From Psilocybe azurescens (lineage: Eukaryota > Basidiomycota > Agaricomycetes > Agaricales > Agrocybaceae), in the NCBI GenBank assembly GCA_023853785.1, contig JAJIRX010000590.1, positions 124,001 to 188,000 on the forward strand: 64,000 bases of DNA, given 5' to 3'. Shown here piece by piece: positions 1-64,000 of the stretch (the stretch's first letter is position 1; each line of letters begins with the position of its first letter). The notes below the pieces were generated by a model that ran no database searches, was not told the DNA's origin, and saw only the letters and a program-made list of their open reading frames with translations. Made by a program: the position numbers and the translations under genes.

Positions 1-577
1 CACATTAGGCATCAGTCGCAATATGTAACCTCGATATACCGTGGCTTGATTCCCGGTAAGAACCTGAATAACCGTGACTTCGCTATAGCTGGTGCAATTG
101 TAAGCCCCATTTTCGTTCAATTCTAGTTCTTACTGAGGCTTATTCATGACGTCCTGAGTTCTCCGCCAATCTCGGGTACACCAGCGAGGTCGCCGCCCAC
201 TGGATATCGTCTTACTTCCAGGATGATCCAATGCGTCTTCCTTCTTCTCCTGAGGTAGCTGTCGCAGAAGCTGAGCTTCGCTCGGCATGGATGAAATACC
301 GATATCCAAACATGCTGTTTTGGGTGAATGAGAGCTACAGTACTACTCTTGATTTTTTGGACGTAAGAGCTTTCTCTTCAAATTTCGCTCAGAATAATGT
401 CTGATGAATAATTACTTCAGATGGCCACAAGCCGCTGATGAGCTGCTCGAAGACATGTATATTCCCAATATGCGTAGCGGTGGGAACTGGTTCACGTGGC
501 CTTTCCGCGTCATCGATCTCAAGGAGATCGCAACCTTGAGGGAGGAGAGGAAGGCCATACGAGAGAAGAGGATGTAG
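1..577 (+). CDS. Flavin-containing monooxygenase-like protein, C-terminal part (truncated at left edge)
   Basis: Only the 3' end lies in the window. Exons are <1..99, 159..362 and 421..577 (stop TAG), with short GT-AG introns. The translated parts (FAIAGAI then FSANLGYTSEVAAHW; RSGGNWFTWPF; a basic tail) resemble the C-terminus of basidiomycete FAD/NAD(P)-binding monooxygenases of the FMO type, which oxygenate N- or S-containing or ketone substrates using NADPH. The cofactor-binding Rossmann motifs would lie upstream and are not visible. The last junction is out of frame by one base. The T6 run at 353-358 is one T longer than needed to join exon 2 to the WPQAADELLEDM exon. This is either a homopolymer error or a real frameshift. 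The family call rests on pattern memory of the C-terminal block. Confidence 0.6.
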
Positions 578-1412
578 GAACGACCTCTATCAGATACCTT
601 GGAACTGTTAGAAACCCGGAACCCGGTCAGAGAATAAAACGACTATATTGACATATGCCTAGATGGACAGAATCTGACTAGAGGTTTGTCAGAATATTAA
701 TATGGTACGTATGAAAAGGATGCATGCCTCAGTCAGAATAAAACGACTGAGGTATTTCTACGTACTGGGGAAAGTATATATACCTTCCCACTACTATAAA
801 GGCTCATACTCTATGTAAAATAAAGAGAAGGAAAAGGATAAAGGAATAGAGGGATTAAGTGAGCCGGCGCCTAAAGCACCTTTGTCATACCGGTGAATCT
901 CAACAGGAACACATACTAAGGCATAGTTTAAACATTAAATTTATACACAAACCTCTCTTTGCGTGTTCATACTTGCCTCATGACGATGACCTGAGGATTT
1001 GATACCGAAGATGCTCATTTCCATTTAAGCGCCCATCATGACGAGTGCCCAATCATACCAATTCCAATATGCGGAGCCTACGTGATTCCTTTTACTCTCA
1101 TCAAATCATTTAATAATGAGATCTTTCTAGTTTGACCTTGCACAATTGTAAAGCGGTGACCCTAATAAACCTGCTTCCCTGTTAGAATTGTGCCTGGCAG
1201 GTTGTAGTCTAGGTATAATGAATGTTTCGACAGACTTAAGCTGCTTCAAATGAAACAGTATGATTCAGTGGTAGAAAAAGTAAACATTGCATAGATATAC
1301 TTATAGTTTTTACAGGAGATTATTCTGTTAGATATGGTCATACTTCCTAAGTGGCGTAAAATTTTGATCAAGTCCGAGTAACATGAAGCCAAAAGATAAA
1401 GCAAGAATCCTA
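578..1412. other. Intergenic region
   Basis: Holds the two convergent 3' flanks of the monooxygenase-like gene and the F-box gene. AT-rich. I see no ORF of note, repeat or RNA gene. Confidence 0.5.
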
Positions 1413-3592
1413 CTACCAGTCGATGTCATCCTCTCGGACTAAATCTGTGGGCATCTCTACGCTTACGCCAGAAATGAGACTAGTTGTTCTGACTTCCGTG
1501 AAGTTGCCCAACCTCCGTGCCTCCGAGGACTTCAACCTAACATGTCTACCCGTGTGGATGACATCTATCGTTATCCCCTCGACTGCTAGGCCCTGAAGAT
1601 TCGCGACTACGCTATCTTTGATATGATAATGAGATTGTCCTAGGCCAGTCATTGTCCATCGAAAGTACTTCAGCGTACGATGCTTCAGAGACGGTATACA
1701 CTCGCCCGGATGAAAGTATGTTGATGGATCGTAAGGCGGTGGACCCCGGGAGTCAAGAAAGCGGCACAAAAGCTTCCAGGGAAACTGGGAATCAACCTGT
1801 CCGTGGATATCCACGGTCTGGAGTAAAGGTAGATATAACGGCTCCGCTCGATGGGTGTCAGCCATTCCGGATTCGGAGCGGGGTATGGTGCCGCATGCGA
1901 GAGCGGCAAGGATAACCCTCCACTCCTCACGCAGCTTGAGGTCGAATTCGGCATATTCAATGTCATTTTCCGTGGCTGGGAGACGGTCTTGACGAGGGTC
2001 ACCGTCTGAGAGAGAGATATGCAGCGAAATGAGAGTCGGTAAGACACTTAAGCAATCTATGAATTTGTCTGTCGACGCAACAAATTTTCGCAGATACAAA
2101 CTCTGCAGAGAACATCCGGAACGTCTGAGCATCTCGAGGCACTCAGCTGTCACCCAATGCTTGCACGACAATGTCGTCAGGTTCGGCAGGTCAATTCTGT
2201 CGAAGAAGAAAGCGTATATCTGTTTGTCGGGCTCATCGATACCAAGAACATCGAGGGTGGTCAAGGCAGGACAGGTGATACGCTCCGGGAAATTGGAGAG
2301 AACTTCATCGAGGGATTTCTCGGACCTCAAGAGGTACGAGATCCGAAGCTTTTGCAAGCTAGTAACGCGCTTTAGAATTTCCAAAGCCAAGCTGATATCC
2401 ATTGTTCGGGTAATGACCTCAGTCAGATTGGAGAAGTTAACGGCAGGGCTCAGATACAGTTTGTCTGTATCTAGCCCGCAGATTTGAAGAGTCTTCAAAC
2501 TCTCTGTCAGATTCGGTGTGAGAATATACGATCTACCGCTGGTTATGTGTTGATCGGTAGGTGATCGTTCGATGGTCAGGTTCTTGAGTTCAGGAAGAAA
2601 GATGTTGGCTTGCCAGAAAAGAGAAAATAGTATATTGGGCCCTTCAATGCTGAGAGAAACACAGCGACGTGAATGCTTCTTGAGAAGGTGAAAAATGGGA
2701 ATTGGGTTAAAGAGGCCGACTCTTTGTACAGCAGAGAGCTGGTTATCGTCCTCCCGATCGTCCTTGTGGTACAAGCCGAAGTGGAACATATGTTTGTCTG
2801 AGCGCTCGAGCCATTGCGCGACCATTTCTCGCAGGAGGTCCTGATTTTTGAATACGCGTACACGGTTAATCGCGTCCACAGGGAAGGCGTCTTCCATGCG
2901 ATTTGACGCCAGTTCCTGGAGATTGAACCCAAACGGAGAGCGGATTCATCCGTATCAGACTCGACATAGAACTTGAATATCCGCGATATGATATCTGCCG
3001 ACAATTTATTTATCAACGTAGGACGTCTTAGATGGTATTCGGGCTCGAGTGCTGAGCTCGCTTGGGAGTAAAAGGAACTCGTATGGCTAAGCAAGGCTTG
3101 AGAATCCTGGTAGTACTAGTCAGAACGACGCCAAGTTCAATGCAGGAAGTATCAACGTACCTCATTATCCTGGTGGGAGAAATCCCTTCTGATGTTCCAG
3201 TCAATGCTGAAACCGCTGGAGGAAAAGCATTGGGAAGTGCGGGGGCTTGATCTGCTAACGGGCGACGGCATGTTAAAGGACGCGGTTCTGTCAGTCTGCA
3301 GCTTTCTTGTGGGGGTCGAGGGAGCTCGATAGCTTCCTCTCCAGCTCAATTGGGAGGATATTTGACGTTCCGCGTCTTCTTCTATAGGACTAGTGTCCCG
3401 ATGTTGAGTGGGAGTAGGTGTATAGCCGTCGTCGTAACCCTGACTGGCTCGTTGGGGCGTACGGGGTGGTTCGGTGCTTGTATTCTCCGCAGAACGTCGC
3501 TCTGCTTCGCAAAAAGCAAGCAGCTGCTCGACGGTCGAAATAATGCTGGTGTCAATGACTCGATCATCAGACCAGCTGTATCGAAGAGGCAT
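1413..3592 (-). CDS. F-box protein with leucine-rich C-terminal region
   Basis: Exon 1 is 3161..3592, encoding a proline/serine/threonine-rich N-terminus starting MPLRYSWSDD. An intron of 54 bp (3107-3160; an alternative acceptor gives 45 bp) follows. Exon 2 runs to 1413. Exon 2 begins with a typical basidiomycete F-box: INKLSADIISRIFKFYVE, then ISRNWRQIAWKTPSLW. The following roughly 490 residues contain repeated L-x-x-L-x-L segments like those of F-box/LRR substrate receptors of SCF ubiquitin ligases. The F-box and the LRR part lie in different frames. They join if the T5 run at 2845-2849 (A5 on the coding strand) were one base longer, giving the expected continuation into KNQDLLREMV. So this is either a sequence error or a pseudogene. 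The target is unknown. Confidence 0.65.
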
Positions 3593-5825
3593 AGTGACGA
3601 TGGAGATGGTATAGATGGAATGGCCTACGAATTCGGTATGAGAATCAAATTATATTATCGGGGGATGTCGTGGTTGGAGAGAAGTTGGGAATAGAGGTCG
3701 ACTTTTATATCCCGTATAAATAAGACTCCGACAAGTCACAGCTCATTGTCGTCCCTATTTGGACGCATGGCCCATCAGTGCCACGATGAATCCTTTCGAT
3801 TGTTTTTATTTTTCAGTGGAGCGTTTGTATTGGTTTTTCGGTGCTCGACTTATCAATACTTCTGTATCTTCAAATAATTGAAAATCTACTTGACGATACA
3901 CTAGTGCAACACTAGTGGGTCCGAAGTGCCGACTTCCTGAATCGTACAGGCCGCTTGTTTTCCATTCTGGGTCAAATAAGATCATTCAAGGAGGGAGCCT
4001 CCACTGACAGTGCACAATATATGCTAATCAGGCTTCTCCGCTGTATAATCGCTGCGCAAACGCGTCTAATTTTCCAGACCGTGTATCGCCACGACTGGAC
4101 GCGTCTGTCAATACATCGTCACGTGCAGAGAATTCATTGCATCGAACTTCTGTTCAAACTGGATTCTTGGAAGCTTGACTAGGATTCCCTTTTAATCGCT
4201 CAGCACGAATACTTAAACTTGTACTGCTATCGCCGTTTATAAAATCAGAAGAACTTGTTCAGGAGATCTGCGAATGGTACTAGGTATGATTATCAGTAAA
4301 CTCTTGAACTGGGTGGCAGTCGATCTTTACAACAATTCCCAAATCAATGACTCGATTTGTAGCCTATATCCATTAACCCTAGTACTAATCTAGACATTTT
4401 TGAAAAGCGTTAAAAGGGTGGACACTGGGCAAGCCATGTTATAGATGATTGACAATCCTGCCATCGGCCCTAATAACTCCACTCGTCATATTTACCCTTT
4501 TTTGTCCTCTACTGGACTGTAAAAATTCTCTGTCTGTTTTGAATCTCGTTGATTCCTTGGACCTTGGTCTTCTTCCTACCACGTAATTATCTGCCTGTAA
4601 TCTTAGGAATTCTTGCGGTAGGCATTTTCAACTTCAAAGAGCAGAGATACTATGAGCTGATGGATGCTTGCTTAGGTTCCTCACCATTGTTATGACCATT
4701 TCAGACTTTACCATGGACTCTGCCATAACGAGAGCAATCGGACCTCTAGGGGAATGGTCTGAGCTTGAGGAAATTATGACGGACTCATAGGGTATTTCTA
4801 TTCTTTATAAGTCATGTTTTCAATGCCACTAATCACCTATCTTCTCAGTGGTTGTCTCACTACCAGAGACGATAATGCTGGGTGCTCTAGTCCAGTCCAA
4901 CTCTATTGAACAAGTCAAAAACATGCTTACGCGGCCAGAAATATTGACAGCAAAGATCGCGTAGAACTCGAGCGCAAGCAATAGAAACGATAGTTCTCTC
5001 GTCAGAAGGACGAACCTATTAGTTAGTCCTCCAAGTCGTCTTCGACTAAATGATACCCAGTCCCACTCGCCCACTCGGAACAGGATTCCGGGTACGACTT
5101 CTGCTTTACCGTCGTCCGTGACGTCGCCGAAGATATCTCTAGAGCCTGACCATCAACAACGCTGGTGTGGTCAATGCCAATATCTACCAGGTTAACTCCG
5201 CGCTGACCACGGAGACGAAGCGACAACCACGATCCTCAGCAGTAAGAGCCGCCTGGCTTACTATTCTTGTTGGACTTACCTGGTATATTGTGTCGACTGG
5301 TTTCAACGCCCTACTATAGTCGTGGGAGGCTGGCGGTCATCTCGAAAGACCTTTCAGGCAGAATCCTTGATGATCTATTTTCACTCCGGCCACCGACTCC
5401 TGTTCAGAGTTTCGAATCAGTGACGTATCTATATTGGTCCGATGTCTCAATCACAACAACACTGGATTGCAATCCATGATAATTATGGGTTCGCAAGGGC
5501 GGGGTCGTCTGTGACTTTGATATCGTGCATCCCCCTTTATCCTCTTTTTCGTAGTCATTCTCCTTCCATATGTCTGTGGCCAATATTGAGGCCCTTACAA
5601 ATAATCTATTTTATTCGCCTGTCGATGTGCTCCCGTCGTGTAAAAACAAACTTCTTATTCGAATCCAATGAGCAGTTAAAAGTACAATTCATGAAATTAT
5701 AGTTACAAGGTAATCGGAATGTAAAGAAACAATATCAGAGGATAATTCCGTCCTGCCTAGCTAGCTGTAGTTTCGTTCTGTCGTAAATCGTTGATAATCT
5801 TCGTGAGCCAGTATGGTAGCTGGGC
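3593..5825. other. Long gene-poor stretch
   Basis: Only short ORFs (under 90 codons) without recognisable motifs or convincing splice partners. Minus-strand ORFs at 4829-5074 and 5023-5226 overlap in different frames and resemble nothing I know. No repeat or RNA gene recognised. Confidence 0.4.
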
Positions 5826-6777
5826 TTATGAACCCGCCTCGAGCCCAACACCCGCCGTACGTGCCTCGGCCACCTTTGTCTCGTATCTCCTGCCTTCCTC
5901 CTCTGCCCGCTCCAGCATCTTCGTCAGCTTGTCCTCCCTCACATCCAGCTTCTGGTCCATCCCTAAAATGAGCATCCGCACCTGCTCGATCTGCGCGAGT
6001 GCCGCCTGCCGCTGTGCCTCCCTCTGCTCACGATCCTGCTGCTGGATGGCAGAAGACGATGGCGCTGGGCTTTCTGAAGAGCGGGGAGGAATGGCGTTGG
6101 ATTTGAGTGAGGGAGTAGGAGAATGGTTTCTGGCGATGCTAAATGATATGGGAGAGGAGATGGTGTTGGATCGTTGGTGTAGCATGTTCAGGCCACCGCT
6201 CACGCCTGAGGAAGAACGTAGAGACATGGCGGATGAAGCAGGAAATTCAAGATTTGCCTAGGGTCCGATGAGGTTTTAAAGGGTAATATAGAACGATAAA
6301 TATGATCAAGCACCTGCCAGTTATCTCCTGCAAGTCGTGTCAGCTCGCGCTCGAGCATCTTCTCTCGAGCTTTGGCTCTACATGTAGAATAAGAAAAAGA
6401 ATCAACATACCACAGTAGTCCAGAAACCCACCGTTCGATATCAGCCATACACTTTTCATTTTCTCTTTGAGTCCCTTGCAAGATGAGATCAAGATTCTTG
6501 TACTCCTTTTGAAGCCGTTGAACCTCTTCAATGGGAGGTCGTTGTGAGAGCTGCGTTTGCAAGGCAATGATAGTCATTTGAAGCTAATAAACATGAGTAA
6601 ATTATCGTTAACAGTAAGCCAAAAACGAACTCTATCACACTCTCGATCTTTTTCGAGTAATTGGCGTCGCAGAACATCCTCATTCGACTCATCTCCTTCT
6701 CGCAATACGCCTAGGTCGTCTGCTGCCAGTGCAAGGGAAGGGCGAGCATTGTTACGTACACTTTGCGCGCGACGCAT
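5826..6777 (-). CDS. Coiled-coil protein of unknown function
   Basis: Four exons (6631..6777, 6432..6583, 6314..6377, 5826..6257) join in frame to 264 codons ending in a stop at 5826. The start is the MRRAQSVRNNARPS methionine. An upstream methionine at 6807 is possible but is not conserved in the duplicated fragment at 51.9-52.1 kb. Charged heptad-like segments (roughly residues 35-120 and again 185-240) predict two coiled coils separated by a Ser/Pro-rich linker (about 130-180). No catalytic motif is visible. Such architecture suits a structural or cytoskeletal adaptor, but I do not recognise the family. A fragment of this gene's first exon and upstream region is copied at 51912-52130. Confidence 0.7.
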
Positions 6778-7297
6778 AGTTACTAGAGAGCCGATAGTTG
6801 GCAGCAAATAGGGACAGATGAGACAGCGAGCTCAGGATCTCTGTCAACGTCGTAATCGTCGACGATGAACGCGAGCTCTTGGCACTGTTGCACGATCACG
6901 TGCTCTAAACTGGAACGCGTGCCCCTTCAAAAGTTGTTCAAAATTTGAATATTTATATATTATACTTGATTCCTAGTCGGACTCCTTCATTCTGACTCTT
7001 TATTGAATGTTAGCCTTATACATAAGAGAGAGTGGCTGTGTGTTTGTAATGAAGAGGCCTCAGCGATCAATGCAAATCTCACACAGCTCGTACTGGTGGT
7101 AGTAGATTTATTAGGACTGAAATTTTAAGTACATACTTATTTCTATACTACATATGCTTCGGTGGGGCAGAGAACATCGGCGACATCAAGAAAAGAGAAA
7201 TGTAAAGCAAGTAAAAAGCATGTAAAATTTGTGTAAAAAGAGGAAATGGAAAACAAATCAGGCAGAACAATAGTAACAAGTATATGGACAAACTTGA
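6778..7297. other. Intergenic region with duplicated upstream segment
   Basis: Holds the 5' flank of the coiled-coil gene and the 3' flank of FunK1 A. Bases 6677-6907 have a clearly similar copy at 51912-52130 in the same orientation. Confidence 0.6.
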
Positions 7298-9961
7298 TCA
7301 AGAAAATGGCCTGCGCCTCTTGGCCTGTGCTCCATTTTCAGAGACATCGTCATCATCGAGAGGACGCTTGCCTGAGGAATAAGCGCGCCCGCTAATATGA
7401 ATCCCCATCGAGCTCGTTACTCTTTTGAAATGCTTCTCCTGTGCTTGTTTGGAGTCATTCTCATTCTTTAACCACATCATTGGATAGAAGTCTTCTTTAT
7501 ACCGGCTGGTCGTTGCAGGTCCCCATTTGCTTAGGTCGGTCACCGGTGGTTGAGAATCCTTTTCAATGGGCATTAAACCGGTCGGCATGACACCACGGGG
7601 ACCCATTTTCTCGGCAGCTCGACGAAGAAAATTCGACAACCACTTCTCGTCAGGGTTATCCAAGTCATACAAAGGAGTGCCAGAAGCCGGAGCTGGCATG
7701 CCACCGTCGTCACTACCACCGTCGCTGTCATTCTCGTCTTCACTTAAAGGATCACGGCCGGCATAGCGAGCATTGAAGACGACGGCGAGTTTAACCAGAT
7801 TGCGCTTCAAACCCTTCACCTCGAAATTGGAGAGGCCCTTCTTGACTTTTCCGTTAGCACACATAAGCAGAGTGGAGAATTTCTGGTCGCCTCCAGTCAC
7901 TGAACCGTAGTCCTCTACGGGATCTTCGAAGAGGGATTTCATGAATTTATAAAGAGCGTGAGGTGCACGACTTGTGTGCTTTGTATATCGCATAACTTCA
8001 AAGGCTAAGACCCAGAAGATGGACTCCATATCATCCGATAGAGAATGTACAACGGGTGTCGTGTCTGCTGGTTCCAGGAGTCTCGCGGCCATGAATGCCC
8101 ACGTTCCCTATAAATAAGACATGTCAGATAATTCAATCTTTAATCTCGTTATTGAAGGATAACTTACTGTCCGTCCGCTACGAGTCGCACCAAGATGGCG
8201 CTGATCTAAAAGCAAACACATATCCCAATCGATAAGAACGCCACGCAGTTCTTGTGTTTCTTCGTTCCTCACGATCATGATATTGCCGGCGCTGATATCC
8301 CGATGTAACACACCAGCTTTATAAGCTTGCTGGGCAGCTACTGGATAGTATGTGATTAGAAAGAGAACTTGATAATATGTTTGAGCATAAACATACCGTC
8401 AACTGCGTCAGCGAGACACGAGAAAAGGACCTTACACCAAGTGAAAGTCGATAGATCACGAGCAACGGTATCCAGAATGATGCGATGGCACACCATAGAC
8501 CCGAATTGCTTATATCTGCCGCTATGGGACAGGACGTGAAACTTGTTCTGAGTCTCCGTCTCCAAGCCTGCGACATCATCACCTAGGCGCATAGAGGCAA
8601 TATTGGGGACATTATTTTCGTGCAGTTTCCTATAAATATCAGCCTCAGGGGCAGTACGCCATGAGACCCCTTGCCAGGAATCCTTCATGAAACACATCTT
8701 CGCCTCGACCGGATTATCCACAAACGCTAGGCAGCGTCTTGAAGCACGGGCGAAGGGCTCCAAGCAGGAGTACTTAAAGGCGGGAGCAGGGATAAAGAAT
8801 GCTTCAGTGCGGTTCAAGGTTCGATCTTCGACTTGAATGCGAAAGAACCGCATATCGGACGCAGGAATGCGTTCGTGGACGTCTTTATGACCGTATTTGG
8901 CGCCTTTATACCATGATTTGAGGTAATAATTATCGAACGCCTTCGCGACGTGGTTTGGAAGGCGATCTTCGAGAGGCTCCACGTTGGTATCAAAACCTCT
9001 TTGGCGGGGTGAGAGCTGACTAAAGCGCAGATAAAATTCGAAGATAAGTTCAGGACGTTTGGTGTAGTCAAACCGGCTGGTAACGATGGCTCCGCGACGA
9101 TCCCAGCGTATGATGCGCGCGTATTTGCCCAGAACCAACAAAGAGAAAAAATGGTTTCGGAATGCCATAAACATAGCTACGCCAGCGTAGGCAGCAATCT
9201 GACCGCGAGTGTGGATGCCACGTTGGGTGTTGGCTTCAACTTTTGCAATCAGGCTCGGAAAACCTTTTTCTTGTTCTTCCTCCTTGATTTCTACGGCTTT
9301 AAGCGTCTCTCTGATCTCTTCAGAGGCAACGGTAGCCGTCTCATCAGAGGTGGCTTGGACCTCTTCAAAGGTAGCATGAGCTCCTTCAGAAGTATCTTCC
9401 GCCTCTTCCGCAGTGGCCTCGGTATGGGGTCCCTCATCAGACGAATGTTTAAACGCGTCATGAGTGTGATCGGACTTGAACTCTTCATGAGTTTGTTGGT
9501 GAGAAAATGTGCACGATCCTGGTTCGAGCCCTTGAGAACCTTGGACTACAGGATAATCCTGCTCCCAGTATGTCGAGACATCCACATTCATCGACGCACA
9601 AGAAGAATCGGGCTTGGCAAAATGCCCGAATCTGAGTTTCTGGCCATTGTCTGTCCCGGTAACCCATTCATCAAGAGCTTTGACCTACCAAAAGCATCAA
9701 TGGATGAAGGCTAATCACAACAAGAACACTTACAAATTGTGTATACATGTGACTCTCTTTGTGTCCCGGTCGGGGTGGCACTGACTGTAAGGCATGAATT
9801 TTAGCCTGATCAGGCATCCGTTGCTTGTAATTGACTGGCGTGTCTGTGTTCCAAGGTAGAAACTCGTCGAGGAAGTCCTTCGGCATCATTCCAACAAAAT
9901 AGTGGCCATTGGTCTCATTCCCGAGGATTTCGTACGCGTCGTCCGACAACGGGGCGTCCAT
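7298..9961 (-). CDS. FunK1 fungal-type protein kinase, copy A
   Basis: Exons 9734..9961, 8397..9684, 8168..8340 and 7298..8107 join in frame to 832 aa. It belongs to the FunK1 (fungal-type kinase) family, highly expanded in mushrooms and of largely unknown role. The kinase core is visible: a lysine in CFMKDSW, the catalytic loop HRDISAGN and DWD in place of DFG (ID-WDMCLLL). GTWAFMAARLL follows at the start of the last exon. The segment after residue ~110 is Glu/Thr-rich and variable between copies. The C-terminus is basic (KRRRPFS) and may be a nuclear signal. In copy C the protein starts 43 residues earlier. Here the equivalent ATG (10087-10089) is followed after seven codons by TAA (10066-10068), so translation probably starts at 9961. 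It is divergent to copy B. Confidence 0.88.
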
Positions 9962-10943
9962 CGAGTGTTCTTGGGTGGCAGCTTTACGAATGACAGGAGT
10001 GTGTTGAACAGGGGTGGATTATTGTTTACAGGGGTGATTGGGTCGTTTGTGGTGCGATCAGGGACTTATACAACCTGAGAGTCTGCCATGGGGGCCAAAT
10101 GGAGTGCATGATGGAAGTCGAGAAGAAACCGTGGTTATAGTGCGTCAAAGTCAACTATTGGTGCCATTAATCTATTCTCACGCTCACGCATTTCATTGTC
10201 CGCCCCTTTCGAACTACAAAATTCGTCCAGTGCAGGTCATTTGATCATATACATCGTAGAACTCGACATAATTATTACGATCTCCTGTGGAGATGTACGG
10301 GAACGTGCAGTAGAAGCATGGCCCAATTTTCAAATCAATATGTCGAAACTTTGTTTGCTTCAATATAACCAATGACCCAGAACCAGCCACCACATGTGGC
10401 GCGCAGTCAGTCATTGTCTGCCATTGTTTTCTATGTAGCATCTTAAAAATGTTCCGTATGTGCGTTTGGACCCAGGCAGACAAAGTCGATCCAAAAGTAA
10501 CTGCCTCAGATGGTCGTTCGCTTCCATAGTATACGCAGAGCTTGACACCTGCGGCCTGTACGCTCTTGTTGTACGGTTCGAAATATAGTTTTTTTATCTT
10601 TGGTCCGTACACTGGGGCTGTTCATTCGTCGCTACCTCTACTTGAAATATGTATGTTTTTTGGGACACGCGGTGGTTCTCGGACGCGTTTGGGACGCGCT
10701 GATTATCTTACATTAACACACGTGACCGCGTTTGACCCAGAAATCCCTGGCCAGTGGCCTTGGCCTGGCCCGGACTCCCAAACTTGGCCTATAAGGTTTC
10801 CTTCCAACTTCAACTGCATTGTACTCCAGCTAGAGCTCTCTGTGCAGTACATCATACAGAATCAGAATAACTCAGTAACCTAGCCACCCCTTGTACAACA
10901 AACTCTTCTCGTTCATAAAGCCGACTCTACTCAAGAGCACACG
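9962..10943. promoter_or_regulatory. Shared divergent promoter region of FunK1 A and B
   Basis: This is the head-to-head intergenic space of two FunK1 genes. It contains the disabled upstream start of copy A (10066-10089). Several stretches are clearly similar to 50534-51306 between FunK1 C and D, including blocks around 10195-10270 and 10880-10943, so the promoter was duplicated with the pair. No specific operator can be named. Confidence 0.6.
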
Positions 10944-13490
10944 ATGGACGCTCCGTTGACGAAGGTGTCGGACGACATATACACACTCATAGGGGAAAAC
11001 ACAGAAGGACACTATCTTGTTGGAATGAGGCCTCAGGACTTCATAGACGAGTTTCTACCTTGGAACGTAGATACACCAGGTATCTACAAGCAACAGGTCG
11101 CGTCGGCTCAAGAAAAAACACTTGCCTTGCAGTCTGTGCCTCCTCAAGCAGGGCAGAACAGTGATCATATGTCTGCACAGTTTGTAGGTGATCCTTCTAA
11201 GACACAGTTTTATATGCTGACTCCCTGGTAGATCAAAGCTCTTGACAGCTTTGTTACTGGGACCGACAATGGTCAGAAACTCAGACTTGCACGCTTCGCC
11301 AAATCTGACGTTTCCTGCGGGTCCATGAACGTCGCCGTCTCAACGTACTGGGAGCAGGATTATTCTGAGAATCATGGGTTGCCCAAGTTGGGCACCTGTA
11401 AGTTCGCTCACCAACAAACGCACGAAGAGATCAAAATTGATCTCACGTATGACGCATTTAAACATGAGTCAGATGAAGGGCCCGGGGACGGGGCCACTCC
11501 TGACGACGCCGTCGAGACTCCAGATGGCGTACAGAAGAAAAAGGAAGAAGAAGAAGACCAAGGCCCTGTCAGCTTGACCGCAGAGGTTGAAACGGACACC
11601 GAGCGCGGTATCCACACTCGCGGTCAGATTGCCGCCTACGCGGGTGCTGCTATGTCTATGGCATTCCGAACGCATTTTTTCTCCATGTTGATTCTCGGTA
11701 AATACGCACGGCTCATACGCTGGGATCGTTGCGGAGCTGTCGTTACCAGCCGATTTGACTATACCAAACGTCCTGAACTCATCTTCAAGTTCTACATTCG
11801 CTTTGGCCAGCTCTCACCCCGCCAAAGAGGTTTTGACGCCAGCGTTGTACCTCTCAAAGATTCTCTACCAGCTCACGTCGCGAAGGCATTCGACAATTAT
11901 TACCAAGAATCCTGGCATAATGGCGCGAAGTTCAGTCATAGTGTCAATTACAGCCAGCAGACCCCGGCATCGAAAATGCCATTCTATCGCATAGAAGTGG
12001 AAGACCAAACACTGGGCCGCACAGAGAGATTCTTCATCCCGGCTCCAATATTTAGAGAGACCTATCTGGTTCCTTTTTCTCGGGCTTCTAGGCGCTGTCT
12101 AGCTTTTCTAGACCATCCTGAAGAGGGGAAAATGTGCTTTATGAAGGATTCCTGGCAGGAAGTATCGACGCGGATTACTCCAGAGGCCGACGTATATCGC
12201 AGATTGTATGCCAGCAAAGTTGAACATATTGCGTCCATGCGCTTGGGTGGCAATGTTGCTAGCCTCGAGACGGAGACCCAAAACTGGATTCATGACCTAT
12301 CACATAGCGGCCGCTACCGGAGGTGTAGGTCTATGGTTTGCCATCGTATTATTTTGGACACCGTTGCTCGTGATCTATCGACCTTCACATGGTGCAAAGT
12401 TCTTTTTCGTGTCTTGCAGATGTTATTGAAGGTATGCGTGGATCCGATCTCGTTCTGGAATTATCTTTCTAATGAATTGCCTGTAGCTGCTCAACAGGCA
12501 TATAAAGCCGGTGTTCAACACCGGGATATCAGTGCTGGTAATGTCATGATTGTGAAGGACAAAGCAACTCAAGAATGGCGCGGTGTCCTCATCGACTGGG
12601 ATATGTGCTTGCTTCTTGAGCAGCGCAGTATTAATTCTCAGGAGACTTGTACTGGACGAACAGTGAGCCACTACACATGCATTCATGAGACATAAGATCA
12701 CTGAACTCGCTCATAGGGCACTTGGGCTTTCATGTCCGCTAGACTCTTACGAACATCACCTTCAAAGCCTTTTGAGCATTCTCTTGGGGATGACATGGAG
12801 TCCGTCTTCTGGGTTCTTGCCTATGAAGTTTTGCAGTATACAAGACATAATCGTGAGCCATATAATTTGTTCAAAACAATGAAAGACATCTTCTCCGATG
12901 CCACAGTAGACAAAGGGCTAGTAACAGGAGGTGGGAAGAAACTATCAGCCATTTGTTGCTGTTGTGCAGGGCTACCCACTGTGGCCCTCGCCGACTTTAA
13001 GGTGCCGACCCTGAACTATACCTTTGCCATGCTGGGAAAGGTGTTCAATCTTCGTTACGACCATGAAGTGGATGTTGTCATTCCAGACGAGTACAAACCG
13101 CCCCCAGGCCCTTCTGTCGAATGGGATAACCCGGACGACAAATGGTTATCCAGTTTTCTTCGCAAAATGGCCGATAAAATGGCTCCCCTGGGTGTTACAC
13201 CCACTGGTTTGGAATCCCTTACCCAGGACTCAAAGCCACCGACCGACTCCCGCCTATGGGTGCGCGCAGAAGTCAGCAAATACCCAGCCGATTTTCATCA
13301 AATGCCGTGGACGAAAGATCTGGATGACCCAATAATCATTCACCGGTGTAAATTTGGGGCGGTTACAAGCTCTATGATGGATCATATAGAAGGCATTTCG
13401 TGCCGACTAAATAAGCGCGGCCGCGAAGACAACGAGGATAGTGACTCTGAGGAGCGAGTCCCTGCCAAGAAGTACAGGCCCCTTTCTTGA
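10944..13490 (+). CDS. FunK1 fungal-type protein kinase, copy B (one frame anomaly)
   Basis: Exons by homology to copy A are 10944..11183, 11232..12431, 12487..12662 and 12717..13490. The kinase motifs CFMKDSW, HRDISAGN, DWDMCLLL and GTWAFMSARLL are all present, and the tail is basic (AKKYRPLS). The spliced product is one base short of being in frame. The T5 run at 12403-12407 should be T6 to match the FSCLAD segment of A and C. Curiously, if the 55-bp intron 12432-12486 is retained, the frame is restored without a stop, giving an 815-codon ORF that keeps the HRD loop. This is either a homopolymer error or an exonised intron. B starts at the methionine equivalent to A's 9961 start. It lacks the N-terminal extension of C. 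Confidence 0.82.
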
Positions 13491-14498
13491 AATGAAGATT
13501 CGTCTTCTCACTGCACAGTACCAGCTTAATGCCCTTTCTCTTTCTGAGTAATATTATTTTTTTCTTTTCTTTATGTCACCAACCTAGTCAGCGCGTCAAC
13601 ATGTAGCTAAATTACGAGTTATTCCGACGTCTTCATTAAGCTTCCTGGTGCAAGTACCAGTTCGTGCAGCTATACATACATCGGTGGTGGAGCTCGCCGA
13701 CGAAACCAATGGTAAGACAAATTCCATTACATTTTCAAGGGGTGAGTTTGGGGTGATACTCATTAGATACTACGGATCTACATCTCTTCAACTCTACATA
13801 TACAAAGCAACATTGGTTTTAACTTTGACGAGGATAACTTTGAAATCGGTCTTGAATTAACTTTAGATTGGTCCATTCTCTAAGGACATCGTTGGGCGCT
13901 CTCGAGGCTGAGCGTCGCACTGGTGCCCTGCTAGTATTACATTAATCCCTATAGTTTTAAAATTGCAAAGGATACTAAGCACTACGAAGTCAATAGGGTC
14001 TGATCATCTTCGTACTGTATTACCAAAGTTAAGCCTGGGATGTCGATTTGACTCAATCAAAGAATTCCACTCTATTCCAGCCAAATTGCGGCTTGTCAAA
14101 ACTCCGACTTGGAGCAGGAGATAGAATGAGAGAATACTGGTCTCGTCAACACTGTAAAGCCCTATATCGCAGGAATGTGGACGCAGTAGAATCAAGCCAT
14201 TGGACCAGTTAGAAGCCTGTTATTAAATGAATGAATCGTACACTCGTGCTCTCTGCCGAGACTCGAATTGATAACTCTGATAAAAACTCACAGTGGATGC
14301 ATGGTCTGCTATTATCTCTGAGCCGTCTAGACGTTGGACGCTCCACAGAGCTGCGAAGTGAGGTTAATGTGTTGCCCTGGGGCGTGCAACAGACGGCGGC
14401 ATCTTGGCGCATCACATATCGGAGCCTGAAATTATTCGGCCATTTTGAACTCAGAATCTCTTGTACAATGAACGGTCCCGGACAAGCACAGTCTTCCA
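13491..14498. other. Intergenic region
   Basis: 3' flank of FunK1 B and upstream region of the DUF726 gene. Short overlapping ORFs at 14209-14539 on both strands look like chance ORFs over the promoter/5' UTR. Nothing else recognised. Confidence 0.45.
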
Positions 14499-17400
14499 AT
14501 GCCAGTGACCTCTTTTCCTCCACCAAAGGATGTCTTTGACGACGATGACGACGAGGGATGGCAGGATATGCCTATTGTCCGCGAGGACACCTCCGCAAGT
14601 GGCTTAGACGAAGAAGATCTGAAGAAGTATCATTACCAAGCTTCGACTACGAATTCAAAGACTGCTGCGAATGCTACGGGAAACCTTATAGATGTCGATG
14701 ATCTCGGGAACGAATGGCGATCTAAACTCGATCAGAATGAGAGCGAATATACCCGCCTTCGTGTCAATGAGGAGGATGAGGTCGATGAAGTACACCTACG
14801 CACGCGATACCTATTCGACGAGGACAAGGCCATGACACCACTTAGCCAAATGCAGGCGACGAAGAACTTGTTGACGGAGGCGCAGCGTATAGCATACGTT
14901 GGATTATGTGCATTGGCAAGTCGGGAAATGGTCCAGAACTTGAAGGTTGTTCATCGCAAAGAACTCAAGGCATCCATCTCAAACATGGAACTCTGGGCTC
15001 TCAAGATCATGGGGAGGCTGTATTACCATATGGAATTGGAAACCCAAGGTGAGTATAAATTGACGATTTTGTCTCGGCGGGCTTTACTAATCGTAGGTTA
15101 ACAGAACAGAAGATGATCGAGAGTTTGGCAGAGCACGGCGTGCTTGCCTCGGATCTAGTGCCAGCGTTAATGACCACGCATACTGTCGCCAATCCTGAAT
15201 ATGACCCGGAAGAAGCACGCAGGCAAGCTGAAGAAGCCATCAGCAACCCGCCTCCTCAAAGTATCGATGATAACGAAGAGGACGAGGAAGGGGACGACAT
15301 ATCAATATCAGATCAGACGCTGGTTAATCAGCCACTATCTAAATCAGACTCGGATGGAAACAAGACGCCTACATCCATGTCTTCTCCACAACAGGGATTT
15401 GATCAATCAAATTCGCCTGGACCCCTTAAACAAGTGCGAACCACTGCCAAGGTCCTGCAGGAATCATCAACAGCCGCCATCGCCGGAGTGACAACGTCAT
15501 TATCATCGACAGACCAGAACGTTACTTTGGATATCCGCTGGACTGTACTGTGCGATCTGTTCCTCACCTTGATCGCCGACAGTGTGTACGATGCAAGGTC
15601 AAGGGTGCTTCTGGAACAGGTCGCGTACAAGTTAGGTCTGGGTTGGCTGGACGTCGTGAAGTTTGAGAGTCGAGTTACCCAAGCCCTTGAAATCCAGGAA
15701 GATGTAGAGACGCTGGAGCAGCAGGGTGTTGTGGAGGGTGCCAGGAAGGCGGGCAACAAACGGCGGTATATGATGTTGGGTTTAGCCACTATCGGTGTGT
15801 CCCCTGTCAAAAATATTTGGTGCCTCTCTGATTAATGAACTCATGAAGGTGGAGGGCTTGTTATTGGACTTTCGGCTGGCCTCCTCGCACCCGTTATTGG
15901 CTTAGGTCTAGCTGGAGCTCTCACAACCGTCGGAGTAACAGGGACCGGAGCTTTCCTGGGCGGTGCTGCAGGCGCTGCCGTCATCACCACTGGCGGTGTG
16001 CTTACCGGTTCAGGTATCGCTGTGCGTGGAATGGTTAAACGAACTCAGCAAGTCCGGACGTTTGATATTCTCCCTCTTCACAACAACAAACGCGTCAACT
16101 GTATTCTTACTGTTCCCGGGTGCGTCCAGTTTATCACAATCTATGGAACGATGAATTGAATTCTGGCATAGTTTCATGAACGGCATGAACGATGATGTGC
16201 GACTGCCATTTAGTGTTCTTGATCCGATTGTTGGAGATGTATTTAGTGTGCTTTGGGAACCAGAGATGATTAGGGAGACGGGTAGCGCGTTGAAGATCTT
16301 AACAGGAGAAGTATTGTCGCAAATAGGAATGACAGTTTTGCAGGCAACAGTCATGACTGGGCTGATGTCTGCCCTGCAATGGCCCATTAGTGCGTATTTT
16401 ACTCCCTTACCCATTCTTTTTATCTCACTGAAACTTCGTATAGTTCTGACGAAGCTTGGATACCTAATCGATAATCCCTGGAGCAACGCCCTAGACCGAG
16501 CCAAATCTGCTGGCAAAGTCTTAGCCGACGTTCTTATCAACCGCCATCTCGGTGTCCGCCCTATCACATTGATAGGCTTCTCTCTAGGTGCCCGAGTGAT
16601 CTTTTACGCCCTTCTCGAGCTCGCGAAGCAAAAGCAGTTCGGAATTGTACAGGACGTTTTTCTTCTAGGCGCGACTCTAACAGTGTCACAGAAGACGTGG
16701 TGCGAGACGCGTTCGGTGGTCTCTGGACGATATGTAAACGCGTTTGCGAGGAATGATTGGGTGCTTAATTATTTATTCAGGGCAACAAGTGGCACGGTGG
16801 GCACTGTTGCTGGACTGCGACCCATCGAGGGTGTGCCCGGGCTGGAGAACGTGGATGTTACAGATAAGATTGCGGGACATATGAGTTATCGGACTTTCAT
16901 GCCCCTCATCCTTGATCAACTTGGTTTCCCCGTATTTTCTGACTATTTCGATGAACCCGAGGTCAGTTCTCCATTGTTATAGGAAAGAGAGCATATTTGG
17001 TTTAGTTGAATTTTTCGCGAATTTAGGAACCGGATTTCGATGAAGACAGAATTGTGGTTAGAGAGGAGGATAATCAGAAGAAATCGGGCTGGTTCTCGCG
17101 CAAGAAGACGAATACGACGCCTCAGAAACATGTCTCACGTCCGCCTTCGACGTCATCCTTTGCTGGTCTGAAGCATCGGTCCCAATCAGACGGCTCTTCT
17201 TCCAAGGACGCTCCTGGAGATGACGATGACCTGCCACCGCGGATGGACTCGTCGTCGTCTAAAGCAACAGACGATGATAATGTGACATTGGCAGGGTCGG
17301 GGTCGGGGCGGAACACACCAACTCCTTCGCGACCATCCACTCCTTCTCAGGATCCTTCTTCATCATCCTCGCATCTACCCTTGCATGCGGGCTTCGATTT

Positions 17401-18232
17401 GAGTGCTATCAAGAGCGTTCTGAACGAGGTCGAGCAGGATCCAAGTAAAGCTGCATTGCCCCAGACAACACCTACACCAGCGAAGAGCCTCTTAACGAGG
17501 CTTGCCCCGCCACCGGTTGCCCCGCCTTCAACACGGTCGCAATCCACGCCGCCTTTCAAGATGCCGGAGACGAGTAGCCATTTGAGGTCGTCGTCTTTGG
17601 ATTATGAATATGGCAACTCGCCCACAGACGACAGGGATCCGTTCGGACGTCCTGCGAATGATGATCCAACGCCGTCGTCATTCTCTAAATCTCTCTCTTT
17701 GTCGTCGTCGCCCTCATCATCATCGTCGCGGTTGGACACAATGAGCGGTCTCTCATCGACACTGTCATCGTCGTCGTCATATGCATCATCGAGCTTTTAT
17801 AACTCGAAGACACCCACTGCTTCATCGTCGTTCAACCCTTTCAGCCATCCTGCCGACACTGATGACGATCAACGCTTCTCTCTGCCTACACCGCGGGTGA
17901 CGACGACGTACCCGCTTGCTTCTCTCCCGGATGACAGTGACATCGTTCCGTCATGGGGCACCACTTCGTCGTCGTTTGCCAATTCCTCATCCTCGTCATC
18001 CTCATATTCTTCTCATTCGGCCACGACGAGCAATATCCCTTATAATCCTTTTTCTGCTTCGGCTGTGGCGAGCATGAACACGAACACAAACACACCTGCG
18101 TTCTCGTTTGGAGGCTCGGATGGGTCGGTTGTGGGTTCGCCGGCGTCGCAGGATGATGCGTGGAGTATACCGCCACTGGGCGCGAAGAAGAAGACGGCGT
18201 TGGATGGGTTCAACGCTAATCCTTGGTCGTGA
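14499..18232 (+). CDS. DUF726 family alpha/beta-hydrolase-like membrane protein (TMCO4/yeast YFL034W-like)
   Basis: Exons 14499..15048, 15105..15794, 15849..16119, 16172..16961 and 17027..18232 join in frame to 1168 aa. The core is typical of DUF726. A glycine/alanine-rich hydrophobic hairpin (GLVIGLSAGLLAPVIGLGLA onward) is followed by a hydrolase-like domain with the nucleophile-elbow motif GFSLGAR in exon 4, a hydrophobic region around SALQWPISAYF, and a conserved ARNDWVLNYLFRAT block. Relatives are human TMCO4 and yeast YFL034W (Mil1), the latter linked to AP-1 at the trans-Golgi. The N-terminus is acidic (DDDDDEGWQD). The last exon encodes a roughly 390-residue low-complexity Ser/Thr/Pro tail, probably disordered, ending in NPWS. 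No frame problem seen. Confidence 0.9.
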
Positions 18233-18855
18233 TCGCTTCATCCATTGTTGGGGTCAAGGTAATGTGGATGTCGTCGTTATTTAGTTTTTCATTCTATTTC
18301 ACACTTGTATAATCGGAAGGGTTTTCTTCTTAGATTCATACATGCGCAAGGGAAGGTTATTTGCCAGGCTTTGGGATACGGGCAATATTGGGACTGAATG
18401 CCCTCTACCTTTAATCTCGTTATTTCCTTCCACACTTTCTCTCGCTTTCCGCTGCTATCGACATTTTCATCCTTTTTTCATCGCTTCATCGAATCAATAA
18501 GTATGTCTATAGCCTTATTTATTTCTTTTCTCCCCACACCTTCTTTCTCTTACTATCGCAATCTTCATTTGGGACATATTGGTTATGAATCATGCATTTT
18601 TTGTATAAAGACAACCCGTCTGCATGATTCTTAAGGAAAACGCTTCGACGATTAGATGCTTTACTCGGAATAGACGATTGCCTGGTGCCTCTGGCACTAA
18701 TGCCCACTCATTAGTCAACAGTGCTACTGGGTGTGCTACTTGGATAGTAGATCGTATCACTGGCGCGAAACAGTCAACATATATCTGGGAATAGATGTTG
18801 AATGAGAATGACATTGGGACCACTGGGTGTGAGGGTTGACATACGCATGTATTCG
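18233..18855. other. Convergent 3' intergenic region
   Basis: Lies between the 3' ends of the DUF726 gene (plus) and SRP14 (minus). T/C-rich around 18400-18550. No gene recognised. Confidence 0.5.
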
Positions 18856-19539
18856 CTATGCCGATTCGGTCTTCTTGCTTGCCTCCTCCCTTTCGTGATG
18901 CTTCCTCTGCGATTCCTGCTGTTTCAACAAGGCCTTGATCTTGCGCTGCTGCCGCCTTCTCCCTTTGCCCCTCTTGCTGCCGTCAAGCACGATGGGCTCT
19001 GTCATCTCCTTCTTTCGTTTGGAGGCCTCCTCCGCGCGGAGCTTCTCCCGCTTTTTGTCGCGCTTGCGAAGGGTGGTCATAGAGGACTTGAGCAGGTTCC
19101 CATAATGTGCTTGGAATTTGAACAACTCCCCAGGCTCCACCTGGTCGATGAAGGATGAAATCATAAGCTGATGAAAGCGACGATAAGCCCAGATCGACGT
19201 ACTTTGGTGGAGAATCTGGTCGATTTGCCATCGGTGACCCGCACAAGACATGGGTATTCGCGAGTGTCTGAGGCCCCGTCTTCATGCTTCATAGTAGAAT
19301 CCTCTCCATCGTGGATTACTGGAAATGCGGTATTATGAGATTTAGTCTATCCGGGATCGTTGGACAAGAATTGGACGGTAATTGCGTACGGCGTTTATGG
19401 GTTAGCCATATCGACCCATGCTCCCTCTTTGACTCGAAGAGAGCTGTGAGGTTTTTAAGAAACTATATTCATATTATATTTGTATTGTTGCGATTTATGT
19501 ATAACAATGAAAACGTACTGTATCGTGGTCAACCAGCAT
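18856..19539 (-). CDS. SRP14: Signal recognition particle 14 kDa subunit
   Basis: Four exons (19519..19539, 19390..19462, 19203..19318, 18856..19140) join in frame to 164 aa. The family pattern is clear: MLVDHDT then FLKNLTALFESKREHGSIW, LTHKR, DGED, YPCLVRVTDGKS, and KFQAHYGNLLKSSMTTLRKR. SRP14 pairs with SRP9 on the Alu domain of SRP RNA and mediates elongation arrest during co-translational targeting to the ER. The Lys/Arg-rich C-terminal extension (about residues 112-164) is longer than the human core and is expected to bind RNA. The first exon codes for only seven residues. It was identified because it supplies the start and the right phase for FLKNLT. Confidence 0.9.
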
Positions 19540-19784
19540 TTGACGATGCCGGCGTCAGCAAAGCTGGAATTGATAAATGTCTTATTTTCCCAAAAGAGAA
19601 ATAACTGCGAAATATGTAATCTTTAAATCACGTGCACCAGGTTGCAATTGCAAATCCTGGTGCAGGAAATGCTCATGAGCACGAAAGTCTTTTTTTAGTT
19701 CACACAGTGACAATTATGTACGGTGCCCGACGGCATTGCTTGCCAGCATCAACATTCAGCCTTTCACCCCAACCACCATAAGTT

Positions 19785-21708
19785 ATGCAGCCATCGTATG
19801 CCACACCCAAGGGAGGGGCTGCTCTCGTGCTCTCGTTTAGACTGGCAAACAAGACGGTCCTTATACTAGGGTCGGGAAGTCTGGCTGCCACCAGGGCGTT
19901 CGCCGCCCTAGAAGCAGATTCGTCTGTTATTATATTGGCCAGGGGTGGCACCAGCTCTGCCTGCGAGGAGCTAAAGTGGAGGGCCCAACAAAAGCAACTC
20001 CGAATCGTTGACTGGGAGGAGCTGCCAAGTTCTTCGGAACCCAGCAGTTACGGCGACATTCTGGATGCATTTCTGGAGACAGTTCCTAATGTGGCTCTCG
20101 CGATAGTCACAGACACTCTATCCACGAATCACACTCGCAACTACACGTCCGCGCAGACAATATACCGTGTATTCAAGGCCCGCAATATACCTGTCAATAC
20201 CACAGACATGATGGACCTTTGCGATTTTTCATTCACCTCGACACATCGGTTCGAGCATCACGAAACAGGGCAGAAAACGTCGTTACAAATTGGAGTGACG
20301 ACCAACGGTCAGGGGTGTAGACTTGCTGCTCGTCTCCGACGAGAAATTGTGGCTAAACTTCCCCGTGAGGTCGGGGCTGCCGTCGAGCAAGTGGGCCAGA
20401 TGCGGTCTATGGCGAAAGGCGATACATCCCTTCCGCCACACGAAGACGTGGCCATCCCTGCTGATGAGGACATTGATGAAGAAGAGTTGGCTGAAGATGG
20501 CGGCGTTTTGACCCCTAATCGACCTGTACCCTCGCGAAGTAACTCGGAGAACGCTTTAGAAACCAGGAGACGAAGAATCAAATGGGTCGCCCAAGTCAGT
20601 GAATACTGGCCAATCTCCAAGCTTGCAACAATGTCGGAAGCGGACATGAAGGACGTTCTCGCGGCAAACCAAAATACCTTGTCTTTGAGTAGCGCTGCAA
20701 ATACCCTTGGGGGCCCTCAAACCCTGATTCCTTCTCTCCATTTCAAATCATTCCCCAAACTTGGTCGAATTTTATTGGTCGGTTCCGGCCCAGGCCATCC
20801 TTCCCTCCTCACCATCGCCACCCATACTGCTCTCACGCAGTTGGCCGATCTCGTACTTTCTGATAAGCTTGTACCGGATGCCGTCTTATCCTTAATACCG
20901 AAACATGTCCAGGTCCGCATTGCAAGAAAGTTTCCAGGAAACGCTGAAGGCGCACAAACAGAGATGATGGAAGCAGCCATTGAGGCAGCAAAGCGAGGCT
21001 TAACTGTAGTCCGCGTACGTACAACCCAATCTTTCATTTATCTCGTTTTATTACTGAATTCTCCCATGGATATATTCATAGCTCAAGCAAGGCGACCCGG
21101 TGGTGTATGGGCGCGCGGGCGAAGAGGTGCTTTACTTCCGTTCTCATGGGTTCGAGCCACTTGTGATACCTGGTGTGAGCTCCGCACTGGCTGCACCGAC
21201 ATTTGCTGGAATACCGGTGACGCAGCGTGGTGTTGCAGAATCGTTTATCGTCTGTACCGGCGTCGGTAGAAAGGGCAAAGAAGTCCAGTTGCCTGGGTAC
21301 GAACGAGGCCGGACGCTTGTCGTCTTGATGGGTGTAGCGCGCCTCCAACAGGTCATCAACACCCTCGTTGATACATCGGACGCGGAAAATCGTCGCGATG
21401 GGCCAGCATATCCTGCTCACTTGCCTATCGCGATCATCGAACGTGCTTCTATGCCAGATCAAAGGGTTATCTCTTCAACCTTGAAGGACATTGTGCGGGC
21501 GCTTGAAAGCAACGGAGAGCAGCGACCGCCCGGCTTGATGGTCATTGGATGGGCTGTTCTGGCTCTCAACGACCGGGGCGACGTGGGAATGTTGGAAGAA
21601 GGAGCAGAACAAGATGACGAAGCGCGTGTGCAGAGGTGGTTAGGAGGACCAGATGGCTTGAGTTGGAAAGTGAAAGAAGGGATCGAGACAGGGTGGGATA
21701 GCGTATGA
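19785..21708 (+). CDS. MET1: Uroporphyrinogen-III C-methyltransferase / siroheme synthase
   Basis: Exons 19785..21014 and 21082..21708 (67-bp intron) give 618 aa. The N-terminal part (about residues 20-200) is a precorrin-2 dehydrogenase-like Rossmann domain (TVLILGSGSLAATRAFAAL). The C-terminal part is a SAM-dependent tetrapyrrole methylase. It has the P-loop-like GRILLVGSGPGHPSLLT, then LADLVLSDKLV, then LKQGDPVVYGRAGEE across the intron, VIPGVSSALAAPTFAGIPVTQ, and RTLVVLMG. The enzyme makes precorrin-2 for siroheme, the cofactor of sulfite and nitrite reductases. Between the domains lies an acidic/Ser-rich linker (roughly 205-265). No defects seen. Confidence 0.92.
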
Positions 21709-22100
21709 CCTATGGGATCATCAGGTACCGGCCCAACGACGCCAGTTCTTATTTTTCAGTTTATTAACTCCTTCCATCGCGTCATTTTCAGTGCCCTCGG
21801 TGACCAACCCAAAAATATAGCTGCATACTATGTGTAATTTGTCTGACGAATGCAATGTCGTCTTTGTTTAATTCCGGACTTATGCTCGAATATCCTCGTC
21901 AAACGTAACATATCCAAGATTTCGTCTCTCAGATGGCTTTGCTACTGCGCCCACAATCACCTCACGACAAATAACTGCTCACTTATCATTCCAGACTGCC
22001 AAATTTAACGTCCCAGTGGACGAACATCGTATCAATTCAGCATAAATCACAAGACCAATACCAAACCTAATCCAACCCGAAATTAGACACCAAGCCCTTG
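21709..22100. other. Convergent 3' intergenic region
   Basis: Lies between MET1 (plus) and the first UstYa-like gene (minus). Nothing recognised. Confidence 0.5.
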
Positions 22101-22797
22101 CTAGCTAGTAACCCTACGCTTCAGCCACTTATCGTACTCCTCTTGGTTACTCTTGACGTTGTTATACACCGCTTCCCAGTCTTTGCACTCGTATATCCCA
22201 TGCCAATCGATAGGGTTTTTATGGGAGGCAAATTGAAAGGATTCGAGTTCCAAATCACCGCGACACATCACGATTTGCCGGATATAGTTCAGACAATGCC
22301 TCCCTAGGACCGATGGACCAGCGTAATTCTCACTTCTATCGCGGACCATTTCCTCACGTAGGATGTCCAAGCACTTCAGCTGATGCATCATCGCGACTGT
22401 GTACGGTTGTCGGTGCGGACCTAGGTGCACGACGCCGTTCTGCGGTGCGATTGCCGCCCATTCTGCTATTCCATCCTCCTCGTCCAGCCGGAAATGCTTA
22501 GGGTTGTCGAAGGTCATCAAGACCGATTTTCGCTCGATAGGCCATACTTCTGGGTAGTCGTGCCCGATATAACCTGAGAAGCACGGAGTTGGGCGTTCGA
22601 TTTTGAATACAGAACAATTCGTCAATTGCAAGGACTGAAAAATCCCACTCACTGTACTCCCGTGTCAAATAAGCAACCTGGCTTTTGATCCACAACGTCC
22701 CAGCCAATTTGAGCGCGAAACTCAAGCCGACGAGTAGCAGACTCAAACTCGTCAGCGAAAGAGGCGAACGGTGCTTTGACTTTAGAAGCGAACGCAT
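22101..22797 (-). CDS. UstYa-family (DUF3328) protein 1, with altered HxxHC motifs
   Basis: Exons 22653..22797 and 22101..22573 (79-bp intron) give 205 aa. The N-terminus has a single membrane anchor (residues about 13-33, LTSLSLLLVGLSFALKLAG). The rest matches the UstYa fold pattern: a YIGHDYPEVWP segment, MMHQLKCLDIL, then RHCLNYIRQIVMC and a C-terminal ECKDWEAV block. UstYa proteins are membrane-anchored copper-type oxidases that cyclise dikaritin RiPPs in the secretory pathway. The family's two HxxHC motifs are degenerate here. The first reads HQLKC (second His replaced by Lys) and the second LGRHC (first His replaced by Leu). It may be a non-catalytic or changed-function partner of the intact paralog at 37297-38021. 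Confidence 0.85.
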
Positions 22798-23432
22798 TAG
22801 AGATGAGAATGGACTCCTCCCGCTTCCTGCTTGCAGATGAGCAATCGTTGCCAGTTGGGTCAGGAGAAGACAAGCAGACTTTCCTGTGGCGGCCTTGTGG
22901 CCTTACTGTGGCTGAACGATTTGTATTCGTTTTCGTTCCTAAATTGGCAACGATTGACAGGTGCAACCCCGCATAGTTCGCAGGAAGCAGGGCAAAAATA
23001 CTTAGGAAAAATACTGTTTCCGACACTATCAATCGTTGAACTGAATGTGTTTTTTTTCTCAACCACTAAACTTTGGACATTCCATTCGTAAGTTTTAGGC
23101 GTCAGTTCTAAAAACTTCTATTCTCCCAGGTTCTTCCAGGATACCGCACGATCGAATATACTCTCAAGTTATTCTTACATTGATGTCCGCACAGACATAA
23201 CCCGTTCCTGGAGCTTCCTCTCACGTAGCGCAAATGAGCTATCAATATCTCATATCAGTCACAAATCGACGTGTTTCCATGTGTCTCTGTCGTCTTGTTC
23301 ACCCTCGTAAAATCCACACGACTGCACCACGACCCAAGGAATACATAAACGTGCTTTGGTTTGCAAAGAAACGAATTCACAGAAAGCTGTGCGTCGCCTC
23401 TCACCTTCTCCTCCCAACATCTATCTGCCACC
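22798..23432. promoter_or_regulatory. Divergent promoter region, UstYa 1 / seven-helix protein 1
   Basis: Head-to-head spacing of 635 bp between two genes of the accessory island, so co-regulation is possible. ORFs here on both strands are short and unsupported. Confidence 0.45.
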
Positions 23433-24672
23433 ATGTCTGCTGCGTTGACAACGTTTGAGCACTCGTTTTACATCGGCAACTACATGAGTGGCATCCTGTA
23501 CGGTGCGTAGCGATGTCTGCCCCTGTATTATTTATGCTGTTCCGCGGGCCGTTTTCCTGACGATGCCGTTGTTTTCGACCCTACTAGGGGTGGAGCTGGT
23601 CATGTATTTTATGACACTGCAGGGTCTATTCCGCAAGGGTAACCACAACTCCGCCAAAAGCAGAAGATTCTTTGCCATCTATAGCACCCTTTTGTTGCTC
23701 CTCTTGACCATTGACATCTCGGTCAACGCAGTATGGGGGGAGCAGATGTGGATCACATTCCGCGACGGTCCTGGGGGTGTACCTGGATTCATTGCCACAC
23801 AGACCTCCGTGTGGTATCAGACTCTGGGCTCAACCTCTGTTGTTGCTATAATCTTCCTGGGTGATGCTCTCTTGGTATGAATGAGCGTCTATACAGTCTA
23901 CACCATGGCTTAATTCATTCTTCCTTTAGCTTTACCGCCTCTACGTAATCTACGGCCAGAGTTATCTCGTCATTGCCTTCCCAGTTCTAATTTACCTTGC
24001 CGCATTCTGTAAGTTCGCAAATCTCTACGTCATGCATGAAACAGTTTCTCATTGGATACGCCCATAGCATTGGCCATTATCGAACTGGTCCTCGCAGGAA
24101 AGCCTGGAGGTAACTTCTTCCACGGCAAGACGATCAACTTTGGAACCCCATACTACACGTTAACAATCGCTTCCAATATCTTCGTGACTCTTTGCATTGT
24201 CCTCCGTCTCAGGAAACTCGGGACGGCCGTATCACGGGCTCTTGGAAAAGACAGCGCAAGAATGTATACCAGCATTGCATCTATGCTCGTCGAATCTGCG
24301 ACTCCGTACAGTCTAGTTGGGATCATGTTCTTGATTCCCTACGCACTCGGAAACGGAACTGCAATCTCGTTTGGACAGGTCTGGGCAAAAATAGCTGTAT
24401 GTCTACTTTTTGGCTTCTACTATCAGAATTCTCTAACATTATTCTAGTGTTTGTCCCCTCAGTTAATCGTATTACGGGTGGTGACCGGAAAGGCTTGGGG
24501 ACGAGAAATTATCACTCAAGCACAAAGTAATGTTGAATTTATCGTGCGACCTAATGCCCATTCCAGTGGTATTGAAATGCAACAAAGCGTTCATTACAGC
24601 CACGGGGGTACCACCTTGGGAGACAACGCCACAGAAAAATGGAACGGTAGCACCAAAAGTTTATCGTCGTAA
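23433..24672 (+). CDS. Basidiomycete seven-helix membrane protein 1
   Basis: Exons 23433..23502, 23588..23874, 23930..24008, 24068..24396 and 24448..24672 give 329 aa. About seven hydrophobic helices are visible, including GILYGVELVMYF, the segment around STLLLLLLTID, VVAIIFLGDALL and PVLIYLAAF, then an external loop (AGKPGGNFF). The C-tail is hydrophilic. This belongs to a large, functionally uncharacterised family common in mushrooms. The paralog at 34162-35361 has the same five-exon structure with the first four exon lengths identical (70, 287, 79, 329). Within the island it could be a transporter or receptor-like component, but that is only inference. Confidence 0.82.
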
Positions 24673-25922
24673 ACGTTTCCATCGTAGAAGAATCATTTCT
24701 CGTCTGGTGGACTTGTAATGGGTAATCTTATTAAAATACACTGTGCTGCAGTAGCTTTAGTTTTCTGTTTTGTTGGTCTGAGATCATCTGAACATAACAT
24801 AATGTGTTCAAACATCACGTTTGTCAAAATCTTAATTCGATGCTCAATGCACGCTTGACCTTGCCACCGTGACCCGTCGACCGGTGGGTCAAAGTCTTCA
24901 ATAGCTAACAGGTATTCAAAGAAGTAATTTGGATGAAAGACAAACTATGTCTGTGACCTTGCCTCTTGTACACTAAGCTGTAGATAACACAGGCGTCATG
25001 TCCTCCCAAATCTGTCATGTTTTAGAAAGTTATAAATTTAATCACAGCGTACTCTGACTACTTTAATTCAATGGTTACCGTTATAAAACTAGAAATTTAA
25101 TCACAACGTACTCCGACTACGTTAATTCAATGGCTACCGCTCTAGAATTAAAACGCAATGTGCCGACGGAATCTAGTAGGCTAGCATTGTAATTTAGAGT
25201 CCGTAATCAATACGATCGATTCAATAATTTCCATTCTCAGAAGAAGAGGAGAGAGGAGACCTCTTTTGGATTGCGAGCCTTGCGTTATGTGCTAATTTGA
25301 TGCTTTATGATATTAGACAGGCGACCAATTAACCTCCTGTGGAGAATGATGATTAAGTTATTAGTAAGACAGCATTGACAGATATAAAGTCCCCATGCCC
25401 ACCATCGAAATGTTATATTTAATTTAATCAAGCATCCTCAACATACGCGGAAGAATCTCCGGCGTTAGATGACGAGCTAGGGGTAATGAAGGCCGCTGAT
25501 TTGAGAAGCCAAGCAAACAGGTAGCGACGGCATGATCAACCCACTGACCAGTTTCCGGTCAGACAAGAGGTCTTGCGCCCGCGCGCCTATGTACTGAGCC
25601 GTTGTTCTCACGTAAAAATATTACAGAAGCGCCGGCGCATAGGCGGCCCGAGCTCTAAGAGCACCATGGTTGTCAATGTTAACTTGGTGTTCAGCTTGTT
25701 TCGTTACATATTTTGACTTCAACTTGCAGATAGCGGCACCGCGAGATAAAACACATGTATAATAAACCTATCTTATATTCCTCAACCTCCTTACGCATGT
25801 ATGACTGTCAGCTGCCAACAAAGTGGACCCTGTCAATAAGCGGTATCGTTTCAAGTATATACCTTCAAATAATGGCGCCCAGTTGCATTCTTTAAATAGA
25901 TACTCAAACATACTTATCGCAT
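24673..25922. other. AT-rich intergenic region
   Basis: No gene recognised. It contains the tandem repeat at 25034-25143 listed separately. Confidence 0.45.
25034..25143 (+). repeat. Two-copy tandem direct repeat, 59-bp period
   Basis: The block beginning AAATTTAATCAC at 25034 recurs at 25093 with a few substitutions, including shared segments CGTACTC, CGACTAC or TGACTAC, and TTAATTCAATGG. It is probably a local slippage duplication. No known element family. Confidence 0.75.
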
Positions 25923-26225
25923 TTATATATCTGACTCTGCCGCACGCAGGAATGCAGTATCAACCTTATCGATGTTGACTTCACGCAAAAAGATGGTATC
26001 GATTTTAGCCTCCTCGATATCGCGTAGAAAGAAAGTGTCGACCCGAGCTGAATCAAGTTCGCGCAAAAGACGGCATCTATTCGACCGACTTCATTGTTCA
26101 CTACGGTGAAAATATGGCTGATTAGCGCTCATTAAAACGTGTCAGAGATATGCCTCCGCACCTGCGACTGGAGAGGCCAGGCTTGACAGGATAAGAGCAC
26201 CAAGGAAGAGAGATATTTTCATCAT
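25923..26225 (-). CDS. Secreted tandem-repeat peptide precursor 2 (putative RiPP-like precursor)
   Basis: Exon 1 is 26162..26225. It codes a clean signal peptide starting MMKISLFLGALILSS and ending at a phase-1 donor. A 61-bp intron (26101-26161) follows. Exon 2 is 26100..25923. It contains four 13-residue repeats followed by AESDI and a stop. Units 2-4 read LDSARVDTFFLRD, IEEAKIDTIFLRE and VNIDKVDTAFLRA. Unit 1 is split by a one-base deficit at the A4 run 26065-26068, where the equivalent position in unit 3 has five A. Gene architecture and repeat pattern match precursor 1 at 28453. A minus-strand TATA-like TTATAAAA lies at 26305-26312, 80 nt upstream of the ATG. No KR dibasic sites are present. 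Secretion and processing to peptides are inferred. Confidence 0.72.
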
Positions 26226-28452
26226 GTTGGTTTAGCACGGGTGTGGTGACGAATATCTCAGAGGGTTTTAGTGGTTCACTTATTTTCAAAAAGTTTCTCG
26301 GCCATTTTATAATCGCAACGCACAGGACCCTAGAAATGTTACATGTACCCATATATGTGCACGATCTTAAAGCAGGGAAAGTCGCCATCTTTGCCTTAAG
26401 TAAGATCATCACTCTAACCATCGATAATCAGATGCCATATTTGTCTAAAGCTTTAGAATTTGCCTCAATCTGTTAAGGGTGAGGATTGGCTGAGATCTTG
26501 TTGCGGCAGAGCTAGCAGCAAGGCTGTGACGGGCATGATGGATATGGATTAGTTTGCTGGCACACAAGCAATTTATATCTTCTTTAAATAGTATACGAAT
26601 TAGTACATATTCTCGTTTCTTTCCGCTCCATGACTGTATATCTATGTTCCCTTTTCAGTAGAGTCTCAGTTTCTGGAGAGATATTCTGAATGATAGGGTG
26701 CTGCTCACACAAAGTCATGGACTAATAACTGTGGTTGCAAACATATGCGTGACGTTTTGAACTGTACAAAATACCACCGTTCCCCGCCGATCTGACAACA
26801 ATCCTCATGGATAGTACTACGCGGCAGCTAAGGCCACATTCCTGAGAGGGGTGTTAATGACATCCTTTGCAAATCCTAATACGGTCCGATTCAACATGGG
26901 ACTGGAAATCCTACATCGGTAAATTCGAGCATGCGAAAGCAAGGTATATGTCGTGGATTATAAGGATGCGGTATTTCGTAATTCGGAACAATGTTGTGAG
27001 AAAGTCAAATCTGTTCCTAATTCATCTTTGGCATCAGTCAGAAGTCCACTGCATGCTGATTTTTTAAGCCAACCGCGGGCATACCGCCGTTCCAACGGCT
27101 GTTAGAAAAGATGAACAAGGTCCAAGGTGGGTTGTAGTTCTTATTTGCGGGTATGCGCAGTACTTTACGCAATACATGCAAAGTTTAACAATGGATAGCT
27201 CTATTTTGGATAACTATCCCTTTGGTACTGTCCGCATTGGTGTAACGTCCGTTACTTCGATATTTTTATCCTAAAATGCTTGTTCTTAGACAATAATGAT
27301 GCATGGTTTGATTAAGATCCTTGATATTTCCAGTAATATGCGAAGAGTTGATCGTTTATGCTTTATCTGTATGTCCTTATAATACTTCTAGCCATGTTTC
27401 AAGGCTTGGCTTCAACAAATAGCTAAAAATAGGAATAGCTAAAAATAGATGCCGCTGAGTGTTCAGGCCCAGGCCCAGGCTTTGCCTGTTACTACACATC
27501 CAGATTTCAGGTTCGACTGGATTCTGCAGCACCCTGCAGCACCATGAATTTATGACTTTTTAAAAATGCCAAAAATTTTCAGGCACATTAATCAATTTAG
27601 TAATCCTATGGAGAATCTGTGGTATTCAGTACATCCTGCGCCAAGGTGAATTATTTCATGCGTCTCGCCTAAGGTGCACCCACGCGCGCTCGTTCTAGAG
27701 ACTATCCTATTGTCCTTGTAACGGCAGCCCTTTCTATCTATCAACCGCTCTACGAGCATTTCTTCTCCCCCTCGAACGATACAATGGATGACCCTCAGGA
27801 CGGAATCTTTTTCCATGTGCTGATTCAGATGAATTAGGAAGAAATAGATAATTTTCAATTGACGACACCAGTCTATTCAAATAGCATAGCGGCAATATCA
27901 TCTACTTAGATAGTTCTCCATGCTGCACAATCTATTCCCGTTTCTCTTCAACTGCATACTAGAAATGGCGCCGGTGCCGGCGACGCCTTGAAATATTTAT
28001 GCAGCTGGTAGCTGCCTATGTTTAAATTTAAGTCACCGTTTGCATTTCTTCGCGGAAGTGAGCAGATTATTACCTCACAAAATTTCCTCTTAATGTACAT
28101 TTGATAATATTATGTATAAGAGATATACAGTGTTAGGAGGAACAGTGGTGTCTATTTTTCTTGGCCAACGTAAAAGGAACCTTGACAGGATAGCGAAACA
28201 AGCGGGTCCGCATTACTGTCATATTCTCTTATTGATCTGTCTGACATGCCAGTGGCCCCAGACACTAGAGACGGAAAAACTGAGCCGATATACCAAACAG
28301 CAAACAGGCCGGAGTCCGCCCTGAGTCAGTTGAAATACGCGGATCTGCAAATGGAATATATCCGTTATCCCTGTATCTAAAAGATATATAAACTCGACCT
28401 CGTACGCTCCGTTTTTTACAGTCAAATTTACCTGACGAACTTCTCTCATAAA
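26226..28452. other. Intergenic region between the two divergent precursor genes
   Basis: This region separates precursor 2 (minus) from precursor 1 (plus). It carries the TATA-like elements of both and is AT-rich. A minus ORF at 27592-27858 (88 codons) has no signal peptide, repeat or recognisable motif. I found no third repeat precursor here. Confidence 0.4.
28385..28392 (+). promoter_or_regulatory. TATA box-like element of precursor 1
   Basis: TATATAAA lies 61 nt upstream of the precursor 1 ATG. This fits a strongly expressed small secreted-peptide gene. Confidence 0.5.
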
Positions 28453-28741
28453 ATGTTGGATATCAAATTCTACACCATTGCGGCTCTACTACTACTATCT
28501 GTCTCAGCAATACCAATAGCACAAATCGATGCAGGTATGGGTGCATGTTGTCACCATTCATCAAGCACTAACTTTGTTCTTAGTCGAAACAGAAGTTGGC
28601 CGAGCTGATACTGCTTGGTTGCGCGAAATTGAGGTTGGCCGAGCCGATACTGCTTGGTTACGCGAGGTCGAAGTTAGTCGAGCCGATACTGCTTGGTTGC
28701 GTGAGGTCGAAGTCAGTCGAGCCGATACTGCGTGGCTCTGA
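28453..28741 (+). CDS. Secreted tandem-repeat peptide precursor 1 (putative RiPP-like precursor)
   Basis: Exon 1 (28453..28534) encodes a signal peptide (MLDIKFYTIAALLLLSVSA, then IPIAQIDA). A 49-bp intron (28535-28583) has a textbook branch site CTAAC and acceptor TTCTTAG. Exon 2 (28584..28741) carries four nearly perfect 39-nt repeats to the stop, total 79 aa. The units (28589-28627, 28628-28666, 28667-28705, 28706-28738) read TEVGRADTAWLRE, IEVGRADTAWLRE, VEVSRADTAWLRE and VEVSRADTAWL. A repeated short segment with one aromatic residue (ADTAWL) between basic residues, behind a signal peptide and beside UstYa genes, is the layout of dikaritin precursors such as UstA. However, the borders are single Arg residues, not the usual Kex2 KR. 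Function is inferred from layout; I know no named homolog. Confidence 0.82.
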
Positions 28742-30023
28742 CGTACTGCGGAACCAGGCATCTAGTGGGGTGAGATATTACCTTCGGTCAATGTAACAGC
28801 AGCTGACTCTTTCTGTCAAAGATATTGCATTCCCAGAACACTCCCGTTGAATATTATGGCCCAGTACCGTGAGAAGGTCTCAGCGTGATAATGAAGCAAG
28901 GAACTAGTGTACAATAGTATGAACTTATATTTACAAAGATTACCGTATAGCACTGCAGTGAAATGCATTCGTTCTCTCTTCGACTATCAGACTTTCCAGA
29001 GCAGAGCCTCTATCCTCGTGATCCACAAAAACTGCGGAAAAGTAAGCCACCGGAATTTCTGGGCTGTGTCCCGGATCAAAACTCCAACAGGGATCGTAAG
29101 GATCTCCAAGTGGTTTTGGGCGCAGAGGAACTGCCTCGATATGGGGCAAAATAATGACATTTGACGGACAAACAATATGATACTGATCAACCACGGCATC
29201 GCTCTCGAACGGGGAGTGACGCCTTAAGCTTGGAGTACACGGCTAGTCCTTGGATTGGCCATTGATAGTATCATGTCCTGGGACTCCGATTCTTAGTAAG
29301 CCAAAAGTTAGGACGCATTCTCTCTTTCGAGAAATTTGGGATCAAGCCACCTGGTTCTGAAAGCAGAAACTGATGCAGAAGATTATCAGCCGAGTAGGCC
29401 ACTACCTGTTGTCCGGATATGCTGGATCAATCACATCTAAATATTTGATGCAGGGATAAGGCGAGCATAATAGTCGACTGGAAAACGAGAAACGTAGACG
29501 CTCAATGACCGATATCCGCTTTGAAGCTTCATGTTTCACCCTCCCATCATGTTGGGGACAATTGCAAAGAGCATATATCGTCCAAAGACGCATGCATTGA
29601 TTTTCCGACAGCCGCCTTGAACCTGAGTACTTAAGTACTAAATATGAGTGATTGAGCTTGCATGTTGATGAATTTTGTTTCCTCCTTCTGTACAGATCAA
29701 GTATTATTATTCGATCAATATAATTGCCAGGTGTTCTTCGGCGGTCTATTGGCTGCGATCGGAAGATGAATCGTGAACAGCTGCTTAAATTAATGAGGAC
29801 ACAGCGGACTAAATTGATCCAGGACGCCACGCACAGGGCGATGCGGAATCGGGGAGATAGGGTCCTGTGACGATGCCTTGTTTTTGTGGACTTGCGTAAC
29901 AGCATTTCCGATCGCGACCCGATGGGGAGGTAAGTGAGATCATGTAGGACTCATTTCAGGACGCCCATAAATGAACAGGGACCCATCTATCCCTGACGTT
30001 GTATTGTAACCGAAAACAATTCA
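28742..30023. other. Region with unresolved ORFs
   Basis: Minus-strand ORFs at 28940-29194 and 29402-29905 have reasonable composition. A plausible GT-AG intron (acceptor CTTTCAG near 29353) could join the second to a short downstream exon. However, frames end quickly and I recognise no family. A decayed gene is possible. Confidence 0.3.
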
Positions 30024-31046
30024 TTATGGTAAGTAAGCCCATTCTATGTCGTCTGATATTGATTCAAATAAACGCCTTGAAGGGCCATAACCGTCAGGCA
30101 CGAGATAGCGATAGATGGTCAATATAATACGACTCACCCCAAGTTGCGTTCTGATTCGTCCAGACATCAACATCGCACCCTAGGGACCCTTTGGCACAAG
30201 AAATTTGATATCCGATGAAGGAACCTGATCTGCAAAAAAGGGTTCCATGTTGACTTCTCTTCCGATCTTGGCATCTAGAGTTCCCAGCTTGCGGATGCAA
30301 CTTGGGCGTGTCGACCAGCTCAACGTACTTTCTTTCAAGGGTCGTGTGACGGAGAGCTCGCATATGTCAAGGCTCACTACATCACCCGTAGCAGGTAAGG
30401 AAAAGGGATGAGGCAAGACATCTGTACGTTTTGGGAGGCGGACCGCGAGTGAACATTTTTCCATTCCGTAATCCAAGATGTGAAACTGAACTATGGTATG
30501 AATCTACCCAGTAGAAAACAAGTCAGCGCCCAGCAGTGTATACAAAGAAAGTCTTACAGCACTGGAAATTTTGAAATTGCGATCAGGTGGCGAAAGAATT
30601 CCGAAGTCGCTGAGCCATCGGTGAAGATCGACTGGGAATACTTTGTGGGGCTGGTCTTGACTAATTTGTGTAGCCAGGCGAGGCTCGTTCACAATTTTAT
30701 TGTACTGCGAAGGTTTGACCTTCTGGAGGCTGTAGAGCTCGTCAAGTCCAATGTATGGATTTTTGAATTCCAATTTATCTGGCTCGCTTTGCCGGCGAGC
30801 GTCGATAAGTATACGCGCTATGTAAGCGAACGTGATAATGTCCACTAGGAAGAAAACGATTAGCCCAGAAACCATTGCGAGTGTCATCTTGGTCGGGAGA
30901 CTTTGATCCCTCCCTCTTTTCTCTGAAAGAATGCGTCGAGTAACTTCAATTGGAATACACGTAGATAACTCACCGCCATGGTCCTCATACTCATGTGTAT
31001 CGAGCAGAGTCATTGACTCAAATTCGTCTGACCTTTCTGGCATCAT
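30024..31046 (-). CDS. Membrane-anchored But2-like extracellular-domain protein (basidiomycete family), one frame break
   Basis: Exons 30974..31046, 30558..30922, 30138..30503 and a tentative last exon 30024..30052. Start MMPERSDEFESMTLL. A single transmembrane helix (MVSGLIVFFLVDIITFAYIA) follows a short cytosolic part. The lumenal part has blocks such as PHKVFPVDLHRWLSDFG, DYGMEKCSLAVRLPKR, LDICELS, LSWSTRPSCIRKLGTL and CDVDVWTNQNATWG. These resemble a mushroom family annotated with a But2 C-terminal-like beta-sandwich. I am moderately sure of the family and cannot assign a function. The A6 run at 30234-30239 is one base short of joining EPFF to the CRSGSF segment. Without that base the ORF ends at 30180. 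The 3' exon is uncertain. Confidence 0.55.
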
Positions 31047-31704
31047 GATGAAAAGGTGGAGTGAAGCCGTGCAAATTTTTGGTTTGTTTTTAACAGTCAA
31101 CAGTGGCCGGAATTATCTGGAATGACATGTGCAGGAATCTTGGTTGGACGGCCATCCCAAAGCACTCATAATTCAAAACAGAAAGAGGATCAATAATACC
31201 GCCAAGGGTCAAAATATCCATGCGGAATGAAGCGAGTGGCAGTCCGCGAGATGTACATGCAATTTGTGGCGAGACACTGAAATGTTGACAAAAAAAAGCA
31301 AGGGCCTGATCATCGGTAGTTTCCATAATCCGGGCCGGATACCAAAAATAGCCATGCTTTGGGGCCCGGCAGCCGTCAAGTTGACGCTCGGGTTGCCTGA
31401 TTGAAGTTTGAACCAAGTTTGAACAATGATTCCTCACTATGTATCGAGGATTGAGCATATATTCCCTGCCTACCATTTGCTTTCGTAAACTCCGCTCTCA
31501 AGTGCAAGTATGACCTATAATGCTCCTAAATATTGTTAGATCCGAGTCGATTAAAAATTATTGGAGCAAGTTTCTGGGTAACCAAGTTTTTGTCCCCGAA
31601 AGCGAAAGCGAATTGTACTGAAGGAGGAATGTAGCCGTTGCATGATTTGTATTCCAAACGGCCCCAGTCATGAAAGACGAGGACCTCTCTAGACATTAAT
31701 GATG
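31047..31704. other. Intergenic region with one unassigned ORF
   Basis: A 128-codon minus ORF (31090-31476) contains a segment QIACTSRGLPLASFRMDIL but matches nothing I recognise. It could be a relic. Nothing else seen. Confidence 0.3.
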
Positions 31705-32754
31705 TCAGAGGTATTTAGTGAAAATAGGTGTACTGGCCAATCTCCCCATGGAGATGGCATCATTTTCCCTTCCTCGATGGGTGAAGCCTAGGGCGAGATA
31801 AACCGGAACCTTCAAGGAATATTGAGCCATGTTTAGGTGTCAGCAGGTACGTTTTGAACGCACGTTATTATCGTTGGTGGTAGAACAACCCAGTGTATCT
31901 CCAGATACCGAGGCCTGAAAAGCAGTTCTGTAAAGACATGCGACAACGGCCTCATATGGACTGCCCTGTCGTACCTTTTCACGGACAAGGTTAATCAGGG
32001 CCCTTGTAACACCCATTTTCTGATAATCACGGTGTACCATCGCCATGTGAAGCCACCAAGAATCAAACTTTCCCTGTGGAAATATATTTAATCCAGAATT
32101 ATTCGCGGTTGAGTAACAAGTAATGTCCCCCATGAAGACCTACAGTAGGCCCAAGAATACCGTTAACAAATCCCGGAAAGTGCGCAAGATACTGGGGAGC
32201 AAGACATCAATCTCAGGGATATGTAAGATTCGGTTTAGACGTCCCATACCGTTGTTCGGAAGTACTCTTTACCCTGAGTAGGAAGTCGGGTCATAAACTC
32301 ATTAAAGCCAAGCTTTCTCTGTTCGTCGCTGAAAGGATCAAATCAGCCTCGTACGTTGATTGCTTACTGGGGAAACTCACGTGCTGAATATTTCTCGACC
32401 CGGTGGCATCCAAAGAGTGTACCCAATCAATTTACCCTCTTGATTTGTAGCTGTGTAATATTCTCCTGCAAGGATACCCGCCCGTAACATAGCCAAAGCT
32501 TGCAGTTTCATCAACGACTTGTCACCACCCGACAGACTAATCGCTCCCTGGTCTTGAGAATCGCTATTCAGCACAGTCATTGCGGTCCGAGCTGGATGGT
32601 CCCTTACTATCTTGCATAAGTTCATAGAACAAATTAGCCGAAATGTCGATTTGTTCCTCTGAGCACCCAAGATAATCAGATTGAGTCATGGCTTGAAGAA
32701 GAAAGACAGCTTACCCGTTGGATTCTGTACGCGCTGGACCGTGAATGCTGGCAT
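31705..32754 (-). CDS. GNAT-family N-acetyltransferase 1
   Basis: Eight small exons (32715..32754, 32608..32658, 32381..32552, 32250..32328, 32144..32191, 31975..32073, 31864..31914, 31705..31809) join in frame to 214 aa. Visible family features are MPAFTVQRVQNPTEEQ at the N-terminus, GEYYTATNQEGKLIGYTLWM for the central strands, and FDSWWLHMAMVHRDYQKMG for motif A (Q-x-x-G acetyl-CoA loop). STTNDNN and YLALGF follow near the end. GNAT enzymes transfer an acetyl group from acetyl-CoA to amines. In this island it could N-acetylate a peptide or a small product (inference). Exon structure is essentially identical to GNAT 2 at 35660-36773. Confidence 0.88.
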
Positions 32755-34161
32755 GGTGTGGTCAGAGTCTGAGGTCACTGCACCTAAGCGAAAAGGCCAA
32801 TACAAGGAAATCAAGGGATGCGCCCAAATTGAGAACCAAAGAGTGCGAAACATGTTGCGATCATGCGGTTTGGTCATGAACATCCGCTACAGGAAGGTTG
32901 GACTATATAGGATAGCCCGTGGCATCTCTCTGCACATGGTTCCATTCGATATGACCAACTAATACCCGCCTGGGAATGAAATGGTAGTTGGATTTACTAA
33001 AATCTTGCTAGACTTTGAGATATTCAGTGAAATTGAACAGAGAAGCATTAAAAGGCGTGTCAGCAGAGTAATGGAGGCAACAAGGTCCTCAACGACTAGA
33101 GACTGTATCGTCACAGATTGAGGAGGTTGATCCGACGTAAGATTATGAAGACCATTTGGATGAGAACTACGGACGTAGAGTGCCTCATGCCCAAGCATAC
33201 CGTGTTGCTCTGCCATTTCGGCGATAGCAAGGGTCTGCCAGTGTCGCATCGCTCGGACAGATAGATATAGACACCAAAAGTGATCATCGCTCATTACGAA
33301 AGCTTGAGACAAAGCTGACCTGTCCTGGTGAATGCCGTATAATAGGTGAAGATGATTTGTCACATGTAGACCCTAGGAGCTCACAACTTCAAGGGCACCT
33401 CGGCAACAATCAAAATCCGGTGTTGACGGCGATAGATAGAAAGAGAGAGAGCGACTAATGGCCGCTATCCTGTGTCTCGCGTTGAGGCTGTATTAAGGTG
33501 GAGTTGTAGTCCAGAAAAAGACTGTGAGTTCTGATATATGCATGGAGTTTTGATGAGGGGACGATGTATCAACGTTCAACTAAGACGCAACAGACTTAAG
33601 GCTGTGTGCCGGTGCACGAGTATTGAGTATGTATTGAATCTCCGATTGACGCTGAGCTCCGTTTAAAATTTACGGCACGCTGATTGTGATCACGCACCCC
33701 AAGTCTCTCGCCGAGACTAGCAAGTTCGACTTTCTCGATAACAAACGTTCATCTTGCAGAGGTGACTCATGCCTCAGAGATTACCGCAATATTTGGTCTA
33801 TGAATCAACATCAGTCTAGTTCCCTTCGAGTGTCCATCGAATGCAACATTCATCATTTGTGTTAACGCAAAACGCTCTAGGAACATCTAGGAAGGTAACT
33901 AAACTCATTCAGGTGTTCATCCATTTTGGCAGTGCGAAACACACACTGTAGAATATCCAAAGGGAGCCAATGTTTTCAATTATAATCAACTGATTTACTA
34001 GCAAATTCGGGCGGCGCAAAGTTGGTTGTATGGCTGCCAGGCTTATGGCATGTTATAACACAGACTGGGCCAAGTTGACACATGTCACTAATTCTTTCGC
34101 CCTCTTTCTCCCCCAATATCTCGAGCCTTAACGAGCAGGTCTCGCACTAGAGCTGCATGCC
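32755..34161. other. Intergenic region with one unassigned ORF
   Basis: Upstream of GNAT 1 and of seven-helix protein 2. A 134-codon minus ORF at 32959-33363 lacks recognisable motifs and a clear splice partner. The rest is AT-rich without features. Confidence 0.35.
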
Positions 34162-35361
34162 ATGGCCACCGGAACAGCACTTTTCGAGCATTCCTACTAC
34201 ATAGGAAGCTATATTGGCGGGATCATGTACGGTGAGTTACTGGTATCAAAGCTTATTCAAATGTTGTCACCCACCCTGAAACTTCCATACAGGCTTTGAA
34301 CTAAGCGTGTATTTTATGATCTTGGAGTCATTGTTTCGTAGAGGAAACAAGAGCTCTATGCACAGCAAACGGTTCTGCGCGATATACAGCACAATCATGG
34401 TTCTGCTCACAACCATCGATGTCGCATGTAATGCCGTCTGGGGAGAAGAAATGTGGATCACATATCGGGACCAACCCGGAGGAGTTGCTGAATATATCAA
34501 GACCAAGGTATCCGTTGGGTACGAGACGTTGGGGTCTGTATCTGTTGTCGGCTCTGTGTTTATGGGCGACGCACTTCTGGTGGGACTTCTTTCCACGCCG
34601 GCAATTCTCGATATTCACTTTCTTTCCACAGATATATCGCCTTTTTCTTGTTTATGGAAGGAACCTTGGGGTCATTTTGGTTCCCACTTTCGCGTACATA
34701 GTCGGATTTGGTGAGATTGTCCTTCAGTTGATCTGATACCATGTGCTCATTAGTCTTCCCTGAAGCATTGGCGATCCAGCAACTTGTCCTTGCAGGCAAA
34801 CCCCACGGCGATTTCTTTGGCAAAGATAGTGTTAGATTTGCGGTGGCATACTACACGATCACGATATGTCTCAACATTGTGGTGACTATCTTCATCTGTG
34901 TCCGCCTATTCCGGCTGTCTAGGCGGTTCTCAAGCACGTTAGGCAGAGAGAATGGCCAGGTTTATGGGGGTGCAGCGGCTATCCTCATCGAATCCGCGGC
35001 GCCTTACAGCCTTCTGGGTATGATGTATCTCGTGCCTTTCTCCCTACAATACGGGACGGGTATCCTATTTGGCCAACTCTGGTCGAAAATGAGCGTGCGT
35101 CCCATTTCCTGTCGTCGACTATCTCCAGACAAATTAATTCGATGATTGCTGCAGGGTATAGCGCCACTTCTGATAATATTGCGAGTTGTAAACGGCAGGG
35201 CATGGAGTGAAGATGGTACACAAATCCGGACACCTCTCACCTTTGTCCCGCCCGACGTCACTACCATACCCTCTCCACTTCATTCTGTGGCCTTCCTGGG
35301 CCAGAGCCAATCATCCCAAACGATACTGGAGCACTTGTCATCTAAACATGTCTCATCTTGA
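34162..35361 (+). CDS. Basidiomycete seven-helix membrane protein 2
   Basis: Exons 34162..34231, 34293..34579, 34632..34710, 34766..35094 and 35155..35361 give 323 aa. Paralog of the protein at 23433, sharing for example EHSYYIGSYIGGIMYGFEL, NAVWGEEMWITYRD, VFMGDALL, ALAIQQLVLAGKP and IESAAPYSLLGMM. The C-tail is different and Ser/Pro-rich. The identical intron positions and phases in both copies mean a duplication of the genomic locus, not a retrocopy. Function unknown. Confidence 0.82.
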
Positions 35362-35659
35362 CCTCTATACTTACATTTAATCCCACAACATCTGACACAC
35401 TATTGGCCTTATCTTATTAGCTACACCCGCTTTAGCGCAGGCTTCAACAATTAAATCCGCCAGGGGGCGATCCTAATTTTTCTAGACGTGTACTTTTGTA
35501 TTAATGTGTAATTTGTACATGAGAATGTAAAGTATTCTATGTACCTGAACAAATGTATCCTGACGTGTTGATTATGCTCCTGCTTCCGCTTCCGCTACCT
35601 TGCTCCCGTCCCGTCGCGTCAAGCACAGGGCGATTGCAATACTAAACAACTGCCCCGCT

Positions 35660-36773
35660 TTACTCGGAGGCGGAGTCTATTGTTTGAAGACGTGGATTGG
35701 CCATTCCCCCCAGGGGAGAAGACATCATCTTCGATCCTTTGTATTCAAACCCAAGACCAGTATATACTCGAATCTAAACAATAAGACCAGATAAATATAG
35801 ATTTAGATTGGCGTGGAATTCTCGAATATCAGAAAATACATACATTTTCATCGTTAGTAGTACATGTTGCAAGGCTTTCTCCGGCCCTGATAGCCTAGAA
35901 AGCCATTCAAACTGAATTCAGTACTCCACATACAAGGTACCCAAATCAGGTAACCCACCTTTGTCTGCACCAGTTCAAGGAGAGCCCGTAGAACACCTTT
36001 CCGCTGGTAATCGCGGTGGATCATTGCCATATGTAACCACCAGGAGTCCTTTTGTCCCTGGATACAAAACGACGTGTAAATAAGGAACGGGCGTAGTGTT
36101 ACGTTCCTGTCTTACTGTGGGTCCTAATAGACTTGCGACAAATTCTGGGAACTCGTCTATGTACTATAGTAGTAGAGTGTCAACGATACGCATAATATAA
36201 TTCGACGCTGGCCACTGAATACGAATCATACCTTGCTATTGAAATATCCTTGTGCTTCGTCGGACAGCCTAGACATAAATTCATAGTATCCAAGATTCTT
36301 CTGTTCTTCACTAATCTCGTAATTCAGCGACAATCCAATTCCAAAGACAACTAGCACGTAGAAAATGGATACGGACGTGCTGAAAATTTCGTTTCCGGGA
36401 GGCATCCACATAGTGTAGCCAACCAGCTCTCCTTTATCATTGGTGGCTTCGTAATACTCACCGGAGTGCACTCCTGCACGCAGAATGGCCAACGCCTCAT
36501 ACTTCATTAAGGATATCTCGCCTCCGGCGAGGCTGACAGCACCTAAATCTTTCCGTCAAAACGTAATTCAGTCAATTGAGTCAATGAAATCGAGATATGT
36601 ACAACTAACTCGTCTGCATAACGTCGGTGAATAATGCTGCGGCCGTTTCCAGTCTCTCCTCTAAAATGTCGCAATTAATGGAGAAGAGTTCAGCGTATGC
36701 ATTTAAATTGGGGAAACAGTGAGCACTTGCCGCTAGGACTCTTGACTTGCGCGACCCGAAAGGAGACAGACAT
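35660..36773 (-). CDS. GNAT-family N-acetyltransferase 2
   Basis: Eight exons (36731..36773, 36610..36660, 36377..36542, 36232..36310, 36116..36163, 35959..36057, 35844..35894, 35660..35773) join in frame to 216 aa. Family blocks are MSVSFRVAQVKSPSEE, SLAGGEISLMKYEALAIL, GEYYEATNDKGELVGYTMWM, KDSWWLHMAMIHRDYQRKG (acetyl-CoA motif A) and YTGLGFEYKG. Six of eight exon lengths equal those expected from GNAT 1 or differ by only a few bases. Intron 1 uses a GC donor (GCAAGT at 36725-36730 read on the minus strand) with a normal TTTTAG acceptor. Frame continuity and the match to GNAT 1 support this. Confidence 0.87.
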
Positions 36774-37296
36774 ACTACGTGGTGAAGGTCATCCCAAGGC
36801 TCCAACTACACCTTTCAAATATACATCGTTCGTGCTCCTCTTGCCGTCTTGCCAACGAGCAGCAAGACCAATTAATCACGTCTTGCCCATAAATAACTCC
36901 GGCCGTGAATTGTCAGCTTATTTGAAATCACACACCCTCGATAAGTGCATACAGGTTGTGTCGCACGTCGGTGTTAGCACTGCTCAGGATGCCTTCAACA
37001 CTGAAGAACGGAGATGGGGTGGCGTGAACGATGAACCCCAAAGGGATAAATCATGATAACGTCGACCTGTCGGCAGAATGATTAACATGGTGCTCGAGGT
37101 CCCTGTGAATCGTGTCGCACCCTGTGCCATTCGGGAATTACGAAAGGGATGCACTGAGTAGGAATTGAGAGTAGGAATTGATTTGAAACATCGAATTTAT
37201 CCATTCCAAAAAAAAGATCAGGGATCTAGGCAATTCAAAGAGCCTATGTAGGATACAGCTTAAGCAAAACAGCGTCGTTTCGCAAATAGCACGGCA
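36774..37296. promoter_or_regulatory. Divergent promoter region, GNAT 2 / UstYa 2
   Basis: Head-to-head spacing of 523 bp between an acetyltransferase and an oxidase of the same island. Possible co-regulation. No specific site recognised. Confidence 0.45.
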
Positions 37297-38021
37297 ATGA
37301 GGTGGAACGGTGGAGGTCATCGAGCGCAGCTTTTGGCGATTGCATTGTTCGTCGCAGCTTCACTGTATCTGACATGGTCGTTGGCCGAATTCGCCAAAAA
37401 TGCCCAGAAGCTCGTCCAACTGAGGACGCACGCAAGGCGCAGTCATATCGTACGACCGCTGGATTCATACTGTAAGAGTCTACTTTTTGTCACATCACCG
37501 TCATCCTGACATGTCTTCACATAGCATTTGTTGGAGGCGATCATCCAAAGCGTCTCCCGATAAAGGAAAAGCTCGTCAAAACGGTCGTCCAGGAAAGCGT
37601 ACATTTTGACCTGATTGCCCCCGAATCAGAGGCGGAATGGCTTTGGATAGCGTCGGTGGGTGATGGCCACATTCGACTGGGAAAAGAGAAACGGATGTTT
37701 GCAGTCGCCATGTTTCACGAGTTGCATTGTTTGAGGGCGATCCGGAACGTCATGGAAAAGGGTTGGGACACCTTCAGCAAACCGCGACAGGGCCATATAT
37801 TGCACTGCTACAACTACCTTCGGCAATATACGCTTTGCTCTGCGGATGCCACCCTTGAGCCTGGGGATTTTACAAAGCGAAATTTCACCACGGAAAGATT
37901 CGGTGCAACGCATACGTGTGTAGATTGGGAGCCGTCGTATAAAATGGCAGAAGAGAAATGGGCGGAATGGAGCAGGTTCCGCGTAGCGCACGGTATTCCG
38001 TGGCACGACGATGTAACATAA
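37297..38021 (+). CDS. UstYa-family (DUF3328) oxidase 2, both HxxHC motifs intact
   Basis: Exons 37297..37471 and 37525..38021 give 223 aa. The N-terminal membrane anchor (LLAIALFVAASLYLTWSLA, about residues 12-30) is followed by the lumenal domain. It contains VQESVHFDL, MFHELHCLRAIR (first motif HELHC), GHILHCYNYLRQYTLC (second motif HILHC) and THTCVDWEPSYKMAEEKW. These are the copper-ligand-type motifs of UstYa proteins, which carry out oxidative macrocyclisation of ribosomal peptides in ustiloxin, asperipin and related pathways. It is the catalytically competent-looking member of the pair in this island. Confidence 0.9.
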
Positions 38022-38382
38022 GATCTCATAAGCTATTCAAAATTCACGATATCTGGATAGTTTTTGAACTGGTGCATGAAGAAATCATTTACTGAAAGAG
38101 CCGACGAACACACTCGGCCCTAGGCAAAATTGAGACTTAACATCCGGATGCGAAACTAGTAGAATCGAAACACTTGCCTATGAAAATTTGACTAATGCCT
38201 TTAGATATTCGGCACCGGTCATGCTGCAGGCTTCGGAATGTAGAGGAAAATTGGAACAGAAAAAGGTGCGTTGTGTCATGTGAATCTCTCAGTCTATTGT
38301 ATTACATAAGCTATGATGTTTCTGACAGATTTCCACACCGCCTCGAGTTCAAAGATTCTTCTACTAACGTTCTCCCCAATCC

Positions 38383-39155
38383 ATGCTCGCCTGGAGGGCA
38401 GTTTCTCGTCGACCAGCCACTATCATACGGCAAGGCCTACAGATACCAAGACGCACATTTCATCTATCACCACCCAGAGCGCAATTGCAACAGTCCAGAG
38501 GTGGAAACTTGCTCGCGAAATTACGGTTCAGAGCAGATGGAAAACCACGGTCGCGGTTAATGGGGGCTGCCGTTGGTGTGTAGTCATTCAACTATCACAA
38601 ATCACAAATACTTATGTTCTATAGGCACCCTCGTTCTGTTCAACATATTGACGCTGCTCACGATGTACGACCTAGTTGAAGACGGTGAAATAGCACTCGG
38701 ACTTCTCGTTAACATCATATATATCCAGCGAGCGGATATGGCCTATGATAGTGTCAACCTGAACGATCCCGCAGAGACTCTGGCGTACTTCAAAAAGCTG
38801 TATCAAGCTTTCTCTCGCATTGCTCAAGAGGAAGTCGACGATCTTTTCAAGGACCTGTCTCGTCTTATCAAGGCTGGAGGGGGAGGCTAGTCCGGAAGCC
38901 GAAGCGCATCGGATTATGCGCACGGCGGCAGAACAAATTCATATCGCTTTCCAAGAACTTGACCAGGATTCCATCGCAATCACAGCGAATTACATACTAG
39001 ACGTTATGCGGGATGCCTTGGAAGGCCTGATCGACTTGGTGCCGGAGAATGACGACGACGATGATAGCGACTCGAAATACACATTCCAGCTGATTCGCGA
39101 CCACTCAAAGAAAGATGCAGGGGCCGTACTCAAGGATTATGAGTCTTTGGGATAG
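38383..39155 (+). CDS. Small protein with mitochondrial-type presequence and one membrane segment (one frame break)
   Basis: Exons 38383..38575 and 38625..39155. The N-terminus (MLAWRAVSRRPATIIRQGLQ, then RRTFHLSP) is Arg/Ser-rich without acids, as in a mitochondrial presequence. A hydrophobic segment TLVLFNILTLLTM follows. The rest is helical and acidic, ending in DDDDDSDSKYTF and KDYESLG. The two halves are out of frame by one base. The G5 run at 38879-38883 is one base too long for SRLIKAGG to run into EASPEAEAHRIMR. I do not recognise the family. Confidence 0.6.
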
Positions 39156-39883
39156 AAGGGCAAAGTGTACGTCATTCCAGTGGTCTATGTAAAACACGAG
39201 CTCACAACGACCAATCTAGGTGTCCGTCGGACTAATATATCTAATTTTTAGAATATCTACTAGCAAATAATGGCATTTAATCATAGACAATCGGAAATAT
39301 TTCATGTTCATCGGCTTTCGGTACAAGCATCTACATAACTGAAGCTCGAAGAGCGGTGAAGCATGTGAACCTCCAAGGTCTATTCTCGACAATTCAGTCC
39401 ATAATAACAGTACGCATGCGAAGACACCGTACCCTATACAACCGTCCCAGAATGAGGCTTTCCTGCGTCATTTGCCTGCCCTACGCCTTTACCCTTAACC
39501 CAAGCAAACCTCGTCGCCCATGCTCGGCCACTGCCACAGCAAAGGATGTAATGCCAACACCCATGGCCTGCGATCACTGTTCAAACGAAATTCATACTCG
39601 GGCCTTCAGCAAGGCATATATGTAAAACATCCATAAATTCTAAAAGACCGACTAAAAAGGCACTGTTTAATCTAATCGTACGATCACATTCAAACAGCTC
39701 GACCTCACTTCTTTCATCCTATAAATTCGAAAACTTTAAAACAAAAAACAAAAAGGGATGTGGAAGACATGAAAGGAAAAGCTACCACACGACGCATCGA
39801 GCGTTGCCGTGCAGAACTATTCACATCTTTGGAAACAAGGAAAAGAATTGAAGAACTTCTCTCTCTTTGTGGGGGAATTTAGA
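39156..39883. other. Convergent 3' intergenic region
   Basis: Between the presequence protein (plus) and the Ser/Thr-rich gene (minus). Nothing recognised. Confidence 0.5.
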
Positions 39884-41869
39884 TCAGTTCATGGCACTTC
39901 GTCCGGGGAATTTGGACGCGTATTCGAAGAAGCGTCTTGCGAGGGTGGGAAGATCGTCGTCTGTTCCAGGGGCGTCTGTGCGTCCGGTTGGCTGCGAGGT
40001 GGCCGCTGTAGAGGTTGTCTGAGCGGCAGTCGTCGAAGTCGTAACGGCCGATGTGGTCACTGCTGTCTCAGCAGCGGACGTCGAGGTCGCATCAACCGAT
40101 GTAGTCACTGCTGTCTCAGCAGCGGATGTCGTCTCCGAAGCTGCAACGGTGGTGGAGTCACCTGCAGTGGCAGTGGCAGTCTCAGTAGCGGCAACGGTGG
40201 TGCTGGCTGCTGCTGTCGATGACGACGATTTAGTTCCTTTTTCCTGTTGCTGTTACGGTTCGTGCCTTTGGACGAAACTCTGTTCTTGTTGAGGTTCTTG
40301 CCGTGCTTATTGGTGGCAGCTGTCGTCGTTGCGGCGGCAGCAGATGAAGACGTGGCCGAAGCGGACTCAGCGGCACCTGCAGCGTCGGTCGCAGCTGCGC
40401 CAGCAGTAACAGTAACAGTCTGGTGTGATTCATGAGCAAAGTGTAATAAGCAGCCGAGGATGTATGAGTGTAACTTACGACGGGGGATGCGGTTACAGTG
40501 ACGGTCTAGTGATGCCAATGATGAATAACCGTAGGGGACAAATGAAAAGGGAAGAACTTACGACTTTGGCTGCAGCTGCAGCTTTAGTGACAGTCTAATA
40601 ACATGAAGGTTAATATAGTCGGCATGGTGTATACAGCAATTACAACTAACGACTTGAGGGGGCATGTATCAGTTCCAGCAGCCTGGGTAATTCGTGATAA
40701 CGAATGGTAAGTACCAACGCGACTTGAATGGAGGAAAAGGGCTGACCGCAGTGGTGGTGGCGGCAGCAGTCGTGACAACCAATACCTTGGTCGATGACGC
40801 GGCTGCCGACGAATCGCTCTTGGATGCTGACGCTGACGTTGACTCAGTAGCGGCGGCTGTAGTGGTGCTGGCAGACGCAGACGATGTGTGGACGGCCGAC
40901 GAGGACACCGACTCTGAGGCGGCAGATGAAGATTCTGTAGCTGTGCCCATCGCTTTGGACGACACTACTGTTGTTTCAGATGCAGAAGCAGAGGTAGAGA
41001 CAGTCTCCGACGCTGAAGCACTAGCAGTCTCAGAGGCAGTTGAGCTGGCGCTGACGCTCTCAGTGGCAGAAGAGGTCACTTCGGCGCTCGTGCTGGTACT
41101 GGCGGTTTCGGCGGGGTGGCAGTCTCGCTAACGCTGGCGGTTTCGGACGCGGACGCAGAGCCAGATACAGAGACGGTAGTCGTTGTGCTGGAAGTTCCGC
41201 ATGCTTCGACGACTTTGGTGCTAGCAGCGAGTGCTTTGGTGATTTGTTTTTCAACGGTGGTCAGCAACTGTGTCACTTTGTTTGAATTGCTTCTGTTGTT
41301 AAAATCAGTGACACACATATCTACTGGGAATCGCCTGTCTTACGCATTTGTGCCGGTAAGGGCGGTTCTGGCTCCATCCAGACCACTAGCAATCAAGCTG
41401 AAGCTGTCGAGAGAAGGAGTAGTGCCCTTGGAGAGGGAATCTGCGACATTGTTAACTCCACTCAGAGATTCCTTCAATCCCTCCTGAATGGCGGTAAGCG
41501 AAGTGATGAGAGTGGCATCGCTGCAATAAATTTGCGAAATTTTAGTGAGGTAATAACAGTGTTGGGATTCAGACAAACTTGGGAGAGGTATTAGCTGTCT
41601 TCACCAGTGCATCGTTGGCCGATTTGATATGAGCGACAAGCGAAGTCTGCGCAGAAGTACATGACGTAGCAGTGTTCTCAGAGGCGGCAGCAGTTGTTAC
41701 AGCAGTGGCTTTCCCTTGTCCGCGACCTTGAAGAGGAACTGGAACGGTTAACGCGAGTTCAGTACGACGCTGCAGGGTTTTAACAGAGAAATATGAGCGC
41801 ACCAGCGTTGACTTGGAATGCACAGGCCAAGACCAGAAAAGATGCCAAAGAGGTGGGGAAGCGTGCCAT
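39884..41869 (-). CDS. Secreted Ser/Thr-rich cell-surface-type protein, HsbA-like N-terminal helical domain
   Basis: Inferred exons are 41803..41869, 41579..41738, 41344..41520, 40747..41289, 40651..40682, 40562..40594, 40479..40505 and 39884..40419. Exon 1 is a signal peptide (MARFPTSLASFLVLACAFQV, cut before VPLQ). Residues about 45-180 form an Ala/Thr/Leu helical region (CTSAQTSLVAHIKSANDALV, ITSLTAIQEGLKESL) reminiscent of hydrophobic-surface-binding HsbA proteins. The rest is a long Ser/Thr/Ala stalk, expected to be heavily O-glycosylated. Tiny exons of 33 and 27 nt and the start of exon 8 each begin with a TVT motif. Three single-base deficits at homopolymers (41113-41116, 40658-40662, 40238-40242) are needed to keep one frame. 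HsbA assignment is tentative. Confidence 0.6.
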
Positions 41870-43887
41870 TGAGAAGTAGTTCAAAAGAATTCCAAGGAAA
41901 AGTGTTTAAAAAAGATCGAATTATTGAAGAAACGAAACGAAAAGAAGTGAGGTCGACTCAGAGAAGACACCAGGTCAAAAGAAACGACGATGCCAGGCCG
42001 GTTAGAGAAAAGGATGGAAAACGAACATTATTTGCTTCGAGCTCTGCTTTATAGGTTTGCGACCTGCCGTCCTTGGCACGATGAAAAACCTGTCGAGATG
42101 ACGACAACTATCAATTTCGAATTACGGAAAGTCTCCGCCAAGTTTCAACGTTGTCTATAGCCAAGCTATTTAGAAAGAGGAGCCGCAGGGAGCTGACGCC
42201 TGGAGTCTGGAGCTGCGTATAACCGAAGCTCGACATAAGTACGCACTAGTACGCTATGATCACATTTGGCTGGACATCACGCACATCAATCGCGTCGCAG
42301 TCAATAGACTGCACTGCGGTAAGTACACTTGAATCCAGAGAGAAGGGACAGAATAAGAACCGGTTTTGGTGAAGAAAATCAAAGTAGATTTCGTCAGACG
42401 CCTAGAACAGGGCCTTGACTCAACTCTATTTCTATGGATGATTCTACTTGATTCTGTCGCCAGGGAAAATATCCGCTTTGGTACTGCAGGGTTGGAAATC
42501 AGACGATTGTTTGTTGGGCTCACCTCTCCTGGAAAAGTGCGCAGTTAATTGTTGCAACGGTTTAAGGAGAGTAACTGGTGGAATCTCCAGAAAATAGCAA
42601 AGTCGGTGGGATGCGCATGACCTGGAAGGGGGACGTCGTCCAAACGGTATCCAAGGCTCGATAGCAACATAAGTGATGCGGGGTAGTTTTCTCTCTGTTT
42701 GAGTGTCTGTCTTGATTTTAAGAGCCTTAGCCACCCATGTAAAGTGAAACCGGTTCGACGTGTTGACCACCACTAGCTTTCAAATGCTACTAATGGGTAG
42801 ACGGTGGATTGAAATGTGAAAGCATCCGAAAGCTGCACAGTTTAAACGAGGCTGGATGATAATTCGCCATATATTCCGCAGAATTTAGCTGGGTTCAAAT
42901 GATAACGAAAGATTGATTTTGAAATTGCAATAAAGATGAGATTTCGGAAGTGCTTTGGTACAAGTTCAGCAAGCAGTTCAAATGAGACGGGACAGCATTG
43001 TTGGAAGGCCTTGCCAAGCAACAGCAAAGGGACCTTGCCGCAGAACGTGACCTCGAACATCGGATAAATCCGTGATATTGGTGTTTCCACAGTCTGAGAG
43101 TCTGAGTGTACAGTGGCATGCATTGTGCAGTTATTTTGCAGTCACAGCAGTGAGAGGGATATCTTGAGGGAAAATGCATTTTCTGCGCCCCAGTGCTCAA
43201 GTATTTTGTAAGCTGTTGTCTTTTCCTAATCTTGAGTTACAGTTCCGTTTTTAGCACTTAAGTTTAGATTTCCCACGGATAAACTTACGCTCTGCTCGGT
43301 TGCTGCTGGGGCACGTTACCTGGACTTATGCAACTTCCGATCCCACATTCACCGAGAAAAAGATGCTCCTGGAGACTGGTCATATATCGCACTGCAGAAT
43401 CCTCATCCCTATCTCTCTCTTGGGTTTGAAGGCCTGTCATTAGAATTCCAGTTTTGGTCATGGATAGTCATGTCATAACAATTGCCATGCTTCGCAGTCA
43501 AGTTTAGCACTTGGAGTTAGCGGAGTGACCACAATCGGTAGTCTTTGAAGCCCGTGATCAAAGACATGAAAAGACTCAAGAATAATGTCCTCGAGTTTTT
43601 ATTATGCCACTCAGCGCCGGCTTCGTCATAAGAGCGCCCTGTCTCTTTCATTGACCAGATCCCAGCTTTCATTATACCCCAGTACTCTTTCATTCAATCC
43701 ACCACCAAGGTTGAAGGTTTGTGGGCCATTCCATCAACCAGATACCTCCCCACACTCCTTTAAAAAATTTCTTCTTCGTTTTTCTCTTTAATCATAAACC
43801 ACTCCACTCCTTTCATTTCTCCTTCGATTTTCTTATATCCTGTTTTCAACTCTCTATCAGCTTTATCAACTCTATTACTCACCCATC
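41870..43887. other. Divergent intergenic region
   Basis: Upstream regions of the Ser/Thr-rich gene (minus) and the 43888 gene (plus). A pyrimidine-rich leader precedes the latter (about 43660-43887). Minus ORFs at 42444-43200 lack motifs. Confidence 0.45.
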
Positions 43888-45728
43888 ATGGAATTGGAGA
43901 ATGGATCGGCACATCATCTTACCCGGGATACGCGCTCATCTGGATCTTTACCATCATCCCGGGCAAAAACTGCTATTCCTCCAGCTTCACCACAATTGCA
44001 GCCCGGTCGGAGGATATCAGGACCGCGGCGGATACGGTCCGCCGAGCAAGCCGGGCTCACTCACCGGAGTCACTCCTCGTCAAATCAGGAGAATAAAGGC
44101 GTAATCCACCGACGCACCACCTCCGTCGATACCATCCGGACGCGATTCTCAAAATCCAAAAACTCCACCGATGTGGCAGACCGTGAAACAACACTTTTGA
44201 GTATTACCAGCGCCGGCGCCATCAAGCACAAATTAAAATCTTTCCTTCCTTCTTCCATCATCGTAATAGACCTCGGGGCATTCGACCAAGGGCCACGCAA
44301 ATCTCGCGTCGAAAAATCTGTCCAGACAACTGATAGTGTCCCAGTATCTAAGCCATCGACAACGATCCTCAATGTAGACCAGACCGACGTCGCTACTGGA
44401 ACCGCGACGCACACGACAACATACTTATCTATTGACGCCTCGGATGATCTTTCTCGTTGGGACATGGACTACATACCACCTATCCTCAGCTCTCCTGGAA
44501 GTCCAGCTTCCAACATCAGAACCGCTACGCATACTCCATCTCTATCTAATATTCCCCCATTCTCATCACCAATTGAAGACGACGCTCTCATCGAAAATGA
44601 TATTCCATTCCCGCTCAATCGACATTCTAAAGTTATCATGGAGAATATGGGTATCAGAAAGGCAAAAACACTTGCTAGATCTCGCAGTACAAGCGGTGCA
44701 AGCGCCATTAATCGGCCACTCATTCTGCCCAAGCCTGAATCGCGTCTCGTTTCCAGTGACCCTGGCAGCCCGAATTCCGTCGATAATAGATTGGTGGGCC
44801 TCCCTAATCCTCTCCCGCTACGAACACTGTGTCAAAACCGTGAAACTCAGCATCCTCTGGGAACACCGTCAACAACCATCCCGATGCCTCCGGCGAAGAG
44901 TCAGAATCAGAGTATTGCACCACCAGCTCCTAACCCTTCGGCCTCAAAACAAGATGCTTGGGGATGTACACATCTCGGCGCAGCAGACTGCGAATTATCA
45001 ATTGTCTTTCCTCAGACCTCCCACTTTGAAGTATGGGATATGGGCGATAAGTGAGTACTATCATTACGATGAAAATGTGGCCCTTATATGAATCTATCTT
45101 ATTTAGTGCGCACGTAGCCTGCCCTGTGATGCTCTGCATCATGGCTAAGGATCCTCATAGATGGTCCGGCAAGCCACTGGCGCTGCCCGATGTGTCGCTT
45201 ATTGACATCCGATGCGAAGACAGTCCGTTTCCCTCATCCATGTCTCGATACGACCACCGTAACGAGTACGCCACCTTCTATATGGGCTCTAAAACGGGTA
45301 CGGCCAACGATGATCTCATCTCCGGTGACCGTCCACAGTCCGTGAGTGGGATCAGTCAAAACGGGATAACGCTTGATGGGAAATGGGTCCGCACATACAC
45401 GAAGCCAGGCATCGAAAGCAACGGGCGAACACGCGTGCATCGAAGAGATGGCTTGCGTGCTTTGATGGGTACCAATGAGCACGGCAGTGCGGCTACTGTG
45501 AGAGGGTGGTACCTTCAGTTCTGGATACCCATCCCCACACGGCTTTTCGAGAAGCGCGAAACTCGTGCGTTTAATATCAATGCTAGGGTTTGGATGATGG
45601 GAGATGAAAAGCGCGTTCTTTCTTTGGACAAGAATGGAGACGGTCAGGTTTTCCCTTTACTGGCCGAAGCGGAGATGACTGTATCGCATTTGAGGAAGGA
45701 AAGGGAAATGGAACTTTGGCGCTGGTGA
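43888..45728 (+). CDS. Unknown soluble protein with disordered N-terminal half
   Basis: Exons 43888..45050 and 45107..45728 (56-bp intron, GTGAGT donor, ATTTAG acceptor) give 594 aa in one frame. The first ~370 residues are Ser/Thr/Pro-rich and probably disordered. The C-terminal ~220 residues are compact in composition, with blocks ACPVMLCIMAKDPHRW, RYDHRNEYATFYMG, GWYLQFWIPIP and RAFNINARVWMMGDEKRVL. No signal peptide or membrane segment. I do not recognise the family. Confidence 0.75.
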
Positions 45729-47753
45729 CTTTGTAAAGATTTCTGTGACTATTTACCTCGTTCTGCCGACCGACTCTCAACATTTGGGGATCGATGCCTG
45801 TCTTTACGGCGATTTTTTTCTGTTTCTTTTCATTCATTATTTCCCGACCTTCGTCTAAACTAATAAATCTCATACATTCTCATGGTTCATTGTAGCATTT
45901 CGTGGAGTAGAGCTCCTCCATCTTGTATCGTAGATTTTGTTGTAACCGTATTGTACCACCCACTGTATTAGCCAATGCATTAAATTATTGTACATTTCAT
46001 TTAACAAGCGGTGTGCATGCCTCTACTGATCCTGTTTGGGCTCCGAGTCAGAGTTGTATAATCTGTTGTCGTCATGAATCATTGATAACAAGAATATCCA
46101 TGAGAACCAATGACTTGTAAAACGGCGAGCGCTGCCTTCCCCCCTTCAATACATCTCAATTGTGTAGGAGAATCAAGATGGATGAAACATACAGTGTAAA
46201 TTATAGACAACGAAGTCACTCGTAAAGTTTTTATCCTGACAAGTCATGGGTAGCATGAAGACACAGCGAGAAGATGAAAATGATCCTGCAACCCTCAGGA
46301 AGAATGATCTCGTCCATGTGGTGTGAAAGGATCTACAACAAATCCCTAATAAGTAGCTGATAGCCAGCGCCCATCATGTCTGCTCGAGAAGTAATATGCG
46401 GCCTCGTGGTATCATATCCTGTTAATGTGTCATTCGGACCCCTTGTTACGATATACATAGAAAATGCAAAGGCCGAGCATTCTTTTCATCAGCGCACTCA
46501 GTCTAACGGTCAACATCAGACGTATAAAAATACGGCCCACAGAGCAGAACATGTGTGAATCTTTTCCTGTGTCTATTTTTAATATCGGTCAGTCACTCCG
46601 CTGCTTGCTTGGCCGGCTGTCTTACTCGTCGGTCAAGTTCAAGCAGAAGATGAAGATAAAAACCGGCCATTCTATTCTACCGACATTAAAATGACTTGAC
46701 AATTTGATAGAACATCGGATAGCGAAGAGGATCTTTAGCTTTAGAAGGGTTCAGTCACTGTGCAAGGTGCTGATTGGGTGCTAACTATGTTAAGTCACCT
46801 CATGCGGAGGTTTCACTAGGAATTTATTTATTGTCGGTACTGTGATAAGTCCGAATCACTTAAACACGAGTGAATTAATCTGTAGACAGTGGCTATCTTA
46901 TCAGCAGCGTTGGTTGAGGGCACATCTTATTGAATAGAGTTATGTGCCTACCATGAAAGACTGTCAGTGGTTTATGACTACTTATCGCGTGCGATACTAC
47001 GAATGGAAGAATAAACTATCGCTATCCAAAGCTAGGAGCCTTTGGTTGCCTTTGTCATACTAATATCACAGACTACTCGTAGACGTACATGTATACACTT
47101 TGTGCTATTTTTAATATAGTCAGCGTCCGCGTCCGCTATTTACATAGCCGGTGTGCCGTTGATGTGACTGCTACATTCTCTGTCAACTCATAAACCGCAA
47201 TGAAGACTTGCGGAAATCGGACGGTTCTCTCTACCGATTGCTAGATTAGGGAGTACTTGTTTTTTTCAATTCTGATAATGTCAGAGTCCTGGGTGTACGA
47301 TGCATTTGCATCGGACTTTGCCCTTTCTTCAAAAGACTCAGATCTAACTAAAATTAACCGCTCGCTCGACAGCTAAAAATAGCATAATCAGTTTGATTCT
47401 GGCTTTACAAGATCTTGCGCTGTGAACATGTCTGGATTTTGTATCGTTTTAATGGAAAGAATGAGTCTTATTACGGATAATAGGACTTGTGATAGTACTC
47501 GTAACTAGATGAAGGTCTCAGAAAACACACAGGATTGGTCCTAATAGGGACATTTGAATTGACGATATCAGTACATGTTAAGTTTCCTACTGCGAAATAT
47601 GTATTAGTACTTAGCTGTCCTTAGTGATGGACTGACGTGTTTGTGGACTCTTCCGAGTCGAAGGTAGAAGAACTAGGAGATAAAAGAAAGGATAAATTTG
47701 AAGTTAAAGAAAATGAGAAGTGATCGTCGTATCGTGAAGGTTGATGAAATATA
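45729..47753. other. Long gene-free stretch
   Basis: Convergent 3' flanks of the 43888 gene and FunK1 C. No ORF over 80 codons, no repeat and no RNA gene recognised. Confidence 0.5.
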
Positions 47754-50533
47754 TCAAGAGGTTGGCCTGTGCTTCTTTGCGGGAACATGGTCCTGGGATT
47801 CGTCCTTGTAGACGGCGAGAGAACGTTTGTTTGTATGATAGGAAAGACCATCTATGTGATTCATCCTGGAGCTTGTAGCTGGGTTAAAGGTATTGTCTTG
47901 AGCCTTTTTGGAGTCGTGCTCGTCTTTCGACCACTCCATTTCACAGTAGTCGGGCGCGTGTAGGGTGACCTTTGCAGGTTTCCACGATTCCTTATCCGCC
48001 GGTGGCTTAGAGTCATTGGTGGGAGATTCCAAAGCAGTAGGAGTGACACCAAGGGGCGCCATTACTTCCGCTGCTTGTCGAAGAAAAGTAGACAACCACT
48101 TGTCGTCCGGGTTGTCCCAGTCCACAGTATGGCCAGCGAACGGCATGAATATATTGGTAGCATTGGGATTGTTTTCGTCATCGTATCGAGGGTTGAAAGC
48201 GATTCCGAGTACGTTGAAGATATTGTGCAGAGTCGACATCTTAAAGTCAACCAAGCCTACTTTGGTACGTCCTACAGAGCAGGACGTGATTGCCAAAAGC
48301 TTCGCCTCTCCTCCGGTTACTTGGCCATGATTTGTCGTGGCATCAGAAAAGAGGTCTTGCATCTTTTTGAACAGTTGGTAAGGTCCATGAGTGTGGGACG
48401 TATATCGCAAGAGTTCGTAGGCGAGAACCCAGAAAACGGACTCCATATCATCCCCAAGAGAATGTACAACAGGCTTTGAGGGTGAAGAGCGTAAGAGTCT
48501 GGCGGATATGAAAGCCCAAGTGCCCTGGAAATGTGCGATTTAGTAATGAACTCATAAATAGCGGAAAGAACATTGAAAGCTTACTGTTCGTGCGGTGCGA
48601 ACTTTGTGATTTTTGTCACGTTGGTCTAAAAGCAAACACATATCCCAATCGATGAGGACGCCTCGCCACGCGTTCGTTTTCTGGTCCTTCACGATCATGA
48701 TGTTTCCAGCACTAATATCTCGGTGTAGAACACCGGCTTTATAGGCTTGTTGAGCGGCTAGCAGAGATGACATGAGTACGATAATTCAAGAACGAGCTCG
48801 GGCACAAACATACCGTCAACGGCGTCAGCGACACATGACAGAAGGACCTTGCACCATGTGAATGTCCCCAAATCGCGAGCGACAGTGTCTAGAATAATAC
48901 GATGGCACACCATACGTCCAAGCCTCTTGTATCGTTCACTATGAGAGATTTTATCAAACCATTCTTGCGTTTTGGTCTCCAAGTCGGCAACATCGCCACC
49001 TAGGCGCATGAATGCTATGTGCTCAACTTTCTTTGCGTGTAGCTTCCGGTAAATATCAGCTTCAGGTGCGGTACGTGCAGATACTTCTTGCCAAGAGTCT
49101 TTCAAAAAGCACATCTTTCCGTCTTTGGGATCATCTAGAAAAGCAAGAGATCGCCTGGAAGCGCGGGCAAAGGGAGTGAGATATGTGTGCCTGTACACGG
49201 GCGCCGGGATGAAGAAGGATTCTGTCTTTGCCAAAGTGCGATCTTCGACAGAAATACGGAAGAATGGCAAATTTTTGGCAGGCTTCTGGGGTTCATCGTT
49301 GATGCTCCTATCATGGCTAAATTTTGCGCCTTTATGCCACGATATCTGGTAATAGTTATCGAATGCATGGGCGACATTTTCGGGAAGGACTTCGTTTATT
49401 TTGTCGAGAGGAACCGCGCTGGTATCGAAACCTCGCTAAGGGAGTGAAAGCTGACCAAAACGAAGATAGAAGTTGAAGACGAGTCCAGGACGTTTGGTGT
49501 AGTCAAACCGGCTGGTAACAATGGCACCACGACGGTCCCAACGTATGAATCGGGCGTATTTGCCGAGAATCAACATGGAGAAAAAATGGGCACGGAATGC
49601 CATAGACATCGCCACACCAGCGTATGCAGCGATCTGACCGCGAGTGTGGATGCCTCGCTGGGTGTCCGCTTCAACTTGTTCGATCAGACTGGCAGGGGCT
49701 TGTACGTCTTCTGGTGTCTCTTCGGTGCCGTCAGAAGGGCCCTCATTAGTCTCTTCGGCTTCGTCGGAAACCTCGTCAGTAATCTCATTGGCCTTTTCAG
49801 GATTCTCGTCGGCCTCTTGAAGGGCAGCTTGAGCCACTTCAACCGTCTCTTCGGGAGTGGCCTCGTTCTTGGGTCCCTCATCGGACGAGTGTTTGAACGC
49901 GTCGTGAGTGTGATCGGATTTGAACTCTTCATGAGTTTGTTGATGGGAGAACGTGCACGAGCCTGGTTCGGGCCCTTCGGGACCCTGAATTACAGGATAG
50001 TCCTGTTCCCAGTACGTAGAGATGTCCACGTTCATCGACACGCAAGAGGAGTCAGGCTTGGCGAAATGGCCGAATCTGAGTTTCTGGCCATTGTCGGTTC
50101 CAGTGACCCATCCGTCAAGAGCTTTGACCTACCAAAAAATCAGTATATCATGCATCGTCCCAATAGGCACACTTACGAATGGTGGATACATATGACTTTC
50201 TTTCTGTCCGGGTCGGAGGGGCACTGACTGCAAGGCATGGATTTTGGCTTGGTCAGGGACTTGTTGCCTGTAGCTGTTGGATGTGGTTGCGTTCCAAGGT
50301 AGGAATTGTTCGAGGAATTCATTTGGTGTTATACCGACAAGATAGTGGCCTATAGTCTCTCCTCCAATGAGTTTGTACGCGTCGTCCGACAATGGGACGT
50401 TCATCGAGTGCACTTGGGTGGCAGCTTTACGAATGACAGGAGTGTGTTGAACAGGGGGTGCGTTAGCGTTTACGGGGGTAACTGGGTCGGTTGTGGTGTG
50501 ATCAGGGAGTTCTACAACCTGAGAGTCTGCCAT
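47754..50533 (-). pseudogene. FunK1 fungal-type protein kinase, copy C, with one in-frame stop
   Basis: Exons 50177..50533, 48814..50128, 48585..48757 and 47754..48524, same phases as copy A, total 872 codons in one frame. The start is MADSQVVELPD at 50533, 45 codons longer than the start used in A. HRDISAGN, DWDMCLLL and the basic tail (AKKHRPTS) are intact. The only defect is TAG at 49436-49438 in exon 2, where A and B have CAA of SPRQRG. It sits in a region where two neighbouring codons also changed. Everything after the stop, including the kinase core, remains open, so inactivation is recent, read-through occurs, or the base is wrong. The TAG follows a pyrimidine tract and resembles a 3' splice site, but no suitable donor was found. 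Confidence 0.8.
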
Positions 50534-51306
50534 GGGGGCAAATGGAATACATGGTGGAAGTCGAAAAGAGACACTAATTATAGTTCCCAAAGTGTCAACT
50601 ATTGCTGCCATTAATATATTCTCACGCTCACGCCTAGCTGTGGCCTCCACCATTGTCCGCTCCATTCGAACTAAAAAATTGGCCCAGTGCGGGTCATCCG
50701 ACCATATACGTCGTAGAGTCGATAAGTTTTTTTCAGAGACAAATGGGCGCGCGCAGTAGAAGCACAGCCTAAATCAACATATGGAAATCATGTTTGGTTG
50801 ATAATCGCCCGATCATAATTAATGGCCCAAAGACAACCAGGACATCATATATGGTTTCCAAGTGAGCCATTGTCTACCATTATCCTCTATACAGTTTGTG
50901 AACGATGTGCGTATAGGCCCAGGTAGACCAAATCTATCCAAAGTCGCCGAAGGTCGCCCGCTTCCATATACACAGAGCTTGACACCTACGACCTGTACAG
51001 CTCTAGCATTGTTATTTCATCTTCGGTCCTACATTTGGATGATTAATCTTTGCTACCACTACTTAGAAATTTTGAAAGACGCGGTGGTTCAGGGTGATTC
51101 TGGGACGCGTTTATTATCTTACATTAGCACACGTGACCGTGTTTGACTTAAATTCAGATTATCTTGCAAGTTCAACAGCGCCATCTTTCAGCTAGAGCTT
51201 TTTATTTAGCACATCATACCGACGCATGTTAAATTCTGTAACCCTTTAATTCATTATACAACGAAGTCTTCTCGTTCATAGAGCCAACTCTACCCAAGAG
51301 CACGCG
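50534..51306. other. Former divergent promoter between FunK1 C and D
   Basis: Clearly similar to 9962-10943 (for example 50650-50720 versus 10195-10265, and 51270-51306 versus 10910-10943). This confirms that the divergent gene pair was duplicated as a unit. Confidence 0.7.
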
Positions 51307-51916
51307 ATGGGTCAGACCAAGGTCGGACGACGTGTACAGACTCATAGGGTAAGAAACAGAAAACCATGACATTGTTGGATGTCGTGTTATATTGCCTTAG
51401 GACGTCATCGATTCATCAACGAGTTTCTACCTTGAAATCCAGACGCACCAGATAATTACAAGTAACAAGGCGCCCCAGCTTAACAAAAAAACACTTGCCT
51501 TGCAGTCTATTCCTCCTCAAGCAGAGCACGACAGGGACCATATGCGCGTTCTATCTGTAAGAGCTCTCGCTGTTACACGGCGCTACTGATTTTTGGTAGA
51601 TCAAAGCTCTTGACAGCTTAGTCACGGGGACCGACAATCGTCAGAAACTCGGATTCGCGCGTTTCGCCAAATTTGACGTCCTCCTGCGCTCGGTGACGTC
51701 GCTGTCTCAACGTATTGGAGCAGGATTATTTTTAAGAACATAGGCTCCTCAATTCGGGCACCTGGAAGTTTGCCCACCAACAGACTCACGAAAAAATCAT
51801 GTTAGTCCTCACTTACGACACATTTAAACACGAGTCCGATGAGGGAACCAAGGACGAAGCAAATCCCTACGAGGCGGTCAAGAATCCAGAAGTCGTACAG
51901 ATGAAAGAGGAGGGTC
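51307..51916 (+). pseudogene. FunK1 copy D, truncated and decayed
   Basis: Aligns along its length with FunK1 B 10944 to about 11540: start region, intron 1 region, KALDSLVTGTDN-like exon, and the acidic segment after the KHESDEG motif. It carries several indels and stops, and the homology breaks off abruptly near 51905-51917, well before any kinase motif. It is the plus-strand member of the duplicated divergent pair. Confidence 0.82.
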
Positions 51917-52130
51917 CTCATTTGACTCATCTCCTTCATGAAATACACCTAGATCGTCTGCTGCCAGTGCAAGAGAGGAGCATTGTTGCGTATGCTTTGG
52001 GCACGACGCATGGTTATTAGATGGCAGCAGATAGACAGCGTGCTCGAGATCTTTGTCAACGTCGTAGCCCGTTAAGTCTTGACGATAACCGCGAGGTCTT
52101 GGCACTGTTACACGATCACGGGCTCTGGGA
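51912..52130 (-). pseudogene. Fragment of the coiled-coil gene (copy of 6677-6907)
   Basis: On the minus strand it still reads SLALAADDLGV and EGDESNED, nearly as in the coiled-coil protein, and extends through the upstream region. Reading frames are broken. It directly abuts truncated FunK1 D, forming a chimeric junction. In the original locus the same sequence lies about 390 bp from the 3' end of FunK1 A. Confidence 0.85.
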
Positions 52131-52832
52131 CTTCCAAATAATAACCTTGGCAGCCTTTTCGTTTAGTGTCGTATGGCGCCAACAGCGAGACCCTGATGAG
52201 TTGCGAGAAGAAAAGGAGAACTGTCCAACCTCCTCGTCATCCATGAATTCCCTTGAATTCCCAAGTTTACCCAGAGAAATCTGGAGAGATTTAACTTGCG
52301 ATGGGAGATGGGGTTTCCGTGTAAAGTTTCTGATCAATCGTCCAGCCTACTTCTTTGGCTGGATTTATCAGTGTTGTTGGGAAATCCGATTGTACTTCAG
52401 TTTTCCACCAGTCACGGATGGCTTTAAAAGCTGCGGGGTTATAGCTATAAGCACTGGCAAGCTCTTGCTTGTTTCTGGGGGGGAGGATAGTGTGAAATGA
52501 ACGATAGGAATATGTATGGTACGCCAAACTCCCTGAGAGGCTGACACATCGCCGGTTAAGATTCAGTCGCCCCTTCAAATTGTACAACTGTTGACATTTT
52601 TGAGAGCAATGTGTGTGCCTACACTACAGTTGATCAAGAGGGAACTTACACTATAAAAATGGACCCAGGTTGCAATCCTTACCATACCTTTAAATAATTT
52701 GAGGTACATACCCAAGTTCTATTATTCAAAATAACTATAGTTTATATACGACCACAGGGAACGTGTAAAAACATGTGCTTTCCGTAATCCACAGGCAGCA
52801 ACAAGGATGCCAATTAAATAGATATTTACTAC
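52131..52832. other. Region with an unassigned minus-strand ORF
   Basis: A 98-codon minus ORF (52291-52587) contains PPRNKQELASAYSYNPAAF and IRDWWKTEV. Composition looks coding, but I know no family and see no clear start or splice partners. Possibly another gene relic at the duplication edge. Confidence 0.3.
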
Positions 52833-53870
52833 CTAAAATCCTCCTAAACATCCGTCCAAACCAGGTTCGCGAAAGTTGCTCGGGCTAGTGCAATTGCTCG
52901 TGCTTGCACGAGTACCACTGATAACATGTTTAGTCCGTGATCTAGTCCGATGTAAGATACCTCCAGTAACAGAGTTTGAGTCGATAGAAGGGTCCGAATA
53001 CCATTCCAAACATCTATCCGAGCCTGCCTTGTTCCCATGGGCATGTCCATGTTTCCTTGTCCTTACTTTCTTCCCAAATTTCTTGTCCATATCTTCGGGA
53101 ACGTCACATGGAGCAGTATCATTACTCTTCTCATTCATAAATGAAAAGCACGACTGTTCGTTTACGCTCATGGCCAACCCGCCGCTCGAGAAATGAGTCG
53201 AAATGTGTGATATGCCTGATGTCGATAAGGACGTGTTCATTGGTGGGGATATACATGAATCCGATTCGGATTCGGACGATGGGTCAAAAACCAGTGGAGG
53301 GGGGTGCTGCTGTGTATTTGAGAATGGGTAGTCGGTTACGTGTTGTAGAGTTTGTGAAGGAGCGTGGTAGGGAGTTTGACGACGGAAATAATTTGGGCGT
53401 GATGGGGCCGAAGTCAATCGTACTTGACCTGTGTTGAGTCCTATGGTGTCCTGGGCACAAGAGGCTGGATTCAAATAATGCGTCTCAGATCCTTGATAAT
53501 ACTCGCTTGGGCGTGGTGAAAAATAGCCTCCATAGCATTCTGGAGACATGTTTGAACCCTCCTGGAATCCATCGATACATATTACATCCCTCTCTCCTCG
53601 GTCTGGGAGGGCGCATGCATTCGGCGAGACTAATATTGGTTTCCGATCGTATGAGAAGGGGGAGTGCGTCATCTCTATCCGAGTCAGGATAGGCGTGGGC
53701 GGGAAGTGAACATGCGGAGAATCAAACGGAGGAATTCGGGAAGAGGATGCGAAGGGCAATGGGCTGTTCGAGAATGTTGGAGTGGGAAATTCGGGACTGG
53801 TTGAGTTATCGTTGGTAATAGGGAAGGGAGAGAGATAAGGCAATGATTTGAGGATTGGACGCGGCGCCAT
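52833..53870 (-). CDS. Pro/Ser-rich protein, paralog of the 57506 gene
   Basis: Single exon, 345 aa from MAPRPILKSLPYLSPFP, chosen because the paralog also starts MAP-x-x-IL. A further in-frame methionine lies at 53975. Shared blocks are SPHVHFPPTP, then YDRKPILVSPN and a VICIDGFQ segment. The remainder is disordered-looking, with a basic patch (KKFGKKVRTRKHGHAHG) that could be a nuclear signal. No known domain. It may be a regulatory protein, but I have no evidence for its function. Confidence 0.65.
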   Translation of the reverse strand: MAPRPILKSLPYLSPFPITNDNSTSPEFPTPTFSNSPLPFASSSRIPPFDSPHVHFPPTPILTRIEMTHSPFSYDRKPILVSPNACALPDRGERDVICIDGFQEGSNMSPECYGGYFSPRPSEYYQGSETHYLNPASCAQDTIGLNTGQVRLTSAPSRPNYFRRQTPYHAPSQTLQHVTDYPFSNTQQHPPPLVFDPSSESESDSCISPPMNTSLSTSGISHISTHFSSGGLAMSVNEQSCFSFMNEKSNDTAPCDVPEDMDKKFGKKVRTRKHGHAHGNKAGSDRCLEWYSDPSIDSNSVTGGILHRTRSRTKHVISGTRASTSNCTSPSNFREPGLDGCLGGF

Positions 53871-55485
53871 CGTCTGTAGATGTTCTTGAGTGAAGGCAGG
53901 GGCTCTTGTGTTGTCTCGAAAAGATGGATTGTACGATATGATTGACAATGCGGCAATGTTCGTCTTTATAACCACCTATGGCTTGACCGGCAAACCAAAT
54001 GGCGGCGGGGAAGACTTTCAAGCGACTTGTACAACGACTCGTGGATCAATAGGAAGTCATCAGCCTCGAGGTTTGTGGGTTTTTGATAAGGATGAAGACA
54101 AGAGTGCACGTCTCGACACTGCAACGTGTCAGCGAAACAGTCCGACGTAAGCCATACAGGAGATCTGACGTACCGGGTGTACACAGCAGATTGTTTTGAG
54201 AGTTGCAGACTGTCTGGTATCAAGTTCTATTTGAATGCAATCTAGTCAGCGCGAATTGCGATCCCGTCGGCTAGTTATGGTTTCGTACCAATGAACTCCC
54301 ACGACAAACGGGTCGAGACTAGATAATACAAGCATCTTTCGCGTCAAGACTGGTGCAAATAACAGACATGGCTGAGGAACGTGTATGATACCGGAGAAAC
54401 CGAGGTTTTTAAGCTGTACATTAGTCCCCAGATGTGTCATATTCTCGTGGGTTCCCGTGTGGAGCCGGAAGTGGTGCTAGCATGCAGTGATAAGCATGTA
54501 CCAACTCCAATCGAACATGCCACATGCCATAGAGACCCGAGAAATCGAGTGTAGGCAGTCGAACTGTTTGCACATCATAATTCCCAATACAATTGTCAAC
54601 GGCGCATGAAGATATACAGCGGTCGGCAAGATCCATGAGTGGTTCCAGAAAGTGCAACGTCAATCTGGCATAGTAGCTCTGTATTTTTGAACGCAAGAAA
54701 ATACAAGCTCGATTGAGTGTGCAGTTTTTCATGATGATATTCTGTGTGGGACGCAAAGAGAAAGCATTTGAGAGAAGTTTAGCAGAGACAACTGAACGCA
54801 CTTCACACATGAGAACCTCTCAAGTCTGTCGCCGGATCAAACCGACGTAATAGTGCACGTAAATTTTTTTCATGACGCAATATTAGTTCTGGTCACATGA
54901 GCGACGCGTCCACCCTCTGAGAGTCTCACCCGAGCCGATATCAGAATGAACGCGTTCTAGTCACTCGAATAGATGGAAGCTGAAAAGCTGGTAGGTTAAT
55001 TTTAAGGTGATAGCTTTTACATCAAATCGGGACGGCGTCGAGTTGGATACAGTTTAAATGGCTCGGGTCGCGGCCGTTGGTGATGGTGTTTCGTCAGAAC
55101 CGTCGGGGACTCGAAGAAAATCTCAGGACACAGTGAATCATTACAGGCCAAGGTTGCATTTTTTACCTCAGCAGCTCCTACCTGAAGGATGGGAGCAAGC
55201 GCTGAAGTGACCTCTCACTAGCAATTGAAGGCGTTAATGGATTACAGTCGAACCTGCCATAGCCCATACCTGTGATACCCCATAACCCATAGGTGTGAGC
55301 TGCCACCAAACCGAAATTTATACCAAGATGCTTTCCCACAGGGGTTGAGCTTCCTGAGGCTAATCTATATGTATACTGTGTACCTGCGGTCATTCGGTTG
55401 GATGAATCTCAAAAACAATGTCTTCTTGATGATAGCTCCCGCTGATTACTCTATTCCGCTACTAAATAGTATTGGACTAAGGGCT
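53871..55485. other. Region with possible decayed F-box/LRR-like ORFs
   Basis: Minus ORFs at 53966-54223, 54246-54440 and 54421-54810 contain L-rich segments (LTLHFLEPLMDLADRC, VRLPTLDFSGL) that could be pieces of an F-box/LRR gene with introns. I could not find an F-box or a consistent frame. A short minus ORF at 55178-55393 is unassigned. Confidence 0.3.
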
Positions 55486-55488
55486 TTA

Positions 55489-56539
55489 CACTTCAGGGTT
55501 TCATACTGATAATGTCGTTTTCAGCAATTGTTTTTGTAGAAGTACAGATAAACAAAAAATCTCACTGAAGGTCGACCTTTTATTATTTATATCTTATTCA
55601 CTGTTGTTGTACTGTATTGTTTTTGTCATGTTCACTTAGTTACGGAAATTTGTCCCGGATTGAAGAGATTTTCGGTCAATGCCCTGCTTTTCAAAATCAG
55701 ATCTTTATTGTTCGACTTCGCAATAAAGGACCTGACAATAATAACAATTAACATGTCTTTTGGGCTGCATTAGTAACTTTGGATCATACCAGTATCCAAG
55801 ATCACAGTAATTTCAATTGTAAGTTTAAAAATAAAGCTCCCTAGAGAGCAAGTTACTTTTTAAAAACTCAAGACGGTTGTAGTATTTGCCCACTGATCGC
55901 CCGCTCATTGCCCACTCATTGCCCACTCATTGCCCTATGACACGAAACAGAGGGTACACAAATTGAAGGATAGTGCATTATGTAACAGATTTACACAACA
56001 GAATTTGACCGAGGACATTAATCCTGGAAAATATAGTTAGCATTTATTAAAATTTTTAGTGTCTCATGTAAGTGTGAACTGGCAATAAGCATACGATCAG
56101 TGGGCGATGAGAGGGCGATCAGCGGGCGATCAGTGGGCAAATACTTACAACCGTCTTGAGTTTTTAAAAAGTAACTTGCTCTCTAGGGAGCTTTATTTTT
56201 AAACTTACAATTGAAATTACTGTGATCTTGGATACTGGTATGATCCAAAGTTACTAATGCAGCCCAAAAGACATGTTAATTGTTATTATTGTCAGGTCCT
56301 TTATTGCGAAGTCGAACAATAAAGATCTGATTTTGAAAAGCAGGGCATTGACCAAAAATCTCTTCAATCCGGGACAAATTTCCGTAACTAAGTGAACATG
56401 ACAAAAACAATACAGTACAACAACAGTGAATAAGATATAAATAATAAAAGGTCGACCTTCAGTGAGATTTTTGTTTATCTGTACTTCTACAAAAAAACAA
56501 TTGCTGAAAACGACATTATCAGTATGAAACCCCGAAGTG
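55489..56539. mobile_element. Inverted-repeat (foldback) non-autonomous transposable element, TTA target duplication
   Basis: Two arms of about 450 bp, 55489-55937 and 56098-56539, are nearly perfect inverted copies. They are separated by a unique spacer of about 160 bp. The termini read CACTTCAGGG and, inverted, CACTTCGGGG. They are flanked by TTA on both sides (55486-55488 and 56540-56542), a likely 3-bp target-site duplication. No transposase ORF is present. The arms end inwardly in short tandem motifs related to TTGCCCACTCA. It looks like a MITE or foldback element. A TTA duplication fits PIF/Harbinger-type insertion, but the superfamily is not certain. Confidence 0.85.
55890..55937 (+). 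repeat. Short tandem repeat at inner edge of element arm
   Basis: TTGCCCACTCA-type units occur about four times (with TTGCCCACTGATCG and CCCGCTCA variants). The other arm (56098-56143) carries inverted, diverged copies (GTGGGCGAT, GCGGGCGATCA). This subterminal-like array is the most variable part of the element. Confidence 0.7.
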
Positions 56540-56542
56540 TTA

Positions 56543-57505
56543 CATGGCATATAAGAAGTTGATCTATCGCGAGCTGTCGACCCTTGGTCCGTGTCAAGGG
56601 GAAGCTGGGATTTGGTCCATCATTTGGATGTCTAAAATGACGCTCATGGCGCGAGGACAGGTCCAGTGCCCACAAGGGCTGACAACGATCTACAGACGCT
56701 TAGGACTCTCCACTGAAATAAATGAGCAAGTGTATGCTGGCATCAAGCGATCCTTGTCGGGTGGTATGCTTATCGCCGTACGCGTCAAAAATCACGCCAA
56801 GTGCGAACTAAAAACAAACTGGTTCAAATCTTTTGCTTACAAACCCACCTCCTGGTTGATCTGCAAGAGGCAGTGTTCAAGGCTCAGTTTCTGTCTCCAA
56901 GGCATGTCATTCGGCGACAACGATATGGCGGAGTATGGCGGCTATGTTGTGGGTGAAGCCGGGCAACTTCAGCTAAATACAATAAGCAAGGATAAGCACT
57001 GATAAGCAGCGCCCTAAGTCGGGGCCGGATCTGCACTGAGGATGAAACAACTGTCGTGAATAGCCTGAAGTCTTCTGTAAGACCCTTCCCAATCGTGTGA
57101 CGAGGATCGGCCCCCGCATAGTGCGTAATTTATGATTGATGGAAAACAATATGAAGTGCAGGTAAAAACATGACATAGAAATGCGACGAGAAATATAAAC
57201 CCCTAAAACCCTGTTTAACGCTAAATAATTTTGTTAGTTTTGGCCCGACTTTACATATAAAAGCCCAAGCCAATGGCCATCGTGAAACGAGGTCGACGAT
57301 AGTCATAGCTCAACAAGTAGTCTTGAGAAAAAGCCGAGGAGATGGAGACACCGCGAACCCAAGTGAACAACAAAAAATCTCTTTCTCGACAGACAGGCCT
57401 CTTTATATCAACAAAAATATCCCATAAAAGCAGCGCTGCCGTCCTCTCCCTCCCAGCACCTAGATCTTCCACATACATTCCTCACATAATTCCTCTCGTA
57501 CTCCT
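56543..57505. other. Intergenic region with an unassigned ORF
   Basis: A 152-codon plus ORF (56544-57002) starts at the edge of the inverted-repeat element. It contains TIYRRLGLSTEINEQVYAGI but no domain I recognise, and is probably chance or a relic. The rest shows nothing. Confidence 0.3.
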
Positions 57506-58833
57506 TCAAGCCAACTCGATAGCGGCTCTGGGTGGGTAACGTATCTGCTCAGCTCCTTTCTCCAACGCGGCAGCGAAAGAAGGGAAGGCAGCGAAGGGGT
57601 CGTTGGGTGATGGTGCGGTGAAGTCCCTCCTCACCACTTTGCTCTCAAACGACTTGCCAACTCCAGGGCTCATCAAGCTCTCCCTGATCCGATCCACCTT
57701 GGCTCCGGTGACTGGCAAAGCGGGAGACCACAAGGCGCCGTCGGCGGCGGCGTACATCAAAGGAGGCTGTGCTGCAGCACGCAGTGTCATGTCCAACTTC
57801 TCCTCGTATTCAACAGCACTTTCGGGGTATTCCAGTGCTGTGACCATGGGCTCGTCGGCATCAGCCGAAGCAGGCTCCTCCAACGACACGGACTGCCAGA
57901 AAGCCTGGGTGAGCGAATCCATAGCGAGAGGTGCAGGTTTGTTGGGACGGTTTAAGGAAGCGACGGCGGGGCTAAAGACGGCCCGTCCGAGAGGAGAGGG
58001 TCCGGGGGTAAACTGAGAATTTCCGATGATATTGGAAACAGGGTTCATGGAAATGCGCCCACCGAGGGTCAGCCCCTTCTTGTTCCTCTTATTGCGACGC
58101 TCCTCGACAGAGGCGGCGCGGGCGCGGGCGCGAGACGGCCCACTAAGGATAGTGACATTGTCATTTACATCCCTCTTCCTAGACAATTGACGGCCACGGG
58201 TCTCCATCTCCAGATCGACATCGAGGGCGGTCTCGGTGTCAGTTACAGGAGAATTGGGAGCAGAGGGGTACGGCGAGCGCGGGTAAGATGACAGAGATTG
58301 ACCGAGGCTCTTGCTGGGACGAGTGGAGGTTTGCACGCTGGTGAAGGGCGCGAAACGGATCAAGCTATTCCGGTTCTCCTTGCCAACGGCTGCAACAGGG
58401 GCAGGGAGCTTGGGCGAGCGGGGATCCTCGAATTCCGTTATGACCGGAGATGCCTGATACGAGAGGGTACGGAAAGGCCTGGGTACAGCTGAAAGCCTAA
58501 ATCCATCTACGGAAGGCGAAAAGACGCGTTCACCCCAACCAGGAAGGTTCAGAGGGTTGGGTGAGACAGAGATAGGGCCACGATCGTAGGATTTTTGGCC
58601 CATGGGTCGAGAATGTGGCCACCAGCTGGGTAGGAGAAGGTGGAAAGTGAACATGTGCGGACTTCAAAGCTTTTCCCGTGGGGAGAGGAGAACAGAGAAG
58701 CTAGCATTCTGTGCAAGGGGGATAGGGGCAAGGGCATAGGGCGCTTGAGAATGGAGCGCGATGTACCAGATTTCTGGAGCATGGTACGGGACTGCATAGA
58801 CATTCCATTGCGAAGAATAGATTGGGGTGCCAT
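57506..58833 (-). CDS. Pro/Ser-rich protein, paralog of the 52833 gene (two frame breaks)
   Basis: Starts MAPQSILRNGMSMQSRTML. The N-terminal, middle (HVHFPPSPTQLVATFSTHGP) and long C-terminal parts are in three frames. They join if the T4 run at 58671-58674 and the T5 run at 58592-58596 were each one base shorter; total length then becomes a multiple of three (442 codons). The C-terminal part includes SYDRGPISVSPN, a basic RARARAASVEERRNKRNKKG segment (probable nuclear signal) and conserved FTPGPSPLGRAVFSPAVASL and SPSPNDPFAAF-like motifs. Homology with the 52833 gene covers the N-terminal third. Function unknown. The double break is either sequence error or real decay. Confidence 0.6.
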
Positions 58834-61800
58834 TGCGATATGCTCTTGCGTGAAAGGGTTTAAGTGAATAAGGAGTCGTAAAAGTGCGAGAAGAAAGATG
58901 GTAAATTGTTGTTTATTGATTGGTTGAACTCGAGCAGTGTCTTGGCCAGCAAGTCAGCGCCGACTGAGAGTCTATGGTCAGTAGACAGAATGAGTAGAGA
59001 AACAAACTGAAGACTTACATTGAAAAATTCGTAAAGTTCGTGAGGGACACACTACAAGTGAGTGGGGATTTCTCGAACCATCGTTCGATTCTTATATAAC
59101 ATCGCGGAAGCGGCAACCATACGGAGCTAAATGGAACACATGGTAGATCCAATTCATATTTTTGTCTACCGGTTCGCGTACCTCTTAAATTCTGTAGTAC
59201 AGCCTTGCCTTGTTGACAACAAGGTCAAAACTGACACAATATGTCTTTGACAAAAAAATAAGAATAAGTCAGTGCTCTCTTCACTCAAATCTAATATATA
59301 TATAATATTTGAGAGGCTTACTCTCTACCGAGGGAAGGAATATGAATATTGGCGAAGTACGTGAAGTTTGGGCGGTGAGACCGCGGTCGGAATAATAGAC
59401 ACAAACTGAACCGGCTCGGATGATCTCTGATGTCAAACTTTGATTTCTTCATCATTTCATTTTCACATTCAGCCATCGATGGATCTGTCAAATCATTCAA
59501 TCGAGCACCGCAGACCAGACTGGCAGACGCCTACACAGCACTTCCCACCTAATATAAGGTCAGACTAACAAAACAGTCTACTTGCTCTCATAGGAAGCTC
59601 TTATAACGTTGTTCGCTTTCTGATTTGAACCCTTGTCCCTTGTTCTCGCTTTCATCTAACAAAGTGTTTCAACATTCAGCCTCCCTACGTTTATTAACAA
59701 GCGGTACCTGCGCGTTTCTGTTATCCAATTCACATGCGGTTGATTCGCCGAACTGATTCGAATTGATCTTAAAACATACAATAGCCTTGGCTGGCTTGTA
59801 ATTATCCTGGTATCCAATTCGGGGTGGCGGAGGGTGGTCGGAGGAGGATAATCACCGTAAAACCACCTATGAATCAACCAGTTAGCTCAATTGGCGGCGC
59901 GTCGTAATTTGTGGAAGCTCGTGGAATGCAAGGGAGTTGCAATACTGCGGCGCATCAAGAAGGAATTTCGGGCTATTTCAGAACGATCGTAGACAATCAC
60001 CCACGCCCGAGCATCGTCCTGCATCGTCTTTCAAAAAATTTGTGTATCTTCCTGAAATTCTCTACTGTCACCATATGCCTAACTTGCGGGTGTACCCGAA
60101 TATACATACTGAAGATACAATTACAGATACAAACTCTATTGTCTATATTAATAGGAGGGTCGTAGACTGCGTTTATTGGTGTGCTTCGGAGATGTAGACC
60201 TTTCATCTGCAGGATTGCCAGAGCACGATGCATCATCTTGTCAACGGGATTATTCCTTCCAGCCGGAGTTGCGATCTTCGCCCACGGCCTCCTGGGCTCT
60301 GATAAATTATACTTGATGGACATTTCCAGATGCGCATCATTTCCATCCAAGTTGTCTTGCTGTGCCGTGCATTCACAAGTCTAGTAGAATTCATGCCAAC
60401 ATTCGGTATAATGTCCTTGAATGACTTGAAGTTCTTGAATAATGCAGTCCGACTTCGTGGGCTCTGCTTTAATAGCTCTTCTGACATGTTTCAAGGTAAG
60501 GTCACGGCAGGGAACCACATGGCGCAATGTAGTTGGAGACTCAGTTCTCTTTGGAATGTCGACAATCACTTACAAGTCATGATCGCGCTCCAAATGGTGA
60601 CAGGCAAAGTGAGAAAGCGCTTCCTTTTTCAAGTTTCTGTAGGCGAAAGAAGATCACAGTCAGCTTTCCATGTATCGCTCACTCACTCACTTCTTACATA
60701 TATATAATCATCAATCAGGAGCGTGGTGAGGTTCTCCCTCACCTCTGTGAGATGGATATGAAGGCGAGGGAGCCTGAGTTATAAATACTAATAACGTGTC
60801 TGTAAGCAAATGGTCTCATGGACGCCCACTGTTTGGACCTCCACCCCCTAGCCGTTCTGTGAGCTAAATCGGGGCGAAATTGAAAGCAGCGCAAGTCAGC
60901 ATCATCTAATGAAATCAGAACGATATTTTATACATTCCAGGCTGAACAATCCTGAATCTTAGCTGCACTCATGCAAAGGGGTCCGCCAGGAACTCACGTT
61001 TATTCCCCGTTGTACTAAATTTACTTCCCAGATGCTCACACCGGCGTTCCCGGGAGAACAAAACATTCAATACTCAGCAGATTAATCATGAGAATAATTT
61101 ATCAAGCTGCTGAGTACAGCAGCTAATATCTGCGCAATCCGAAATTTGGGCTTTCCTTGTAAGCATAGATTTTCCATTTCTGGAACATCTTGAAGGGAGG
61201 CCCAGTTTCTAATACAAGCGCCCATTCAGGCCTCAGGGCTTAGGACATACTCACAATTCTACTGCAAAGACTGGATCCTGGTGCACGTAGAGCTCTACAT
61301 GGAGATCCCTCGGTACCAAACGAATCTTTCTCTATATATCTACAGCGCTCCGGGATAGCCGTTTGTGCTTTCTCATCGTCTATCGAACAGCCCTGACCGA
61401 TATATCATGGCAGCCTGAGGGAAACAGATGCTTTAGTCTAAGCAAAATTACCATCCGCATGCATCCTACTTAGGTTCAAGCCACTTCCTTAGATCGAGAT
61501 TTACAAAATCAGAACCGGTAGGCTTGGAACGCCACACTCTACTTCTAAGTTCTGACAGTTCTATTTTTTTTTAGCTTGGCTCCTCGACGGTCGTCTTCAC
61601 TTCGGATTGAAAATGAAAAGATACAACTTAGAATGAGTCCGAGTCTCATACCCATGAGATCGATTGAATGCATACGATCGTGACAAGCGGACCCCTGAAG
61701 GCAATGGCACTGATAAACAGAGCAAGATAGATATTATGTACACACAACTACAACAGCAACAGCTTATAAAAGAGCAGCAACTACAACAAATCCGAGCACG

Positions 61801-62435
61801 ATCATCGAAACAAAAAAAAAAAGGGGTAGGATAAAAGAAAAAAAAAAAGACGGGCAAAAAAGTGAAACAAAAAGAAAAGGATGGGATGGATGGCGGTATG
61901 CTGCAAATCAAATAGAGATAGGGGCGGAATGGGGTTGACTCTAGAACCTTTGGAGATTTGGGAAGAAGATTTTTGGAGTAGGGGGTAGGAATGGCGGAAA
62001 ACGCTCCAGAGAATAGATATTAGACAATGTGTTGATGGTGGATGAAGGAAGAATAGAATGGAATTGGAGCTGGAGTTGGTCTGGGGATGGGATAGAGTGA
62101 CTTTATGTGTGGCGAAGTGTATGCAAGGGGGTATGATTCGTGGGGGGCAAAAAAGAAAAGAAAAAGAAAGAAAAAGAGCAACGACAACGACAAAAAATTT
62201 CGATTAAGATAGAGAGGAGATGGAATAGAAGAAGAAAAGATGGATATGCCAGGAATCAAAATGAGGCTTCAAGATAGTGCAATCCAAAAAATTAAAAGCC
62301 GGTGCAAGTGCAAAACATGACGCAAGATAGAGAAGGGAAAAAAGGCGAAGAGGAATCGTAAGAGGAAGTCAAGGCACCACAAAACAAGCCACACACACAC
62401 ACCGCAATTCAAAAGCCACGCCACAAACCCCATAC
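58834..62435. other. Long gene-poor stretch
   Basis: Contains short minus ORFs at 59997-60350, 60233-60487 and 60381-60569 without recognisable motifs, a TA-rich run near 59292-59306, and oligo-A tracts at about 61808-61870. The last 800 bp is probably SNF1 3' UTR/flank. No RNA gene or element recognised. Confidence 0.4.
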
Positions 62436-64000
62436 TCACTCGCCGCCACCCGCCAGTTCCAAGATCAACCGGCACGCAACATCCATAAACACAAACGGCG
62501 ATACAACCTCGTCCTCCTTCACATACATCCCCTCCTTCTCCTTCAGACTCCTCCCAGACTCGCTGCCCCCAGCCGCGCCTACACTGCCAACCGCGCCTGC
62601 TCCAGCAGCAATCAAATCCTTCTCCCTCTCCTGTTGCGTGAAAATCGGATCATATACCGCCATATCGAACCTCCCCGCATCCGGGTCCGTGCTCGCCCTG
62701 TAGCTTTTCTTGTGGTGGAAGTCCACGAGGTAGTTGATGCTGTCCACCATATATAACTGAAGGTTCATGAGCACGACGACGTCCTGGACCCGCGCGCGCG
62801 TCTCGACGAAGTAGATGCTCGATGCCGCTTTGAGGTCGACCCCGCCTGAGCCGTCGAGCTCTCTATTCCGCTCCACTGTCCCTTTCCCAGCACCAGGGTT
62901 CGAACCAGCAATCCCATTCGCCTGCCCAGCAGCAGCAGCGGCCATAGCGGCCCTTGCCTCCCTCGCCCTGGCACCTCCCAAACCACCCAGATTCTTCTTC
63001 TCCTTCCACTCCATCCCGAGCGTCCTCAGCGTCCGATAGATCTCCAACATGACCTCCATCGGCGGGCTCCTGCTGCGGATCCCAAAATGCCACTTCGTCT
63101 TATGCTGCTTCTTCTCCCTCTCCCTCTCCCGCCCTCCGCCGCCGGACCGCTTAGCAGAGACATACGACGTGAGATGATGCTGCTCCGGGAGCTGTTCCGG
63201 AAGGGACGAGTTAAGGACTGCGAATTGCGGGAGGCCGTTCGATGTGGATGCGGTCATCGAGGGGGAGGAGAAATTGTTTGGGTCAAGGGGGGCGAGCGGG
63301 GGTGAGATGAAGTCAAGCTCGTCGGATTCAGGGTCGTCAGACTCGTACTCCGCGTTGAATTCTACCTCGAAGGGGTTTTCCTCCAGTGCGACTGCGCCTA
63401 CTGGCGAAAGAATAGTTGGAGATAGCGCGTTCCGTGGCTAAAAAAATAAGAGGTTATAGTAATAAGCATAATGGAACCAAGTATAAGATGAAGACGAACA
63501 TCCATAGCAGCGAGCTGAGCATCTCTCTCCGCCTCTGCAAACTCCGCGACTGCAACACACAAGTCAGCCAGCAACCAATTCGAAGAAAAGCACCACTCAC
63601 GATCCTTCCCGAGCCTTCTCTTATCCCTCAAAAGCATATACGCGACCTTGACAGCATTCCCCTGCACACCATCATCCCTCCTCAAGCACTCCCACACATC
63701 GTCCTTATCAACATCCGTCATGCTATCTGCGAGCTCCTCGACCACATCCTCCTCGATCTTACCCAGGCCCTCGATGATCTCAAAGTCGAGCTGCTTCGGA
63801 GGTGTCACGAGTGAGCTCAACGTGCCGAGAACGGGACCGGGCGGCGGAGGCAGCGGGGTGAGGTACCGCGGCAGGTCGGTGGTGAAAAAGGGATGCTGGG
63901 TGATCTCGGGAATGGTGATTCGCTTCACGGGGTCGACGGCAAGCATGGATACGATAAGGGATCTCGCATCCTGCGAGAGATAGCTTGGGATATGGAAGTT
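62436..64000 (-). CDS. SNF1: SNF1/AMPK catalytic alpha subunit, C-terminal part (runs off right edge)
   Basis: Exons 63601..>64000, 63500..63549 and 62436..63437, in frame. The visible part begins inside the kinase C-lobe (FHIPSYLSQDARSLIVSML, AVDPVKRITIPEITQHPFF). The autoinhibitory/UBA-like region follows (DVVEELADSMTD, GNAVKVAYMLLRDKRRLGKD). It ends with the adenylate-sensor/beta-gamma-binding domain (KTKWHFGIRSRSPPMEVML, EIYRTL, YFVETRARVQDVVVLMNLQL, INYLVDFHHKKSY, FVFMDVACRLILELAGG). SNF1 is the energy-sensing Ser/Thr kinase that relieves glucose repression. The linker holds low-complexity Ala/Gly inserts (AAMAAAAAGQANG, AAGAGAVGSVGAAGG) typical of basidiomycete orthologs. The catalytic loop lies outside the window. 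Confidence 0.92.

Follow-up and report, generated by a model that had tools for sequence, protein, structure and literature searches.

A UstYa-linked locus of probable tandem-repeat peptide precursors whose invariant tryptophan-containing core is flanked by single basic residues in Psilocybe azurescens

The window analysed here, a stretch of 64,000 nucleotides (bases 124001-188000 of contig C500 in the 70.4-Mb assembly of Psilocybe azurescens), contains two small genes, P1 and P2, whose products carry tandem repeats of a short peptide and which are enclosed by two genes of the UstYa family. The locus is real and coherent, and it represents UstYa-linked repeat-peptide precursors of an agaric, in which an invariant Trp-containing core is bordered by single basic residues. 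Functionally, they resemble the secreted precursors of dikaritins or of alpha-factor, which hold several peptide copies, and they are members of none of these groups by the tested criteria. Our best reading is a dikaritin-like variant of a modified-peptide system that is not itself a dikaritin. To the explanation that the precursors release hexapeptide copies, which the linked UstYa-family proteins modify oxidatively, we assign a probability of about 0.5. Taken by itself, the cutting of short peptides from the precursors is highly probable, as judged from their sequences.

The P1 gene was modeled as follows.

28453-28741, + strand: P1 gene; spliced product of 79 aa with four 13-aa units, each containing the core ADTAWL
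28453..28534, + strand: P1 exon 1; 82 nt, start codon, hydrophobic N-terminus (putative signal peptide, by eye), ending in phase 1
28535..28583, + strand: P1 intron; 49 nt, GT-AG, phase 1
28584..28741, + strand: P1 exon 2; four 13-residue units, with a stop immediately 3' of the fourth core

The original prediction had described a signal-peptide-type exon ending in phase 1, a short intron, and four 13-aa repeats. The spliced model agrees with it, and so does the array seen independently by TRF (28585-28735, period 39, score 183). The units had also been taken to be almost identical at the DNA level; they match at 86% in TRF and at 82-86% across the 66-nt copies and are therefore only similar. 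P1 had a repeat score of 162 and the P2 frame one of 66, compared with a maximum of 32.2 among 8,890 segments taken from six shuffled windows, and the repeats of both genes are beyond chance. Codon differences between the units of P1, given as pairwise counts that are not independent events, comprise 11 silent and 0 replacement differences in the core and 10 silent and 6 replacement differences in the spacer. Nearly the same product (99% identity) is encoded by CVT25_009642 of P. cyanescens (P0001).

P2 is a diverged relative of P1, with 45% identity to it (E = 1.4e-5) in a protein query against the own genome.

26225-25923, - strand: P2 gene; divergent orientation to P1, phase-1 intron
26162..26225, - strand: P2 exon 1; start codon at 26225, hydrophobic N-terminus (by eye), ending in phase 1
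26048..26161, - strand: P2 intron region; alternatives of 61 nt (26161-26101) or 114 nt (26161-26048)
25923..26100, - strand: P2 repeat exon; unit 1 out of frame, VDTFFL, IDTIFL, and VDTAFL units in frame

The 61-nt intron leads to a frame that is broken inside unit 1, and the 114-nt intron gives a 62-aa protein with three units in frame. The phase-1 exon and the opposite strand are thus as originally proposed for P2, but only three of the four proposed repeats can be read in frame. The P2 homologue of P. cyanescens, CVT25_009662 (P0053), has all four units intact, with the cores IDAAFL, VDTAFL, IDTIFL, and VDTAFL, and it matches the short-intron product of P2 as far as the frame break. The break is therefore either specific to the present assembly or strain or an artefact of sequencing. 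P2 may be a decaying duplicate, which would leave P1 as the sole working precursor; this is possible, if somewhat doubtful, and it is compatible with the modified-peptide explanation. The displaced unit 1 and two core residues unlike those of P. cyanescens (IDAVF versus IDAAFL, and VDTFFL versus VDTAFL) are in line with decay. However, the P. cyanescens gene is intact, the alternative acceptor preserves three units, and an error in the assembly may account for the break.

The repeated core is most clearly defined by the database relatives of P1. These are P0001, P0002 from P. cubensis, and the further relatives P0003 and P0054, with 2 to 5 units in chains of 69-112 aa. ADTAWL is present in all 14 of their units (four in P0001, three in P0002, five in P0003, and two in P0054), a count that leaves out P1 of the window, which is the same locus as P0001. 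Every one of the 14 cores is preceded by Arg, and Arg also follows all 11 cores that lie inside the chain. The spacer varies among these proteins while the core is constant, and the spacers between cores are acidic (EVEVS, EIEVG). Three of the four relatives terminate in RADTAWL directly followed by the stop, while P0002 carries a further tail. A short repeated core with an aromatic residue had been anticipated at a length of five or six residues; because three of the four relatives end exactly there, we set it at the six residues ADTAWL. The cores of the P2 type are more variable. In both types, each core has a basic residue in front of it. The proposed pattern [RK]-[AVI]-D-[TA]-x-[FW]-L-R-[EDA] is right in substance when it is written as [RK]-[AVI]-D-[TA]-x-[FW]-L followed by R or a stop. 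P1, P2, and their five database relatives have hydrophobic N-termini, as assessed by eye without a predictor. None of these seven sequences has a Tyr after residue 30. No dibasic pair (KR, RR, KK, or RK) occurs in P1, P2, P0001, P0053, or P0054, and P0002 and P0003 have one RR each.

A profile search with five precursors, in which 7,996 candidates sharing most words were scored, found relatives only in Psilocybe plus P0003 and P0054. It gave six rows, five of which belong to the precursor family; the sixth, P0055 (182 aa, E = 4), was judged a chance match and dropped. Further ADTAWL genes were not found with a degenerate DNA pattern, which matched only three P1 cores genome-wide (the fourth escapes it as it is followed by the stop), and the reversed control gave 4 and 2 matches. 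The protein query of the genome returned five rows, namely P1 twice (once per exon), P2, and weak matches to L004 and L005. These last two proved to be other repeat precursors. The core strings were absent from the main texts of the literature searched.

The flanking genes of the UstYa family are as follows.

22101..22797, - strand: UstYa1; PF11807, 205 aa, intron 22652-22574, N-terminal hydrophobic helix, reduced motifs HQLKC and LGRHC
37297..38021, + strand: UstYa3; PF11807, 223-aa model, intron 37472-37524, both HxxHC motifs (HELHC, HILHC)

The PF11807 matches at 22101-22664 and 37476-38021 scored 60.9 and 65.7 bits (cut-off 25), with E values of 2e-16 and 7.2e-18, respectively. A paper on lichens suspects the double HxxHC motif to be the active site and proposes it as a marker for DUF3328 proteins related to RiPPs (PMC12048977). 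UstYa1 has no second His in motif 1 and no first His in motif 2. It is 99% identical to CVT25_009618 of P. cyanescens. A search with UstYa1 gave 49 matches (E up to 1e-5), 48 of them with the Pfam domain, from numerous genera of Agaricales as well as some further Agaricomycetes; HxLKC or HxLRC together with RHC is found in all 20 aligned rows among these matches. Agarics are rich in UstYa-like genes, with 16 in Pleurotus, six of which are developmentally expressed (PMC8893723). In the present genome, at least one reduced copy and, near it, at least one double-HxxHC copy occur at each of five multi-UstYa loci, on C500, C438, C40, C641, and C723. C40 and C538 are near-copies of one locus, which is counted once; this locus also has a partial frame (L029/L030, ALNHC) that does not have the first His of motif 2. 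This pattern suggests that reduced-motif and double-HxxHC proteins may form a working pair. The partial frames L014 (SLDHC) and L015 (FVDHC), at the single-copy places on C623 and C625, also have no such His; therefore, reduction of the second motif occurs outside pairs as well. A sequence search for solved structures related to UstYa1 returned none (best E 0.2), and the AlphaFold model (mean pLDDT 61.8, pTM 0.32) is too poor for judging the metal site.

UstYa1 and UstYa3 are separated by approximately 14.5 kb, with both precursors in between. The UstYa1 gene is located 3.1 kb from P2, and the UstYa1 match 6.0 kb from P1. At least 28 exon-level UstYa matches are distributed over 13 contigs of the genome, and the regions no more than 6 kb from a match make up 0.26% of the genome; the chance of a coincidental proximity between precursor and UstYa gene in this genome is small. 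In P. cubensis, the precursor JR316_0000165 is two locus tags away from the UstYa1 relative JR316_0000167, and both are listed with a contig of 4,675,579 bases. The P. cyanescens counterparts of P1, P2, and UstYa1 are all listed with a contig of 181,794 bases; in both species, the linkage is read from locus tags and the database contig listing. The expectation that UstYa-family genes adjoin the precursors was thus borne out by PF11807 genes on both sides and by the locus tags of P. cubensis. The same repeat scan detected no repeat precursor at the four other multi-UstYa loci (L043-L046, 9-10 kb each). Nor was one found beside a UstYa gene elsewhere among 45 sources (248,592 bases including the window, many overlapping; ten loci at a lower threshold), where coverage of the single-copy places extended approximately 1.5 kb to either side or took in only part of the flanks. 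The restricted range of the precursors versus the widespread UstYa1 subfamily speaks against strict co-conservation, which is weak evidence because short genes are often left unannotated.

Five other genes are located between or close to these features.

23433..24669 (approximate ends), + strand: multi-span membrane protein, copy A; by eye
30183..31112, - strand: But2-type protein; likely transmembrane, C-terminal PF09792, E 5.8e-6, gene model incomplete at its end
31843..32685, - strand: GNAT-like gene, copy A; weak match, below the curated cut-off
34162..35361, + strand: multi-span membrane protein, copy B; by eye, one model intron uncertain
35857..36555, - strand: GNAT-like gene, copy B; weak match, below the curated cut-off

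The similar gene pairs between UstYa1 and UstYa3 suggest local duplication. A receptor role was considered for the two multi-span membrane proteins, which matched no Pfam family. Thirty sequences of the window, a subset of its ORFs, were scanned with Pfam; no tyrosinase or peptidase was recognised among them, and the sole methylase is that of a sirohaem synthase-type gene. This gene lies outside the UstYa-bounded region, together with a DUF726 gene, fungal protein kinases, and a frame with an SNF1-type adenylate sensor. The outer genes look like ordinary genome content.

Modification of the core by UstYa-family proteins is something we infer only from the linkage, and a simpler system has to be considered, in which the precursors release unmodified linear signal peptides, like those of alpha-factor-type or Kex2-repeat precursors, and the UstYa genes have another substrate. 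A core of the P1 type that does not vary across species is expected of a ligand rather than of a diversifying toxin, and two genes for multi-span membrane proteins are close by; these, however, belong to no recognised Pfam family. The repeats have no Tyr, whereas ustiloxin, phomopsin, and asperipin are cyclised via Tyr (PMC7329392). Against this, the same paper reports Tyr in 65.6% of the DUF3328-linked repeats, which leaves approximately one third without it, and one linked type contains Trp. Also in favour of linear signals, the paper gives a DUF3328 gene near only 103 of 1680 Kex2-repeat genes in Basidiomycota, and no UstYa match occurs on the contigs of L004 and L005, the other two Trp-containing repeat precursors of the present genome. 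What weighs against unmodified signals is the linkage itself, which is found on both sides of the precursors here and in P. cubensis, with a small chance of coincidence. We consider unmodified linear signals rather unlikely.

Alternatively, the repeat proteins may stay whole as wall or surface proteins, with the single Arg as part of a structural repeat instead of a cleavage site. The sequences have no classical Kex2 site, and repetitive surface-active proteins are known in basidiomycetes, although one example, Rep1 of U. maydis, is itself cleaved by Kex2 (PMC6339444, PMC7329392). The short chains of the P1 type do not fit such a role well. Although the relatives have 2 to 5 units, three of the four end precisely where a core ends, and it is the spacer that varies and the core that is constant. 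Uncleaved surface proteins are therefore improbable, and a released and modified hexapeptide is the reading that we prefer.

With dikaritins (ustiloxin, phomopsin, and asperipin, with UstYa/UstYb), P1 and P2 share a short tandem-repeat protein, for which a signal peptide is likewise presumed, and UstYa-family genes beside it. The known dikaritin repeats have lengths of 13, 14, and 8 residues (PMC7329392), similar to 13 here. Unlike dikaritins, P1 and P2 have no KR or RR sites, and the core contains Trp or Phe instead of Tyr. Further differences are that no tyrosinase was found among the scanned ORFs, that the core is invariant across the species seen, that the host is a basidiomycete, and that the nearer UstYa protein, UstYa1, has reduced motifs. 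We set the locus apart from the textbook dikaritin because it has no dibasic sites; the missing Tyr counts less, given the third of linked repeats without it. Membership in the dikaritins is not supported, since P1 and P2 have no dibasic Kex2 sites, their repeats have no Tyr, and UstYa1, unlike UstYa3, has no double HxxHC motif. The idea of a new precursor family stands to the extent that the proteins are hypothetical in databases and the core string was absent from the main texts.

The KEPs of Basidiomycota (Le Marquer 2019; Umemura 2020) are also tandem-repeat precursors with a presumed signal peptide and several copies of one short peptide. P1 and P2 differ from them in having no dibasic sites and in being UstYa-linked, which is uncommon for basidiomycete KEPs. 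The criterion of Umemura 2020 is at least three repeats of at least eight residues between KR, KK, RK, or RR, and that of Le Marquer 2019 is at least four fragments after cutting at KR/RR or KK. By these stated criteria, P1 and P2 should be missed by both surveys because they have no dibasic sites. PMC7329392 suggests that the repeat peptides of Basidiomycota may hardly be cyclised, or that the motif of the cyclisation factor differs. Among the titles and abstracts of our literature listings, we found no UstYa-made basidiomycete peptide, which is not proof of absence.

The two other repeat precursors of the genome, L004 with NVDW-[KR]R units and L005 with mostly NP[TD]W-[KR]R-EAEA units, resemble P1 and P2 in having a signal-peptide-like exon, an intron, and a repeat exon (by eye), and a short Trp core with basic residues behind it. 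The period of L004, like that of P1, is mostly 13 residues, with one Arg preceding each core, and L005 likewise terminates as soon as its last core is complete. In contrast to P1 and P2, both have dibasic sites after the cores. DWRR, which we take to be the repeat motif of Laccaria MiSSP8, is absent from P1 and P2, and L004 resembles MiSSP8 more. MiSSP8 is a small secreted repeat protein of an agaric and a Kex2-type precursor, as described in PMC7329392.

In the modified-peptide explanation, the repeat proteins would enter the secretory pathway via the predicted signal peptide and are probably cleaved at the single Arg or Lys on either side of each core, for which an Arg/Lys-specific protease would be needed. 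The missing dibasic sites of P1 and P2 count against this explanation; candidates for the protease are a kexin or a yapsin that cuts next to one basic residue. A carboxypeptidase of the Kex1 type would trim the C-terminal Arg, and the acidic spacers would be discarded. Each precursor could thereby yield several hexapeptide copies, ADTAWL from P1 and [VI]D[TA]xFL from P2, which would be modified by the putative UstYa pair of reduced-motif and double-HxxHC proteins. A bolder proposal is that mushrooms have a conserved, enzyme-modified peptide signal built on ADTAWL as its backbone and made from an Arg-delimited precursor class that is invisible to Kex2-based surveys. It would be matured by a dedicated pair of a reduced and a double-HxxHC UstYa protein, which recurs at the five multi-UstYa loci and whose reduced partner is kept across Agaricales. 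We regard this proposal as distinctly unlikely.

If the modified-peptide explanation is true, the search rules for precursors must drop the requirement for dibasic sites, there is a candidate substrate for the reduced-motif UstYa subfamily, and mushrooms would have a further, new way of making peptide products. The locus provides a concrete test in a cultivable genus, with an exact core, masses, a linked enzyme pair, and a counterpart in P. cubensis. The computed [M+H]+ of ADTAWL is 676.3301, that of the form minus 2 H is 674.3144, and that with the trailing Arg is 832.4312. For the cores of the P2 type, the computed masses are 665.3505 (VDTAFL), 721.4131 (IDTIFL), and 649.3556 (IDAAFL).

Comparison of the motifs at the UstYa loci of the genome assembly (G000) revealed two classes, double-HxxHC copies and copies with reduced motifs, which are listed below by the stretches (L numbers) taken from its contigs.

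Double-HxxHC UstYa copies: L018, L013, L022, L027, L016/L017, L019/L020, L026, L031
Reduced-motif UstYa copies: L021, L023, L024/L025, L032, L033

The first His of motif 2 is also missing from the partial UstYa frames L014, L015, and L029/L030. At least one reduced copy accompanies canonical ones at each of the multi-UstYa loci found in the assembly (5/5). Contigs C40 and C538, counted once among these loci, carry near-identical sets of UstYa matches; therefore, both haplotypes are probably partly present in the assembly.

Two kinds of genes occur in pairs between the two UstYa genes of the window.

23433-24669, plus strand, multi-span membrane protein gene
34162-35361, plus strand, multi-span membrane protein gene
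31843-32685, minus strand, GNAT-like gene
35857-36555, minus strand, GNAT-like gene

The pairs appear as if the locus had been partially duplicated. Elsewhere in the window, Ser/Thr/Ala-rich low-complexity frames (39884-41127, minus strand) contain a 48-nt tandem repeat at 40016-40131.

Repeat precursor frames were located on two other contigs.

1246-1695 of L004 (contig C609), minus strand, repeat precursor frame
about 1042-1593 of L005 (contig C600), plus strand, repeat precursor frame

The L004 frame comprises 11 SENDARGNVDWRR-type units, most of which span 13 residues, and is preceded upstream by an exon that, judged by eye, resembles a signal peptide. The units of L005, mostly NP[TD]W-[KR]R-EAEA, are alpha-factor-like, and its frame stops immediately past the final NPTW core.
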